Part shown: positions 1 through 59,209 of the stretch, one piece after another | Position numbering within the stretch: the stretch's first letter is position 1 | Layout: each line of letters begins with the position of its first letter | DNA from: Flammeovirgaceae bacterium | GTDB lineage: Bacteria; Bacteroidota; Bacteroidia; Cytophagales; Cyclobacteriaceae | Length of the DNA stretch: 59,209 nt | NCBI GenBank assembly: GCA_013204595.1 | Contig: JABMNK010000011.1 | Location: 1-59,209 of the forward strand | Direction: 5' to 3' | The notes under the pieces: generated by a model | What the model was told of the DNA's origin: nothing | Database searches by the model: none | What the model saw: the letters and a program-made list of their open reading frames with translations, nothing else | Program-made: the position numbers and the translations under genes

Positions 1-1352
1 AAGGCAATATTGTGGAGGGCTATATGATTGCCCAATTTAAAAATCCAAAACGCCCCTGCTGTTTGAATATCGTCGTAGCTAAAAGGGGTGAGTATCTTTC
101 CTGTAAACGTGGCCAATGCCCATTTACCAGCATTTTTTATTTTTAACCATTTCCCCCCGACAATAGCCGCATCCTGAAGAGAATCGAAAATAATTTTACC
201 CGATTTATGGATAATTTTCAATCCATTTGGGGTTTCAATTTTTAAAAACCCGAGGCCTATATCTTGATAATTGGTGATGACTCCCGAATACACGACAATA
301 CCGGCTCTGTTGATGAGTTGCGTAGCCTCAGAGGGAATGGTGACGCCCAATATATCTGTTTCAAAAAGCTCACATAAGACATTTTTTCCAAGAAAGGAAT
401 TATATTTTGCTTCTAGGATCATATGACCGTTTAAGTCAATCATTCCGAATTTTTGGTCTACCAAAATAGTTAATAATGATTTTTGATCCAATAAGGCAAT
501 CTGATGAAGGGAATCTATGAGCGTTGGATACTCACCTGAAGTGAAGCATTCAAAAAAGGTAGTTTTGTCCAAGTGGTATAAAATTGAAATGATTTCCTGT
601 GCTCTTTGACTATTGGGATAAGAGCTGATATGGTTTAAATAGGCATTATAGTCGTTTTGATTTAATGTTTTCTGGAAAATAGTTTCAATAGCATTTTGCC
701 TGAAAGCAGATTGAGGATAGGCAACAGTAAATCGCTGATAATCTGAGAGTAACCCACCAGCAGTTTTTTCTTCATATAAGAGTTTTTCGTATAGATTATT
801 TGCTTTTTCTGAAAAACGAGAATAAGGGAAAGATTGGGTATATCCCCAATAGGCATTCCAATCATTGAGATGTGCTACTGAATCAAAAGCGAGACTATCA
901 ATAATATACAGAAGAGACGCTTTCTGTGAGCTTTGAGGATAGGAGGACAAAAATGAATACAAATCTGACATGTTATAGCTGCCTGATGGGGCCACTTTTG
1001 TCTGATGTTCAATGTCTAATAGGGTAGTTTCTAGATCTTGTAAAGTGAAATCCGCAGCCAGAAATTCGTTTAAGATCTTTTCTTCGGCAGTATTAAAATC
1101 TAAAACGGCTTGTTCTGCATAAATCCTGGCTTTGTTCAGGTCGTAAAATTGAGGAATTGTGTCGCAAGACAATAGGCGGGCATACATCCATCGGCTACCT
1201 GGATTGTTAGGATATTTCGAAATATCGGCATCTAACAGTTCGAAAACTTTTGAGAGTTCTTCTTTTTCCAGTGTGCGAAAGATACGTCTGAGATCTTGGG
1301 CCGAAACGATCCAGCAGCCCAAGAGCATCCATACGAACAGTATTTTTTTCAT
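1..1352 (-). CDS. Exported WG-repeat protein, 3' end outside the window
   Basis: The minus-strand frame from an ATG at 1352 stays open to base 1, so about 450 residues are visible and the C-terminus is missing. It starts with a signal peptide (MKKILFVWMLLGCW... cut after VSAQ). The first 250 residues are helical and tetratricopeptide-like, with motifs such as 'YPNNPGSRWMYARLL' and repeated 'SYPQS/SYPNSQ' stretches. From about residue 290 there are WG/KWG-type repeats ('KFGMIDLNGHMILEAKYNS', 'GKWALATFTGKILTPFSYDD'). WG-repeat proteins in Bacteroidota are usually exported and of unknown molecular role. No partner gene is visible. Exported location and repeat class are fairly sure; function is unknown. 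Confidence 0.8.
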   Translation of the reverse strand, partial: MKKILFVWMLLGCWIVSAQDLRRIFRTLEKEELSKVFELLDADISKYPNNPGSRWMYARLLSCDTIPQFYDLNKARIYAEQAVLDFNTAEEKILNEFLAADFTLQDLETTLLDIEHQTKVAPSGSYNMSDLYSFLSSYPQSSQKASLLYIIDSLAFDSVAHLNDWNAYWGYTQSFPYSRFSEKANNLYEKLLYEEKTAGGLLSDYQRFTVAYPQSAFRQNAIETIFQKTLNQNDYNAYLNHISSYPNSQRAQEIISILYHLDKTTFFECFTSGEYPTLIDSLHQIALLDQKSLLTILVDQKFGMIDLNGHMILEAKYNSFLGKNVLCELFETDILGVTIPSEATQLINRAGIVVYSGVITNYQDIGLGFLKIETPNGLKIIHKSGKIIFDSLQDAAIVGGKWLKIKNAGKWALATFTGKILTPFSYDDIQTAGAFWIFKLGNHIALHNIA

Positions 1353-1464
1353 CAACTACATTTATCACGTAAAATTACAAAAAGGAAAGCAGTCTATTGA
1401 TAAACTATTCAAAACCTTTAATTTGAATAGTTTATAACCTTTTGTTTAGGCATCAATCTATCTG

Positions 1465-2691
1465 TTATGATCGACGATTGGCAAGAAGTGGAGGGGGCTC
1501 GCCTGTGAAAGGATTCCATCGACTGATGCTCTTAGCGCCAAAACCAGAAGCGCGCATGATCATTCTGTCGCCGTATTTGTCGCGTATTTTATCCATAGCT
1601 TGGTAGAGATCATAGGCATTTTCAGCTTCTTCAAATAAATTTATTTGGTGACCTCCGCCTACCAAATGACTGAGCTTTACTCCGATCAGTCGTACCAATA
1701 AACGTCTCTGATAAAGTTTTCGATACAAGTCAATCACAATGGGCAGGATTATTTGATCCGAGGCACTATATGGAATTCTTTTTTGGAGGGTATAGGTTTG
1801 AAAATCTGAGTACCTGATTTTCACGGTGATGCAGGCACTTAGTTTATTACCCCTTCTCAATTGAAAAATAAGATTCTCTGCCATAGCAACGAGTATTGTT
1901 TTGAGTTTATCGACGTCTATGGTATCCGTATCAAAAGTGCGTTCTGTGGATATAGATTTGCGTTCTTGATAAGGAATGACGGGTGTAAGGTCTATGCCAT
2001 TTGCTTTTTTCCAGATACGGATTCCATTCTCTCCAAAAACTTTAGCCATCATTTTTATGGGCATTTCTTGAATTGTTTGGATTTGCTGAATACCTAAATC
2101 ACATAAACTACGATAGGTTTTTTCACCAACCATAGGGATCTTTCTTACGGATAATGGGGCCAGAAAAGATTTTTCATCTCCTTTGAAAATCTGTATCTGA
2201 TTGTTTGGCTTTGCTTCACTGGTAGCTATTTTTGAGACGGTTTTATTAGAGGAGAGACCGTATGAAATGGGAAGGCCTGTTTCTTTAATGATTCTTTGGC
2301 GCAATTCGGAAGCCATTTTTTGACAACCATGAAATTTATCAATACCGGTAAGGTCAATATAGAACTCATCAACAGAGCTTTTTTCGTAAAGTGGCACGGT
2401 CTCTCGGATGATGTCGGTCACGTCTTGAGAATGTTTGGAGTAGGTGGCTGAATTGCCATGCAATACAATGGCGTCTGGGCAGAGTTTTTTTGCCATTTTC
2501 ATGGGCATGGCGGAGTGAATGCCAAAGGCGCGTGCTTCATAACTACAGGCGGCAACGACACCCCGATCAGAAGTTCCGCCTATTAAGAGGGGTTTGCCGA
2601 TCAAGTGGCTATTAATCAGCCGTTCACAAGAGACAAAAAAAGTGTCTAAATCCATGTGAACAATGTTGCGATTGGGAATTTCGTGGTTCAT
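1465..2691 (-). CDS. dinB: Y-family DNA polymerase IV (DinB)
   Basis: This 408-residue protein is a translesion DNA polymerase. The palm motifs are present and intact: DLDTFF at residues 14-19, and SVDEF at 106-110 with the catalytic Asp108 and Glu109. Thumb and little-finger regions follow ('RTFDTDTI' around 251). QINLF at 349-353 fits a beta-clamp-binding motif. Because the catalytic acids are kept, this is an active DinB rather than the inactive ImuB seen in many mutasome cassettes. It starts one base after the dnaE stop (TAA-T-ATG), so the two are almost certainly translationally coupled and act together in DNA damage tolerance. Length is normal for the family. Confidence 0.93.
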   Translation of the reverse strand: MNHEIPNRNIVHMDLDTFFVSCERLINSHLIGKPLLIGGTSDRGVVAACSYEARAFGIHSAMPMKMAKKLCPDAIVLHGNSATYSKHSQDVTDIIRETVPLYEKSSVDEFYIDLTGIDKFHGCQKMASELRQRIIKETGLPISYGLSSNKTVSKIATSEAKPNNQIQIFKGDEKSFLAPLSVRKIPMVGEKTYRSLCDLGIQQIQTIQEMPIKMMAKVFGENGIRIWKKANGIDLTPVIPYQERKSISTERTFDTDTIDVDKLKTILVAMAENLIFQLRRGNKLSACITVKIRYSDFQTYTLQKRIPYSASDQIILPIVIDLYRKLYQRRLLVRLIGVKLSHLVGGGHQINLFEEAENAYDLYQAMDKIRDKYGDRMIMRASGFGAKSISRWNPFTGEPPPLLANRRS

Positions 2692-2692
2692 A

Positions 2693-5686
2693 TTAGGCGG
2701 CAGGTATTTTTTGTATTTGTTCTCCTTTTTTTAAATCGGCATACCGGGGGTCTGCTACCATGGCAAGGTGGATCATTTCGGTAATTTCAATACTCAAACA
2801 ACCAAACTCTTCCATAATGACACCAGTGAGGGCGTAGATCCCGCTACCTCTGAAAGGATAGTTGATAAGGATTTGAGGAAAATGGACCGTATCAATGAAT
2901 GCCCCCTCTATATCTAAAAAATTACCAAACTGCATGATGGATCCCTTCTGAGTCTTTGTTCTTTTAGTAGCGATCAGGTACCCATAGACTGTCACCTTTT
3001 GATCAATGTAATATTCAAGATCTTTGGCCGTCAATGTGTTGGTAATAGGGTTGAGCAAAAAATCGAATGGTGATCGAAGAGGGAAACCAAAATATTCTAG
3101 CTCGTCAAAGGAATCGGCTAGAGGTGCTCGTGTGAGAGGGGGTGTTTTGTAAGTGATTCTTTCTGTCTTAAATAGATTGAAATGAGCTACTTCTAGACTT
3201 ATTTTACGAATTTTCATGTGGGCTTCCCATAATAATTCGTATTTATTTTTTTTCGTAAATCCAAAGGCATTGATTTTGATTAAAATAGAAATTTGTTCAA
3301 TACTGATGGGGGTTCTTTTGATAAAATCATCTAGGTCCTGGTAGTGTCCCATTACATTCCTATCGGCAATGATTTTTTTTATAAAGTTGGTTTCGATTGA
3401 TTTTATCAAGAGAAATCCTAAGATAATTTTCTTACCGAAAATACAAGTTTCAAAGGCACCTGTATTCAAGCAGGGAGGTGCAATTGTGGCACCATGTAGC
3501 CTAGCTTCATGCACGTAAAGTTCTGTTTGATAAAAGCCTCCAAAATTATTGAGGGTGGCGACTAGGTATTCGAGTGGGTAATGAGCTTTCAGAAATAGAC
3601 TTTGGTAGCTTTCTACGGCGTAAGAGGCGGAATGTCCTTTCGCAAATGCATAACCGGCAAAGCTTTCGATTTGTCTCCAAATTTCATTTACTTCTTCGAC
3701 AGGGTAGGCTTCTTTTGCGCAATTGGCAAAGAATTTTTTTTTCACTTTTATAAATTCTTTCCTGCCTCTGTATTTGCCAGACATTCCGCGGCGAAGCACA
3801 TCGGCCTCTCCAAGAGCTAGTTTTCCGTAATAATGCGCTACTTTGATGACGTCTTCTTGGTAGACCATAATGCCAAAGGTTTCTGGCATGATCTCCAACA
3901 TAATGGGATGAGCTTCTTTGATGCGGTCTGGAAAACGAGACCTTAAGATATATTCTCGCATCATTCCAGATTGAGCAACACCGGGGCGTATGATCGAACT
4001 GGCAGCGACCAGACCTAGATAGTTGTCGACTTGGAGTTTTTTCAAAAGCATACGCATGGCTGGGGACTCTACATAAAAGCACCCAATGGTTTTTGCAGTT
4101 CGTAAGAGTTTTTTAATTTTTTCATCTGCTTTAAAACGCTGGAGGTCATGGATGTCTATAGGCATTTGATTCGGATGATTTTTGGCAATAATGCTTACTG
4201 CATCTTTGATTTTCCCCAAGCCTCTTTGACTGAGAATATCAAATTTATAAAGCCCTATGTCCTCTGCAGTGACCATATCAAAATGAGTTGTTGTATAGCC
4301 TTTTGGAGGCATGAAAGTCGCAGTGTAGCAGTGTATGGGGCGTTCAGAAATGACAATGCCCCCAGCATGAATCCCGAGGTAATTCGGGAATCCTTCGATC
4401 ATTTTGGCATAGGTGATAACCAATCTAGAGAGTTTGTCTATTGGCGTAGGTGTGGTTGAATTTCTTTTTGAGAGCTTGTCTATTTCATGTTTTGGAAGTC
4501 CGAATACCTTACCTAGCTCACGGATAGCTGCTTTGTATTGAAAGGTATTATATACGGCAATTAAGGCAGTATGTTGAAATCGACTAAAGATAAAATCGAT
4601 TACGTCATCACGGTCTGTCCACGAAAAATCAAGATCAAAATCTGGAGGATTTTGACGATACAAACTGATGAATCGTTCAAAATAAAGGTCGAGTTCAATG
4701 GGATCGACATCGGTGATTCTTAGCAGATAAGCTACAATGCTATTGGCCCCACTACCACGGCCGATATAGAAATAGTCCTTGCTACGTGCATAATTAATGA
4801 TCTCCCAATTGATCAGAAAGTAAGATACAAAACTCTTTTCACGAATGATTTGTAGTTCTTTCTTGATTCGGCTTAAGATCTGGGTATTACTGGTGGGATA
4901 TCTGTAATCAAGGCCATCTTGACATAATTTTTGAAGCAATTTAAAGTCCGCCGCTTCATTCCCGGTATAGGTTTCTTGATTTCTTGATTTCCCTTTCTCA
5001 AAATCAAATTCAATCGAGCAGGCATTGAGTATTTGATAGGTATTCTCAATGAGTTGTGGCCATTCGAGAAATCTTTGTTTGATTGCGGATTCGCCAATTA
5101 ATAAATCAGTTGCTTGACCTTGGGAATTCATGGAGAGCTTACTTAATAAGGTATTCTGATCGATGGCACGAAGCAATCTGTGCACGTTGAAATCCTTTTT
5201 ATCTCTGAAAGAAGCAGTATGTAGAATGACCAATTTGGCCATATCAGGGACTATTTTGGAAAATTTGAGCTGGTTAAGTTGGTCATGACGGATACCTAAA
5301 AATTCATTTGCTTGTAGTTTGTAATGGCGTCCTTTTAGATAAGGATAGATGACGAAGGTATTGGTCAATATTTCGGCTCTGTCAGGGATTTTTGGAGCAT
5401 TCGCTGAGAGAAAATTTGTCAGGTACGTATTTATTTGCTGAAAGCCAGCATTGTTTTTGGCCAGCATCACAAATTGTTGAATAGCGTTGTTTCGGAAGTC
5501 TACACCTAGTATTGGATGAATCTGATAATTGGGGGCCATTCTTGCGAAATCTAGACAAGCAGACGTATTGTTGATGTCTGTCAGCGCTAGGATTCTCGTA
5601 CCCTGTAGGTGTGCGGTTTGAAGTAGCATATCGAGCGGAATAGTTCCATATCGAAGACTGAAATAGCTGTGTGTATTGAGGAGCAT
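2693..5686 (-). CDS. dnaE2: DNA polymerase III alpha-type, short error-prone form
   Basis: This is a 997-residue C-family polymerase, shorter than a replicative DnaE of about 1160 or more. An N-terminal PHP domain (about 1-200) is followed by the palm with GRGSGANS at 309-316 and PPDFDLDF at 347-354, which carries the catalytic aspartates. Fingers and a helix-hairpin-helix region follow, then an OB-fold near the C-terminus (around 900-960). The PHP metal site looks degenerate: the usual HxHS is NTHS (residues 4-7) and TDH is TDI (36-38), so PHP proofreading is unlikely. Pairing with dinB suggests a damage-inducible translesion role. The symbol dnaE2 is by analogy; imuA and imuB are not adjacent. 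A palindrome covers the start codon. Confidence 0.9.
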   Translation of the reverse strand: MLLNTHSYFSLRYGTIPLDMLLQTAHLQGTRILALTDINNTSACLDFARMAPNYQIHPILGVDFRNNAIQQFVMLAKNNAGFQQINTYLTNFLSANAPKIPDRAEILTNTFVIYPYLKGRHYKLQANEFLGIRHDQLNQLKFSKIVPDMAKLVILHTASFRDKKDFNVHRLLRAIDQNTLLSKLSMNSQGQATDLLIGESAIKQRFLEWPQLIENTYQILNACSIEFDFEKGKSRNQETYTGNEAADFKLLQKLCQDGLDYRYPTSNTQILSRIKKELQIIREKSFVSYFLINWEIINYARSKDYFYIGRGSGANSIVAYLLRITDVDPIELDLYFERFISLYRQNPPDFDLDFSWTDRDDVIDFIFSRFQHTALIAVYNTFQYKAAIRELGKVFGLPKHEIDKLSKRNSTTPTPIDKLSRLVITYAKMIEGFPNYLGIHAGGIVISERPIHCYTATFMPPKGYTTTHFDMVTAEDIGLYKFDILSQRGLGKIKDAVSIIAKNHPNQMPIDIHDLQRFKADEKIKKLLRTAKTIGCFYVESPAMRMLLKKLQVDNYLGLVAASSIIRPGVAQSGMMREYILRSRFPDRIKEAHPIMLEIMPETFGIMVYQEDVIKVAHYYGKLALGEADVLRRGMSGKYRGRKEFIKVKKKFFANCAKEAYPVEEVNEIWRQIESFAGYAFAKGHSASYAVESYQSLFLKAHYPLEYLVATLNNFGGFYQTELYVHEARLHGATIAPPCLNTGAFETCIFGKKIILGFLLIKSIETNFIKKIIADRNVMGHYQDLDDFIKRTPISIEQISILIKINAFGFTKKNKYELLWEAHMKIRKISLEVAHFNLFKTERITYKTPPLTRAPLADSFDELEYFGFPLRSPFDFLLNPITNTLTAKDLEYYIDQKVTVYGYLIATKRTKTQKGSIMQFGNFLDIEGAFIDTVHFPQILINYPFRGSGIYALTGVIMEEFGCLSIEITEMIHLAMVADPRYADLKKGEQIQKIPAA

Positions 5687-5710
5687 TTACTAATTATTTT
5701 AGTAAATGCT
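5682..5710. promoter_or_regulatory. Perfect 12-bp inverted repeat over the dnaE start codon
   Basis: AGCATTTACTAA and its exact reverse complement TTAGTAAATGCT are separated by 5 bases. The dnaE ATG (5684-5686) lies inside one arm. It could be an operator for a repressor controlling the dnaE-dinB operon, or an RNA hairpin that hides the start codon. It is not followed by a T-run in a position that would make it a terminator for another gene. The repeat is seen directly; the regulatory role is inference. Confidence 0.6.
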
Positions 5711-5870
5711 AATTTAAATAGCTAAAAATAATTTGCGCTATTTCTTTTCATTTTTTTACAAAAAAATAATTTTTTCTATGAGTCATTAGATTTTTAAGGC
5801 CTCGTTTTTTTTAATATTATGAATGAATGACGATTATTTAAGACAGTATGTAAAATTTAAAAAGGACTTT

Positions 5871-7520
5871 TTATTGCTTAAATGCTTCAGGATGCTCGTC
5901 CTCATAAGGTGTTAATTCCTGGATGAATCTAGCCAACTCCAAAATACTTGCTTCATCAAAATGATTTCCTATTAAGGTAATTGATCCCGGATTTTTTGCT
6001 GCGTATGACCCATTGGGTAATACGACACACGGATGACCCGTTAAATTGGTTATCAGTAGTTGATCGCTGAAAGAGGGGGCCAATAGCACATCAATATCCG
6101 ATAGCAATTCATTGAAGGCAAGGGTGAGTTGATACCTCAGTCGATTGGCTTGAATATAGGAGACAGCAGGGACCATTTGGGCGGATCGGAATATATTCGG
6201 CCAAGCGTTTTCCGTTTGTCGGACCATAAGATCATCTTCATTAGATTGGGTAAGCACATCAAAAGCAGCAGCAGCCTCAACTTGCAGAATAAAACTGATG
6301 GCGGTCGCTGGAATGTTTTGTGGAAGTTTTTTTTCAATGAGTTCGAAACCCTGGGAACGAAGCAAATTCAAGGTGCTATTGTCATTTTTTGAATTTGATT
6401 TCGTTTCTTGAAAATCATGAAGAATTCCTATTCGGAGTTTTTTGATGTTCCGTGCATAGTCATAATTAAATGGGGCATCTCGAGTTGATAAATCGTTTAT
6501 ATCGGCACCTCTTATAGCTTCAAGGACTAAGGCGCAGTCCAAGGCATTCCTGCAAATTGGGCCCAATTTATCCATGGTCCAGCTCAAGGCCATGGCGCCA
6601 TTTTTGCTTACACGACCATAAGTAGGTCGAAGCCCAGTAGCACCACAGCGTGTAGAAGGGGAGACGATAGAGCCCCTTGTTTCACTTCCAATGGCAAAGG
6701 GGACCAATCCTGCAACGGTAGCCGATGTCGATCCCGCAGAAGATCCGCTGCTGCCTTCTGTCAGGTCCCATGGATTTCGCGTGACGCCGTCGTACCAGAC
6801 ATCACCCATGGCCAATGCGCCCAATGTTAATTTTGCTACCAAAATGGCACCTGCTGCTTCTAAACGGTTGATTACTTCTGCATTTTCTTCTATTATTTGG
6901 TTTTTGTAGGGCATAGCTCCCCAGGTAGTTTTGTAGCCAGCAACACTTAACAAATCCTTGGCACCATAGGGAATACCATGTAAAGGACCTCGATAAATAC
7001 CCTTTTCTAGCTCTAAGTCGGCACGCTTTGCTTGCGCACGAGCCATAGAATCAGTCAAGGTGATGACGCATTCTAGCGTATCCCCATATTTTTTTAATCG
7101 ATTCAGAAACAATTCAGTTAATTCTAGCGAGGTGATTTGTCGGTTTTTGATCAAATAACTAAGCGCACTAACTGGATAAAAGGCCAATTCGTCTCTATTT
7201 TGAGGTAGTTTCACCTCTCTAGGCAGTTGCCAATCTATTGTTGATTGTGTTTTTTGGATTCTGCTAGGATTAAGTGGAGGAGACCAAATTAATCCAAAAG
7301 GCATATCATTTTGAATATTTTGAGCCCTTAATGCTTCAAATTTAGCCGAATTTGCATGCACCGTACCCTTCATCTGGAGAAGCTCGGTGGAGTCAAAACG
7401 GAGACCGATGAGCTCGGATGCAATAAGTAGGCTGTCTTGGGCCATACTTTGATGATTACTCAAGTACAACATTAGTACAAAGAGGATCGTCATTAATTTT
7501 TGTATTGTCACTTGTCTCAT
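5871..7520 (-). CDS. Secreted amidase-signature family hydrolase
   Basis: This 549-residue protein has a signal peptide (cleavage after about residue 27, 'SMAQ'). The amidase signature core follows: the catalytic Lys in YGAKDLL (about 188), the Ser-rich loop GSSGSSAGS (256-264), and GSETRGSI (278-285) carrying the nucleophile Ser at about 284. The loop reads GSETRGS where most relatives have GSDTGGS, so substrate handling may differ. The family cleaves C-N amide bonds of varied small amides; the substrate here is unknown. Its ATG overlaps the stop of the upstream TRAP binding protein by 4 bases (ATGA), so both come from one transcript and work outside the cytoplasm. It is not GatA, because it is exported and lacks gatB/gatC neighbours. 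Confidence 0.88.
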   Translation of the reverse strand: MRQVTIQKLMTILFVLMLYLSNHQSMAQDSLLIASELIGLRFDSTELLQMKGTVHANSAKFEALRAQNIQNDMPFGLIWSPPLNPSRIQKTQSTIDWQLPREVKLPQNRDELAFYPVSALSYLIKNRQITSLELTELFLNRLKKYGDTLECVITLTDSMARAQAKRADLELEKGIYRGPLHGIPYGAKDLLSVAGYKTTWGAMPYKNQIIEENAEVINRLEAAGAILVAKLTLGALAMGDVWYDGVTRNPWDLTEGSSGSSAGSTSATVAGLVPFAIGSETRGSIVSPSTRCGATGLRPTYGRVSKNGAMALSWTMDKLGPICRNALDCALVLEAIRGADINDLSTRDAPFNYDYARNIKKLRIGILHDFQETKSNSKNDNSTLNLLRSQGFELIEKKLPQNIPATAISFILQVEAAAAFDVLTQSNEDDLMVRQTENAWPNIFRSAQMVPAVSYIQANRLRYQLTLAFNELLSDIDVLLAPSFSDQLLITNLTGHPCVVLPNGSYAAKNPGSITLIGNHFDEASILELARFIQELTPYEDEHPEAFKQ

Positions 7521-8647
7521 AGGATGTTTTGATAAAAGGCTTTCTCTGAAATAGTCATCCAGGGCACAATTTTTTTCTGAAAGTCCAAAAAGGCCTCATA
7601 AATTTTCTTGCTCTGCGGATCACTGGCGGTCAATTCTGCGATGGTTTCAATGGTATTAGCTCTAAAAGTTTTCATTACCTCATCTGGATAAAGCCTCATA
7701 CTTACGCCCTGTGAAGCCTGAATTTTCGGTAAATATTGAGCGTTCATGGTATCAAGCCTCACGGGTGTGATGCGGTTTAGGCGAAGGCATGCGGTACGGA
7801 TAATTTCTTGTAAATCTGTAGGTAGTGCTTCAAACTTGGATTTACTAACTAACATTTCTAGTACGGTGCCAAGTTCATGCCAACCTGGGTAGTAATAGTA
7901 TTTGGCTACATTTTGAAAGCCCATTAGATAGTCATGATAGGGGCCAATCCATTCGGTTGCATCTATCACCCCTCTTTCAAGATTGGTGTAGATTTCTCCA
8001 CCCGCCATTAGCATAGGGGTACCTCCTGATTTGGCCAATACCTTACCCCCGAGACCAGGGATTCTCATTTTGAGACCTTTTAGATCGTCTACTGAATTAA
8101 TTTCTCGGTTGTACCAACCGCCCATTTGACATCCTGTATTCCCAGCACTTATAGGGAGCAAATCAAATGGGGCGTAAAGCTCCTCCCAAAGTGCTTGTCC
8201 TCCGTTTCCCAAAATCCAAGTATCCATGAGTTGGGCGTTTACGCCAAAAGGGATCGTCGAGAGAAATTGACCTGCCGGTATTTTGCCGGCCCAGTAGTAT
8301 GCAGCACCATGATTCATTTCTACCGCGCCATTACTTACCGCATCAAACCCCTCTAAGGCAGGGATTAATTCACCACCACCATAGACGGTAATTTCCATTC
8401 GACCACCAGACATTTTTTTGACCCATGCAGCTAAGTCGCTACATCCTTCACCCAAAATAGGAAAATTCGGTGACCACGCAGTGGTCATTTTCCACCGATA
8501 GGTATTATTGAAATTAATATAAGGTCCTTTTTCTGAACTTTTAATAACTTGATCATTACATCCCAATAAACTTGCGGTGCTGGTTACAGCTACCGTTTGA
8601 AGTGATTTTTTCAGAAAATTTCTGCGGTTTTTCGCTGTTTTTTTCAA
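7517..8647 (-). CDS. TRAP transporter substrate-binding protein (TakP-like)
   Basis: This 376-residue protein starts with a twin-arginine-like leader (NRRNFLKKS at about 7-15) and a lipobox-like LLGC near residue 30, so it is probably an exported lipoprotein. The mature part is a DctP-family binding protein. The stretch around 'LERGVIDATEWIGPY' and 'KYYYYPGWHE' resembles the 2-oxoacid-binding TakP branch. No DctQ or DctM membrane subunits lie next to it, so it is an orphan binding protein in this window. It overlaps the downstream secreted amidase by 4 bases, which suggests that binding and amide hydrolysis are coupled, for example in scavenging an amide or organic acid. Ligand identity is inference. 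Confidence 0.88.
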   Translation of the reverse strand: MKKTAKNRRNFLKKSLQTVAVTSTASLLGCNDQVIKSSEKGPYINFNNTYRWKMTTAWSPNFPILGEGCSDLAAWVKKMSGGRMEITVYGGGELIPALEGFDAVSNGAVEMNHGAAYYWAGKIPAGQFLSTIPFGVNAQLMDTWILGNGGQALWEELYAPFDLLPISAGNTGCQMGGWYNREINSVDDLKGLKMRIPGLGGKVLAKSGGTPMLMAGGEIYTNLERGVIDATEWIGPYHDYLMGFQNVAKYYYYPGWHELGTVLEMLVSKSKFEALPTDLQEIIRTACLRLNRITPVRLDTMNAQYLPKIQASQGVSMRLYPDEVMKTFRANTIETIAELTASDPQSKKIYEAFLDFQKKIVPWMTISEKAFYQNIL

Positions 8648-8903
8648 AGTATCTTATTTAATGGATAACACAAGAAGATGATGACCAAAATACAAAATCT
8701 CAGCGGGACAATCACACAGAAATAGGATTTATTAGTTAAATCCTTGAATAAGCTTATCCTAGATAAAGTCTTGGTTTGGTATACCAAATTACGACATTTT
8801 GTCTTGAATTTCCTTTAACTTCAACAATGAGGAGACATTTTGACCCCAATTCACATATGGTCTTGGATTTGTGGGATGTACAGTAAGCAAATAATAAGTT
8901 GAA

Positions 8904-11519
8904 ATGAACTTTAAAAATTACACGATAAAATCTCAGGAAGCCCTAAACAAGGCTACTGAAATAGCTACTTCTTATGATCAGCAAGTAGTGGAAACAGGCC
9001 ATTTATTGCAAGCCATATTCCAGTCGGATGAAAATTTAATCTCATTTCTATTTAAAAAAATGGGTGTTCAGCGATCCGTTTTGGAATCTAAATTAGTACT
9101 TATCATCACCCATTACCCCAAGGTGACAGGGGGACAGCCTTATTTATCCAATACTGCAGCACAGGCGCTGCAGCAGGCAGAAAAATTATTGAAAGAGTTG
9201 GGAGATGAGTACGTGGCTGTTGAGCATATCATATTGGGTATCCAAAAAGGAAAAGATAATATTGCTCAATTATTAAGGGATTTTGGTTTTGATCAGAAAA
9301 CTACGTTGGCCGCGATATCTGAGCTAAGGGGTGGTAGAACGGTACAGGACCCCAATGCCGAGACCAAATATAGATCCCTCGATCGCTATTCCAACAACCT
9401 TAATGAATTGGCCAAGAAAGGGAAAATTGATCCAGTAATTGGCCGCGATGAAGAAATAAGACGGGTTTTGCAAATTCTTGCTAGACGCACCAAAAACAAC
9501 CCTATTTTGCTTGGAGAACCAGGTGTCGGTAAGACGGCCATTGTGGAGGGTTTAGCCCAGCGAATTGTCTCCGGGGATGTCCCTGAAAACCTTAAGTCCA
9601 AAACCATCATTTCATTGGATATGGGATTGTTGATAGCTGGGGCCAAGTACAAAGGGGAATTTGAGGAAAGGCTCAAGTCCGTGATCAAGGAGGTCTCAGA
9701 TAGTGAGGGGGAAATTATTTTATTTATAGATGAGATTCACACCCTCATCGGGACCGGAGGAGGTGGCGATGGTGCCATGGATGCTGCCAATTTGTTAAAG
9801 CCCGCACTTGCAAGGGGTGAACTACATGCTATTGGCGCTACAACCCTAAATGAATATCAAAAATACATTGAAAAAGACAAGGCATTGGAGCGAAGATTCC
9901 AAGCTGTGCGGGTAGATGAGCCTTCGGTTCAGGATGCTATTTCTATTCTAAGAGGGATCAAAGATAAGTATGAATTGCATCATGGTGTTCAGATAAAAGA
10001 CGACGCGGTGATTTTGGCTGTTGAACTTTCCCATAGATACATAACGGATCGGTTTTTGCCAGATAAGGCCATTGATTTAATAGATGAGGCCGCGTCAAAG
10101 TTAAGAATTGAAATAGATTCTTTGCCAGAAGAATTGGATGAACTGAATAGGCGCATTATGCAGCTTGAAATCGAACGAGAGGCGATACGCAGAGAAAAGG
10201 ACAAGGTCAAAGAATTAGATTTGAGTAGAGAAATTGCAGATTTGGAAGGATCAAGAAATGAGCTCAAAGCCAAATGGGAAAATGAAAAAGGGGTTATTCA
10301 GGGGATTCGAATGCAAAAAGAAAGCATTGAGAAATTCAAGATTGAAGCAGATCAAATGGAGCGTTCTGGAGATTTGGGTAGGGTAGCTGAGCTTCGTTAT
10401 GGTCATATCCTTAAGGCCGAGGAACAGTTGAAAGCATTTCAAATCCAACTTCAGGAAATGCAGAATGGGGATTCTTTATTGAAAGAGGAAGTGGATGGAG
10501 AGGACATAGCGGAAATCGTTGCCAAATGGACCGGAATTCCTTTGGCAAAGATGCTTCAGGGCGATCGAGAAAAATTACTTCATTTAGAAGAAGAACTGGG
10601 TAAGAGGGTAGCAGGTCAATCCGAAGGAATTTCCGCAGTCGCGGATGCGGTTAGAAGAAGTCGTGCTGGGTTACAGGATCCAAAAAGACCTATTGGATCA
10701 TTTATTTTCTTGGGGACTACAGGTATCGGTAAAACTGAGTTAGCCAAGGCATTGGCAGATTACCTATTCAACGATGAAAATTGTATGATCCGAATAGACA
10801 TGTCCGAATATCAAGAGCGACATGCGGTAAGCCGACTGATCGGAGCACCTCCGGGATATGTAGGCTACGATGAAGGAGGCCAATTAACAGAGGCAGTCCG
10901 GCGTAAACCGTACAGTGTGATTTTACTGGATGAGATAGAAAAAGCGCATCCCGATGTATTCAACATCCTATTACAGGTTTTGGATGATGGTATTTTGACT
11001 GATAATAAGGGGCGTACCGCCAACTTCAAAAATACTATTATTATCATGACCACCAATATCGGATCAGCGGTGATTCAGCAAAATCTGGAACATATGGAAG
11101 ATTGGAACGAGGAACAAGTATTAACGGAGACACGTGAGCAAGTATTTGAACTTTTGAAGCAGACGCTACGACCAGAATTTCTCAATCGCATTGATGAAAC
11201 CATTATGTTTAAACCATTGACCAAAGAAAATTTAAAACATGTCGTAAACATTCAGTTTAAAATGATTCAGCAGCGATTACTCGAAAATGGTATTAAAATT
11301 GAGGCCGACGACAAGGTGTTGAAGCATTTGACTGCCATTGGTTACGATCCACAACTTGGTGCACGTCCGTTAAAAAGAATACTACAGCGGGAATTGCTGA
11401 ATACCTTGTCCAAGGAAATATTAGCGGGAAAAGTACAGAAAGATTCGATTATTGGGATTACCTTAAACGAGGATGATCAAATAGAATTCATTAATCTTGA
11501 TCATGTATCAATGAATTGA
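8904..11519 (+). CDS. clpB: ATP-dependent disaggregase ClpB
   Basis: This 871-residue Hsp100 chaperone resolubilises aggregated proteins together with DnaK. The order is: the Clp N-terminal repeat domain (about 1-145), the first AAA module with Walker A GEPGVGKT (204-211) and an 'LFIDEIHTL' Walker B, the ClpB-specific coiled-coil middle domain (about 400-530, rich in Glu/Lys/Leu), the second AAA module with GTTGIGKT and 'LLDEIEKAHPDVF', and the C-terminal D2-small domain ('LGARPLKRILQ'). Length and motifs are typical. The gene stands alone behind a 256-base gap. I could not identify a clear promoter or heat-shock element in that gap. Confidence 0.97.
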   Translation: MNFKNYTIKSQEALNKATEIATSYDQQVVETGHLLQAIFQSDENLISFLFKKMGVQRSVLESKLVLIITHYPKVTGGQPYLSNTAAQALQQAEKLLKELGDEYVAVEHIILGIQKGKDNIAQLLRDFGFDQKTTLAAISELRGGRTVQDPNAETKYRSLDRYSNNLNELAKKGKIDPVIGRDEEIRRVLQILARRTKNNPILLGEPGVGKTAIVEGLAQRIVSGDVPENLKSKTIISLDMGLLIAGAKYKGEFEERLKSVIKEVSDSEGEIILFIDEIHTLIGTGGGGDGAMDAANLLKPALARGELHAIGATTLNEYQKYIEKDKALERRFQAVRVDEPSVQDAISILRGIKDKYELHHGVQIKDDAVILAVELSHRYITDRFLPDKAIDLIDEAASKLRIEIDSLPEELDELNRRIMQLEIEREAIRREKDKVKELDLSREIADLEGSRNELKAKWENEKGVIQGIRMQKESIEKFKIEADQMERSGDLGRVAELRYGHILKAEEQLKAFQIQLQEMQNGDSLLKEEVDGEDIAEIVAKWTGIPLAKMLQGDREKLLHLEEELGKRVAGQSEGISAVADAVRRSRAGLQDPKRPIGSFIFLGTTGIGKTELAKALADYLFNDENCMIRIDMSEYQERHAVSRLIGAPPGYVGYDEGGQLTEAVRRKPYSVILLDEIEKAHPDVFNILLQVLDDGILTDNKGRTANFKNTIIIMTTNIGSAVIQQNLEHMEDWNEEQVLTETREQVFELLKQTLRPEFLNRIDETIMFKPLTKENLKHVVNIQFKMIQQRLLENGIKIEADDKVLKHLTAIGYDPQLGARPLKRILQRELLNTLSKEILAGKVQKDSIIGITLNEDDQIEFINLDHVSMN

Positions 11520-11546
11520 ATTCGTTTTAAAAAGCAATGAGATTAA

Positions 11547-12260
11547 ATGCTCAGACAAAGTATGCGTAAAGCAAGTTACAAGTGTGCCTTAACATATATT
11601 TGCTATTTTTTGCTATTGAGCACGTCACAGGCTCAGTCAGCCGTTCTTTCAGATTCATTTGAAGAAAAGCCATTTCGGCTAAAATTGGCTATCGGGTTGG
11701 CTGGTCAATTTTTACTTTTTCATACCAAGGATGACAGGGTGATAGACTATTATTACTCGGAAAAATACATGAATCAAACCTATTCCTCTATGGGGATTAG
11801 TCCAGACTTTTCTATCGAGATTGCTGGTATTGTCAGTGTTTCTTACGCGCCTACTTTTCGTTATGGCTATTTAAAAGAAGAATATTATAACCATAAATTA
11901 AAGACCTTTTATCATGACCATCATTTCGCCGTACTAAATAAGCTTAAAGACAACTACCAACTTGGTTTCGGAGTCAGTATGGTTAATACAGGCAAGGGAT
12001 TTTCTGGTACTATATTGGAGTTTTATGCTGATGGCACTAACTATTTGGACGAATATATGGATTTGCAGTTTGTTGCTTATTCGTTTATTTTTAGGAGCTC
12101 TTTATGGATGGATCGCATTGACTATGAGCTCAAAGCCATGCTCGTGCCTGATGGGGGAATTAGTTTTATTCCAGCAGTTAAAAAGTCTTTTATTATGGGT
12201 TTTGGATTACGCTACCCGTTGTTTCAGAAGACTAATTCAAGACATCCAGTACTTTACTAA
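11547..12260 (+). CDS. Exported hypothetical protein, possibly beta-barrel
   Basis: I do not recognise this 237-residue protein. It has a long positively charged leader and a hydrophobic segment ending in 'LLSTSQAQ' (cleavage near residue 30). The rest is rich in aromatic residues with alternating strands ('VSYAPTFRYGYL', 'DNYQLGFGVSMV', 'KSFIMGFGLRYPLF'), the pattern of a small outer-membrane beta-barrel protein. It follows clpB by 27 bases and may be read through from it. Its 3' end overlaps the convergent thioredoxin-like gene by 29 bases. Confidence 0.65.
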   Translation: MLRQSMRKASYKCALTYICYFLLLSTSQAQSAVLSDSFEEKPFRLKLAIGLAGQFLLFHTKDDRVIDYYYSEKYMNQTYSSMGISPDFSIEIAGIVSVSYAPTFRYGYLKEEYYNHKLKTFYHDHHFAVLNKLKDNYQLGFGVSMVNTGKGFSGTILEFYADGTNYLDEYMDLQFVAYSFIFRSSLWMDRIDYELKAMLVPDGGISFIPAVKKSFIMGFGLRYPLFQKTNSRHPVLY

Positions 12261-12591
12261 AGGGTGGAGCAATGAACAATTCATTATTATCAATCAATAC
12301 AACAGGTAAGCTGATGTCGTCTAAATTTCGTCCTGCAGTCTTTACTTTTTCAAGCATTTCCAGTGTATGTTGGTCACTTACATCAATATCATGGAAGGTA
12401 TATTCAAGTCCAACTGAATCCAATTTAGCCTTAAAATTGATGCAGTGAGAACATTGGTTACTGCCATAAACAACTATTGATTTTTGCACCGATGAGGAGA
12501 CGATTTTATCATTCGTTTCTTTAGTAGGAGTTGATGAGCAGCTTACTAAAAAACCAAAAAGTAAAAAAGCAATTTTATGTATTAATTTCAT
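12232..12591 (-). CDS. Thioredoxin/glutaredoxin-like lipoprotein
   Basis: I chose the ATG at 12591 (MKLIHKIAFLLFGFLVSC) over an upstream codon because it gives a clean lipoprotein signal with the lipidated Cys at about residue 18. The mature domain is glutaredoxin-like: 'VVYGSNQCSHC' has the CxxC redox motif, followed by the cis-Pro region 'ISLPVVLIDNN'. It would act as a membrane-anchored thiol-disulfide protein outside the cytoplasm. It lies downstream of a small unknown ORF and the PLP decarboxylase on the same strand. The substrate is unknown. Confidence 0.75.
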   Translation of the reverse strand: MKLIHKIAFLLFGFLVSCSSTPTKETNDKIVSSSVQKSIVVYGSNQCSHCINFKAKLDSVGLEYTFHDIDVSDQHTLEMLEKVKTAGRNLDDISLPVVLIDNNELFIAPPFSKVLDVLN

Positions 12592-12626
12592 GACGATTAG
12601 ATTAGAATACAATAATAGTGGAGATT

Positions 12627-12854
12627 TTAGATAAACCCAATACCTTTTTGGACCAATTCATTATAGGCAGAGTGATCAAAGTTATAGAAGCACGGCAGAC
12701 TATATGCCCCTCTGCTATATTTTTGTTTTAAAATGGATTCAAAAAGGTTATTCAAATCGCTCATTATGAATGATTTGTTTTGATCCAAACAAGGCACATT
12801 GTTCTCTTGGCAGGATATGTCGTACCTTTTGAAATCCCCAATGAATTTAAGCAT
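12627..12854 (-). CDS. Small hypothetical protein
   Basis: This 75-residue ORF is not a family I recognise. Its ATG overlaps the end of the decarboxylase gene by 8 bases, and the next same-strand gene follows after about 35 bases. That placement supports it being a real operon member. It has three cysteines and no signal peptide or membrane segment. It could be spurious. Confidence 0.45.
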   Translation of the reverse strand: MLKFIGDFKRYDISCQENNVPCLDQNKSFIMSDLNNLFESILKQKYSRGAYSLPCFYNFDHSAYNELVQKGIGFI

Positions 12855-14289
12855 CTATTAAAGTTTTAATTAAGCGATTTTTGTGTTTTTCGATCACTTC
12901 AATGGCAATATCTACTTCTCTTTTGTGGGTTCGGAAAACAAGGATACATAATCGGATGACAAATATTCCTTTGAGGGTTGTGCTGGACAGATATATTTTG
13001 CCTTCCTCTTGAATAGATTTTATCAATGCCTTGTTTAACTTATTTTCATCCCTACCAAATTTGAACCTAAAAGTCGTGATAGTGAGCTGGGGAGGATTGG
13101 ACGTTTCAAATCCCTTTGCCTTTATTTGCGTATAAAAATATTGGGCAAGGATAAGTTTTTCATCGAGTGCGGCCCGAAAAGGAGCTAGTCCATGAATTTT
13201 AAGTGGGAGCCACATTCGCAAACCCCTGAATGGCTTGGTCAGTTCGATAGATAAATCAGCCGGGGAGAAGTCCAATTCATTGGGCTCGAAATCCTGAAAA
13301 TAATGTGCCGTATCGCTAAATGCTTCTTTCATAGAGTTACCATTTTTGATAATAACCACCCCTGAACCATAGGGCATAAAAAGACTTTTATGGGGATCCA
13401 TGACTACCGAATCGGAAAGCTCTATACCCTCTAGTAATTTTTTTCCGGTTTGGGTAAGTAAGAAAAATCCACCGTAGGCGGCGTCGATGTGGTACCAGAT
13501 ATTTTTACGTTGGGCGAGTTCGCCAATCATGCGGAGGGGATCAACGGCGCCTGTATCTGTGGTGCCAGCAGAGGCCACGATCATCCACGGGATAAATCCC
13601 ATTTCTTCATCTATCTGGATCTGTTTTTCCAAAATCAACGGCATCATTTTAGATTCGGCATCAATGCCTATATATCGAATAAGCATTTCACCCAATCCTG
13701 CCATTTTCAAAGCCTTGGAGACACAATGGTGGGTTTGTTCTCCTAGATAAATGGTATATTTTGCAATATCTTGGGCCTTTAATTGTCTTGATTCTCTGGC
13801 GGTAATGATGGCCGTTAAATTGGCAATACTCCCCCCAGAAGTTAGATTTCCACAGGCCGTACTTGGGTAACCAACTAATTCAGCCATCCACAAGATGAGT
13901 TTATTTTCAAGCCTCACGGCTCCAGGATTGGCATAAAATATACCCGCATACAGATTGGTGATATCGGCCCAATAATCCCCTAGAGAAGCGCTATAAACTC
14001 CACCCCCAGGCACATAGCCCATATCGAAACCTGATGCTGCATTAATGCCATCAAGTTCTATTTGCGTAGAAACTTTTGAGATGATCGAATGGACATTTTC
14101 CCCTTCCTCATCAAAATTTTCGTTAAGCAGCGATTCACTTTTATTCAAAGCGGCATAGGCGGTTCTCGTATAAAGACTGTTTAGAAATTTTTCAGTATGC
14201 TGGACTACGGCATCTCTTATCAAGAGTCGCTGTTGGGTATTTGGTTCTAATTGCTTGGCGATTCGCGCCAATTTTTCAAGCTGTTTCAC
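12847..14289 (-). CDS. PLP-dependent group II amino-acid decarboxylase
   Basis: This 480-residue protein belongs to the aromatic-L-amino-acid/glutamate decarboxylase fold. The PLP-binding elements are present: the phosphate loop region 'NLTSGGSIANL' (about 148-158), the HIDAAYGG motif with the Asp that pairs with the pyridine nitrogen (about 267-274), and DPHKSLF with the Schiff-base Lys301. It would decarboxylate an amino acid such as tyrosine, tryptophan or a related compound; the sequence alone does not fix which. It is preceded by a VOC protein 27 bases upstream and followed by an overlapping small ORF. Confidence 0.9.
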   Translation of the reverse strand: MKQLEKLARIAKQLEPNTQQRLLIRDAVVQHTEKFLNSLYTRTAYAALNKSESLLNENFDEEGENVHSIISKVSTQIELDGINAASGFDMGYVPGGGVYSASLGDYWADITNLYAGIFYANPGAVRLENKLILWMAELVGYPSTACGNLTSGGSIANLTAIITARESRQLKAQDIAKYTIYLGEQTHHCVSKALKMAGLGEMLIRYIGIDAESKMMPLILEKQIQIDEEMGFIPWMIVASAGTTDTGAVDPLRMIGELAQRKNIWYHIDAAYGGFFLLTQTGKKLLEGIELSDSVVMDPHKSLFMPYGSGVVIIKNGNSMKEAFSDTAHYFQDFEPNELDFSPADLSIELTKPFRGLRMWLPLKIHGLAPFRAALDEKLILAQYFYTQIKAKGFETSNPPQLTITTFRFKFGRDENKLNKALIKSIQEEGKIYLSSTTLKGIFVIRLCILVFRTHKREVDIAIEVIEKHKNRLIKTLIDA

Positions 14290-14315
14290 AAGGTGAGATC
14301 AATGAGGGTCGTTAT

Positions 14316-14705
14316 CTATAAAGGTTGAATTAGATCAATTAGGTTTCCGTAGAGGTCTTCAAATACGGCCACCTTTCCGTAGGATTCTACTCGGGGCGGC
14401 TGTGAAATGGTGATTTTATGTTGCATAAGATTTTGATAATCTCTATTAAAATCATCGGTGTGAATAAATAAAAATACCCTGCCGCCTGTTTGATTACCAA
14501 CCCTAGTCGCTTGCTCGGGATTAGCAGCCTTGGCCAATAATAGACAGCAGCCTTGGCTAGCCGGAGGGGCAATCCTTACCCATCGTTTTGATGGGGAGAG
14601 TTCGGTATCTTCGATCAATTGGAAGTTTAACTTTTGGGTATAAAAAGAAAGGGCTTCATCGTAATCTCTTACCAAAAGGGCGATATTGACTAATTGTTGA
14701 TGCAT
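14316..14705 (-). CDS. VOC-family (glyoxalase/dioxygenase fold) protein
   Basis: This 129-residue cytoplasmic protein has the paired beta-alpha-beta-beta-beta units of the vicinal-oxygen-chelate fold. 'VNIALLVRDYDEALSFYTQKLNF' (about 6-28) opens the first unit and 'VAVFEDLYGNLIDLIQP' ends the second, with a Glu/Asp near the end that often binds metal. Members act in glyoxal detoxification, antibiotic resistance or ring cleavage; I cannot tell which applies. It is the first gene of the decarboxylase transcript. Confidence 0.85.
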   Translation of the reverse strand: MHQQLVNIALLVRDYDEALSFYTQKLNFQLIEDTELSPSKRWVRIAPPASQGCCLLLAKAANPEQATRVGNQTGGRVFLFIHTDDFNRDYQNLMQHKITISQPPRVESYGKVAVFEDLYGNLIDLIQPL

Positions 14706-14920
14706 GATAGATAATTAATTAAACATATGAAAAAAAGCGCATTTAAACTGGGGTAAATTAAGTGAACCAAGCGCGTATTTCGTAAAGGAGGCCCGTTATC
14801 CACTATTTTTTTTACTTTTTTATCCTGTGAATAAAGTTTGTCTTAATTGTTATGAAAAAAAGGATTTGGACCGATATGAATTTCGATTAAATCCATTAAG
14901 TTTAAATAACCAAACCTAAA

Positions 14921-15088
14921 ATGATAATGCAAGAAATTCAAGATGAAATAAAAACCCTTGAGTTGTCCTTGACAGGGGACATGTTTGAGGACATGGACAC
15001 AAGAGATAAAATTCATAACCTTAAAATGAAGTTGACAGGAGCTAAGCCACCAGATCAGGAGATTGATTGTGTCGGTTGTGGAAGTTAA
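14921..15088 (+). CDS. 55-residue microprotein ending in a CxxCG motif
   Basis: An ATG at 14921 (or 14927) opens a frame that ends at TAA 15086-15088. The protein is acidic and helical ('QEIQDEIKTLELSLTGDMF', then 'RDKIHNLKMKLTG') and ends in 'EIDCVGCGS'. The two cysteines three apart at the very C-terminus could bind a metal or form a redox pair. Codon use looks normal and there is no signal peptide. It stands alone between the VOC gene (divergent) and glycosidase debris. I believe short proteins with this kind of tail are recurrent in Bacteroidota, but that is memory and not a search. Confidence 0.6.
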   Translation: MIMQEIQDEIKTLELSLTGDMFEDMDTRDKIHNLKMKLTGAKPPDQEIDCVGCGS

Positions 15089-15138
15089 TTATGATTAAAC
15101 ACTTTTGGTTCATTTTTTTTGAGATTTGATTCCCATCA

Positions 15139-15524
15139 ATGGTTACCATATTTTCAAAACGTGGCTCGTATGATCATTTTTTTCTAGCTTATGTTGGCTG
15201 TCTAGCTGTCCTCTTCACCGTACCAGTCTATGGCTCAGTAGGTTTAGCTAGAGAGGAAATCCCTATATCGTCAAGCTAACCAGACAATAGCTACTGGCGC
15301 ATGTTTGGATTGAAGGTCAGGGATGGGCAGGTGACTTTGATTTACTCGATGAACTTCAATGGAAAGAATGGGAAGTGTCCTATGAAAATTATATTCTGCA
15401 TTATGCCAACCTCGCTGATTCGCTTCAGGTTCCTCTTTTCTGTATAGGGACAGAGTTTCGGGGGCCAATTATTGAGGCATTACTTTTCCAGGAAGGCCTC
15501 AATCACCTTTTCCATCAGACTTAG
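15139..15524 (+). pseudogene. Debris of a GH113-like glycoside hydrolase
   Basis: Bases 15300-15524 read openly as 75 codons starting HVWIEGQGWAGDF and continuing 'LQWKEWEVSYENYILHYANLAD' in two parts to 'VPLFCIGTEFRG'. That is the middle of a TIM-barrel glycosidase of the GH113 (beta-mannanase-like) type, with the GTE catalytic-acid motif. The rest of the barrel is missing: the text jumps from FRG to a short tail and a stop. A separate open stretch at 15139-15279 ('MVTIFSKRGSYDHFFLAYVG') looks like a leader and may be the old 5' end. In-frame stops lie between the two parts. The gene has lost most of its length by deletion. Confidence 0.6.
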
Positions 15525-15673
15525 GCTCAATAGGCCGATATGTGGTGAGTAGTCAAAATCGATGAACAAGGAGCGTGCAAAAACTCGAAAAAGATGAAGA
15601 AAAGAAAATTTTAAAAATGAGTGGAATTAATGCGAAAAAAATATAGACCACATTAAATTACCTAAGACATTTT

Positions 15674-15710
15674 AAAAAGCCGAAGCACAATCATTGTGCT
15701 TCGGCTTTTT
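15674..15710. terminator. Strong hairpin terminator downstream of secDF
   Basis: Two 18-base perfectly complementary arms (core GCCGAAGCACAAT) are separated by one base. A-runs and T-runs sit on the two sides, so it can terminate in both directions. It sits 2 bases beyond the secDF stop codon. Confidence 0.9.
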
Positions 15711-15712
15711 AT

Positions 15713-18700
15713 TTATAATGACTTATCTTTTAAAATAAGATCTAGTGAAATGGGCGTCGCGATAAATAGCGAAGAATATGTTCCTATGACAATTCCAACA
15801 AGCAATGCAAAAGAGAATCCTTTCAACACCTCTCCCCCAAATAAGAAAAGGATCAGGACAACAATCAATGTCGTTGCTGAGGTTATTAGCGTTCTACTCA
15901 GGGTATTACTCAACGCCTCATTAAACACGTCATACACCGCTGATCCTGATTTGATACTTAAATTTTCCCTTATCCTATCGAATACCACTACGGTATCATT
16001 AATAGAATATCCAATCACTGTGAGGATAGAGGCAACAAATACTTGATCTATTTCAAGTGAGATACCAAAGAGATTGGCAATACCAAAGGCACAGATTACA
16101 AACAAACTATCATGGAAGAGTGCGACAATAGCGCCTAATCCGAATTGCCATTTTCTAAACCTGATTAGGATGTAGAGAAAAATACAAATCAATGCAATAA
16201 TTCCAGACTCAAAAGAGGAGTTTTTAATATCATCAGCGATCGTTGCACCGACCTTTGAGGAGCTACCAATAGAAAAATGAGTAGCGTCTACAGCGGCATC
16301 ATTTTCTATAAATGACTGACCTGTTGCTTTTTCCAGTCCCGCAATCAGTGTTGCCTTCACTCGCACATCGGCTACGTCAGATTCATCATCGGTCAAGTAA
16401 CTTGTGGTCACTTTAATAATATTATCTGAACCAAAGGTTTTCACTTCTGTCCCCTGGCCTTCAAAGCTTTCTGTCAAAGAAGTTTTGAGCATTGTCGTTT
16501 CTGTGGGTTGATCGAATGAAACGATGTAAGATCTCCCGCCTTTGAAATCAACACCCATTGTTAGTCCATTAAAAATAATGGCGATCAGACCAATACTGAT
16601 AAAGGTACCACTAAACAGGTACGCTATTTTTCGTTTACTTAAGAAATCGATCTGAATTTTTGTTAGGGCATTTGTGGTGAATGCATTAGAAAAATTAAGT
16701 TTCGATTGATCCCCTTTTTTAGAAAAAAGTTCTACAATTACCCGCGTGATAAAGACGGCTGAAAAGAAGGAACAAATGATACCAATGATCAAAGTAATGG
16801 CAAATCCTTTAACCGGCCCTTGACCTAGCATGTATAGAATGACCCCGACGATTAAAGTAGTAACATTCGCGTCAATGATAGATGAGTAAGCTTTGCTATA
16901 TCCGGCGCTTATGGCTTGTTTGAGGCTTGATCCAAATCTTAATTCCTCTTTGATACGTTCAAAAATCAGGACATTTGCATCAATAGCCATTCCCATGGTT
17001 AGTACAATTCCAGCGACTCCCGGTAATGTTAGCGAGGCACTTAATTGAGCCAAGATGCCCAAGATAAAAAAGACATTAAAGAACAATGCTACATTGGCAA
17101 TCAAACCAGCCTTAGCGTAATAAATAACCATGAAAATGATTACGATTCCCAAACCCGCAAACATTGAATTAATACCTTGAGCTCTCGCAGTCTTACCAAG
17201 CGTGGGTCCAATTACGACGTCCTCTACAATGGTAGTGGGTGCAGGTAATGCACCTGCTTTTAAGATATTGGCTAAATCTTGCGCTTCATCAATAGTAAAA
17301 TTGCCTGAAATGGATGAATTACCATTGGGAATTTCGCCCTGAACGGTAGGCGCCGAATAAACAAAATCATCCAACACTATCGCAATTCTTTTACCTATAT
17401 TATTGGCAGTCAATCTTTTCCAGGTTTTGGCACCTATGGCGTCCATTTGCATGGAAATGGCGGGTCTTGATCTATCGTCAAGATCTTGTCGCGCATCGAT
17501 GATTGATTCACCTGATAGCGGAGCCTTTCCAGTTCTTGCTTTCTTGATGGCATATAGTTCCAACAATTTGATATCGTCAAGTGCATTTTCTGTATCAATG
17601 GGTTTTACCAGCCACAAAAATTTCATAGTCGCAGGAATGACTGCTGAAACACTAGGATTTTGAAGGACTCGATTGATTCTAGAGGTATCCTTTACTTGAT
17701 AGATCAAACCATATTGCGCTTGCAATAGACTAAATAAAGGGGAAACATTTGAATTATTGAGAGAATCTAAGAGGGCCAATGTACTGTCAACTTCTTCAGA
17801 TGGAGCAGTCACCTGGTCGGGATCAGAGATGCCTTCATTTGTAGCGTCATTGTCCGTTAGTAAAGAAGATAAGTCTTCCAAAGAATTCTCGGCGCGGATG
17901 TTCTCGGCATCCATTTGAGGAGCGAGGTCAATCATTTCTTTAACCGCTACCTGATTCATCTTTTGTAATATTGGACCTAATTCATTCATTTCATAGACCT
18001 CCCAAAATTCTAATTTCGCAACACCCTGAAGCAGTTTACGCACGCGTTCGGGATTGTCAACCCCTGGCAATTCTATTTGAATACGTCCTGTTCCCTGCAG
18101 TTTTTGAATATTGGGCTGTGAGGTACCAAAACGATCAATTCTCGTTCGTAAAATATTGAAAGATCTATCAATAGCGCCGTCTACTTCGGTATTGATAATG
18201 TCTAATACTTCTGAATCGGTTGAACTCAAGCTAATTCTACCTCTATTAGAGGCATTTGAGAATAAATTGGCCAATGATTTTCCAGGAGCCAATTCCTGAT
18301 AACTCACGTAAAATAGGTCTACAAAATTCAACTGAGTTCCTCGTACTTGTTTTTTTGCACTATCAAGTGCTTGCAAAAAATCAGGATCTTGATTGTCATT
18401 GCTCAAACCTTTGAGGATATCTACAGGGGAAACCTCAAGGGTAACATGCATCCCTCCTTGTAAGTCAAGTCCCAAGTTGAGTTCTGTTTCTTTTACATCT
18501 TGATAAGTATAATCCTTTCCTAAGAGAGAAAAAACGGGGACGTTCCATACAGAATCTAGGTATCGCTGCTTTTCCGTAAAATTCAAATTCCCGGAAGCAT
18601 CTGTAGCTTTCGCGGTGGCATCTTTCTGTACCCCTTGTGCGACAAATGTAAAGGACAAATAGTAGATGCATAAAAGTGAAATAATGATAGTCATAAAGAC

Positions 18701-18721
18701 TATAAAACCTTTGTTATTCAT
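15713..18721 (-). CDS. secDF: Protein translocase subunit SecDF (fused)
   Basis: This 1002-residue protein is SecD and SecF joined, as is usual in Bacteroidota. It uses the proton gradient to pull preproteins through SecYEG. Residues 1-30 form the first membrane segment. A large periplasmic P1 domain follows, with 'LGLDLQGGMHVTLEV' and 'RIDRFGTSQPNIQKL'. Next come the first membrane bundle with 'GMAIDANVLIFERIKEEL', then the SecF half with 'GVDFKGGRSYIVSF' and 'VIGYSINDTVVVFDRIRENL'. An Asp/Asn-rich insertion around 270-330 is variable in the family. It is transcribed alone and ends at a strong terminator. Confidence 0.97.
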   Translation of the reverse strand: MNNKGFIVFMTIIISLLCIYYLSFTFVAQGVQKDATAKATDASGNLNFTEKQRYLDSVWNVPVFSLLGKDYTYQDVKETELNLGLDLQGGMHVTLEVSPVDILKGLSNDNQDPDFLQALDSAKKQVRGTQLNFVDLFYVSYQELAPGKSLANLFSNASNRGRISLSSTDSEVLDIINTEVDGAIDRSFNILRTRIDRFGTSQPNIQKLQGTGRIQIELPGVDNPERVRKLLQGVAKLEFWEVYEMNELGPILQKMNQVAVKEMIDLAPQMDAENIRAENSLEDLSSLLTDNDATNEGISDPDQVTAPSEEVDSTLALLDSLNNSNVSPLFSLLQAQYGLIYQVKDTSRINRVLQNPSVSAVIPATMKFLWLVKPIDTENALDDIKLLELYAIKKARTGKAPLSGESIIDARQDLDDRSRPAISMQMDAIGAKTWKRLTANNIGKRIAIVLDDFVYSAPTVQGEIPNGNSSISGNFTIDEAQDLANILKAGALPAPTTIVEDVVIGPTLGKTARAQGINSMFAGLGIVIIFMVIYYAKAGLIANVALFFNVFFILGILAQLSASLTLPGVAGIVLTMGMAIDANVLIFERIKEELRFGSSLKQAISAGYSKAYSSIIDANVTTLIVGVILYMLGQGPVKGFAITLIIGIICSFFSAVFITRVIVELFSKKGDQSKLNFSNAFTTNALTKIQIDFLSKRKIAYLFSGTFISIGLIAIIFNGLTMGVDFKGGRSYIVSFDQPTETTMLKTSLTESFEGQGTEVKTFGSDNIIKVTTSYLTDDESDVADVRVKATLIAGLEKATGQSFIENDAAVDATHFSIGSSSKVGATIADDIKNSSFESGIIALICIFLYILIRFRKWQFGLGAIVALFHDSLFVICAFGIANLFGISLEIDQVFVASILTVIGYSINDTVVVFDRIRENLSIKSGSAVYDVFNEALSNTLSRTLITSATTLIVVLILFLFGGEVLKGFSFALLVGIVIGTYSSLFIATPISLDLILKDKSL

Positions 18722-18781
18722 AATAGAGATTAATTAATAGCGTAAAATTAAATATTTTAAAGGGAAAGCGTACTTCGACGA

Positions 18782-19138
18782 TTATGGAGCATTGGGAGAA
18801 ATGATTCGCCGCACTAATACCATGAAAATTTTGGAACGAAAAATGTCAAATTGATTGAGAAGCGTATTGAAAGAAGTTGTCGAAATATTTTGAACAAAGA
18901 CTTCTAGTAGTACATTGTGATATTCCAAATTGATTTCTAAAATGGGAGATTGGATGGCCGCGCATAGTGAAAGAGCTATCTGGCTTTCTCCATTTTCTTG
19001 GTGGTCAGTCCTATTTTCACAAGAGTTTACATACTTAACATCTATTGTTTGAGCATTAACGATCGACGTAAATAGACAAAGTATCATCACAACGATGGCT
19101 AGCCACTTATTAATCAATATGTTTTTAGCATTTTCCAT
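18782..19138 (-). CDS. Small exported hypothetical protein
   Basis: I prefer the ATG at 19138 (MENAKNILINKW) to the one 12 bases upstream, because it gives a standard signal peptide cut after 'IVNAQ'. The mature part of about 90 residues has two cysteines ('VNSCENRTD', 'ALSLCAAI') that may form a disulfide. No family is recognised. It follows udk by about 30 bases on the same strand and precedes secDF, so it may belong to that transcript. Confidence 0.6.
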   Translation of the reverse strand: MENAKNILINKWLAIVVMILCLFTSIVNAQTIDVKYVNSCENRTDHQENGESQIALSLCAAIQSPILEINLEYHNVLLEVFVQNISTTSFNTLLNQFDIFRSKIFMVLVRRIISPNAP

Positions 19139-19168
19139 AATGGGCAACAAATGTAAGATTTTTTTTCT

Positions 19169-19795
19169 CTAGTTGCTATTTTTTAAGTGTTCCTTGATGT
19201 AAGAGATCAACACTTCTATTGGTTTTGAGACTTTATCATCATTTGATATAATCATATCTGCGTATTGCCTAGAAGGTAAGATATATTTATAAAAAGTGGG
19301 CATTGTGTGATGCTCAAATCTGTATAAAACATCGTTGAGATCATAGCCACGTTCACTAGCATCGCGTTTAATTCTCCTTGTGAGCATGAGAAAATCAGGT
19401 GTTTCAAGGTAGATTTTTAGATCTAGTAAATTTCTTATTTCAGGATAATAGAGCGTAAAGAGGCCTTCTACTAAAATTACTGATCTGGGTTGAATGGTAA
19501 TTGTTTTTTCGGCTTTTCCAACTAGATTGAAGTGGTATTCTTCAATTTTGACAGGATGTCCAGAGGTAAGTTTGCTTATATCTGAAAAAAGAAGTCGGTG
19601 GTTTATAGCTTCTGGTCTATCAAAGTTTTCGATACCATTCTCATCTTTTATTTGCTCTTGGATAGGCAGATAATAATTATCCATCGAGAGCATAGAGATT
19701 TCGTTAGGAGCAAAATGGGTTAAAAGATTTTTGAGAAAGTAGGTTTTCCCAGATCCGCTGCCTCCTGCAAGTCCGATTAACAAACAAGACCTCAT
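19169..19795 (-). CDS. udk: Uridine kinase
   Basis: This 208-residue P-loop kinase phosphorylates uridine or cytidine to the monophosphate. The Walker A GGSGSGKT is at 11-18. 'SMDNYYLP' carries the substrate-binding Asp-Tyr, and 'LVEGLFTLYYPEIRNLLDLKIYLE' spans the Walker B-like and lid approach, followed by 'RRIKRDASERG'. Its start overlaps the rdgB stop by 4 bases, so the FKBP-like, rdgB and udk genes form one coupled unit. Confidence 0.93.
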   Translation of the reverse strand: MRSCLLIGLAGGSGSGKTYFLKNLLTHFAPNEISMLSMDNYYLPIQEQIKDENGIENFDRPEAINHRLLFSDISKLTSGHPVKIEEYHFNLVGKAEKTITIQPRSVILVEGLFTLYYPEIRNLLDLKIYLETPDFLMLTRRIKRDASERGYDLNDVLYRFEHHTMPTFYKYILPSRQYADMIISNDDKVSKPIEVLISYIKEHLKNSN

Positions 19796-20364
19796 TTGGA
19801 ACGAATATGGTTAAGTAATTTAGTAATTGCAATGCCCCGATGAGAGATCTTATTTTTTTCTTCTAGACTCATCTGTGAAAAAGTTTTCTCAAATCCAACT
19901 GGCTGAAAAATGGGGTCATAGCCAAATCCCCCTACACCCATTCTTGATGACAGGATATTTCCTTGGACAATCCCCTCGAAGAAATGACAATTACTTTGAT
20001 CATCGTAAAAAGTTAATATCGTTTTGAATTGAGCACCACGATCCTCATGATCACTAAGATTGGTGAGCAATAGATCTATATTATCTTCGCTAGCACCTGT
20101 GCCAGCATAACGGGCAGAATGAACCCCTGGCTCATTATTTAAAGAGAATACTTCGAGTCCAGTATCATCAGCAAAGCAAGGTAAGTGGTACTTATGATAA
20201 ATATAGCTTGCCTTGAGATGAGAATTTTCTTGAATGGTCGTTCCCGATTCAGGAATTTGATTTTCATTTAAATCAACCAAGCTGATCACCTTAAAAGCGG
20301 CACCTAGCGCATTTTGTATTTCAATGACCTTATTGAGATTATGCGTAGCAAAAATCAGTTCCAT
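19792..20364 (-). CDS. rdgB: Non-canonical purine NTP pyrophosphatase (RdgB/HAM1)
   Basis: This 190-residue protein hydrolyses ITP, dITP and XTP to the monophosphates and keeps deaminated purines out of nucleic acids. Family hallmarks are the N-terminal 'ATHNLNKVIEI', 'FADDTGLEV' with the metal-binding aspartates, 'GVHSARYAG', and the C-terminal 'KNKISHRGIAI'. It abuts the FKBP-like lipoprotein gene and overlaps udk by 4 bases. Confidence 0.95.
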   Translation of the reverse strand: MELIFATHNLNKVIEIQNALGAAFKVISLVDLNENQIPESGTTIQENSHLKASYIYHKYHLPCFADDTGLEVFSLNNEPGVHSARYAGTGASEDNIDLLLTNLSDHEDRGAQFKTILTFYDDQSNCHFFEGIVQGNILSSRMGVGGFGYDPIFQPVGFEKTFSQMSLEEKNKISHRGIAITKLLNHIRSK

Positions 20365-20939
20365 TAACGAATGACGACGGGTGATATTTCATACCTTAGT
20401 ACAGAATATCTAGAGATAATTTGAGAAGGATCACTCTGCGCCCCAAACCCCAATTGTGAAGGTAATAGGACCGTAAGCTGACCATCCTTTTTCATTTCAA
20501 TTAGTGCATCTGTCAATGCCTCTATCATGCCATCTCCCGAAAGGGTGGACACAAGGGGCGTATATTTCAAAGTCCAACCAGACTTCGTGTAGGTAAACGT
20601 TAAGGGATTATAGACGGCATATATGTGATAAACAGAATCAGGGGGATTGATAGTAGAAACAAAGGCAACACCATTGAGGTCATAACCCGTATAATTTAAG
20701 GTCAAAATGTCATTGTAGTTGATGGCATCGCCCGTTCCGAAATCTTGAATAATATAGCTTGCTCCTGACGTAGTCGTCACGACGGGACTCAGGTCATTTT
20801 CATTAATGTAATCAGTAATGGTTTGTTGGTCTGCTTCCCAAATTGCAGTGAGATCAATAGACACAATTTCGGACCCCTTGTCACAAGAGAACAAGAAGAG
20901 TACGATACTTAAAAAAGGTAACTTTTTGAAAATCTTCAT
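20364..20939 (-). CDS. FKBP-type peptidyl-prolyl isomerase-like lipoprotein
   Basis: This 191-residue lipoprotein has a lipobox Cys at about residue 19 ('VLFLFSCDKG'). An FKBP domain fills the C-terminal 120 residues: 'YNDILTLNYTGYDLNG' opens it and 'ALTDALIEMKKDGQLTVLLPSQLGFG' is the usual hydrophobic groove region. It would help fold exported proteins at the membrane. Several active-site aromatic positions of human FKBP12 are not clearly kept, so activity is unproven. First gene of the rdgB-udk unit. Confidence 0.8.
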   Translation of the reverse strand: MKIFKKLPFLSIVLFLFSCDKGSEIVSIDLTAIWEADQQTITDYINENDLSPVVTTTSGASYIIQDFGTGDAINYNDILTLNYTGYDLNGVAFVSTINPPDSVYHIYAVYNPLTFTYTKSGWTLKYTPLVSTLSGDGMIEALTDALIEMKKDGQLTVLLPSQLGFGAQSDPSQIISRYSVLRYEISPVVIR

Positions 20940-21212
20940 TTTATTATAAAAAAAAACGGAATTAATTAAGCAAAATTATCAATTTTTAAATTTTATTATC
21001 ACCTAGTTCGATTATGTCGTTTGAATAATGCACTAAGTGAGGTCACGTCATCACTAATTAAAAACGCTTCAGCTTGCAAATTAACGAAAGGTCATCCGTT
21101 AGATTGTGGTTTTGACTGTATTTTCTTAAGAGCGAATCATCTTTGACAAAATCAGGCTTTAACAACGCTCCTTGGGCGAAGCATATTCTACGGCTAAACA
21201 ATTGGGCGTGAA

Positions 21213-22229
21213 TTAAGATTTTAATTTATATTTTTCTTTAAAATCAACGAGCGCAGTTTCGAACTTCAATATCGTTTTATCTAAAGAAAGGTATGAAACG
21301 CCCCCTGCGGCATTTTTGTGTCCGCCTCCGTTGAAATGATCACGTGCAAATTTATTTACCGAATAATCCCCAACGGATCTTAAAGATAGCTTCACTTTAT
21401 TTTCACTTTCTTTAATCAGCGCTGCCATAACAATACCGCTTATTGAGAGCGCATAGTTTACCAAGCCTTCAGTATCCCCTTTTTGTAGCTCAAATTGATT
21501 AATGTCTTTTTCCGAGATCACAAAATAGGCAATATTTAAATCTTGATGTACGATTAATTTTTCTAAAAGAGAAAATCCTATAAAACGCAAACGGTTAAGG
21601 CTATTGGTATCATAAATAGCGCTACTTACTTTGGTCACATTGGCACCTAAATCTATTAAATCTGCAACGGTCCTATGAACTTTAGAGGTGGTGTTTGAAT
21701 GTCGAAAAGATCCAGTATCTGTCATAATTCCGGCATAAAGACAATTTGCAATATCAGCACTAATGGCCTCGCGGTTTGCCACCATCAAGATGAAGTCATA
21801 AATCAATTCAGCAGTAGCAGCGGCACGGGTGTCCCATAGTCGATAATTATCAAAATTTTCTGGTTCTAGGTGATGATCAATCATCACCTTTTTGGCAGTA
21901 GCGTTTTTCACTAGTTCTGATAGATCTTGAAGTCGATCTAGTCCAGAAAAATCCAAACAAAAAATCAAGGAAGCTTGATCAATAATTTCCTTGATCAGAT
22001 GATCTGTGTTGGAACCAAATTTAAGTACCTCTTGATTCCCAGGTAACCAGCTAATAAAATCAGGATAGTCCGTAGGTGTTACAATCGTAACCTTATGCCC
22101 CCTTGCTATCAAAAAGTGATAAAGACCAAGAGATGAACCGAGTGCATCGGCATCGGGATTGGCATGAGTTGTAATTACCACGTGCTCAAATTCAGTCAAT
22201 TTGTGAATCAAAGTTTCAATAGAGGCCAT
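21213..22229 (-). CDS. nrnA: DHH-family bifunctional oligoribonuclease/PAP phosphatase (NrnA-like)
   Basis: This 338-residue phosphoesterase degrades very short RNAs and 3'-phosphoadenosine 5'-phosphate. DHH domain motifs are 'THANPDADALGS' (about 21-32) and 'MIDHHLEPENFD' (about 117), with 'MTDTGSF' further on. The DHHA1 domain near the C-terminus has 'FNGGGHKNAAGG', the nucleotide-binding glycine loop. All the metal-binding acids and histidines of the motifs are present. It is divergent from ndk. The 273-base gap on its 3' side shows no supportable gene. Confidence 0.93.
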   Translation of the reverse strand: MASIETLIHKLTEFEHVVITTHANPDADALGSSLGLYHFLIARGHKVTIVTPTDYPDFISWLPGNQEVLKFGSNTDHLIKEIIDQASLIFCLDFSGLDRLQDLSELVKNATAKKVMIDHHLEPENFDNYRLWDTRAAATAELIYDFILMVANREAISADIANCLYAGIMTDTGSFRHSNTTSKVHRTVADLIDLGANVTKVSSAIYDTNSLNRLRFIGFSLLEKLIVHQDLNIAYFVISEKDINQFELQKGDTEGLVNYALSISGIVMAALIKESENKVKLSLRSVGDYSVNKFARDHFNGGGHKNAAGGVSYLSLDKTILKFETALVDFKEKYKLKS

Positions 22230-22301
22230 AAATCTTGTCAGTTAGACAATGATGAGGCCGTAAAATTCACAATAATTATCGTTAATCACAAAATTTATCT
22301 A

Positions 22302-22335
22302 TTTGTGGTTCATAAAAGGGAAAGTATTACTTTTG
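22302..22335 (+). promoter_or_regulatory. Bacteroidota-type promoter for ndk
   Basis: TACTTTTG at 22328-22335 matches the -7 consensus TAnnTTTG exactly. A TTG at 22303-22305 lies 22 bases upstream, within the spacing reported for Flavobacterium-type promoters. The ndk ATG follows 37 bases later. Confidence 0.65.
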
Positions 22336-22372
22336 CCCCTGCTTAAACAAGAGAACTTAATTCTTATATAAA

Positions 22373-22792
22373 ATGACGACATCAAGAACCTTTACAATGA
22401 TCAAGCCTGATGCTTATGCAGCAGGTCATTCCGGGGCCATTATTCAAATAATTGAAGCTAATGGATTCAAAATAAGCGCAATGAAATTAAGTCAATTGAC
22501 GGGAAGTCGTGCGGGTCAATTTTATGATGTGCACAAATCACGCCCTTTCTATAATGAACTGGTTGCCTATATGTCCGAAGGGCCTATTGTTGCTATGATT
22601 CTGGAAAAAGAAAATGCAGTGGAGGATTTTAGAAAATTAATCGGCGCTACCAATCCATCGGAAGCTGCTGAAGGTACCATAAGGAAATTATTCGCTACAT
22701 CTATATCAGCAAATGCCATCCATGGCTCAGATTCAGATGAAAATGCAGCCTTAGAAAGTGCTTTCTTTTTCTCTCAATTGGAGCAGTTCTAA
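22373..22792 (+). CDS. ndk: Nucleoside-diphosphate kinase
   Basis: This 139-residue enzyme balances NTP and dNTP pools by transferring phosphate from ATP through a phosphohistidine. 'TMIKPDAY' (8-15) is the family start, 'DVHKSRPFY' (52-60) binds nucleotide phosphates, and the catalytic His is H117 in 'NAIHGSDS'. Length and motifs are standard. It has its own promoter and stands alone. Confidence 0.97.
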
Positions 22793-22828
22793 AAAAACGA
22801 TTTAGTTGAAAGCCTGGATTCTATTGTA

Positions 22829-23623
22829 TTAAATCTCACCAGACCTTGGCTCGATCCAGAAATTATTAAATCCTTCTCCGATATGGAGGAGGATTTTTTT
22901 TAGCTGAAGTAATTCAAGGATGGCTAGGAAGTTAAATATAGCTAAGATCTTTTCAGGTTTTTCTGAAAGTAGTTCGGTAAAAGAAATGCGCTGGTCTTTG
23001 CTGTCAAATAACTTTCGAATGAGGTGTTCTTTTTGACTTTCAATCGTGTAGGGGTATTGTGCTATTCTATGAATAGGCTTATTTTTGTCGAGTTCGTATT
23101 TATCGATAACCCTTTGAAATACCTTCATTAATTTATAAAGATCCAAATCCTGAACTTCGGCATCTACGTCCACTATAACGGATAGTTTTTTAATTTCTTC
23201 CATTAAGTTGCCCCGCTGTTCGCGATTAAATCGATCAATTTCCAATTGGGACAGTTGGTCAACAACAGACTTATATTTTTTGTATTCCAAAAGGTGTTTG
23301 ACTAGTTCGTCTCTAGGATCAATTTGGTTACCTGCGTCGTCAATTATAGGTCTTGGAAGGAGCATTTTAGCTTTAATACGCATTAAAGTAGCCGCGACTA
23401 AAATGAATTCACTGGCAATTTCTACATTCATTTTCTCCATTTGGTGGAGGTAATCAAGGAAGTCATGGGTAATGGTGGCGATGGGGATATCATAAATATC
23501 CAATTCATCCCTTTCGATAAAAAACAATAAAAGGTCAAATGGACCCTCAAAAAGGGGTAGTTTGACCTCAAATTTCTTTCTGTTTTCTTTATCTCTTGGA
23601 CTATCTAGTGCCATAATAAGCAA
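22829..23623 (-). CDS. scpA: Segregation and condensation protein A
   Basis: This 264-residue kleisin links the SMC heads with ScpB in the bacterial condensin complex. The N-terminal 'FEGPFDLLLFFIERDELDIYD' (about 25-45) is the diagnostic block. A Glu/Lys-rich middle and a C-terminal winged-helix ('FLAILELLQLKKILLH') follow. The true start may be a few codons inside (MALDSPRDK). scpB is not in this window. Confidence 0.93.
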   Translation of the reverse strand: MLIMALDSPRDKENRKKFEVKLPLFEGPFDLLLFFIERDELDIYDIPIATITHDFLDYLHQMEKMNVEIASEFILVAATLMRIKAKMLLPRPIIDDAGNQIDPRDELVKHLLEYKKYKSVVDQLSQLEIDRFNREQRGNLMEEIKKLSVIVDVDAEVQDLDLYKLMKVFQRVIDKYELDKNKPIHRIAQYPYTIESQKEHLIRKLFDSKDQRISFTELLSEKPEKILAIFNFLAILELLQLKKILLHIGEGFNNFWIEPRSGEI

Positions 23624-23719
23624 AGATGCAAGAATATAGGAACCAAAAAAACATTATTATTGTAATGTTATTTATCGGTCATGTAAGTTTACGATAGTAT
23701 GCTTAATTTTCCATAACAA

Positions 23720-25636
23720 ATGAAGGCAATGCACATTCAAGAAGGCCCCCTTTTATCCAATATCGATACGCCAGAGGCCCTGAGGCGACTTAAAGCGACC
23801 CAATTGGTTCAGTTCAGTGAGGAACTACGAAATTACATCATTGACCATGTAGCCATTTATGGGGGACATTTTGGCGCTAGTTTGGGTGTAGTAGAACTTA
23901 CCGTAGCCTTACATTATGCCTTTAATACCCCGTCTGACCAATTAGTATGGGATGTTGGACATCAAGCTTATGGGCATAAAATATTGACAGGAAGAAAATC
24001 CGAATTTCATACCAACAGAGTTTATGGAGGTATTTCTGGGTTTCCGAAAAGAAAAGAGAGCGAATTTGATGCGTTTGGTGTAGGCCATTCGTCTACCTCT
24101 ATTTCAGCTGCCTTGGGAATGGCCGTCGCCAATCAAAAATTCGATAAGAATCGTCAACATATTGCGGTTATTGGGGATGGCGCGTTAACGGGGGGAATGG
24201 CTTTTGAAGCAATGAATCATGCCGGAGTCAGCAATTCAAATTTGTTGATCGTGCTTAATGACAATTGCATGTCTATTGATCCTAATGTGGGTGCGTTGAA
24301 AGATTATTTAACGGATATTAGTACCTCTCATTTTTATAATAAGTTTAGAGATGAGGCTTGGAAAATTCTAGGAAAAATTAGCAAATTTGGCCCTAATGCC
24401 CAGGAATTGGTGGCCAATGTCGAAAACAGTATCAAATCATTTTTATTGAAGCAAAGCAACCTTTTTGAAGCGCTCAATTTAAGGTATTTTGGACCTGTGG
24501 ACGGGCATGATGTCAATTATTTAGTTCATGTATTCAATGACTTGAAGCAAATCCCAGGCCCGAAAATTTTGCATTGTATTACCAAAAAAGGCAAGGGATA
24601 TTGGGTTGCAGAAGAAGACCAAACTAAATGGCACGCCCCTGGGTCTTTTGATAAGATTTCTGGCGAGATTCATCAGCCGCAAAATACTTTTCCGGAGCCG
24701 CCCAAGTATCAAGATGTTTTTGGACATACACTTGTCGAATTAGCGAGGTTAAATGAAAAAGTCATGGGAATTACACCTGCGATGCCGTCGGGTTCTTCTA
24801 TGAATATTATGATGAAAGAATTTCCAGAGCGATCTTTTGATGTAGGCATTGCCGAGCAACATGCCGTAACTTTTTCAGCTGGATTGGCTACTCAGGGTGC
24901 CATACCTTTTTGTAATATTTATTCAACTTTTATGCAACGTTCATATGATCAAGTGATCCATGATGTTTGCTTACAAAATCTCCCAGTTGTGTTTTGCTTA
25001 GACAGGGCGGGATTTGCTGGAGCAGATGGCCCGACACACCATGGGGCCTATGATATTGCTTTTATGAGATGTATTCCAAACATGATTGTTTCGGCACCCA
25101 TGAATGAATCTGAATTAAGAAATTTGATGTTCACAGGTATGGAGGCGGGGAGTCCTTTTTGTATTCGTTATCCACGAGGAAAGGGCGTCTTGATTGATTG
25201 GAAAACACCATTTGAAAAAATTGAGATTGGAAAAGGACGAATCATCGTAGAGGGGTCAGATATTGCATTTTTAACTATTGGTACGATGGGTAATTATGCA
25301 TTGAGTGCTTGTAAGGAATTGGAAAAGGTAGGCGTCAAGGCTGGTCTTTATGACATGCGATTTGTAAAGCCAATTGATGAAGTGATGTTGCATGAGGTAT
25401 TTGGCCGTTATAAGTACATTATTACGGTCGAAGATGGTTGTATTATGGGTGGATTCGGAGGTGCGGTTACTGAGTTTATGGTCGAGCATGACTACCACGT
25501 CAAAATGATAAGGTTGGGGATTCCAGATCGAATTGTCGAGCATGGGACTCAATTGGAATTACATCAAGAATGTGGTTTTGACCCCAAGGGCATTTATGAG
25601 GCAGCTTTAAAAGTACTAAAAGCTCAAACGGTCTAG
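23720..25636 (+). CDS. dxs: 1-deoxy-D-xylulose-5-phosphate synthase
   Basis: This 638-residue thiamine-diphosphate enzyme condenses pyruvate with glyceraldehyde-3-phosphate and opens the MEP isoprenoid pathway. The N-terminal part has 'DVGHQAYGHKILTGR' and 'IGDGALTGGMAFEAMN', the ThDP/Mg motif ending in the conserved Asn. The pyrimidine domain has 'FDVGIAEQHAVTFSAGLA' with the catalytic Glu, then 'DRAGFAGADGPTHHGAYD'. The start is either the ATG at 23720 or the one 9 bases on (MHIQEGPLL), which looks more like relatives. Monocistronic. Confidence 0.96.
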   Translation: MKAMHIQEGPLLSNIDTPEALRRLKATQLVQFSEELRNYIIDHVAIYGGHFGASLGVVELTVALHYAFNTPSDQLVWDVGHQAYGHKILTGRKSEFHTNRVYGGISGFPKRKESEFDAFGVGHSSTSISAALGMAVANQKFDKNRQHIAVIGDGALTGGMAFEAMNHAGVSNSNLLIVLNDNCMSIDPNVGALKDYLTDISTSHFYNKFRDEAWKILGKISKFGPNAQELVANVENSIKSFLLKQSNLFEALNLRYFGPVDGHDVNYLVHVFNDLKQIPGPKILHCITKKGKGYWVAEEDQTKWHAPGSFDKISGEIHQPQNTFPEPPKYQDVFGHTLVELARLNEKVMGITPAMPSGSSMNIMMKEFPERSFDVGIAEQHAVTFSAGLATQGAIPFCNIYSTFMQRSYDQVIHDVCLQNLPVVFCLDRAGFAGADGPTHHGAYDIAFMRCIPNMIVSAPMNESELRNLMFTGMEAGSPFCIRYPRGKGVLIDWKTPFEKIEIGKGRIIVEGSDIAFLTIGTMGNYALSACKELEKVGVKAGLYDMRFVKPIDEVMLHEVFGRYKYIITVEDGCIMGGFGGAVTEFMVEHDYHVKMIRLGIPDRIVEHGTQLELHQECGFDPKGIYEAALKVLKAQTV

Positions 25637-25655
25637 CCGACTTTTAAACCCAGTC

Positions 25656-26933
25656 TTATCCCTCAATTAAAATATGCTCGAGTAAATCTGAAAATATTTT
25701 CACTTCTTCGAACGTATTGTACATTGGGGTAGGCGCTACTCTGATTACATTTGGTTCTCTCCAGTCCATGATCACGCCTTCTTTGGTAAGAGCGTCAAAG
25801 ATCTTTCTTCCTTTTTCATGAAAAAATAAGGACAATTGGCAACCACGTTCGGTTTCATTTGCAGGAGTTAAAATGTTAATTTTTTTCTGGATGTTATCAT
25901 TGCTTGTGAGCAGGAAATACAAGTATCCTGTAAGCAATAAGCTTTTTTCTCTCAGTTGGCTTATATCGGCGCTTTCGAAGAGCGCTAATGAGGCCAAATG
26001 GGCCGCAGAAGAAATAATATTGGCATTACTGAGCATCCACCCATCAATACCAGACATCGGCTGAAATTTGTTTTCCATCTTAAATCGGATGGTTTCATCT
26101 TGACCCCACCAACCGGCCAATCTAGGGAAATCTGTATTTTTACTATGTCGCTCATGAATAAAGGCACCCGAGACATTACCAGGCCCAGAATTTAAATATT
26201 TATAACTGCACCAAACCGCAAAATCAACTTCATCATGATGAAGCGTAAGCGGGACATTTCCGGCAGCATGAGCCAAGTCGAAACCCACATAAGCACCAAC
26301 CCTGTGTGCGCATGCTGCTATTTCTCCAATATTCAGAAATTGACCTGAATAATATTGAATCCCAGGGAGTAAAACCAAGGCCAATTCGTGCCCAGCCTCA
26401 TTGATTACCTCACTTATGTGATCTATTGAAAAATAACCAGCTTCATTAGGTATTATTTCAATAAGATCATCTGACGGATTAACGTTTTTTTGTTCCATGT
26501 GCGAGGTGATGGCAAAATAGTCAGAGGGAAATGCCCCAGCCTCAATCAGAATCTTTTTTCTGATTCCTTTGGGCTGATAAAAAGAGGCCAACATTAAGTG
26601 CAGATTGGTCGTCAGGTTATTCATGGCCACTACTTCATGCTCTTTTGCACCTACCAGCATGGCCATTGTCTTTTTGCCTTTTTTATGATGACCAACCCAT
26701 GGATCGGAATCAAAATGACCTTCAACGCCGTTTTCTGCCCACTTCTTTAATTCATAATTGACATGCTCAGAAACTGATTTTGGTTGCAATCCCAACGAAT
26801 TACCGCAAAAATAGATCGCATTTTTACCGTTCCGTTGAGGGAATAAAAATGAGTCTCTATAAGATTTCAGGGGGTCTTTCTGATCCAGTAATTGTGCGAA
26901 TTCAATATTACTTTCATAGATAATTTCTGACAT
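25656..26933 (-). CDS. kynU: Kynureninase
   Basis: This 425-residue PLP enzyme cleaves kynurenine or 3-hydroxykynurenine to (hydroxy)anthranilate and alanine in tryptophan degradation. 'FCGNSLGLQPKSV' (about 42-54) starts the aminotransferase-like fold. 'VGFDLAHAAGNVPL' contains the Asp contacting PLP. 'VWCSYKYLNSGPG' carries the Schiff-base Lys. 'GWWGQDETIRFKM' is a further kynureninase block. The other kyn pathway genes are not in the window. It is convergent with dxs with only about 20 bases between the stops. Confidence 0.95.
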   Translation of the reverse strand: MSEIIYESNIEFAQLLDQKDPLKSYRDSFLFPQRNGKNAIYFCGNSLGLQPKSVSEHVNYELKKWAENGVEGHFDSDPWVGHHKKGKKTMAMLVGAKEHEVVAMNNLTTNLHLMLASFYQPKGIRKKILIEAGAFPSDYFAITSHMEQKNVNPSDDLIEIIPNEAGYFSIDHISEVINEAGHELALVLLPGIQYYSGQFLNIGEIAACAHRVGAYVGFDLAHAAGNVPLTLHHDEVDFAVWCSYKYLNSGPGNVSGAFIHERHSKNTDFPRLAGWWGQDETIRFKMENKFQPMSGIDGWMLSNANIISSAAHLASLALFESADISQLREKSLLLTGYLYFLLTSNDNIQKKINILTPANETERGCQLSLFFHEKGRKIFDALTKEGVIMDWREPNVIRVAPTPMYNTFEEVKIFSDLLEHILIEG

Positions 26934-27012
26934 ATCAACGCTTTTAAGAGGCTATTTGAAGGAATCATTAATTCATATTTAGCGCTTCCTAAAGTGCTAA
27001 AGCGACCATAAA

Positions 27013-27756
27013 TTAGTCAGTCTGAGCTAATTTTTGAGATTTTATTTTTGCAATTTTTTGAGATTTTCTAGTCTTGTGACGACAGTAAGTACAAGTATAA
27101 AATTTCATCAATTCACCTTCGTTCTCCTGAGTGGCTGATTCGATGATTTCTTCTCGCGAAACTTTCAATGTTTGATATTGACAATCAGGACATACTAAAG
27201 CATGCAGGCGGCCATTGTATTTTTCAATTTGTATGTAGCCGGATACTTCCTCAATCCAGACATCATAATCAACTGAATATGCATTTTCTTCTGCTTGCAT
27301 TCCCTCATCTAAATAGACGTCTTCTTCTTCTTCACTAAGTAATTTCATTTTTTTCCCATCAGGAGAAAAACGTGGGGAATATCTTAGTTTTTTGAGTCTT
27401 TTTTCAATGAAAAATGGATAATAAAACTGTAAGACATTTCTTGCGAAGACCCCTACGATCATCATCATCATTGAAATTAAAAAGGCGCGAACACAAAACC
27501 AGAGCCATGTAGTGTTGTCCACTAAAGTGTTGGTCAGAAGCGTAATCCCAACAGCAATACAAACAAAAGAAAGCCACAGAAGTTTTACTTCGTTTTTATT
27601 TATGAAATCATAACGTGATTTGTTGTCTGGACGTGCCAATAACAGGATCAAATAGCCTGACAAAATTAAAATGCCTATGGTCACTAGTATCACCGCAGTG
27701 TAATAACCATAATGATTCCAAAGGGAAAGCAAGTCTTTAGGTATATATGAGGTCAT
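27013..27756 (-). CDS. Membrane protein with C-terminal zinc ribbon
   Basis: I do not recognise this 247-residue protein as a named family. It has three predicted membrane helices (about 17-40, 58-75, 87-110). A charged cytoplasmic part with an acidic patch ('LSEEEEDVYLDEG') follows, then a four-cysteine zinc ribbon: CPDC near 190 and CTYC near 222. The end is strongly basic. This layout suggests a membrane-tethered protein that binds nucleic acid or protein through the ribbon. It is monocistronic, downstream of nothing obvious. Confidence 0.7.
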   Translation of the reverse strand: MTSYIPKDLLSLWNHYGYYTAVILVTIGILILSGYLILLLARPDNKSRYDFINKNEVKLLWLSFVCIAVGITLLTNTLVDNTTWLWFCVRAFLISMMMMIVGVFARNVLQFYYPFFIEKRLKKLRYSPRFSPDGKKMKLLSEEEEDVYLDEGMQAEENAYSVDYDVWIEEVSGYIQIEKYNGRLHALVCPDCQYQTLKVSREEIIESATQENEGELMKFYTCTYCRHKTRKSQKIAKIKSQKLAQTD

Positions 27757-27978
27757 AAGCTTTCTTAACTAACTTCTCGATAAATTAATTTAGGCACAAT
27801 TTATCATATAAATCAAATAAGTTCTCGCAAAAACTATTAAAATAATTGTAAAAGCCGGAAAATTTTTAGTAACATTTGGGGTGCTTTGGGTCAAGTGCTC
27901 AGTTTTTATAAGGTAAAAGATTAATTGTGACACTTTAATTATTTGAAAATCATCTTAATTTCTTCTAAACATATTGCA

Positions 27979-29223
27979 ATGAAACACTTTCTAACTGTCA
28001 TTTTGGTGTTGGGTCTGCTAGGTTGCAGTGAAAAGCCTCAAAAAGAATCGTCTGTATCTGATGAAGTACTTATGACGCAGGCTAGGGCATTGGCCCTTAA
28101 ATATATCATCACTGATGGTCACGTTGACTTACCGTATAGGATGCTGGAAAAGGGATTTATGCAAAGAGGGATTTATGAAGATGTTTCGATTGAAACCGAT
28201 GGTGATTTTGATTATCCAAAAGCAAAAAAAGGGGGTCTCGATGCCCCATTTATGTCGATTTATGTACCAGCGGATTACCAGAAACTAGGAGGGGCCAAAC
28301 AATTTGCAGATTCCTTGATAGATATGGTAACTAAATTACCAATTGCTTTCCCTGGATTATTCGCCTTGGCCAACGATCCCACTGAAATTTCTTCAAATTT
28401 CGAAAAAGGATTAATATCTCTTCCGATGGGTATGGAAAACGGTGCACCGATCGAGTCAGAAATCACCAATGTTAAGTATTTCTTTGAACGTGGCATACGC
28501 TATATTACCTTGACCCACTCAACGGATAATTTGATCTGTGATTCCTCGTACGATACTTCGGAGGATACTTGGAACGGGTTGAGTCCCTTTGGCGAGCAAG
28601 TAGTCTTGGAAATGAATAAGTGGGGAATTATGGTGGACGTCTCTCATATCTCGGATAGTGCTTTTTATGATGTCATGAAAATAATAAAGGCACCACCCAT
28701 AGCCTCACATTCCTCTTGCCGATCCTTTACGCCCGGCTTTATGAGAAATATGGATGATGATATGATTAAGTTACTCGCCGACAAAGGGGGTGTTATCCAA
28801 ATAAATTTTGGCTCATCATTTTTATCAAAAGTGGCACAAGATCAATTTAATGATCTTAGGGAGCATTTACGGAAGTATCTTGAGGATAATGACTTAACAG
28901 AAACCGATCCAACCTATCTGAATTATGAAGCCAAGTATACCCAAGAGATGAATCCATTTGAAGACATCAAAACAGTGGTGGATCATATTGATCATGTGGT
29001 GGCGATCACTGGCATCGACCACGTGGCTTTGGGGTCCGACTTTGATGGAGTAGGAAATTCCCTTCCAAAAGGATTGAAAGATGTATCAATGTATCCTAAT
29101 TTGATTTATGAATTATTGGTCAGGGGCTATAGTGAGGCCGATATCGCCAAGATTTGCTATCAGAATGTATTTCGTGTTTGGGAAGAAAACATTCGAATTG
29201 CAAAAAAAATACAGGTTATTTAA
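27979..29223 (+). CDS. M19 membrane dipeptidase lipoprotein
   Basis: The start is set at the ATG 27979 (MKHFLTVILV), because it gives a lipobox 'LGLLGC' with Cys at about 16; an upstream ATG at 27943 is in frame but unlikely. The 414-residue protein is a zinc dipeptidase. It has 'DGHVDLPYRM' (HxD metal ligands), 'GMENG' (bridging Glu), 'VDVSHISDSAFYDVM', 'ASHSSCRSF' and 'IDHVALGSDFDGVG'. All metal-binding positions of the renal dipeptidase family appear kept. It would hydrolyse dipeptides on the cell surface. Its stop overlaps the convergent neighbour by 4 bases. Confidence 0.92.
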   Translation: MKHFLTVILVLGLLGCSEKPQKESSVSDEVLMTQARALALKYIITDGHVDLPYRMLEKGFMQRGIYEDVSIETDGDFDYPKAKKGGLDAPFMSIYVPADYQKLGGAKQFADSLIDMVTKLPIAFPGLFALANDPTEISSNFEKGLISLPMGMENGAPIESEITNVKYFFERGIRYITLTHSTDNLICDSSYDTSEDTWNGLSPFGEQVVLEMNKWGIMVDVSHISDSAFYDVMKIIKAPPIASHSSCRSFTPGFMRNMDDDMIKLLADKGGVIQINFGSSFLSKVAQDQFNDLREHLRKYLEDNDLTETDPTYLNYEAKYTQEMNPFEDIKTVVDHIDHVVAITGIDHVALGSDFDGVGNSLPKGLKDVSMYPNLIYELLVRGYSEADIAKICYQNVFRVWEENIRIAKKIQVI

Positions 29224-29843
29224 TTTTTCTTGATAGATTTAATGAATGTGGACCAGGCGAAGGGATTTAAATAATTATTTGCCGCAGGCTGGTATTGATA
29301 CCGGTTGTAATTCATTTGTTCATTTACGGAACGTCGCAAAGTATTATTTCCACTCATTGTTTGATTTTGATAGATTTCTCTCAACAATTCACTATTCATC
29401 CAAACATTTAAATTGTTGGGATCAAATTCATTAGGCGCCCTAGCCGCTAATATGGCGGCCTTAAACGTAGCTTCGGAGGGATACGGAAAAACAGTCACTT
29501 CCTCTAAATATTGAATATTTTCCTCCAAATAAATGAGTAGTTTCAAACTATTGGCCTCGTCATGAGCGGGTACGATGTAATAGTTTCTATTAAAACCAAC
29601 TCCTGAGAAAATGATGCTATCACCCTCCAAAACAGGCATTGAAAAAAAACCATAAGGATTGGTAGTGGTTCCACGACCCCCTTTTGGGACATAAACATGT
29701 ACGCCAGGGACAATCGAAACACTATCATTTGCAAAAACGACACCAGTAAATTGAATTACTCGTTGCGGACTTTGGGGAGTCTGCCCGAATGCACCGCAAA
29801 TCAACGAAAATGACAGAAAAGTATATACCCGTATTTTTTTCAA
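29220..29843 (-). CDS. Exported carboxypeptidase-like regulatory (beta-sandwich) protein
   Basis: I chose the TTG at 29843, which gives a good signal peptide (KKIRVYTFLSFSLICGAFGQ). A further-upstream TTG at 29909 would place 22 odd residues in front. A CarboxypepD_reg-like domain follows ('FTGVVFANDSVSIVPGVHVY', then 'GRGTTTNPYGFFSMPV', 'DSIIFSGVGF'). This is the domain common at the front of TonB-dependent receptors, but here the receptor barrel is missing. The C-terminal 90 residues are Asn/Tyr/Gln-rich. Its role is unknown; a periplasmic binding or scaffold protein is likely. No ATG start is available. Confidence 0.75.
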   Translation of the reverse strand: MKKIRVYTFLSFSLICGAFGQTPQSPQRVIQFTGVVFANDSVSIVPGVHVYVPKGGRGTTTNPYGFFSMPVLEGDSIIFSGVGFNRNYYIVPAHDEANSLKLLIYLEENIQYLEEVTVFPYPSEATFKAAILAARAPNEFDPNNLNVWMNSELLREIYQNQTMSGNNTLRRSVNEQMNYNRYQYQPAANNYLNPFAWSTFIKSIKKN

Positions 29844-29921
29844 AAGAAATTTTGACAGTATTAGATACGAACTAAATGCAAAAAGTTTACTTTTTTTTAT
29901 CTTACGCAAAAAAATATAGTT

Positions 29922-30305
29922 TTGAAACTCAAAAAATTTAGTCTTTCACTCGGAACTCAAGTATTTAGATCTTTCTCAGAAGAGGCTAGGGTACGGATTA
30001 TTCATCTTTTGCTTGTAGAAAAAGAACTGACCATAACTGATTTGGTATCAATTCTGGATTTCACCCAAACCAAGACCTCTCGACATATTGCCTATTTAAA
30101 GAATTCAGGCCTCATTGCCTCCAAAAACTTAGATCAATGGGTGTTTTATAGCATTAAAGAGGAAGTGACAGAAATTGTAAGTAAGATGATCATATTTTTG
30201 GAAAAGGATATTCAACTTATTAAGGATTTTGAACTTTGCAATATTATGAATTCCAATCGGGTGCTTTCTATTCATAAAGCCAAAGCCAAAGAATTGAAAT
30301 ATTGA
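29922..30305 (+). CDS. ArsR-family winged-helix transcriptional regulator
   Basis: This 127-residue regulator has the N-terminal 'QVFRSFSEEARVRIIHLLLV' of the ArsR/SmtB fold, then the recognition helix 'DFTQTKTSRHIAYLKNSGLI' and a wing. No obvious Cys-rich metal site (ELCVC type) is present, so it may sense something other than a metal. The start is TTG at 29922, and the same bases also form a -7-like TAGTTTTG, so the exact start is uncertain. The TGA stop overlaps the TTG start of the phosphatase gene (TTGA), indicating coupling. Confidence 0.85.
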   Translation: MKLKKFSLSLGTQVFRSFSEEARVRIIHLLLVEKELTITDLVSILDFTQTKTSRHIAYLKNSGLIASKNLDQWVFYSIKEEVTEIVSKMIIFLEKDIQLIKDFELCNIMNSNRVLSIHKAKAKELKY

Positions 30306-30991
30306 CATTGTCAAGGCAACTTTTTTTTGATTTGGATCACACCCTCTGGGATTACGATGCAAATGCAGGGGAGACGCTGCGAACGCTTTATGAAAACTAT
30401 GGCCTCATTAGTCATTTTTCCACATTAGCTCAATTTAGACAGGCATTCCATAAATGCAATCATCAACTTTGGCATTTATATAATATAGGCGAAATAGATA
30501 AAAAAGAAATCCGAGACAATAGATTTACCTATATTTTGGAGGCAAAAGAAGTAGCTGCAAAGCAGCTAGCGAGAGAATTATCAAACTTTTTTGTTTGGGA
30601 GTGCCCAAAAAAAACAACCCTCCTTCCCAATGCGCTAGAAGTATTGGAACATTTATCCTCACGCTATCAATTGGGAATCATTACCAATGGCTTTGATGAT
30701 ACGCAAATTGAAAAATTACGGAATAGCAACATCGAGAAATATTTTAGTTGGGTGATTACATCGGAGTCTATCGGATATAGAAAACCAGCTATTCAGATTT
30801 TCGAATTTGCCTTGCAGGCCTCGAACGGTGCGTCACAAAAAGCAGTGATGATTGGAGATAATTTGGATACGGATATTTTGGGCGCAAATCTAGCGGGTTG
30901 GGAATCTATTTGGTACAATCCAGGAAAATTATCCAATAATCCTAGCCAACCTCAGATTCATGATTTATTGGAGTTACTTCAGATTTACTGA
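30302..30991 (+). CDS. YjjG-type HAD 5'-nucleotidase
   Basis: This 229-residue HAD hydrolase has motif I 'FFDLDHTLWDYDAN' (about 7-20), whose 'DHTLWD' form is typical of the YjjG non-canonical pyrimidine nucleotidase branch. Motif II is 'LGIITNGFDDTQ', motif III 'KPAIQIF' and motif IV 'VMIGDNLDTDILGA'. It dephosphorylates nucleoside monophosphates, which helps clean up modified pyrimidines. It starts at TTG 30302 inside the ArsR stop. Whether the ArsR protein regulates it is unknown. Confidence 0.9.
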   Translation: MTLSRQLFFDLDHTLWDYDANAGETLRTLYENYGLISHFSTLAQFRQAFHKCNHQLWHLYNIGEIDKKEIRDNRFTYILEAKEVAAKQLARELSNFFVWECPKKTTLLPNALEVLEHLSSRYQLGIITNGFDDTQIEKLRNSNIEKYFSWVITSESIGYRKPAIQIFEFALQASNGASQKAVMIGDNLDTDILGANLAGWESIWYNPGKLSNNPSQPQIHDLLELLQIY

Positions 30992-31010
30992 TAGAATCCT
31001 GATGATTGCT

Positions 31011-31018
31011 TAACTTTG
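31011..31018 (+). promoter_or_regulatory. -7 element of the pruA promoter
   Basis: TAACTTTG fits TAnnTTTG and lies 24 bases before the ATG at 31043. I do not see a convincing -33 TTG at the right distance. It supports starting the gene at 31043, not at the upstream TTG 31016, which lies inside this element. Confidence 0.5.
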
Positions 31019-31042
31019 TTCTCTTTCAAATTCATAAAGATT

Positions 31043-32674
31043 ATGCCCCAAGGAAATTTTAAAATCCCAGCCCCAAAAAATGAACCCGTTCTTAATTACG
31101 CGCCTGGCTCATCAGAAAAGTACGCGGTAAAGGAGGCGTTAAAAATCGCTCGATCACAAGAGATCGATGTCCCCATGTATATTGGATCAAAAGAAGTGAG
31201 GACAGGTAGGAGAATAAAAATGACGGCACCTCATGATCATCAATTCATTCTTGGATATTTTCATGAAGGTGACGCAAGCCATGTCGAAGAAGCAATTGAT
31301 GCAGCATTGGCGGCAAAGAATGATTGGGCTAATTTGGGTTGGGAGCAGCGTGCCGCAATTTTTTTAAAGGCAGCCGATCTTTTGGCGGGACCTTTTAGGG
31401 CCAAAATAAATGCAGCTACCATGCTCGGGCAGTCCAAAAATATTTATCAAGCAGAAATTGACGCGGCGTGTGAGTACATTGATTTTCTTAGATTCAATGC
31501 CGCCTATATGGAGGAGATTTACAGTCAACAACCAAGCTCAGCCCCTGGGATTTGGAATAGGATCGAATATCGATCTTTGGAAGGATTTGTCTTTGCTGTA
31601 ACACCGTTCAACTTCACTTCAATCGCTGGAAACTTGTGTACAGCACCAGCGCTAATGGGCAACACTATTGTCTGGAAACCGGCTTATACCCAAATTTATT
31701 CTGCCCAAGTGTTGATGCAAGTATTTAAGGAAGCCGGCTTGCCAGCCGGGGTAATCAATCTCATTTATGTAGATGGACCCGTAGCTGGAGAGATTATTTT
31801 TAAGCATCCTGACTTTGCCGGATTACATTTTACAGGAAGTACAGGAGTGTTTAAGCAACTGTGGAAAAGCATAGGGCAAAATATTGATAGATATAAATCA
31901 TATCCACGAATCGTTGGAGAAACAGGGGGTAAGGATTTTATCGTAGCCCATCATACGGCTAGTGCGCCAGAAGTTGCGACCGCCATATTACGCGGAGCTT
32001 TTGAATACCAAGGTCAGAAATGTAGTGCAGCATCACGGGTATACCTTCCGGATAACCTTTGGCCATCTATCAAGAAAAAGTTGCTTCGAGACTTAGATTC
32101 TATGAAAATGGGGTCGCCTGAAGATTTTACAAATTTTGTCAATGCGGTCATTGATCAAAGATCCTTTGCTAAAATTACTGCCTATATCGATCGTGCGGCA
32201 GCATCTACTGATGCTGAAATAATAGCTGGAGGTAATTATGACGGAAGTAGTGGGTATTTTGTAGCACCTACCGTAATTTTGACACGAAATCCTAAATATG
32301 CCACGATGTGTGAGGAGATTTTCGGTCCTGTTGTGACCATTTACGTATATCCGCAGGACGATTTTGAAGCCACTTTACTAATGGTAGATCAGACATCTCC
32401 TTATGCGCTGACAGGGGCTATTTTCAGTAAAGATCGGTATGCCATTGACCGTGCTAGTGAATTATTAAAGCACGCAGCAGGAAATTTTTATATCAATGAT
32501 AAGCCTACTGGTGCCGTTGTCGGACAGCAACCTTTTGGTGGGGCAAGGGGTTCCGGGACCAACGATAAGGCAGGCGCACAGATGAATTTGTTGCGATGGG
32601 TAAGTGCGCGAACCATCAAAGAAACGTTTATTCCTGCAACTGAATATGGCTATCCTTTTTTGGAGGAAGAATGA
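31043..32674 (+). CDS. pruA: L-glutamate gamma-semialdehyde (P5C) dehydrogenase
   Basis: This protein of about 543 residues oxidises glutamate semialdehyde to glutamate with NAD in proline and arginine breakdown. The start at 31043 (MPQGNFKIPAP) matches the family better than an upstream TTG. 'VTPFNFTSIAGNLCTAPALMG' and 'VWKPAYTQIYSA' are the NAD-binding segments. 'FTGSTGVFK' and 'VGETGGKDFI' lead to the catalytic Cys in 'YQGQKCSAASRVY'. 'EIFGPVVTIYVY' and 'QPFGGARGSGTNDKAG' complete it. Proline dehydrogenase is not in the window. Confidence 0.95.
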   Translation: MPQGNFKIPAPKNEPVLNYAPGSSEKYAVKEALKIARSQEIDVPMYIGSKEVRTGRRIKMTAPHDHQFILGYFHEGDASHVEEAIDAALAAKNDWANLGWEQRAAIFLKAADLLAGPFRAKINAATMLGQSKNIYQAEIDAACEYIDFLRFNAAYMEEIYSQQPSSAPGIWNRIEYRSLEGFVFAVTPFNFTSIAGNLCTAPALMGNTIVWKPAYTQIYSAQVLMQVFKEAGLPAGVINLIYVDGPVAGEIIFKHPDFAGLHFTGSTGVFKQLWKSIGQNIDRYKSYPRIVGETGGKDFIVAHHTASAPEVATAILRGAFEYQGQKCSAASRVYLPDNLWPSIKKKLLRDLDSMKMGSPEDFTNFVNAVIDQRSFAKITAYIDRAAASTDAEIIAGGNYDGSSGYFVAPTVILTRNPKYATMCEEIFGPVVTIYVYPQDDFEATLLMVDQTSPYALTGAIFSKDRYAIDRASELLKHAAGNFYINDKPTGAVVGQQPFGGARGSGTNDKAGAQMNLLRWVSARTIKETFIPATEYGYPFLEEE

Positions 32675-32750
32675 TTTCTCAAAAGGGGCTATAAGACTAT
32701 AAATTTCCTACTTTCACTGTAAACAGTGATAAACAGTGGGTAGTTACTTC

Positions 32751-33301
32751 CTAGTTGATTATAGCGGCGGCTTCGTAATTTAAGCGATGTTTGGTTACTT
32801 CAAGAACAAACTGGCCTTTTCTCAGGGAGTCAATTCCTAATATAAATGATCTCGCTTCGCCTGGAAATAAATTGTTATCTTCTATTTTTTTAGCTTCAGG
32901 GTACCATTCCTATTCTTCGCCCATTCGTCTATTGGTCTGCTGGATGATGGAATCCGTTTCGTCTTTAACTGCGATACGAATATTATAAAATCTTTCAGGA
33001 TCTCCAGAAGGCACTTTATTGCCTGCATATTCATTTTTAAGAATCAGTTCATAGTAGAAGGAATCAATGGAGGCATAAGTTTTCTGCATACTTGATGCGT
33101 AAAATTCAATATCCTTTAAGCCGACAGCTTCCACGGTATCAAACTTGGAAATTCCTGAGCCGGGGAAATAGTGTCGATGGTTTTTCTTGATACCATAACC
33201 TGGCACTATTTCTCTTTCGACTGTTTCCATATGGCAGCTGATACAATTTTTTTCATTGTAAAATAGATCCGCCTTCCATTCATTGTATACCGTCAGCAAA
33301 A
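32751..33301 (-). pseudogene. 3' part of an inactivated multiheme cytochrome c gene
   Basis: Read on the minus strand, this piece begins '...YNEWKADLFYNEKNCISCHMETV' in two blocks, with one CxxCH haem motif (CISCH). It runs through 'GYGIKKNHRHYFPGSG' to 'GNKVPSGDPERF'. At 32910-32912 an in-frame TAG interrupts it after 'RRMGEE'. The frame then continues cleanly for 52 codons ('EWYPEAKKIEDNNLFPGEARSF' in pieces) to a TAG at 32751-32753. The missing front half lies at 37754-38405, so a 4.4-kb block split the gene. It belongs to the large family of periplasmic electron-carrying cytochromes with a C-terminal beta domain. Confidence 0.85.
33284..33301. repeat. 18-bp direct repeat, left copy
   Basis: TGTATACCGTCAGCAAAA is identical to 37754-37771 and in the same orientation. 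The two copies are 4470 bases apart and bracket the sulfite-oxidase block. At this side the repeat touches the broken cytochrome reading frame directly. It contains the small palindrome GTATAC. It may be a recombination or attachment site, or an unusually long target duplication. Confidence 0.85.
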
Positions 33302-33332
33302 AAGCCCACACATTTTTGTGCAGGCTTTTTTT
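33298..33332 (-). terminator. Terminator at the left end of the inserted block
   Basis: AAAAAAGCC pairs with GGCTTTTTTT across an inner CACA/TGTG stem. It ends the minus-strand sulfite-oxidase operon 27 bases after the desaturase stop and overlaps the tail of the direct repeat. Confidence 0.8.
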
Positions 33333-33358
33333 AGAAAATCGCTCAATTCTATTACTTG

Positions 33359-34234
33359 CTATTGTTGTCCTTTTTTAAATCCGTAAAGATTTTGACCAAT
33401 AAAATCTTTTGGAAATTTATCATCCCCTTCAAATCCGATTTCTATTGTTCCACTTTCTTCAGGGATATAATTTGTTTTGAAAATGTAATCCCACAGGCTC
33501 AAGCTAATGCCATAATTTACACCGTATTTACCTTCTGGCAATACAGATGCATGATGGTATAAGTGCATTACCGGATTGTTGAAAATATACTTTAATGGCC
33601 CCCAAGTAATTTTTACATTTGAATGATTTAAATGCCCAATAGTTATTGCGAAAAAGTGAACGATATACGCTTGCTCTGGCTCAAATCCTCCTAAGATCAT
33701 GACCCCAAAAGTCTTCAATGGCTTATATAAAATATTTTCCATCCAATGATATCGAAGATGAGCGGCAAAACCCATTTCTTTTACACTGTGGTGCACTTTG
33801 TGAAATTTCCATAGAAATGGATATTTATGTAACAACACATGCGTAAACCATTGCACGAAATCCAGAATAACAAAGAATACAAATAATTGCATCCACATGT
33901 TCCATTCAGAAATATTAATCAATGCTAGGCTCTTGACAGTGATGTTAATTTCTGCAAACAGCAAGCCTAGAATGTTATAAATACCTTCGATGGCAATAGA
34001 AAAAATGAAAAAGTTGAAAAACATGTAAAAACCATCTAGCCAAAAATCTTTTCTAATTTTAGCTTGATTTTTTCTCCAAGGAAAGGCAAGTTCTAATGAC
34101 CATGCAAACAGGGAAATGGCAATTAGTCCCCAAAAGTAATTGTTGTACCATGGTACTTGGAAAAGTATTGATCTCCAGGTCCAGTCCACTGTGCCTATAA
34201 AGGCATTAATAAAAGCATATAAGTATTCCATCAT
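33359..34234 (-). CDS. Sterol desaturase / fatty-acid hydroxylase family membrane protein
   Basis: This 291-residue integral membrane diiron oxygenase has the eight-histidine pattern: H132 and H136 (THVLLHKY), H145-H149 (FHKVHHS), H201-H204 (HLNH) and H224-H228 (HLYHH). Four or more membrane helices surround them (about 34-52, 68-95, 115-132, 185-203). The family hydroxylates or desaturates lipid substrates such as sterols, carotenoids, alkylglycerols or fatty acids. Here it is the last gene of a sulfite-oxidase operon, 2 bases after the (frameshifted) rhodanese reading frame. That is an unusual place; a lipid or sulfonolipid link can only be guessed. Confidence 0.9.
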   Translation of the reverse strand: MMEYLYAFINAFIGTVDWTWRSILFQVPWYNNYFWGLIAISLFAWSLELAFPWRKNQAKIRKDFWLDGFYMFFNFFIFSIAIEGIYNILGLLFAEINITVKSLALINISEWNMWMQLFVFFVILDFVQWFTHVLLHKYPFLWKFHKVHHSVKEMGFAAHLRYHWMENILYKPLKTFGVMILGGFEPEQAYIVHFFAITIGHLNHSNVKITWGPLKYIFNNPVMHLYHHASVLPEGKYGVNYGISLSLWDYIFKTNYIPEESGTIEIGFEGDDKFPKDFIGQNLYGFKKGQQ

Positions 34235-34236
34235 TA

Positions 34237-35168
34237 TTAAATGTTAATAGTGGTTATTGTGTCTTTTTTAAATTCTAAATCATCAAAATAACTCCATTCG
34301 GACCAGGAGCCATCATAGTTTTTCACATTGGTGTAACCTAATAATTGGGTTAGCACAAAAGTGGTATGTGCTAATCGAACACCACTATGGGCTCCTCCTT
34401 GTTTTTAGCAATGCCGTTATAAATAGCTGTCAATTCTTTAAAGGGTTTAAATTTTTTATTACCGTTGTAATCGATGGCCTGCGCCCAATCGAGGTTAATG
34501 CTGTTGGGAATCCGACCAGCTTTAGCCGCTCCCTTTTTTTGTCTTTTTCCTGAAAACTCGTCTGTCGATCTAGTGTCTAAAATAGTTACATTATCGATTA
34601 CTTTCTTTATTATAGATTCTTTTGAAATGTAATATTTCATTGAAGTACTATCATTCAATTTGAAAGAAGCTTTAGTGGTAACAGGAATTGCACTTGATAC
34701 AAGGCCGCCCTTTTTCTTCCATTCCTCAATTCCTCCATGTAGCAATTTAATATTAGTGAAGTCATAGTTTTGGAGCATCCACCATAGTCGTGTTGCATCG
34801 CACAATCCATTATCATCATAAACAACCAAAGTATCTATGTTGTTAATGCCTAAATTGTTAAATAGGTTTTCTATTTGAGTTTTGCCAGCCATCATTCCTT
34901 CGTACGGGAAAGAGGCATCCTCAATATCATTTCTCCAAATGTGTAAAGCACCTTCAATATGTTCTTGATCATAATTCTCTTTTTTTCTAAAATCAACGAG
35001 TTTAATAGAAGGGTTATTCACTTTCGCCATGAAGGCATCTATTTCAATCAGATAGTCTGTTTGTAATGTCTTTTCAGAAGATACAAATTCCACAGACTCA
35101 TTTGTTTCCTGTTGAGCGCAACCGGAAAGAATAATTAGCGAAATGGCTATATTAATCTTCCAATGCAT
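34237..35168 (-). pseudogene. Rhodanese-type sulfurtransferase lipoprotein, frameshifted at the active site
   Basis: The start at 35168 (MHWKINIAISLIILSGC) gives a lipobox Cys at 17. Two rhodanese domains follow. The first is 'IKLVDFRKKENYDQEHIEGA' to 'LLHGGIEEWKKKGG'. The second is 'VTILDTRSTDEFSG' onward. At about 34400 the frame breaks after 'IYNGIAKNK', and the open frame stops at 34371-34373. In another frame the expected ending reads on: '[15 protein letters not shown]', '[17 protein letters not shown]', to TAA at 34237-34239. Relatives have a YC just before QGGAHSG, so a deletion removed the catalytic Cys segment. The gene is dead or the sequence has an error. Confidence 0.8.
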
Positions 35169-35628
35169 ACCACTCAATTTTCGATAAATTCTCCCGTCTT
35201 CCTTTACTTTTTGGCGGGTAGTTGGTGACTAAATAATTCACTATGACATCCTGATTCTTACCAAGATCCCATAGATTTTGTGTTTGCTGCATCCATTTAA
35301 TAGTGGCATTCCAACGTTCAGCATTCATTCTATTTTGTAGTATTATTTTAGACGAATGGCAATTGGTACAGTTGTTTACAACCGTCATTAATCCTTCTGC
35401 ATCCACTAGGCCTGTCCTTACGTGGATTCCATTTTCAATTTTATTTTCATCTTCTACCACTACCACAGGAACACTTTTAACCTCAGGAGTGTGTTGAAGT
35501 GATGTTAAATTTGGATCGATTAGGTAATAAATGAAAAAAGTACTTGTAATGATGACCAGCCCTAACACCATCGATATTACATACCTAATTGCGGTTACAA
35601 TATTATTGAAATCTTTATCCTCTGCCAT
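35152..35628 (-). CDS. Membrane-anchored monohaem cytochrome c, sulfite-oxidase partner
   Basis: This 158-residue protein has an uncleaved N-terminal membrane helix (about 14-36), then a periplasmic domain with one haem motif CTNCH (87-91) and a Met-containing 'WMQQTQNLW' that could supply the sixth ligand. It starts 1 base after the molybdoenzyme stop and overlaps the rhodanese start, so it is the natural electron acceptor (SorB-like) of the sulfite dehydrogenase. It would pass electrons to the respiratory chain. Confidence 0.88.
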   Translation of the reverse strand: MAEDKDFNNIVTAIRYVISMVLGLVIITSTFFIYYLIDPNLTSLQHTPEVKSVPVVVVEDENKIENGIHVRTGLVDAEGLMTVVNNCTNCHSSKIILQNRMNAERWNATIKWMQQTQNLWDLGKNQDVIVNYLVTNYPPKSKGRRENLSKIEWYALED

Positions 35629-36849
35629 TTAACTTACTTTTACCGCAATTCTGTGACAAGCATTGTTAAGGTACCCTTTAGGGTTCCAGCCAGGAACTAA
35701 CATTGGTTGCGCAGTTCCTCGAGCATCCATTGCTTTGGCCCAAATTTCATAATATCCTTTTTTTGGAAAATCAACATTGGCAGAAAAATGTTGCCATGCT
35801 AAACGATTTGTGGGCTTATCAATTTTGCAACTTTTCCAAGTGGCACCGAAATCAATTGAATACTCCATCTTTTCAACTTCCAATTCACCGGCCCAAGCGT
35901 GGCCACTAATGGCAAGCGATGCTCCTTCTTTAACCATTGCTCCTGTTTTCGGAGATGTAATAAGCGATTTGACTGGCATCGATTCAATGATGCACATGTC
36001 TTCTTCTTTTACTTTCACGCCAGGCGCCACAGGCTCACAAGGCGTTTTGTAAGCATCGCCTGTCATTTTAGTACCATCGTGCACTCTATCTCTAATGCTA
36101 ATTCTGTTCAACCATTTCCCGGATACGGAAGCCGGCCAGCCTCCTGCAATCAATCGTAAGGGATATCCGTGGGCTAACGGAATATCCTCGTCATTCATTT
36201 TAAATGCTAAAATGGTTTCGTCTTGTAGCGCTTTAGGCATCGGGCAGCCTCTAGAAATTGGCTCTTTTTTCGGATCCATACTTAAATGTTTATCCGTTGC
36301 ATGAAAGCCTATGTAAACAGCATTACTCTTGATTCCAGCATCTTCCAATAAATCGCTAAGTCGTACTCCTGTCCATTTAGCACAATGCACCGCACCAATG
36401 GTCCATTGATTTCCTTTTGCTGGTGGATCGAATTCACTTCGGCCGTTGCCACCACATTCTAATGTTAATTGATAAGAGTATTGCTTAAATTTTGACTTAA
36501 GTTCTGCAAGTGTATAAGTCTTGGACCTCACCACCGACTCACCATCAATGGTTAGTGTCCAATTATTCACATCAATTTCTTCAGGGATCAATCCATTATT
36601 TCGAATGAACATACTTGAATTAGGAGTAACGGCATCATTTAGTAGATGTGCTTGAGCTTCAATATTCCATGGTTTGTCATTAAGTACTACCATGTCCTTA
36701 TGTTTTGTAAACATTTTAAAAGGATCTGGTTCTTGCAATGCGAGAGGATTATATCCTTTCGGCATGGTAGCACCAAATACAATATCAGCTCCTATAAGAG
36801 TTGCAAACGTGCTTAGGGTTGCTTTTTTAACAAAATCGCGTTTTTTCAA
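35629..36849 (-). CDS. Sulfite dehydrogenase molybdenum subunit (SorA/SoxC-like)
   Basis: This 406-residue exported molybdoenzyme has an N-terminal leader (KKRDFVKKATLSTFATLIGA) without a strict twin-Arg. The oxidoreductase molybdopterin-binding domain follows, with 'LTLECGGNGRSEF'; Cys132 is the likely Mo ligand. 'WTGVRLSDLLEDAGI', 'SRGCPMPKAL' and 'GYPLRLIAGGWPASVSGKWL' follow. The C-terminal immunoglobulin-like dimerisation domain is about 290-406 ('SGHAWAGELEVEKMEYS'). It oxidises sulfite, or a sulfane-sulfur intermediate, to sulfate. The cytochrome partner is directly downstream. SoxC-like and SorA-like branches cannot be separated here; no other sox genes are present. Confidence 0.9.
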   Translation of the reverse strand: MKKRDFVKKATLSTFATLIGADIVFGATMPKGYNPLALQEPDPFKMFTKHKDMVVLNDKPWNIEAQAHLLNDAVTPNSSMFIRNNGLIPEEIDVNNWTLTIDGESVVRSKTYTLAELKSKFKQYSYQLTLECGGNGRSEFDPPAKGNQWTIGAVHCAKWTGVRLSDLLEDAGIKSNAVYIGFHATDKHLSMDPKKEPISRGCPMPKALQDETILAFKMNDEDIPLAHGYPLRLIAGGWPASVSGKWLNRISIRDRVHDGTKMTGDAYKTPCEPVAPGVKVKEEDMCIIESMPVKSLITSPKTGAMVKEGASLAISGHAWAGELEVEKMEYSIDFGATWKSCKIDKPTNRLAWQHFSANVDFPKKGYYEIWAKAMDARGTAQPMLVPGWNPKGYLNNACHRIAVKVS

Positions 36850-36914
36850 AATGGTTAATTTTCATTAATTTAAAACTAAACTTGTCAAGATTATCATAAT
36901 TATTTTTCTTTTTG

Positions 36915-36930
36915 TGTAACAAATGTTACA
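36915..36930. promoter_or_regulatory. Crp/Fnr-type palindrome in the divergent intergenic region
   Basis: TGTAACA-AA-TGTTACA is a perfect 16-bp palindrome. It lies 66 bases upstream of the molybdoenzyme start and 56 bases before the preferred start of the divergent membrane protein. Its size and TGT..ACA edges fit dimeric Crp/Fnr-family regulators, some of which respond to nitric oxide or oxygen. The regulator is not in the window. The site also argues against the ATG at 36923, which is inside it. Confidence 0.6.
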
Positions 36931-36985
36931 AGTTATAAATAATCTGTCCTCTAAATTTAGAGAATTACTAAAAATACTAAAACTT

Positions 36986-37669
36986 ATGATAAAAGATTTT
37001 GAAACAAAATTTACCGGATGGGCATTTCTTGCAGCAGCGATGTTATTATGGGGCGGTTGGGCACTTTCATCACATCATGTTGGTGAATATTTAGTAGCCT
37101 CTGATTTTTCTGTTATTGGGGAACGTGTTTGGTACTGGATATGGATGTATCGAATCCACATTTTTGGATGGGTAACGATGGCTATAGCAACATTTTCGTT
37201 GGTTTCTATCACTTCTCGAAAAAACTTACGGGTTGTAATATTACCTGGTGCAGGAATGCTCATTGTAGGTACCTTTACATTAGCTATTGCCGCTGCTTTT
37301 TACTACAATTTTGGAGCATGGGGCGTGGGTAAAACGATGGGCAAATCAGCTACTGAAGTACAAGAATTTATGGATAGTATTCTTGCAACGAATCAATACG
37401 TGACCTGCTTTTTACGATTTGGAAGAATATTTTCTGGTGTTGGATTGGTGTTATTGGGCTTTGCCTTTGTGAAATGGAAATTATTTCCAACCTGGTTAGG
37501 CTATTTTACTGGAGTATTCGGTCTTGTGGCAATGGGAATTATTCTTGGAATACCTGATAATTTTGTAATCTACCAACCATTATTTCATATTAAAAGCATT
37601 TGGTTGGTGGTCATGGGAGTTACGCTTTTGACTAAAGGAGTGAATCTTTCCGAAGCCGATAAGGGATAA
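36986..37669 (+). CDS. Polytopic membrane protein, unknown function
   Basis: I do not recognise the family. From the ATG at 36986 (MIKDFETKFTGW) it has about 227 residues and six or seven hydrophobic helices: 'WAFLAAAMLLWGGWAL', 'IHIFGWVTMAIATFSLV', 'VILPGAGMLIVGTFTLAIAAAF', 'IFSGVGLVLLGFAFV', 'YFTGVFGLVAMGIILGI' and 'SIWLVVMGVTLL'. An earlier ATG at 36923 is rejected because it lies in the palindrome. It is divergent from the sulfite-oxidase operon and may share its control. No transporter signature motif is visible. Confidence 0.75.
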   Translation: MIKDFETKFTGWAFLAAAMLLWGGWALSSHHVGEYLVASDFSVIGERVWYWIWMYRIHIFGWVTMAIATFSLVSITSRKNLRVVILPGAGMLIVGTFTLAIAAAFYYNFGAWGVGKTMGKSATEVQEFMDSILATNQYVTCFLRFGRIFSGVGLVLLGFAFVKWKLFPTWLGYFTGVFGLVAMGIILGIPDNFVIYQPLFHIKSIWLVVMGVTLLTKGVNLSEADKG

Positions 37670-37705
37670 TTATGATTGATTAGATTCCATTAATAGAATG
37701 CGTAG

Positions 37706-37744
37706 AAAAGGGGACTTGAATTATTTTCAAGCTCCCTTTTTTAT
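37706..37744 (+). terminator. Terminator at the right end of the inserted block
   Basis: AAAAGGGGACTTGAA pairs with TTCAAGCTCCCTTTT (two internal mismatches), followed by a T-run. It ends the plus-strand membrane protein gene 10 bases before the right copy of the direct repeat. Confidence 0.8.
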
Positions 37745-37753
37745 TTACTAGTA

Positions 37754-37771
37754 TGTATACCGTCAGCAAAA
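37754..37771. repeat. 18-bp direct repeat, right copy
   Basis: This is an exact copy of 33284-33301 in the same orientation. The cytochrome-like reading on the far side only becomes convincing beyond about 37820, so the true right boundary of the inserted block may lie anywhere from here to there. Confidence 0.85.
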
Positions 37772-38405
37772 GTGAACTTATAAGGGTTAAATTATAAGAG
37801 AGTGTTTTAAACAGAGTAAATTACAATTTGAACAGCAGTAGCGTTGTGGCACGAAATACATAATTCTTCTGATAGAAAGTTAGCATTTTGTACCACCTCA
37901 TGGGGCACATCTAATGACCCATTTGGGCCAATGATCACCCCATCGCGAATAGGGCACTAGCACAGTTAATACCTTCTTGCTGAAGGGCCCTGTCGAATAA
38001 TGGATTTTCTTTCTTTACAGGTCGGTAAATATCACCGTCAACAAGGCCATCAATCACATAGGGTTGTTGATTTTGCAAAGGTGTATGACAGTTAATGCAC
38101 ATGAAAGGGCATGATTCCTTTCTGAGCTCCGCCTGAAATTGCAGATCTGTTCATGCATGAGCATGAGTGGATAATTTCCATTCTTGATAATGCTGTACAT
38201 GGCAAGTCCCGCAACTTGCAGCACTTATGGCATTCAATCCTTTAGGAATGGTCTGTTGAGGAACCGCTTTTTCCCAACTTTTGGTAAGCGGAAGAATCTT
38301 TCCTTTTGGCGGCTCACACCTTATCATCACGACGCAAACAACGATGAACAGAGTAAGGGTCGAAACCAAAGTAAAGAGTTGATATGGCCGAATTGATTTT
38401 CCCAT
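37754..38405 (-). pseudogene. 5' part of the inactivated multiheme cytochrome c gene
   Basis: Starting at the ATG 38405 there is a membrane/lipoprotein leader ('LFIVVCVVMIRC') and a haem motif CGTCH in 'AASCGTCHVQHYQEWKLS'. An in-frame TGA at 38151-38153 comes next. Reading continues with 'FQAELRKESCPF' and a second haem motif CINCH, then 'NPLFDRALQQEGINCAS'. Near 37955 the frame breaks inside the third haem motif and its His is lost. The next frame gives 'RDGVIIGPNGSLDVPHEVV' and a fourth motif CISCH before fading near 37820. With CISCH in the 3' part, at least five haem sites existed. The gene has independent stop, frameshift and insertion lesions. Confidence 0.85.
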
Positions 38406-38562
38406 TAGACAAATTTAACAGGGATATGGTTCTTAAAAATATTTTTAGTCAATTGTGACCCAAGGTTCACCCCAAAATGTAATTTCTGCTCATAAAGCGT
38501 ATGAACATAGGCCTAAATCCAAATCATTTTGTTTAATTTGACGTAACAACAAAGGTGATAAA

Positions 38563-38820
38563 ATGAAAAAAGTCGGTAGGAATGACCCTTGTTTCTGTGG
38601 GAGCGGAAAGAAATATAAGAATTGCCATGAACTATCGGCAACTTCCGTAGCAAATAGTACCAAAAGCTTTTGGATCATTGCAATCTTAATTTTGTTGTTA
38701 ATTTTTGTAATTTTTAGTATTGTATACAGCCCATCATACAACCAAAGTGATGGACCGAGCGGCACTCCTCCTGCAGGAAAGGTTTGGTCCGAGGAGCATG
38801 GTCATTGGCATGATTTATAA
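38563..38820 (+). CDS. Small SEC-C zinc-motif membrane protein
   Basis: This 85-residue protein starts with a SEC-C motif, '[18 protein letters not shown]' (about 5-22), the zinc site found at the end of SecA and in other proteins that meet the ribosome or SecB. One membrane helix follows (about 36-55, '[20 protein letters not shown]'). The tail '[17 protein letters not shown]' has four closely spaced His/Glu/Asp residues that might bind a second metal. It is probably inserted with the SEC-C part in the cytoplasm. The partner is unknown. Confidence 0.8.
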
Positions 38821-38994
38821 TGGCTCATTTAAGATGCCTTTCACAACGAATTACCGACCCATTTCATGGGTCTCACTAATTTAACAACTCATTAAATTAA
38901 TAACACAGGCTTTTTAGTCTCTCCAAAGTATGAATTGGCAAGGGGCTTTTTTCGCCGCTAGACCATACAAAATGTCCTTAAAATATCCTTTAAA

Positions 38995-41598
38995 ATGAAA
39001 AACGTTGTACTGTTAATATTTGGATTGGTCGCACTCCCCTCTCTAGCCCAGATTGATCATTGGGAAAGTGTCGTATTACCGGGAGATGAGTGGAATTATT
39101 TGGTTCCAACCTCCCAGCCAGACGAAGGTTGGATAGCAGCGGACTTTGATGTTTCCAATTGGCAGATAGGAATTTCGGGCTTTGGATATGGAGATGAGGA
39201 TGATGCAACGGTATTGCCGAACACGATGGCTGTATTCCTGCGTAAGGCTTTCGAGATCAAAGAAATTTCAGAAATCGAGGAGATAGTCTTAGACATCGAC
39301 TATGACGACGGATTCGTCGCCTATCTCAACGGAACGGAAATCGCCAGAGATTTGATGACTGGAATCCCAGCTTATAACCAATCAAGTGATGGGCTCCATG
39401 AGGCATTATTGCATCAGAACCAATCGCCAGAGCGCTTTGAGATTCCCAAGGAACTTTTACGATCCGGTACCAATATTTTGGCGGTGGAGGTGCACAATGA
39501 GTCTTTGACTTCGTCTGATTTGAGTGCGCTTCCCGTATTGTCCTTGGGCCTTATCTCCAAAGAATTGAATTATCACCCCACACCCAATTGGTTTGACGTA
39601 CCGTTTGTGTACACAACCCTGACTTTTGAATCTTCCAATCTGCCTATTGTAATACTTACTACAGACAATAGCAGAACGATTCCAACTGAGCCTAAAATTC
39701 CGGCCAATATGAAAATTATCAATAGGGGTGGGCAAGAACGAAATTATCTTGAAGATGCACAGGGAACTGAATTTTTGGACTATGATGGTAGTATTCAAAT
39801 TGAAGTACGCGGCTCCTCGTCAAGTATCTTACCAAAAAAACAATATGCGTTGACTACCTATGACGCACTAGGCGAAAAACAAAATGTCAGTCTTTTGGGA
39901 ATGCCCAAAGAAAATGATTGGATCCTTAGTGGGATTGCTTTTGACTCTTCGTTGGTACGAGACTATGTTAGTTATCAATTATCCAATCGATTGGGGCAAT
40001 ATGCATCCAGAGGACACTACTGTGAATTGGTACTCAATGGGGTTTTTCAAGGCCTCTACATTTTACAGGAAAAATTAAAGGCGGACGATCATCGTATTAA
40101 TATCAATAAGATCCAACCCCTAGACATGACGGTCCCGAAGTTGACTGGCGGATATATCACCAAAACAGATAAAACCGAAGGGGACGATCTTGCGGCTTGG
40201 AGCATGCCCAACTATGGGGGTGGGGAAAGTAACTTCATCCATGAACACCCCAAACCTACCACGGTAACTCCGGAACAAAACACTTATATAAAGAATGAAT
40301 TTTATAAGTTGGCCAATGCCGCGGCTACCAAAAATAGCGATATCAACAATGGATATCCTTCCCTTATTGATATCCCTTCATTTATTGATTTTATGATTCT
40401 AAATGAGTTTGCAGCAAATGTGGATGGGTATGAGTATAGTACCTTTTTCCACAAGGACAGGAATGGGAAACTTCGCGCGGGACCTGTGTGGGATTTTAAT
40501 TTAACGTTTGGAAATGATCTGTTTTTTTGGGGCTTTGACAGAAGTGTTACCAATATATGGCAATTCAATAATGGAGACAATATGGGCGCAAAATTCTGGA
40601 AAGATTTGTTTGACGATCCCGTTTATAAATGTTATCTCTCCAAAAGATGGCAAGAATTGACGAGTCCAGGTATGCCCTTAAATAAAAAGGAAGTTTTTGA
40701 TTTGATAGACGAAACCTCCATATTGATTTCGGAGGCGGCGCTACGTCAGGAAACGTTGTGGAGGACAACGGGATTGGTGGCGCAACAAATCGATGAAATG
40801 AAGTCTTTTGTACAAGCACGGATTACATGGATTTCGGCAAATATGGGCTCACCAAATACTTGTCAGGCAGTTGAGGTACCATCATTAGTGATTTCTAAGG
40901 TAAACTACCATCCGTCAGTTGCGTCTGAAACAGATGATGCAAGTGATTTTGAATTTATTGAGATCAGCAACGCGGGAGCCGCGCCAGTGGATTTAACAGG
41001 GGTCTATTTTGGAGGTCTTGGGTTGGCCTACCAGTTCCCAAAAAGCGTGTCCATTCAGGGCAACTCAACTTTGTATTTGGCCAATGAAACGGACGATTTC
41101 AAAGAGCGATATGGGTTCACGCCGTTTGATGAATTTTCAAGAAACTTGGACAATACGGGTCAAAAATTGCAACTATTGGATGCCTATGGCAATTTGATAG
41201 ATGAAGTCAACTACAGCAACGAAGCCCCTTGGCCTGCTTCGACAGATGGTGAAGGACCCTATTTGGAGCTGATGGATCTTTCTTTGGACAATAATGATCC
41301 TGCCAATTGGATTGCTCAAACGGACTTACCCAATTGGGAAAGCCTTCTGGGTAACCCTACGATGGGGCCTATTCTTTCAATTTATCCAAATCCGGCAAGC
41401 AGTCAACTATATATGGCTACCCAAGGAGAGATTTCAAAAGTGTTTATTTGGGATTTACAGGGCAAATCATGGGGTCAATTTGAGTTTAATTCAAGCGAAG
41501 TTAATATTCCCCTGGCGCGGATGGAGGAAGGCCTTTATTTGCTTGAGATAGTAACGGATAAGGGCCATTTTATGAGAAAAATAAGTGTTGCCAAATAA
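38995..41598 (+). CDS. CotH-kinase/lamin-tail-domain T9SS surface protein
   Basis: This 867-residue secreted protein has a signal peptide (KNVVLLIFGLVALPSLAQ). A lectin-like N-terminal beta domain follows ('DYDDGFVAYLNGTEIARD'). The CotH spore-coat-kinase-like domain is about 210-600 ('IEVRGSSSSILPKKQYAL', 'RDYVSYQLSNRLG', 'GPVWDFNLTFGND'). A lamin-tail domain is about 630-770 ('DFEFIEISNAGAAPVDLTG'). It ends in a T9SS type A sorting domain ('SIYPNPASSQLYM' to the end). It is exported across the outer membrane and attached to the surface or released. CotH kinases phosphorylate proteins; activity here is unproven. Monocistronic. Confidence 0.92.
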   Translation: MKNVVLLIFGLVALPSLAQIDHWESVVLPGDEWNYLVPTSQPDEGWIAADFDVSNWQIGISGFGYGDEDDATVLPNTMAVFLRKAFEIKEISEIEEIVLDIDYDDGFVAYLNGTEIARDLMTGIPAYNQSSDGLHEALLHQNQSPERFEIPKELLRSGTNILAVEVHNESLTSSDLSALPVLSLGLISKELNYHPTPNWFDVPFVYTTLTFESSNLPIVILTTDNSRTIPTEPKIPANMKIINRGGQERNYLEDAQGTEFLDYDGSIQIEVRGSSSSILPKKQYALTTYDALGEKQNVSLLGMPKENDWILSGIAFDSSLVRDYVSYQLSNRLGQYASRGHYCELVLNGVFQGLYILQEKLKADDHRININKIQPLDMTVPKLTGGYITKTDKTEGDDLAAWSMPNYGGGESNFIHEHPKPTTVTPEQNTYIKNEFYKLANAAATKNSDINNGYPSLIDIPSFIDFMILNEFAANVDGYEYSTFFHKDRNGKLRAGPVWDFNLTFGNDLFFWGFDRSVTNIWQFNNGDNMGAKFWKDLFDDPVYKCYLSKRWQELTSPGMPLNKKEVFDLIDETSILISEAALRQETLWRTTGLVAQQIDEMKSFVQARITWISANMGSPNTCQAVEVPSLVISKVNYHPSVASETDDASDFEFIEISNAGAAPVDLTGVYFGGLGLAYQFPKSVSIQGNSTLYLANETDDFKERYGFTPFDEFSRNLDNTGQKLQLLDAYGNLIDEVNYSNEAPWPASTDGEGPYLELMDLSLDNNDPANWIAQTDLPNWESLLGNPTMGPILSIYPNPASSQLYMATQGEISKVFIWDLQGKSWGQFEFNSSEVNIPLARMEEGLYLLEIVTDKGHFMRKISVAK

Positions 41599-41619
41599 TG
41601 AGGCTACGCTATTAAGTAT

Positions 41620-41653
41620 AAAAAAAGCTTTAAACTGATGTTTAAGGCTTTTT
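41620..41653. terminator. Hairpin terminator after the CotH gene
   Basis: AAAAAAGC-TTTAAAC pairs imperfectly with GTTTAA-GGCTTTTT around a TGATG loop. It lies 22 bases past the CotH stop and 21 bases before the opposing remnant. Confidence 0.65.
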
Positions 41654-41673
41654 AAATAAACGAGTAGCTTGGG

Positions 41674-41910
41674 TTATCGTTCTGAAGCAATGAGGGTCAG
41701 AATATGGGTATTTTTAAGTGTGTGTATTTTATCAAAGGCTTTCCAAGTATCTAATTGTGCCTTGGTAAATTGGACAGTTCCATTTCTTCCTTCTAAAATC
41801 TGGTCCATTGAGTTGTAAAAGTCAAAAGTGAGGTAATTAATTTCTTGGTCAGCGCCAAAACGATTGAGCACCTTGCCAAAACCCTTATCAATGGTTTTTT
41901 TCTTATTGAA
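41674..41910 (-). pseudogene. C-terminal remnant of the secreted alpha/beta-barrel paralog family
   Basis: This open stretch of about 75 codons has no good start; the track's GTG at 41871 lies in mid-domain. The text 'GKVLNRFGADQEINYLTFDFY' resembles 'KRVDKYGTNLDWNYLTLDWY' in the secreted paralog at 55451-56194, including the segment that follows. It therefore looks like the end of a related gene whose front was lost. The upstream 89-residue gene runs into it in another frame, and the two do not make one sensible protein. Confidence 0.5.
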
Positions 41911-42172
41911 TTTTTTTCTTCACAATTACCTCCATAGGACCTTCATCTGTTGCCAGGGTGTCTATCATGATGATTGAGCCCTCTTTTTCGGTCCAAATCA
42001 TATTGAACCCATCAGTATTTTTTGATTTAATTATTTTATGCAAAGGCCCGCCATTGGGCATGTCGATCATACGGTAGGGTGGGTTCTGGGTTTTACCGAT
42101 GAGGAAGCCGAGCAAGAAAAAGATGACTGCCGTCAGCGTAATGACAAACCAATATTTGTTTAAATTATTCAT
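41903..42172 (-). CDS. Small membrane-anchored hypothetical protein
   Basis: The start at 42172 (MNNLNKYWFVITL) gives an 89-residue protein with one N-terminal membrane helix ('FVITLTAVIFFLLGFLIG'). A short extracytoplasmic domain of about 60 residues follows ('IIKSKNTDGFNMIWTEKEGS', 'TDEGPMEVIVKKKIQ'). I do not recognise the family. It follows the AraC regulator on the same strand at a distance and may be independent. Confidence 0.6.
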   Translation of the reverse strand: MNNLNKYWFVITLTAVIFFLLGFLIGKTQNPPYRMIDMPNGGPLHKIIKSKNTDGFNMIWTEKEGSIIMIDTLATDEGPMEVIVKKKIQ

Positions 42173-42367
42173 AAATAAATTATTTAAAGGGTGAATTAAT
42201 TGATTCAAAAACAGGCCACAGGCCAACTAGAAATGCCCTATGCGGGTTAAATACTGTTAAGCTAGAGAAAATAATGCTGGCTTTGTGAATAGACAAGATG
42301 TGAAAAACTAAGGTTCTTTACGTCTTGTATGCAACGATTAAAAAGGCACTTCTCAACAGGAGATGGC

Positions 42368-43207
42368 TTAGTATCTTTTTTTAAAGGTACTAGGATTTTC
42401 GTTAGTTATTTTTTTAAAAATACGGTTGTAATAGGAGAGGCTTTCAAATCCTGAACCGTAGCATGCATCGCCAACACTTTTTCCAGACATTAATAGGCGT
42501 TTGGATTGGCTAATGCGGTAACGATTTAGGAATTCAATAAAGGTGTATTGAGTTGCTTTCTTGAAATACCTACAAAATGCCTCTTTGGACATGTTGCTCA
42601 AATCTGCTATTTGCTTTAATTCAATTTTATTTTGAAAATACTGATCCACGAAAGCATAAATAGTCCTTAATCTTCCTTGTTCCTTATCACTATACTTATG
42701 GTGATATGGCTGCGGATGAAGCGGCACTACGTTATCGGTGGTAGCCAATAGTTTCAAGACTTGGATAAGGCGTTGGTATTGATCCATTGGATTCATATTC
42801 TTCAATTCAAATAATTGCGCACCAATTTTTTTTTTGAGAGGTCCTTCGAAGGACAGGCCATATTGGGATCTTTGAAAAAGGTGATCGATTACTGATAGTT
42901 CTGGAATAGGTTGGAAATGATTTTCTACTAATTCTTTTTTTAGGTGTACGACCACTTTTCTATACTGCGTTTTGATGCCGTAGTCAAAATTCAAATGAGG
43001 GATATTGGATCCGATCAATACCAAGCTATCATCGGTAAAGGTGGAGATATGATCTCCGACGTGTCTGGGTCCGGAGGCAGCTTCGATATATACCAATTCA
43101 AATTCTGGATGAAAATGCCAAAAAAATAAGTCACTCAATCGTGGATTGAACATCATGGTAAAGGAACGATCGGATATCGGGAGAATATTTTCTAGCTGTA
43201 TTTTCAT
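42368..43207 (-). CDS. AraC-family transcriptional regulator
   Basis: The ATG at 43207 (MKIQLENILP) is chosen because the 17 residues upstream are non-domain-like. The N-terminal half is a cupin sensor ('LFFWHFHPEFELVYIEAASG' with HxH-type positions). The C-terminal hundred residues form two helix-turn-helix units ('IELKQIADLSNMSKEAFCRYFK', in pieces, and 'SVGDACYGSGFESLSYYNRIFK'). It probably senses a small molecule and activates the divergent catabolic operon. A perfect palindrome lies between the two. Confidence 0.92.
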   Translation of the reverse strand: MKIQLENILPISDRSFTMMFNPRLSDLFFWHFHPEFELVYIEAASGPRHVGDHISTFTDDSLVLIGSNIPHLNFDYGIKTQYRKVVVHLKKELVENHFQPIPELSVIDHLFQRSQYGLSFEGPLKKKIGAQLFELKNMNPMDQYQRLIQVLKLLATTDNVVPLHPQPYHHKYSDKEQGRLRTIYAFVDQYFQNKIELKQIADLSNMSKEAFCRYFKKATQYTFIEFLNRYRISQSKRLLMSGKSVGDACYGSGFESLSYYNRIFKKITNENPSTFKKRY

Positions 43208-43256
43208 ATTTTTCACAAAATGAATATAAAAAGTAGGTATAACTATCAAAATTATC

Positions 43257-43272
43257 AATATTGTACAATATT
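43257..43272. promoter_or_regulatory. 16-bp perfect palindrome between AraC and the catabolic operon
   Basis: AATATTGT-ACAATATT reads the same on both strands. It lies 49 bases upstream of the AraC ATG (43207) and 75 bases before the dioxygenase ATG (43348), and it abuts a TTTG that could be a -33 element for rightward transcription. It may be an operator, though AraC proteins usually bind direct repeats. Confidence 0.45.
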
Positions 43273-43347
43273 TGGTTAAGTATGGTAAAATATAAAATCA
43301 TGGAATCATTCAAATTTGTATCAGGCAGATAGTAATAATTGGAACCT

Positions 43348-44331
43348 ATGAAAACACAACCTCAAACAATGGCAGCTACCATGGTGCCAGAAAACGATCA
43401 CAAGGATATCCCAGGGAATCCTTCTACAGCAAAAAGCAGTAACGTCAAACTACGTCAAAAGGCGCGTCAAGAGGACCTCAAGGTGCTCACGATGACAGAC
43501 TGGGAATTTTGGAAAGAAAATGGCTATGTAGTCATTAAAAATGCAGTTGATGTTAGTCAAGCGGATCAAACGGCAGCATTTCTATGGGAATTTGAAGAAA
43601 AAAACCCCAAGGACCCTGCTACTTGGTATACCCCACCACGCGCAGAAATGAAGATGAAGGAATTGGCTGGAACAGGTATGGTAGAATTATACAATCATCA
43701 GTGCCTTTGGGACAACCGTCAGACCGAAAAAGTGCATCAAGCATTTGCAGATATATGGGGAACCGAAAAACTATGGGTGACCATCGATCGGGCCAATTTA
43801 AATTTCCCTATCCGTCCTGGATTTGAATATAAAGGATTTATACATTGGGATTATGATCCGCAGACCAAACCGCAGAATGTACAAGGGGTATTGGCTTTGG
43901 CCGATCAAACCGATGAAAATATGGGTGGATTTCAGTGCGTACCCTATTTGTATCGTCATTATGATACTTGGAAGTTGAGTCAACCAAAAGATCGTAATAG
44001 GTTTCAACCAGACATGACCGGTTTGGAAAATGAGCTCATCAAGGTATCGTTGAAAGCTGGAGACTTATTGATTTTTAACAGTTGTTTGGCTCACGGAATT
44101 CGTCCCAATAGATCTGAAAATAAAGTACGGATGGCACAGTACTTATCGATGATGCCAGCAGAAGAAGACAACGAGTCATTAAAAAATTGGCGGATCAACT
44201 CATGGCAGCATAGGATTGCCCCCGAAGGATATGCTTTTCCAGGAGATCCCCGTAATTGGGAGCAAACCAAGTATGAAACTGCAAAATTGAATACCCTTGG
44301 AGAAAAATTATTGGGATTGAAAAAATGGTAA
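43348..44331 (+). CDS. PhyH-family Fe(II)/2-oxoglutarate-dependent dioxygenase
   Basis: This protein of about 327 residues starts at ATG 43348 (MKTQPQTM). After a charged N-terminal arm, 'WEFWKENGYVVIKNAV' opens the jelly-roll fold. 'GFIHWDYDPQT' supplies the HxD half of the facial triad. 'GDLLIFNSCLAHGIRPNRS' gives the distal His and the 2-oxoglutarate-binding Arg. Relatives hydroxylate small organic substrates. As the first gene of the AraC-linked operon with an SDR and a symporter, it likely starts the breakdown of an imported compound. Substrate unknown. Confidence 0.88.
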   Translation: MKTQPQTMAATMVPENDHKDIPGNPSTAKSSNVKLRQKARQEDLKVLTMTDWEFWKENGYVVIKNAVDVSQADQTAAFLWEFEEKNPKDPATWYTPPRAEMKMKELAGTGMVELYNHQCLWDNRQTEKVHQAFADIWGTEKLWVTIDRANLNFPIRPGFEYKGFIHWDYDPQTKPQNVQGVLALADQTDENMGGFQCVPYLYRHYDTWKLSQPKDRNRFQPDMTGLENELIKVSLKAGDLLIFNSCLAHGIRPNRSENKVRMAQYLSMMPAEEDNESLKNWRINSWQHRIAPEGYAFPGDPRNWEQTKYETAKLNTLGEKLLGLKKW

Positions 44332-44356
44332 TTTTTTAGCTAAGTTTAATTAATCA

Positions 44357-45151
44357 ATGGATTTACAGCTTACAGGTAAAACGGCGTTTATTACAGGATC
44401 TACTTCGGGTATTGGCTTTGCTGCCGCGAGGGCACTGGCGATGGAGGGTGTGCGGGTGATCCTCAATGGGAGGGATGCTGCTGGGGTTTCGTCGGCCATT
44501 GAACGGATGAAAAAAATCGTGCATCATGGTCGTATAGAGGGGATGGTCGCTGATTTCTCAAAACCGGATCAAATCAAACTTTTGTTGGACCAACTTCCCG
44601 AGGTACATATATTGATCAATAATGTCGGAATTTACACATCGGATACTTTTTTTGATACGACAGATGAAGATTGGCAACATCAAATGGAAGTAAACCTGAT
44701 GAGTGGCGTTCGCTTATCAAGGCGCATACTGCCCCAAATGCTTAACGCCAATTGGGGGCGGATCTTATTTTTGTCAAGTGAATGCGCAACGTTGGTGCCG
44801 GCAGATTTGATTGCCTATAGCACGACAAAGGCTGCTTTGCAGGCGTTATCCAGGGGGCTTGCTCAACTCACGGTCGGGTCGGGTGTCACGGTCAATATCA
44901 TCGTCCCTGGATCCACCTTAACAGAAGGTGCGGTGACCTTTTTAGAAAAGGTGGCAGCGGCTGAAAATAAGACGCCACAAAGTGTGTCTAAAGAATTTTT
45001 TACTAATGTACGGACGAGCTCTTTACTCCAGCGATTTGCTACTGTTGAAGAAGTAGCCAGTACCATTGTCTATTTTGCGAGCCCACTTGCTGCGGCCACT
45101 AACGGTGCTGTAATAAAGGTGGATGGCGGAAGCAGTGGGGGTATTTTATGA
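44357..45151 (+). CDS. Short-chain dehydrogenase/reductase
   Basis: This 264-residue SDR has the NAD(P) motif 'TGSTSGIGFAAARAL' (about 14-28), then 'NNVG' around 88. The catalytic set is Ser in 'LFLSSECA' and YSTTK in 'IAYSTTKAALQAL'. It would oxidise or reduce an alcohol or keto group, probably on the product of the dioxygenase encoded 25 bases upstream. The C-terminal 'VDGGSSGGI' is typical. Cofactor preference is not evident. Confidence 0.92.
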   Translation: MDLQLTGKTAFITGSTSGIGFAAARALAMEGVRVILNGRDAAGVSSAIERMKKIVHHGRIEGMVADFSKPDQIKLLLDQLPEVHILINNVGIYTSDTFFDTTDEDWQHQMEVNLMSGVRLSRRILPQMLNANWGRILFLSSECATLVPADLIAYSTTKAALQALSRGLAQLTVGSGVTVNIIVPGSTLTEGAVTFLEKVAAAENKTPQSVSKEFFTNVRTSSLLQRFATVEEVASTIVYFASPLAAATNGAVIKVDGGSSGGIL

Positions 45152-45191
45152 CCGTATTGATTTTTAATGAACATTACCTAAAATATTTTAT

Positions 45192-45617
45192 ATGAGACAC
45201 TTAATAAGAAAAAACGGATACATCGTCCTATTATTCATAGGATTGATGAGCACCGCGTGTACACAAACTCAAAAAAAGGAACAGATGAAACAAGAAATTA
45301 AAATGGATCAGGTTTTACGGCACATGGTATTATTTAAATTCAACGACGATGCGGCACAAGCAGAAGTTCAAAAAATAAGTGATGCATTCAAGGCTTTACC
45401 AGAGGCAATCCCTGTTATCAAAGATTTTGAATGGGGCCTAAATGATAGTCCAGAAAATTTTGATCAGGGATTTACCCATTGCTATTTGGTTACGTTTGAG
45501 TCGGTGCAAGATAGGGATTCGGTATATACACCTCATCCTGCTCACCAAGCCTTTGTAGCAAGTCTTCAGCCATTTTTGGAGAAAGTATTTGTGGTGGATT
45601 ATTGGACAAATCCTTAA
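45192..45617 (+). CDS. Dabb-domain lipoprotein
   Basis: This 141-residue lipoprotein has a lipobox Cys around 23 ('FIGLMSTACTQT'). A stress-responsive A/B-barrel (Dabb) domain follows: 'VLRHMVLFKFNDDAAQAEVQ', 'FEWGLNDSPENFDQGFTHCY' and 'HPAHQAFVASLQPFLEKVFV'. Such domains are dimeric alpha/beta barrels, sometimes catalytic. Here it lies in the extracytoplasmic space and is part of the dioxygenase-SDR-symporter operon. It shares the fold class I infer for the secreted paralog family at 48-58 kb. Confidence 0.88.
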   Translation: MRHLIRKNGYIVLLFIGLMSTACTQTQKKEQMKQEIKMDQVLRHMVLFKFNDDAAQAEVQKISDAFKALPEAIPVIKDFEWGLNDSPENFDQGFTHCYLVTFESVQDRDSVYTPHPAHQAFVASLQPFLEKVFVVDYWTNP

Positions 45618-45687
45618 CAACCCACGTTAGGTTTTTATCGAAATATCCGATCCCAAAAAGAGGTTTTACTTATTAAAAAATCAACTT

Positions 45688-47355
45688 ATGAATATAATAG
45701 ATTATTCAATTATCGCTGGTTATTTTGGGGTTATACTGTGGATTGCAAAATGGGCCTCAAAGGGAAAGTCAGCTCAGGAGTTTTCATCGGTGGACTATTT
45801 TTTGGCGGGTAAGAATCAGCATTGGCTGGTCATAGGTGCGAGTTTGTTTGCGTCAAACATAGGTTCGGAGATTATTTTGGGAGTGAGTGGGGCAGGTGCC
45901 CGTGCCAATATGCCCATGGCCAATTTCGAGATATTGGCTGCGCTTGTGTTGATACTTTTTGGTTGGGTTTTTGTGCCCTTTTACATGCGTACAGGCGTCT
46001 ATACGATGCCTGAATTTTTAGAAAAGAGATACTCACGCGCCTGTAGGAATTATCTATCGGTAGTTTCTATATTGGCTTATATCATCACCAAAATATCACT
46101 AATTATTTTTGCAGGCGCTTTGGTATTTGAGGTGCTGAATATCCCCTTTTGGACCGGCGCCATTATCACCGTAGTAGCTACAGGACTTTATACAGTTTTG
46201 GGGGGGTTGAAGGCAGTCATCTATACTGATATGGTTCAGGCATTTGTATTGTTGTTTGGCACGGCGATCGTTACTATTTTTGGATTGAATCAGATAGGGG
46301 GATGGGATGAACTTATCAATACCCTATCCATTGCGTCCCAAACAGGAACAAATCCCCCAGTCGATCGATTTTTTAACCTTTGGCGTCCCATGTCAGATAC
46401 CGACTATCCGTGGTCAGGGATGTTATTTGGTGCCCCTATTTTGGGTATTTGGTATTGGTGTACCGATCAATATATCGTTCAGCGGGCCTTATCAGCCAAA
46501 GACATAAGTAATGCCAGGAAGGGAGCCTTATTTGCCGGTTATTTGAAGTTACTACCTGTCTTTATTTTCTTCTTGCCAGGAGTCATTGCCTACGCATTAC
46601 TGCAAAAAGGGATTATTCATTTTTCGATGGACAACGCCGATCAAGCGTTACCGGCCATGATTACCCAATTTTTACCCGCTGGGTTGAGAGGTTTGGCGAT
46701 TGCAGGACTTTTGGCCGCATTGATGAGTTCATTGTCCTCGGCATTCAATTCAAGTTCCACTTTGTTGACCATAGATTTTTATCAAAAATACAAACCCAAT
46801 GCCACAGAGAAAGACCTGGTTCGTTTTGGACAATTGTCCACATTGATTTTGGTAGGACTTAGCTTGGGCTGGATTCCCTTTATGAAAACGTTGATGGGAG
46901 GAGGGATATTTCTTTATCTTCAGAGTATGCAGGCTTACATTTCACCTCCTATTGCAGCGGTGTTCCTGTTTGGTTTGATGTTTCCTTGGATCAATGCCAG
47001 AGGTGCGATCATTTCTTTGTGGGTTGGATTTGTGTTGGGCATTTTCAGACTAGTTGCTGAATTTCTACTGAAAGAAGGTCTTATCGTGATTGATGAAGGA
47101 ACCATGCTTCATTTCTTTTTGAATCTAAATTTTTTGCATTTTGCCTTATTGCTTTTTATCTTTTGTGGGGCAATATTAATGGGCGTGAGCAAATATACGC
47201 GCGCGCAACCGCAACCGGACATTCAAGGGCTGACCCTTGGGACCATACAAAGAAGCCACGACGAGAAGGTAGCCTCCGATATTTGGTTATCTGTTGTACT
47301 GGTCGTGTTGGTGTTGATTATTTGGGTAGTCTTTAGCTCTTGGGGTCTGAGTTAA
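45688..47355 (+). CDS. Sodium/solute symporter (SSS family)
   Basis: This 555-residue inner-membrane transporter has about 14 helices. SSS landmarks are 'DYFLAGKNQHWLVIGASLFASNIGSEIILG' in its two halves (about 35-64), 'YTVLGGLKAVIYTDMVQAFVLL', and 'GLLAALMSSLSSAFNSSSTLLT' with the sodium-binding Ser pair. Relatives of this type import sugars, inositol or related polyols with sodium. As the last gene of the AraC-linked operon it would bring in the compound degraded by the dioxygenase and SDR. Confidence 0.93.
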   Translation: MNIIDYSIIAGYFGVILWIAKWASKGKSAQEFSSVDYFLAGKNQHWLVIGASLFASNIGSEIILGVSGAGARANMPMANFEILAALVLILFGWVFVPFYMRTGVYTMPEFLEKRYSRACRNYLSVVSILAYIITKISLIIFAGALVFEVLNIPFWTGAIITVVATGLYTVLGGLKAVIYTDMVQAFVLLFGTAIVTIFGLNQIGGWDELINTLSIASQTGTNPPVDRFFNLWRPMSDTDYPWSGMLFGAPILGIWYWCTDQYIVQRALSAKDISNARKGALFAGYLKLLPVFIFFLPGVIAYALLQKGIIHFSMDNADQALPAMITQFLPAGLRGLAIAGLLAALMSSLSSAFNSSSTLLTIDFYQKYKPNATEKDLVRFGQLSTLILVGLSLGWIPFMKTLMGGGIFLYLQSMQAYISPPIAAVFLFGLMFPWINARGAIISLWVGFVLGIFRLVAEFLLKEGLIVIDEGTMLHFFLNLNFLHFALLLFIFCGAILMGVSKYTRAQPQPDIQGLTLGTIQRSHDEKVASDIWLSVVLVVLVLIIWVVFSSWGLS

Positions 47356-47537
47356 TCGTTTTTTCATTGCGATATTGATGGGGACAAATCACTACTATGC
47401 GCCTAGCGATCATTTTATATAGCTCGTTTATTTGAGGCTCAAAACAGCGCCATGGCTAAAATCAATGGTTTGCTGAAAGGGAGCACCACTTGTTAGCTAT
47501 GCGTTTTTTTATGGATTTCAAGGGCTGTCTGACATAA

Positions 47538-47570
47538 AAAAAGACCAAACATATTTTGCTTGGTCTTTTT
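47538..47570. terminator. Terminator of the first small lysine-rich gene
   Basis: AAAAAGACCAA and TTGGTCTTTTT form an 11-bp stem around an 11-base loop, downstream of the minus gene at 47590-47814. It may also serve the symporter operon, which ends 183 bases before it. Confidence 0.8.
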
Positions 47571-47589
47571 GTCAGAGCGTGTTGATTCC

Positions 47590-47814
47590 TTATTTCTTTT
47601 TGGTCACCGGCTTTTTTGCTGTTGATGTCCCACCACTTCTTTGCGCTTTTTTCTTTGGTTTCCTTCTATCCTCTAACGATGAGGTATTCACTGTGGATTT
47701 TTCAGATAGGATGAGATTATCTGTTTTTGAAGACATTTGCGAGACGTTTGCAGCTTGAACTGGAATAAACGAAACAGCAAATATGGTTAGTATGGCGATT
47801 ATTAGTTTTTTCAT
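47590..47814 (-). CDS. Small lysine-rich exported protein, copy 1
   Basis: The start at 47814 (MKKLIIAILTIFAVSF) gives a 74-residue protein with a signal peptide cut near 'PVQA'. The mature part has a conserved 'ANVSQMSSKT' and 'DNLILSEKSTVNTSS', then a very basic tail ('RRKPKKKAQRSGG', 'KKPVTKKK'). It is about 80 percent alike to the next upstream copy (48081-48308). No family is recognised. The charge suggests binding to nucleic acid, anionic polysaccharide or membrane surface outside the cell. Confidence 0.75.
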   Translation of the reverse strand: MKKLIIAILTIFAVSFIPVQAANVSQMSSKTDNLILSEKSTVNTSSLEDRRKPKKKAQRSGGTSTAKKPVTKKK

Positions 47815-48027
47815 AATTGATATTTTTTTGTAAAGATTATGTTTAACAATAGTTTTGAACATAAAAATATAAAATTAATCTCAATAAGTTTAAACATTTT
47901 GAGATTATTTGATCCGATTTCGCCATAAATAGATTGTGTTCATCAAAAAAGCGTAATCGTTGCTGCTCAAGCGAGTCAAGATATGTCCTTGATTTTATTA
48001 AATTCAATGGGCCTTGATGGAACAAAA

Positions 48028-48058
48028 AAAAGACCAAACATACCTTGTTTGATCTTTT
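48028..48058. terminator. Terminator of the second small lysine-rich gene
   Basis: AAAAGACCAAACA pairs with TGTTTGATCTTTT (one mismatch). It is nearly the same sequence as the terminator at 47538-47570, so the duplicated unit includes its terminator. Confidence 0.7.
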
Positions 48059-48080
48059 ATATTTAGAAAGTCTTGACTGC

Positions 48081-48308
48081 TTATTTCTTCTTAATCACCG
48101 GCTTTTTTGATGATGATTTCCCCCCTCTTTTTACTCCTTTCTTCTTCTTTCTTCTTCTATCCTCTACCGATGAGGTATTCACTGTGGCCTTTTCAGATAG
48201 GATGAGATTATCTGTTGTTTTTGAAGACATCTGCGAGACATTTGCAGCTTGAACTTGAATAAAGGAAATAGCAAATAAGGTTATAATGGTAATTATTACT
48301 TTTTTCAT
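48081..48308 (-). CDS. Small lysine-rich exported protein, copy 2
   Basis: This 75-residue protein is the tandem paralog of 47590-47814 with the same signal peptide layout, 'ANVSQMSSKTTDNLILSEK' and a basic tail with KKKK and RGG runs. Gene, spacing and terminator are duplicated together, so the copies arose by tandem duplication of a unit of roughly 490 bases. Each copy seems to have its own transcript. Confidence 0.75.
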   Translation of the reverse strand: MKKVIITIITLFAISFIQVQAANVSQMSSKTTDNLILSEKATVNTSSVEDRRRKKKKGVKRGGKSSSKKPVIKKK

Positions 48309-48455
48309 AATTTATTTATTTAGTGAAGTAAAAATTATTTTTTACATCAGGAAGGTATGTTATTCATAATTGAATGTCAAATAAAAAGTTGTTTTTTTAT
48401 TTGAAAAATTTAACAAAGCCCGTGACTTCCACGATAATAAACCGCCATATATCAA

Positions 48456-48487
48456 AAAACCACCAAGGATGAACCCTTGGTGGTTTT
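48456..48487. terminator. Hairpin terminator
   Basis: AAAACCACCAAGG and CCTTGGTGGTTTT pair perfectly around a 6-base loop, 25 bases past the stop of the secreted paralog at 48512-49261. Confidence 0.9.
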
Positions 48488-48511
48488 CTTAGAGAAGGGG
48501 CTTCCTTCTAA

Positions 48512-49261
48512 TTATTGAGTAGGGCCCGTAGCACCCAATATTTTGCCTAAGACGACGGTTTGCCAGCCATCAGGCATGATATTGGCTAAATCGGTTTCAG
48601 GCCAAGAGTCGTCACCAGTAACTACATTACTTAGTACCTTCATTGCCTGGGTTTTGGTTTTAAATCCATTCCAGGTCATGACATTGGTGGTTTGGTTGGT
48701 ATCAACAGGAAGAAACTTCGTGCCAACGCCCCAGGCGGTCAAGCCGGTTGTTTTCATGTTTTTTTTGTGATAGGCCATCCATTGCTTTTCGCCTTCTAGA
48801 TAGCCAGGTATGTTATTGGCATGACCAAAGTTGAATATTACGTACTCAAAAGGGGCGACTGGTGGGATTTCCATTCGTTGTTGATAGTAATAAATGCCTG
48901 AGGTTTCCCATAGATCTCGATACAGAATTTCGGGATCAACACCTACCACGGCTTTTGAATTGGACCACCAAGAACCGGCATCATTCATCGCATCAATATC
49001 AGCAAATCCTGTCACATAAACATAGTTGTAGCCAACATCAGCTTCTCCAATCATAGGATCTAGTTTGATCAGGATCCAATTCATAATTTTGCCTTTGTTG
49101 ACGGCATCTTGAGCGATTTTAGCCACGTAGTCTATTTCTATTTTCTCAAACAAGGCCTGATTTTCAGGAAGTACCTTGACCCCATGCATCAGATAGACGG
49201 CTTGTCCTTGAGAGAGGGTGATGGTGAGTAAAAGGGTAATGAATAATAATAATCTTTTCAT
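48512..49261 (-). CDS. Secreted paralog A, inferred doubled alpha/beta-barrel
   Basis: The ATG at 49261 (MKRLLLFITLLLTITLS) gives a 249-residue protein with a signal peptide cut after 'SQGQ'. It has two similar halves, each a strand-helix-strand: 'VYLMHGVKVLPENQALFEKI' to 'GKIMNWILIKL', and 'EYVIFNFGHANNIPGYLEGE' to 'TGLTAWGVGTKF'. This pattern fits dimeric alpha/beta-barrel (NIPSNAP/Dabb-like) domains in tandem. It is related to the gene next door (49373-50152) and more distantly to those at 55451, 56490 and 57245. Function is unknown; secreted. Confidence 0.75.
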   Translation of the reverse strand: MKRLLLFITLLLTITLSQGQAVYLMHGVKVLPENQALFEKIEIDYVAKIAQDAVNKGKIMNWILIKLDPMIGEADVGYNYVYVTGFADIDAMNDAGSWWSNSKAVVGVDPEILYRDLWETSGIYYYQQRMEIPPVAPFEYVIFNFGHANNIPGYLEGEKQWMAYHKKNMKTTGLTAWGVGTKFLPVDTNQTTNVMTWNGFKTKTQAMKVLSNVVTGDDSWPETDLANIMPDGWQTVVLGKILGATGPTQ

Positions 49262-49316
49262 AGTTGTGTTGGTTGAATAGTTATAAAGGTATGGCCACTG
49301 GAAATCTAGGATCTGT

Positions 49317-49361
49317 AAAAAGGAGCGCAGTGCCAATCCGATCGGTGCTGCGCTCCTTTTT
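49317..49361. terminator. Hairpin terminator
   Basis: AAAAAGGAGCGCAG and CTGCGCTCCTTTTT form a 14-bp stem with a 17-base loop, 12 bases past the end of the gene at 49373-50152. Confidence 0.9.
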
Positions 49362-49372
49362 GTTCCTAGCTG

Positions 49373-50152
49373 TCAGTTCGCGGTAGTTGTGAGAATTTCA
49401 AAAATGGGTTGGTTACTAAAACCCGCGGGATTGTAGGTGCCCATCTTTGATTTTTTCAACATTTCGGCTGGTATCGTAGCCGAAATTCTGTATTGCATCA
49501 GCTCTTCGATGGAGTTAAACATATCCCAAGTAGCAATAGTAGACCATTTGTTGCCATTGGATCGTTGACCCAAAGGGGCAATGCGCCTACTCACACCCCA
49601 ACTGGTCATGCCCATTTTTTCCATATGTTGCTCAAAATAAGGTTTCCATAAGGCATTATTTTCAGCTATGAAGCCACCAAGGTCATCTGGTGAGGCAAAA
49701 TTGAACTGTACAAAATGGCCTACGCCTTTTTGAACGTCACCCTCAACGGCAAATACATGACGGCTATCGGCGGTCCAGGTAAAGGTTGATTGCAAGGCGG
49801 TCACGATGGCTTGCTCTTCAGTAGTCAGTACACTTGTTGCATTTGTCCACCAAGCGTTCTTTGCACTTAACAGCGACTCTATGTTGGGGTTGCTTTGAAA
49901 AAAGGCATAGTTGTTTGAGCCTTCATTATCGATATTGTCCAAACGGTAAGTTTTCAGCAAGCCCCAAAAAATTATATCACCTTTGTCAGCAGCAATTTTG
50001 GCTACTTTTTTCATGTAGAGTGCTTGCACTTTTTCAAAGTTTTCGAGATTGCCTTCAACCCTAACAATATGCAGTGAATAGACCCATTTATCTTGGGCCG
50101 AAATGGCCAAAACACTCAATAGTAATGTTAAAGAAAGAATTATTTTTTTCAT
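49373..50152 (-). CDS. Secreted paralog B, inferred doubled alpha/beta-barrel
   Basis: This 259-residue protein has a signal peptide ('MKKIILSLTLLLSVLAISAQ'). Its halves are 'VYSLHIVRVEGNLENFEKV' to 'GDIIFWGLLKTY', and 'HFVQFNFASPDDLGGFIAEN' to 'MGMTSWGVSRRI'. The spacing and the WG at the end of each half match paralog A. It has its own terminator, so A and B are separate transcripts. Role unknown. Confidence 0.75.
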   Translation of the reverse strand: MKKIILSLTLLLSVLAISAQDKWVYSLHIVRVEGNLENFEKVQALYMKKVAKIAADKGDIIFWGLLKTYRLDNIDNEGSNNYAFFQSNPNIESLLSAKNAWWTNATSVLTTEEQAIVTALQSTFTWTADSRHVFAVEGDVQKGVGHFVQFNFASPDDLGGFIAENNALWKPYFEQHMEKMGMTSWGVSRRIAPLGQRSNGNKWSTIATWDMFNSIEELMQYRISATIPAEMLKKSKMGTYNPAGFSNQPIFEILTTTAN

Positions 50153-50382
50153 GATTGATTTTTTATGGTTAATAAAATATTAATCTAATATAGTTTAATT
50201 TTCAATAACGAAAAAATTTGTGACTTGATGACCACTAGGCACCTTGATGGTATATAAGAGGTGAAGACCTGATACCAAGGAGCAAGAAGTATTGACTCAT
50301 GAAGGCCTGCAGGAATATAAATAGATTATTTACTAATTTACATATAAAATTTGCCCACCATTGGGGGATGGAAGCCTAGGAA

Positions 50383-51273
50383 ATGAAAAAACCAAAAGAC
50401 CAAGACATCATTGATATAGACATAGACGAAAATGAAGACAATGAGGGGATTCCGATTGAGAAATTAAATTGGTTTCTCAGGATTTTCACCATTGGCAAGA
50501 GGTTCAATTTCAGGGATTTTTATGATCGGGTGAAGAAATTGATCGTAGAGTTTTTTGCCATCTTTATGGGGGTATTCTTATCATTGGCTGTGGATCAAAA
50601 AAGAGAGGACAGTAATGATCGTGCCGCAGATGTCAACAACATGCACAAGTTTCAGACCGAATTAAATGAAATCCTAACCTATACAGATGAGCATTTGGAT
50701 GGATTGATATGGTTTACTGACTTATTTGAAAGGCAATATGATCGTTGGTCGGAGGACAATGACTCGGTTTTTTTAGACATGATGGGAGAGGGAGCGGAGG
50801 CGTATGCATTTGCCCCGCTCAGTTTTTATGAGCAGGCAATGCCCTTTGATCCACCAAGTGTCACTTATACTTCGGTGCAGCTTGATGGAACTTTTCGGTT
50901 TCTAGAGGATACGCTAGAAAACAAACTGACCAATATCTATTCGGGAAGTGATTTATTTTTTATAAAGGAAAATGCATACAAGGTGGATCAGGCGATCATT
51001 GATGACTTCGTGGCTAGGATATCGGACAAATGGGTAGAAGAGATCGGAGAAGTAAATATCGCCTACAATGAATTTTGGTTTGATAACCGCAAGTACATTC
51101 AGAAAGATTTTTTCATGAGGTACAACCTTTACAGAAGGTTGAAAGGTTTTGAAAAGCTCACAATACAATTGCAAGCGCATAAAGAGCGGGTACTGGAAGC
51201 AAGCATTTTGTTGGATTCCATTGTCCATGCCAAAGAGCAGCAGACCGAGTTTATCTACTGGGTCATCGATTGA
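50383..51273 (+). CDS. Single-helix membrane protein, DUF6090-like
   Basis: This 296-residue protein has an acidic N-terminus ('DIDIDENEDNEGIP'), a basic stretch, and one membrane helix with a short conserved block 'VEFFAIFMGVFLSLAVDQKRED' split as helix plus Asp/Lys end (about 56-77). A helical extracytoplasmic part of about 215 residues follows. This layout resembles proteins annotated DUF6090 in Bacteroidota, a recollection rather than a search. Monocistronic, convergent with the S74 gene. Confidence 0.65.
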   Translation: MKKPKDQDIIDIDIDENEDNEGIPIEKLNWFLRIFTIGKRFNFRDFYDRVKKLIVEFFAIFMGVFLSLAVDQKREDSNDRAADVNNMHKFQTELNEILTYTDEHLDGLIWFTDLFERQYDRWSEDNDSVFLDMMGEGAEAYAFAPLSFYEQAMPFDPPSVTYTSVQLDGTFRFLEDTLENKLTNIYSGSDLFFIKENAYKVDQAIIDDFVARISDKWVEEIGEVNIAYNEFWFDNRKYIQKDFFMRYNLYRRLKGFEKLTIQLQAHKERVLEASILLDSIVHAKEQQTEFIYWVID

Positions 51274-51320
51274 GACCCGATTATCGATAGGGCAGTTGTC
51301 CAAATAAAAGCCAACTGATC

Positions 51321-54092
51321 CTATTTTTGTTGCTCCGCGAGCAATTGATTGACCAGGTCTTCCAAGGACGACAATCTTTCTTTTAAATCAGTAATTTCTT
51401 GATCTTTAACTTCCATTTCTTTTACTCTTAAGTCAGTTTCTTCTTGAATGGCTTTGACCATAATAGGCAGTAGGTTGGTATATCGAGCCTCTAACTTATC
51501 AGGGTTCTCGAAGCTGACCAAATCCAAGTTGGCGCCGATGGTAGAGTTCTGTTGCAAGGCCAGAAGATCTTGTGCAATAAATCCGGCGGACTTGATACCG
51601 ACTTTTGCTTTGTCTCTGGTATTCCATGTGAAAGTGACTGGTTTTAATTGTTTGATAAAATCAAGTCCCTCTGAGAGGGTGAGAATGTCTGTTTTGTCTC
51701 GACCATCGGATAGTGAAGAAATAGAATTCACTTGACATCTTAATGTAGCAATACTACTATTCCCCAAGATAATGCTGTTGCTTGTGGTGGCTGAAGCGCT
51801 ATATCCAATGGCCGTTGTATTGGTAAGGTTATTGGGAGAACTTCCGGTTTTTGATCCAATATAGGTATTTTGAGATCCCGTAACATTCAAAAACCCCGCC
51901 TCATTTCCAATTGCGGTGTTATCGCCACCAGTTGTCAGAAAAAGCGCCAAATAACCAACACCGGTATTATTGTCAGCAGTTGCAGCTGTAGTTATCGCGG
52001 CAAAGCCAACCGCAGTATTATGGACTCCATCACCAATGCTATTACGATTCAAAGCCGATGCCCCAATGCGGGTGTTTCCGGTGACACCACCTTTTCCGAC
52101 CATTACCCCATTTACTGTTAAGTCGTATGCTCCAAAATCAACCTCTCCCGTTGCTCCTGTATAGGGAACTTTTAATGCCAATGCAGCATCTGCGTAGGCG
52201 GTAGTGGCGACTTTGGTTGAGTTGTCGCCTGCTGATTGTGTAGTGGCGATAGTGGCGGTATTGATGGTGCCACTAAGATCTCCCGCAAACGTAGTTGCAC
52301 TCACCGTGCCGGCCCCAGAAATATCGTTAGCACCCATGGCGATGTCTCCGCTCATGCTGCCGCCTGCTAGGTCTAGTTTTAATGTCAATGCAGCATCTGC
52401 GTAGGCGGTAGTGGCGACTTTGGTTGAGTTGTCGCCTACCGATTGTGTCGTAGCTGTCGTAGCTGTGTTGATCGTCCCGTTTAAATCTCCCGCAAACGTA
52501 GTTGCACTCACCGTGCCGGCCCCAGAAATATCGTTAGCACCCATGGCGATGTCTCCGCTCATGGTGCCGCCTGCTAGGTCTAGTTTTGATGACAATTCAT
52601 CATAAACGGTTCCCAATGCAAGACTAACGGCATTTTGGGAGGGGGCAATGTCAGCTATCCCAGCAACAATGAAATCTGACACGATATTTTTTGCAGCAGC
52701 ATCTGCGTAGGCGGTAGTGGCGACTTTGGTTGAGTTGTCCACTGCTGATTGTGTAGTGGCGGTAGTGGCGGTATTGATGGTGCCACTAAGATCTCCCGCA
52801 AACGTAGTTGCACTCACCGTGCCGGCCCCAGAAATATCGTTAGCACCCATGGCAATGTCTCCGCTCATGCTGCCGCCTACTAGGTCTAGTTTTAATGCCA
52901 ATGCATCAAATACTGCATTTTGAGAAGGTGCAATCGTGGTGGTGCCATTAGTGATCGCATCGGCCACCTTTGCACTTGATGCGGTGTTCACAAACTCTGT
53001 AGTGGCTAGCTGTGTGGTACTGGTCCCTACCGTTTGTGTCGTAGCTGTCGTAGCTGTGTTGATCGTCCCGTTTAAATCTCCCGAAAACGTAGTTGCACTT
53101 ACCGTGCCGGCCCCAGAAATATCGTTAGCACCCATAGCAATGTCTCCACCCATGCTGCCGCCTGCTAGGTCTAGTTTTAATGCCAATGCATCAAATACTA
53201 CATTTTGAGAAGGTGCAATCGTGGTGGTGCCGTCATTGATCGCGTCCGCTACAAGAGCACTACCGCTTGGTGAAGCATCAACGTAGGCGGTAGTGGCGAC
53301 TTTGGTTGAGTTGTCGCCTGCTGATTGTGTAGTGGCGGTAGTGGCGGTATTGATGGTGCCACTAAGATCTCCCGAAAACGTAGTTGCACTCACCGTGCCG
53401 GCCCCAGAAATATCGTTAGCACCCATGGCGATGTCTCCGCTCATGCTGCCGCCAGATAAAGTCAAATACCTAGCGTCTGTAGTTGCTTGATTGGTGGCTA
53501 GATCTACATAGCTTTTGACGGCATTTTGCGTAGGGTATAGTTCTTCGCTGGTACCCAGGGAGGTGTCGGTGGATTTATTGGATACGTCTTCTTTGGTCTC
53601 TAGGGACAAGGAAGTTTTTAGCGATTCAATGGAGGTTACGCCTGTTCCCCCTTGTTCGATGGGGACAATTCCATCAATATCTTCTGCTTTCACGCCGTTG
53701 GCAAAATGGGCAAAGGGAACGGTTTGTAGTTGGGTGATTCCCATGGTGATGAATTGGGTACCACCGTTTTGGTCCATGCCAACTTTTAAATATTTAGGGA
53801 CCAAAGTCCAATCTATTGCTTCAAATTCAACGCTACCTAACGCCCCAATGACTACAGCAAAGATTCCTTGGGCATTGGTGGTGGCCTGGATGATTTCGGT
53901 ATATTCTACGAAGCCCACCTCGCCGTTTTCGACGGTTCCAATAATGGTGAGCTGCAGATTGATATTTTTGTTGGCCATGACCGCGCCACTGGCATCTCTG
54001 GCGACACCTTGGAAGTTTAACCCTTCTTGTTGGGCATACATTGCTTGAGCGAGCAGCAATAGGAGTGTGGAAAGTAGAGATATCTTTTTCAT
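51321..54092 (-). CDS. Repetitive S74 (endosialidase-chaperone) surface fibre protein
   Basis: This 923-residue protein has a signal peptide ('LLLLLAQAMYAQQ'), then a beta domain common in Bacteroidota fibres ('LNFQGVARDASGAVM'), and a tail-fibre-like linker 'VPIEQGGTG'. Next are five copies of a unit of about 65-100 residues ('GDIAMGANDISGAGTV' + 'SATTFSGDLSGTINTATT'). YadA-head-like 'NTAVGFAA', 'NTAIGNEAG' and 'NTYIGSKTG' repeats follow. The C-terminal chaperone domain starts at 'SLSDGRDKTDI', with the Ser-Asp pair where S74 domains cut themselves, and ends in a coiled coil. It would form a trimeric, self-processing fibre on the cell surface. Start overlaps the T9SS gene stop by 4 bases. 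Confidence 0.9.
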   Translation of the reverse strand: MKKISLLSTLLLLLAQAMYAQQEGLNFQGVARDASGAVMANKNINLQLTIIGTVENGEVGFVEYTEIIQATTNAQGIFAVVIGALGSVEFEAIDWTLVPKYLKVGMDQNGGTQFITMGITQLQTVPFAHFANGVKAEDIDGIVPIEQGGTGVTSIESLKTSLSLETKEDVSNKSTDTSLGTSEELYPTQNAVKSYVDLATNQATTDARYLTLSGGSMSGDIAMGANDISGAGTVSATTFSGDLSGTINTATTATTQSAGDNSTKVATTAYVDASPSGSALVADAINDGTTTIAPSQNVVFDALALKLDLAGGSMGGDIAMGANDISGAGTVSATTFSGDLNGTINTATTATTQTVGTSTTQLATTEFVNTASSAKVADAITNGTTTIAPSQNAVFDALALKLDLVGGSMSGDIAMGANDISGAGTVSATTFAGDLSGTINTATTATTQSAVDNSTKVATTAYADAAAKNIVSDFIVAGIADIAPSQNAVSLALGTVYDELSSKLDLAGGTMSGDIAMGANDISGAGTVSATTFAGDLNGTINTATTATTQSVGDNSTKVATTAYADAALTLKLDLAGGSMSGDIAMGANDISGAGTVSATTFAGDLSGTINTATIATTQSAGDNSTKVATTAYADAALALKVPYTGATGEVDFGAYDLTVNGVMVGKGGVTGNTRIGASALNRNSIGDGVHNTAVGFAAITTAATADNNTGVGYLALFLTTGGDNTAIGNEAGFLNVTGSQNTYIGSKTGSSPNNLTNTTAIGYSASATTSNSIILGNSSIATLRCQVNSISSLSDGRDKTDILTLSEGLDFIKQLKPVTFTWNTRDKAKVGIKSAGFIAQDLLALQQNSTIGANLDLVSFENPDKLEARYTNLLPIMVKAIQEETDLRVKEMEVKDQEITDLKERLSSLEDLVNQLLAEQQK
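52190..53465 (-). repeat. Five near-identical tandem DNA repeats in the S74 gene
   Basis: The block encoding 'GDIAMGANDISGAGTVSATT' recurs five times at about 52322, 52529, 52826, 53118 and 53408, with unit lengths of roughly 207 to 298 bases. The copies differ by only a few bases over about 150, so they are recent or kept alike by recombination. Copy number is expected to vary between strains. Confidence 0.85.
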
Positions 54093-54607
54093 AACGTGAC
54101 TTTTACAAATTTGAAAGTAGCGGATTTGGTTATTGAACCATCATTGGATTGATAGCTAAGTTTTATAAAATAGAGACCATCAGAAAAAGCGGCCATGTCA
54201 AATTCTTGTTGAAAGTATTCATTGTAACTATTCTGGCTGTTGTAGTGTATCTTACCAGAGAGGCTCATCAAGTTTATTTGTATCAATCCGGGCAGGGTTA
54301 AGTTACCTTTGATGGTGATATATTTTGCAGCGGGGTTGGGAAACAAGCTGAAGTCAAAGTCTTCCCCAGAATAGAAAAAACTCAAAGATTGAAGAAACCC
54401 TGTATTCAAAGAAAGTCCTGCCGCGGTTAAATCAGCAATGGAAACCATTTCGCCCACACTATAATCCAAAGAAAAGGTACTAGTTTTGGTTTGTGCTCCC
54501 AGAGTATTGAGGGTTTGGGGACTGATACTTTGGGCGCTCACTCCATAGGCGATAAATAAGAGAAGGATTAATAAGGAATGGGGCCTTTTTAAGTATCGTA
54601 AAATCAT
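54089..54607 (-). CDS. Secreted protein with T9SS sorting domain
   Basis: This 172-residue protein has a signal peptide cut after 'GVSAQ'. A short domain follows ('QTLNTLGAQTKTSTFSLDYS'), then 'FSLFPNPAAKYITIKG', the start of a type A sorting domain, to the end ('GLYFIKLSYQ'). It is exported by T9SS. ATGA overlap with the S74 gene suggests they are made together, perhaps as anchor and fibre. Confidence 0.88.
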   Translation of the reverse strand: MILRYLKRPHSLLILLLFIAYGVSAQSISPQTLNTLGAQTKTSTFSLDYSVGEMVSIADLTAAGLSLNTGFLQSLSFFYSGEDFDFSLFPNPAAKYITIKGNLTLPGLIQINLMSLSGKIHYNSQNSYNEYFQQEFDMAAFSDGLYFIKLSYQSNDGSITKSATFKFVKVTL

Positions 54608-54927
54608 ATGGTATCTACACTTACCTCAATCTATTTTTTGATAGATTACAAGTTAATATTGTTTTAGAAAAGCAAATAAATTCTATTTTTGCAGAACAAA
54701 TAAGTATTATTTCGTTATAAATGATTCAACTATTTTTTGAAACAAATAACTTGACTTTTACAATATTGTTAAAAAACCCACTAACTTTTTTTTAATGGGT
54801 GCTCCTAGGACGGTTTAGTTTGCTAGAAACGTCAATAGTTTCCCTCTTTGAGCTATAGGGAGAACAATTCTTGACGGCATCAAGATGATTTTTATTATTT
54901 TTTACTCAAAAAGCTAATCGGGATGAT
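54608..54927. other. 320-base AT-rich intergenic region
   Basis: No gene of acceptable length or codon pattern is visible on either strand. It presumably holds the promoter of the T9SS/S74 operon on the minus strand. I could not point to a clear -33/-7 pair. Confidence 0.4.
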
Positions 54928-54951
54928 AAAAAGCCCAAAAAAAGGCTTTTT
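54928..54951 (-). terminator. Hairpin terminator
   Basis: AAAAAGCC and GGCTTTTT form an 8-bp stem around an 8-base loop, 13 bases past the end of the frameshifted membrane-protein gene at 54964-55356, which supports that being a real transcription unit. Confidence 0.7.
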
Positions 54952-54963
54952 ATGGATCATTAT

Positions 54964-55356
54964 CTAAATTGAATTATTTTTCATTGGCATTTTCCCATGA
55001 AAAATCATGTCGATCACGCCGAGGGGAAGAAGGGTCAAGATGGCATGATTAATGATGTTTAAATCATGGACCGATTGGAGTATAATGCCATATGAATACC
55101 CACATAATTGATCAAGGCAATCCCGATATACATTTTGATGGAGTTATCTTTTATGGCTTCAGACCCATCATACAGTATTAGGCTACTTGGGCGGTAGTCA
55201 AAAATACGAAAAGTCATGGTTGATGCTGTAGGAATATAATTTGGCAACAACCACTAGTATGCCATATAAAAACACCCCAACTAAGAAGCGCACCCACCAC
55301 AGAAAGCAAGGTGAACGTGACCTTGGATCAAAAAAAGGTAAAAGAAAACTTTCCAT
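54964..55356 (-). pseudogene. Small membrane protein gene with two compensating frameshifts
   Basis: From ATG 55356 the frame reads 'MESFLLPFFDPRSRSPC', then a helix 'FLVGVFLYGILVVVAKLYSY', and stops at TGA 55198-55200. In the next frame, 55059-55250 reads 'FRIFDYRPSSLILYDGSE' and a helix 'MYIGIALINYVGIHMALYS'. The first frame then returns with 'NIINHAILTLLPLGVIDMIF' and ends at TAG 54964-54966. Joined, this makes about 130 residues with three or four membrane segments. The full length is a multiple of three. The family is not recognised. It is decayed or has two sequencing errors. Confidence 0.5.
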
Positions 55357-55450
55357 GAGATTTATATTGACTCTGTAATGAAATAGTCGATAAATACACG
55401 AAGCTTATTTGGATACGGGCCTGAAGGAGAACCCTACTTTTTGGCAGGAG

Positions 55451-56194
55451 CTATCGGACCATCTTTATCAATCTCAAGGTGACACTTTCTCTAAGATCGC
55501 GTACAGCCATCATCGCTTGATGGTCTTTATCGGCATCCATAGCAGGTGCAGATACATGATTGATAAAATCTGAATATTTGGCATACCAATCAAGGGTCAG
55601 GTAATTCCAGTCTAGATTGGTGCCATATTTATCTACTCTTTTTTGTAAATTCCAGCCAGATCTTAAATCACCTTGGGGTAGCCCCTCTTTGACAAGATTA
55701 ATTTCCATGGTCTCGTAGGTCTTGAATTTCCCTTCTTTGACCATCATGAAATTCATGGTCATAAATTCATCAATAAAAATCCCGGTTTTGCTAGCGCTCT
55801 TGATGTTGGTGACCATATAATCACCAATGATGTCTCTGCTTTCAATATTACTTTTGTAAAATTCGGCTAGGTCACTGTCGGTCATATAGGGAAAAACTTT
55901 TTGCATATTGACTCCAGAATATAGACTGTCCATTTTGGAAATATCCATTAACGTCACAACGACATGACTGAAGGGTGTTTGGCGCGCATTGACGACTTCC
56001 CAAACGTCCCAACCCTCAATGATGCCATCTTCGATTCTTTGTTTGTGTAGTTTGGCAAATTTTTCTAGGAGGTTTTCGCGATAATTTCCACCTTCTTTGG
56101 CCTTGATAAAAGTATATCTTAAATGGGTTGAATTATCTTGACCCAACCCATCGAGACAAATCAGTAGGGAGATCAAGAGGATAAATTGTTTCAT
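55451..56194 (-). CDS. Secreted paralog C, inferred doubled alpha/beta-barrel
   Basis: The ATG at 56194 (MKQFILLISLLICLDGLG) gives a 247-residue protein with a signal peptide. The halves are 'LRYTFIKAKEGGNYRENLL' to 'IIEGWDVWEVV', and 'FMTMNFMMVKEGKFKTYETM' onward. The C-terminal 'VDKYGTNLDWNYLTLDWYA' recurs in the remnant at 41674-41910. Related to paralogs A and B. Secreted, function unknown, own transcript. Confidence 0.72.
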   Translation of the reverse strand: MKQFILLISLLICLDGLGQDNSTHLRYTFIKAKEGGNYRENLLEKFAKLHKQRIEDGIIEGWDVWEVVNARQTPFSHVVVTLMDISKMDSLYSGVNMQKVFPYMTDSDLAEFYKSNIESRDIIGDYMVTNIKSASKTGIFIDEFMTMNFMMVKEGKFKTYETMEINLVKEGLPQGDLRSGWNLQKRVDKYGTNLDWNYLTLDWYAKYSDFINHVSAPAMDADKDHQAMMAVRDLRESVTLRLIKMVR

Positions 56195-56411
56195 AGTATA
56201 CAAGATTATATTTGGTTGGAGGACAATAATAGACCAAAAAGATATTTTTTTTTGCTCATTTTGATAAAAGGAAAAAAAAGCCTTTAGAGATGCTTTATAT
56301 CAATTTTGAGGTCTATTGATTAGGCGTATTGCTCATTTGAGTAGTAGATGCGTATGAGCTGCTGAGCGCTGAATTGAGTAAATGGATTTAAATAGTTCAG
56401 CTCAATCCCAT

Positions 56412-56443
56412 AAAAAAAGGCGACTTAAAAGTCGCCTTTTTTT
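56412..56443. terminator. Strong hairpin terminator
   Basis: AAAAAAAGGCGACTT and its exact complement are separated by AA, with T-runs on both sides. It lies 46 bases past the end of the gene at 56490-57212. Confidence 0.92.
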
Positions 56444-56489
56444 ATTCATCTTCAGACATTTCAATAAGCGCAGTACCAGAGGTACTTGA

Positions 56490-57212
56490 TTATTTCACAA
56501 GCGTTCTGATTTCATCGTACCTACCGTCGGTATAGGTCTCAAGTACATCTGCGATGTCTCTTCTCCAACTACCCATGCCATTGATTTCCTCATAACTGGC
56601 AGCAAAATTTTCAGGAAGGCCATTGCCCTTTTCAAATCGCGTAAATGACTTAAAGGGATATACCAATGAGATATCTTCTCCATTTTCAGAGCGGAAGGGG
56701 CTGACGTATACCCGACGTACTATGGATGCATTTGTGGCGACTAGTACCTCTTTGATTTTGGTGATGGCCTCCAGTACTTTCGCCATACTATTGGCTTTAT
56801 TGTTCAATTTGAAGGTTCTGATCAAAAGGTAATCTGAACTACCAAATTCGGCTGGAGTATAACTGGCCTCCCAGTGAAGTTGTGCATGCTTAATCTTTTC
56901 ATCCGTGATGTAGCTTTGGATATTTTTACCCCAATCTGCCATGTGTGCGGCATCAGGTTGTTGGTCTAAATCAGCATAGGTCATAGGCCCATCTAACCAA
57001 ACAAATTTTCCGGAATTGGGTCCGCTCAATATGCTGTACAAGGTAGCGGTGCTTTTGCCCTTGCTGTGGTATTTGGCATTGTGCAATTTGACCCCCTCCA
57101 TCAGTTTGCCTTCCATTTGTTTAATGGGTGTCAAGATGATGTTTTCGTAAATAGTCGTTTCTTGTGCCAATGAGGCAGTAGAACACAATAGAAAAAGGAT
57201 AATTAATCTCAT
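56490..57212 (-). CDS. Secreted paralog D
   Basis: This 240-residue protein has a signal peptide ('MRLIILFLLCSTASLAQ'). It shares the family layout with 'NIILTPIKQMEGKLMEGVKL', 'YLLIRTFKLNNKANSMAKVL' and 'SFTRFEKGNGLPENFAASYE'. Similarity to paralogs A-C is weak and mostly in pattern. It lies 33 bases downstream of paralog E and probably shares its transcript, ending at the strong terminator. Confidence 0.7.
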   Translation of the reverse strand: MRLIILFLLCSTASLAQETTIYENIILTPIKQMEGKLMEGVKLHNAKYHSKGKSTATLYSILSGPNSGKFVWLDGPMTYADLDQQPDAAHMADWGKNIQSYITDEKIKHAQLHWEASYTPAEFGSSDYLLIRTFKLNNKANSMAKVLEAITKIKEVLVATNASIVRRVYVSPFRSENGEDISLVYPFKSFTRFEKGNGLPENFAASYEEINGMGSWRRDIADVLETYTDGRYDEIRTLVK

Positions 57213-57244
57213 TTGGTTTATTGATTTAGTTGATAAAATTTAAC

Positions 57245-57927
57245 TTAATTCCAGCTTTTGGCCAGTTTTCTTGTCATGGTTTTGATTTCTTTCATCTCTC
57301 CACGGTCTTTTAAGTATTTGTCCCAAGCCATGGATTCTTCTTTGGTGACATTGGGGTCGGATCCCAGAAGATCCTTCAGATTGCTCCTTTCTACCAGGGT
57401 ATAATGGGTAATGCCATCTTCCCTTCCGCTTATTACGGTCCCTATAGCCCGATAATTACTTTGCTTATTGGTTGCCCATAGCGCTAGTGCAGCGGCATTT
57501 CGCTTAGCTGAATTCTCGACATGATCAAGCATCAAATATTCAATATTGTCTTGATTCGGCTTGCCAGTCGAAATATCACCCCTTCCGGCATAGCGGCCTC
57601 TAGGTTCCATATGATTTCTTATCTTCTCCAGCATGAGAGAAAAATCAGCATTTCTTGGAAAGTTACTGGTCTCATTTAGATCATCAATAGCTCCTATTAC
57701 CTGAAAGGTATGGGTTACGTCCGAGCTCCCATTGAACATCATTCTATATAGGTTGTAAGTGATGCCGGAGGGAATGTTTTCCGGATTTGAAAAATAATCG
57801 TCTAAAATCTGAATGATGGTGGATTCATTTTCGATGGGCACATGCCAATCATAATCCATCCAGGCGGGTTCTTGTGCTTGGGCACTAAAAATACAAAGTG
57901 TTGTAAAAAAGTAAGAAGTAATTTCAT
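57245..57927 (-). CDS. Secreted paralog E, frameshifted in its signal peptide
   Basis: The open part (57245-57859) lacks a signal peptide. An ATG at 57927 reads MKLLLTF, and the missing leader then continues in the next frame: 'TTLCIFSAQAQEPAWMDYDW'. The break falls on a run of six A/T at 57905-57910; one extra base restores a 227-residue exported protein. The mature part includes 'WHVPIENESTIIQILDDYF' and 'QDNIEYLMLDHVENS'. This may be true inactivation, slipped-strand switching or an error in the sequence. Confidence 0.68.
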
Positions 57928-57995
57928 GATTTATGTAAGGTTAAGTTGTTAAGCAAAATAACTCAATTTTTTAATATGCCAAAACATAATGAGGA

Positions 57996-58368
57996 TTATG
58001 TTTTGGTTTGGTCTGTGTAGGTTTTGAGGTAAGAGGACTGATGATCTACGTTTCTAAAATAGATCCAAGCGCTGGCTCCATTGCTCATTGTAATTTTTTT
58101 GCGTTGGTAGACCCGTGGGTGTTCTTCCAAAGCATCTATTTTTATCAGGGTACTGGTGTCTATTTCAAATAGATCAACCACGATTTGATGCCCTTCTCCA
58201 TTGAAGGGAAGTAGACAAGGATAACCAACTATCACAAGTCTGTATTTTTTGAGGGTAGTAACACGTCCGAGATAGGTGGCGTTTTGTAAATCGGAGAGGT
58301 AATTACCAAATCCTTTTTTCAATGTCCCGTAGACGGCCAGTAGGTATTTTTTTTTCGGTTCTTGGCAT
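57996..58368 (-). CDS. Gamma-glutamylcyclotransferase-like protein, frameshifted near its start
   Basis: The fold is clear: 'YLLAVYGTLKKGFGNYL' is the substrate-loop motif and 'KIDALEEHPRVYQRKKI' holds the likely catalytic Glu. The ATG at 58366-58368 (MPRTEKK) is out of frame with the rest across a run of nine A/T at 58347-58355; removing one base joins them into about 124 residues. In-frame alternative starts lie only past the YGTL motif, so the short ORF from 58322 would be non-functional. The family releases 5-oxoproline from gamma-glutamyl compounds. Confidence 0.72.
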
Positions 58369-58543
58369 AAAGGATTTAATGATATTTGTGCTATCTTCCC
58401 TGAGTTAAAAGGATGTTGGCTTTATTTCACCGATCAATCAATTTGTTTTTTAAAGGCGGGGCAAAAGTCATTTTTTTGTTCTAAATTGTTTCTCTTCTAC
58501 TAGAAATTTATCGTTGATAATTGTTTTAAATAAAAATATTACT

Positions 58544-59209
58544 ATGCGAATTTTGTCTGTACTAATGCTCTTGAGCTTTCAATTAACGGCCCAAGAATTG
58601 CCTGCTCGTTGGGATGAACTTACGGCGACGGATTGGCCGGTGGCACTTGAAAAATCCAATAAAACGTGTATTTTGCCTATTGGCATACTAGAAAAACATG
58701 GCCCGCATGCACCGATAGGTTCGGACCTGATCCACGTCCGTGAATGGTCGGCAAGGGCTACAAAAAAAGAATATGCCGTGGTTTTTCCAGATTATTTTTA
58801 TGGTCAAATAAATGAGGCCAAACAGCAATTTGGTACTTTTTCGTTGCCTAGTAAGCTGGTATGGGAATTGTTGGATGCCACTTGCGAGGAGATTGCCAGG
58901 AATGGATTTGATAAGATTGTTATTGTCAATGGGCATGGGGGGAATCCACAACTCATCAGGTATTTCATTCAATCACAGCTAGAGCGTAAGCGAGATTACG
59001 CAATATATTTTTTCGACCCTACGTTGCCAGCCGAGGTCATGGCCAAGGCGGGACAAATACGTAAATCTGACCCAAAAGGCGATCAGCACGGAGGCGAAAA
59101 CGAAACATCTTCCTTGTTGTACTTGCGACCTGATTTGGTAAAGATGGAGACAGCCACTATTGAATCAGGGGCAAATCAAAAAAGACTGGATTTAAATCCT
59201 GATTTATAT
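58544..59209 (+). CDS. Secreted creatininase-family amidohydrolase, 3' end outside the window
   Basis: The frame from ATG 58544 is open to the window edge (222 codons). A signal peptide (RILSVLMLLSFQLTAQ) precedes the creatininase fold. 'CILPIGILEKHGPHAPIGSD' gives the Glu/His/Asp metal ligands, 'IVIVNGHGGNPQLIRYF' the NGHGGN motif, and 'GDQHGGENETSSLLYL' the last His/Glu. Most relatives are cytoplasmic, so export is notable. It would open cyclic amides or similar bonds outside the cell. Substrate unknown. Confidence 0.9.
   Translation, partial: MRILSVLMLLSFQLTAQELPARWDELTATDWPVALEKSNKTCILPIGILEKHGPHAPIGSDLIHVREWSARATKKEYAVVFPDYFYGQINEAKQQFGTFSLPSKLVWELLDATCEEIARNGFDKIVIVNGHGGNPQLIRYFIQSQLERKRDYAIYFFDPTLPAEVMAKAGQIRKSDPKGDQHGGENETSSLLYLRPDLVKMETATIESGANQKRLDLNPDLY

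Follow-up and report, generated by a model that had tools for sequence, protein, structure and literature searches.

How did a block of five genes come to lie inside a multiheme cytochrome c gene of a Flammeovirgaceae bacterium, between exact direct repeats and with no transposase of its own? We examined this locus within a window of 59,209 bp (the whole stretch of DNA analyzed, positions 1 to 59,209 of contig JABMNK010000011.1), for which a sequence-only reading had considered a recombinase acting in trans or a minimal cassette type not yet described. No new cassette type is needed to explain the block.

Both repeats are insertion-sequence tips

The 18-bp repeat TGTATACCGTCAGCAAAA is found in two exact copies on the same strand (33284 to 33301 and 37754 to 37771), one at each edge, as first read. 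A search of the window allowing up to three mismatches gave no third copy (chance mean, 0.01). Across the whole genome the repeat occurs exactly eight times, and the search for copies flanking other cargo returned something else: all six that lie beyond the window are left ends of one insertion sequence (IS), which removes the case for an undescribed minimal cassette. At five of these six copies the match to the IS extends over 98 to 1,474 bp at 100% identity, while the remaining one, on contig C120, is an internally deleted derivative of 175 bp in which IS bases 1 to 33, 120 to 154, and 1343 to 1474 are joined. Seven further genome matches have two or three mismatches (a backward pattern used as a control gave one match); contig C64 carries the same IS and C87 a related one. 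By eye, the matches on C1 and C18 look IS-like and those on C119, C37, and C70 do not.

The source of the repeat is an IS3-family-like element of 1,474 bp, with one intact copy elsewhere in this genome, and also present in a sister species (G003; OrfB 95 to 98% identical, 10 copies fetched). The intact copy encodes a DDE-type (rve) transposase, so the absence of a transposase holds for the block and not for the genome; this enzyme is the natural suspect for a recombinase acting in trans, but a dedicated recombinase site is not what the 18-mer represents, being the left tip of the IS. As in the IS3 family, OrfA carries an HTH_Tnp_1 domain (Pfam, 44.3 bits), OrfB carries an rve core (89.7 bits, with catalytic residues not mapped individually) in the -1 frame relative to OrfA, and the ends are TG...CA, with imperfect terminal inverted repeats (TGTATACCGTCAGCAAAAAGTGAAC ... 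AGTCCACTTTTATTTGACGACATACA). In that family the OrfAB fusion is produced by a programmed -1 frameshift. The length is also as expected, 1,474 bp in 10 of the 11 full-length copies and 1,468 bp in the other (for the L181 copy it was taken from the inner left tip). Two observations fit the family less well. OrfB scores higher against the NCBIfam model for IS481 (199.5 bits, below the cut-off of 224) than against that for IS3 (168.9 bits, above the cut-off of 160). Furthermore, IS3 elements duplicate 3 to 5 bp of their target, whereas no matching flanks of at least 3 bp were found in the 10 G003 copies, in the intact element found here, or in the C120 derivative, which rearranged flanks could explain; matches of 2 bp were seen at two copies.

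Only two stretches of the window match the intact IS with an E value below 0.8 (blastn). At the left edge, IS bases 1 to 19 occupy 33284 to 33302 on the plus strand (19/19 identical, E = 0.002), and the junction between cytochrome and IS tip is 33283/33284. At the right edge, IS bases 1 to 68 occupy 37754 to 37820, also on the plus strand (97% identity, one gap, E = 2.7e-26), with the tip towards the block and with private differences from the intact IS. Both repeats are therefore the IS left tip in the same orientation, with inner junctions at IS bases 19 and 68; the extent of 18 bp stands for the two copies compared with each other, and against the IS it becomes 19 and 68 bases. Positions 37754 to 37820 had been assigned to the 5' part of the cytochrome gene, but they are IS DNA, and the right edge of the block moves to 37820/37821, uncertain by about 10 bp (37821 to 37830 could be IS or cytochrome). 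The doubt of some 50 bases first attached to this boundary is explained by the IS bases 1 to 68 kept there.

Both edges had also been described as transcription terminators. Stem-loops do occur at both, although a consensus terminator scan listed neither. The left one, terminator-like and with A/T tracts, lies at the 3' end of the fatty-acid-hydroxylase gene of the block (33298 to 33331; -19.3 kcal/mol, z = -6.0 on the minus strand; -14.4 kcal/mol, z = -4.0 on the plus strand), and its A-run overlaps that of the IS tip. The right one, also terminator-like, spans 37702 to 37744 (-20.3 kcal/mol, z = -6.0 on the plus strand; -15.9 kcal/mol, z = -6.3 on the minus strand).

The interrupted gene is a pseudogene

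The flanking sequences are the two parts of a pentaheme cytochrome c pseudogene on the minus strand, the 5' part at 37821 to 38405 and the 3' part at 32749 to 33283. When 16 homologous proteins were compared with the locus by tblastn, 14 bridged the block collinearly, with the 3' match beginning exactly at 33284 and running to about 32766; the other two (L030 and L046) consist of the C-terminal part only and cannot bridge, and L050 is partly shortened. Both parts thus belong to one cytochrome, as had been proposed, and an origin from different cytochromes is ruled out. Among the bridging queries, the 5' match ends at 37831 in 11 (12 residues missing at the junction) and at 37843 in 3 (16 to 20 missing). 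The gene has an in-frame stop at 38151 to 38153 and a frameshift at about 37956 in its 5' part, and a stop at 32910 to 32912 and a degenerate C terminus in its 3' part. It is a pseudogene with multiple lesions, broken independently of the insertion, with about 12 codons gone at the junction.

An uninterrupted version was sought in relatives. The 3' part matched none of nine same-genus genomes, and in eight of nine sister species the matches to the neighboring ALDH and CotH genes are about 430 to 645 bp apart, versus about 6.3 kb here; the 16 cytochrome proteins had no match at the locus in those eight, which lacks both the cytochrome and the block. Loci of cytochrome homologs elsewhere (2.3 to 8.5 kb each) had no common neighbors with this one except one distant ALDH-like match (L047), and none of the relatives showed an intermediate state.

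The block is a SorAB-type operon

All five genes recognized initially are present between the repeats, one of them frameshifted. On the minus strand lie a fully open gene for a membrane protein of the fatty-acid-hydroxylase family (FAH; 33359 to 34234; PF04116, 89.7 bits; 78 to 84% identity to the first ten loci listed), a rhodanese-domain gene (34246 to 35177; PF00581) whose frame changes at about 34377 to 34392 in five of five homolog comparisons, a fully open SorB-like c-type cytochrome subunit (35152 to 35628; 55% and 63% identity to two homologs), and a fully open SorA-type sulfite dehydrogenase, the molybdopterin subunit (35629 to 36849; PF00174, 172 bits; PF03404, 73 bits). A divergent gene on the plus strand (36923 to 37669) encodes a 248-aa protein, hydrophobic by eye, with no Pfam or NCBIfam family at an E value of 0.001. 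The hallmarks of SorAB are present, namely, the molybdopterin and dimerization domains and a SorB-like cytochrome encoded next to them. Since the NCBIfam scores are below the equivalog cut-offs (SorA, 230 bits versus 600; SorB, 27.3 bits versus 93), we do not claim strict SorAB membership, and the predicted function of this SorAB-type sulfite-dehydrogenase operon is SorAB-like at most.

We compared the block with loci fetched around relatives of its FAH gene. SorA and SorB-like genes lie beside FAH in 47 of 80 loci, a relative of the 248-aa gene (61 to 76% identical) lies within 6 kb of it in 13 of 80, and in 31 of 80 the other four genes are all absent from its vicinity. The order SorA, SorB-like cytochrome, rhodanese, FAH is that of the operon as seen mainly in Flavobacteriaceae, a subset of which also has the 248-aa gene; unlike those operons, the one described here has a frameshifted rhodanese, scores below the curated SorA and SorB cut-offs, and resides in a host placed in another order.

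A probable IS-bracketed acquisition

It seems likely that the block is an acquired sulfite-oxidation operon and that on either side of it stands what is left of a copy of one IS3-family-like element, both copies in the same orientation and their bodies later deleted. That the IS copies were two and separate is inferred, as are the donor, the way in which the operon arrived, and the sequence of events. The operon, which belongs to a branch found mostly in Flavobacteriaceae, would have been acquired horizontally. One IS copy would have inserted into the cytochrome gene, placing its left tip at 33284, and the left tip of a second, in the same direction, would have come to abut the operon at its right edge. 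Such a direct IS-operon-IS array could have arisen from a composite element, from a cointegrate, or from recombination between a resident IS and a circle that bore the operon and an IS. On the left, deletion of the IS body would then have started at about base 19, inside an A-run, and reached the A-run of the terminator that belongs to the operon; on the right, it would have started at about base 68 and extended into the cytochrome gene, with the loss of about 12 codons, so that the tips alone remained. A composite transposon or an IS-bracketed translocatable unit would likewise have its cargo between the left tips of two IS copies in direct orientation. However, there are no two complete copies here but remnants of 19 and 68 bp; such a unit is no longer functional, and that it once moved as a whole is putative. 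Against the two-copy history, the locus keeps neither a full-length IS nor a right IS end, and the second complete copy is thus deduced from a tip of 19 bp. No target-site duplication is readable, the right IS end and the adjoining cytochrome codons being gone.

A different order of events, which we consider possible but rather unlikely, is that an IS in the cytochrome gene first decayed to a 68-bp left-end scar and that an operon with its own IS tip then recombined with it at the short common tips, generating the 18-bp direct repeats. Without the block and one repeat, what remains is indeed a simple scar of cytochrome, IS bases 1 to 68, and cytochrome, and the C120 derivative is as expected from deletion at short repeats. 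Nevertheless, the incoming DNA must already have borne an IS tip, hence two IS contacts are still needed, and 18 bp is short for homologous recombination.

We give little credence to one-ended mobilization, by which the transposase would use the IS left end alone, move the neighboring DNA, and leave only left tips. The exact left tip at both edges and the right end at neither would fit, as would the lack of matching flanks of at least 3 bp in the 11 full-length copies and the C120 derivative, and a G003 site where a left IS fragment (bases 1 to 270) abuts a full IS in the same orientation. However, the different inner junctions resemble ordinary deletions, and the IS copies examined (a non-systematic set) offered no other gene-carrying example. 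Slightly less credence goes to a general capacity of this left end to act alone, the transposase joining the tip to new DNA, carrying neighboring genes along, and leaving scars that look like cassette sites.

That unrelated contigs were wrongly joined at the IS tip is very improbable. The genome is in 137 contigs, several of which break inside the IS, but these end 98 to 125 bp (left end, five) or 60 to 119 bp (right end, three) into it, so a common stretch of 18 bp should not mislead the assembler; moreover, the right copy has its private differences, and both cytochrome halves and the neighbors known from sister species are in place. An undescribed cassette type that uses TGTATACCGTCAGCAAAA as a dedicated site for recombination retains practically no plausibility: it would account for exact direct repeats at both edges, but the outside copies are IS ends, and the 18-mer (up to two mismatches) was found in none of the 82 other FAH-bearing loci fetched (one contig included twice, L033 being L082), which indicates that the repeat is not carried along with the operon. 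The search of relatives did find the same IS in G003. The single match with three mismatches among the 82 loci is in L070. As for an integron-like or trans-recombinase cassette, no site bordering unrelated cargoes without an IS body was found among the exact copies in this genome. What appears to be a transposase-free cassette between exact direct repeats can be all that is left, after decay, of an IS-bracketed gene transfer, and a whole-genome search is advisable before naming cassette types from short direct repeats. Our literature search found no description of this operon as an IS-borne unit.

Origin of the operon

The block had been taken as foreign, and base composition agrees (GC 36.5% versus a mean of 39.6% for 4.45-kb windows; standard deviation, 1.7). 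Judged by sequence comparison, the closest relatives of the operon appear to be mostly Flavobacteriaceae. The SorA of the window is up to 81% identical to the entries compared, versus 63 to 66% to SorA of its own genus. In a tree of the window and 59 loci with at least 85% of SorA covered (without L020, which duplicates L042, and without the own-genus copies from G001 and G008), the nearest by path are Flavobacteriaceae. It falls in a clade of 17 entries with support of 100/99. Its sister within this clade, with weak support (88/54), is G033, a genome from the same order as the host, so the direct donor may lie outside the Flavobacteriaceae. Grouping it with own-genus SorA is 29.4 log-likelihood units worse and is not rejected by the AU test (P = 0.159). 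PMC12345210 places its 37 binned SorA sequences in Myxococcota alone; this speaks neither for nor against the Flavobacteriaceae branch.

A plasmid search gave 451 records with SorA relatives, all less than 60% identical. When the flanks of the operon were compared in 12 carriers (L071 and L073, with the 248-aa gene on the other side of FAH, were left out), common neighbors were found only among L063, L065, and L082. The resident SorA of this genome has a stop codon; the SorAB enzyme of the block may still work and may replace that copy. Other Bacteroidota may have been the source from which the genome regained a sulfite dehydrogenase during the decay of the resident one. By eye, an IS21-like gene lies near the operon in L067.

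An operon inserted in a cytochrome c gene

Exact copies of the 18-mer TGTATACCGTCAGCAAAA stand at 33284-33301 and, in the same orientation, at 37754-37771, as the sequence-only reading had claimed for both edges of the block, and there is no third copy within 3 mismatches in the window (chance mean of 0.01). Between them lie five genes, the number given in that reading: a fatty-acid-hydroxylase family gene (FAH), a rhodanese, a SorB-like c-type cytochrome, a SorA-type sulfite dehydrogenase, and a divergent 248-aa protein. At both edges, where terminators had been proposed, there are stem-loops with A and T tracts. The left one folds at -19.3 kcal/mol on the minus strand (z -6.0) and at -14.4 on the plus (z -4.0), and the right one at -20.3 kcal/mol on the plus strand (z -6.0) and at -15.9 on the minus (z -6.3). 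A consensus terminator scan listed neither.

By homology, the flanking pieces are collinear parts of one cytochrome, as had been proposed. Among 16 homologue proteins from fetched loci used as tblastn queries (13 with five CxxCH motifs as extracted), 14 span both parts: their 5' match stops at 37831 (11 queries) or 37843 (3 queries), the 3' match starts exactly at 33284, and 12 residues (11 queries) or 16 to 20 (3 queries) are absent at the junction. The remaining two cover the C-terminal part only. The gene is a pseudogene independently of the insertion damage: stop codons interrupt the frame at 38151-38153 and at 32910-32912, the frame shifts near 37956, at one heme motif, and the C-terminus is degenerate.

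The ALDH and CotH matches, which flank the region in the window, are separated by ~430 to 645 bp in eight of the nine same-genus sister species versus ~6.3 kb here; the ninth (G008, 84% complete) gave only weak matches. Six of these eight species have a SEC-C gene in the interval (weak in one), and in all eight the interval is without a match to any of the 16 cytochrome proteins. Of 295 family genomes, 15 (this one among them) match the 3' part of the cytochrome; the nine others of the genus all lack a match.

Insertion sequence remnants at the block edges

The whole-genome search suggested along with the sequence-only reading (3.01 Mb, 137 contigs) recovered eight exact copies of the 18-mer, and all six outside the window belong to one IS3-family-like insertion sequence (IS). 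Five of them run on into a common sequence, 100% identical over 98 to 1,474 bp, while the sixth, on contig C120, is a 175-bp derivative, internally deleted with both ends retained, possibly MITE-like. The single intact copy (contig C127, 1,474 bp) codes for OrfA with HTH_Tnp_1 and, in the -1 frame, OrfB with an rve core, and its right end reads ...AGTCCACTTTTATTTGACGACATACA. Its NCBIfam scores were 168.9 bits for IS3 (cut-off, 160) and 199.5 for IS481, below the cut-off of 224.

In the sister species G003, OrfB has 11 nearly full-length matches (95 to 98%), and ten IS copies were fetched. No target-site duplication of at least 3 bp was found around the 11 full-length IS copies or the C120 derivative; flanks without such a match in ten of ten G003 copies are unusual for an IS3-like element, and this classical sign of transposition is therefore a poor guide here. 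Two of them (L178 and L179) share left-flank sequence despite different insertion points. In another (L181, contig C4), a left fragment (bases 1 to 270) directly adjoins a full IS in the same orientation, and the DNA after the right end is unrelated.

When the intact IS was compared with the window by blastn, bases 1 to 19 matched 33284-33302 (19/19, E 0.002) and bases 1 to 68 matched 37754-37820 at 97% with one gap (E 2.7e-26); next-best matches had an E of 0.89. Hence, the ~50 doubtful bases noted at the right boundary are IS DNA. Both tips have the same orientation, the left with its outer end against the cytochrome and the right with its outer end against the operon.

Origin of the arrangement

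The cytochrome|TG and operon|TG junctions fall precisely on the IS tip, the kind of join that a transposase would make. The two inner junctions look like deletions; the left one follows IS base 19, within an A-run that also starts the operon's terminator, and the right one follows base 68. The simplest history would be that the cytochrome gene contained the operon between two IS copies in direct orientation and that both IS bodies were lost afterwards. The C120 derivative is a deleted copy with both ends kept, and G003 has the left fragment of bases 1 to 270 against a full copy. Scar-first recombination is a possible route to the same arrangement, as is one-ended movement of the IS. A chimera joined at the IS tip is unlikely, as judged from contig ends: the contigs entering the IS break off after 98 to 125 bp at its left end (five) or 60 to 119 bp at its right end (three), so that the assembler seems to resolve common stretches far longer than 18 bp. 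The insertion is real and well observed, and a known kind of process explains it, namely, the horizontal acquisition of an operon, which now lies within a pseudogene and has an IS remnant at each side.

Relatives of the operon genes

Four of the five block genes are open at full length, the exception being the rhodanese, which is frameshifted at 34377-34392 (five of five comparisons) and of which relatives have intact copies. Block GC is 36.5%, versus a mean of 39.6% in equal-length windows (sd 1.7); the suggested comparison of composition places it below their minimum of 36.8%. Among the first ten FAH loci listed, identity is 78 to 84%, and eight belong to Flavobacteriaceae as judged by title or genus. 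SorA and the SorB-like gene adjoin FAH in 47 of 80 FAH loci, 28 of these also with the rhodanese and 13 with the 248-aa gene; all five genes occur together in six of the 80, none of the other four is nearby in 31, and two have the rhodanese only. The 248-aa protein (36923-37669) has no family in Pfam or NCBIfam, yet in 13 of the 80 loci a counterpart conserved at 61 to 76% is found no more than 6 kb from FAH.

The window SorA is 63 to 66% identical to that of its own genus (present in eight of nine species) and up to 81% identical to other tree rows, the nearest by path being Yeosuana, Algibacter, and Winogradskyella records. The careful tree places it in a 17-row clade (support, 100/99) with ten Flavobacteriaceae or Flavobacteriales records, one unplaced Bacteroidia, G033 (from the window's order), UBA2371 (Flammeovirgaceae), Ekhidna, and two rows of one G012 contig; its sister is G033, weakly supported (88/54). 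Since an AU test did not reject grouping with the own-genus SorA (p 0.159, 29.4 log units worse), the case for transfer leans also on identity and gene order.

The operon neighbors on that G012 contig (C282; L082 and L033) match those of Winogradskyella (L063 and L065), so the contig may be a flavobacterial contaminant of a Cytophagales MAG or may stem from a larger transfer.

The resident SorA of the window's own genome (contig C39, about 7255-8448) groups with the genus (SH-aLRT 96). Its reading frame contains a TAG and its N-terminus is aberrant; it may have been replaced by the foreign block.
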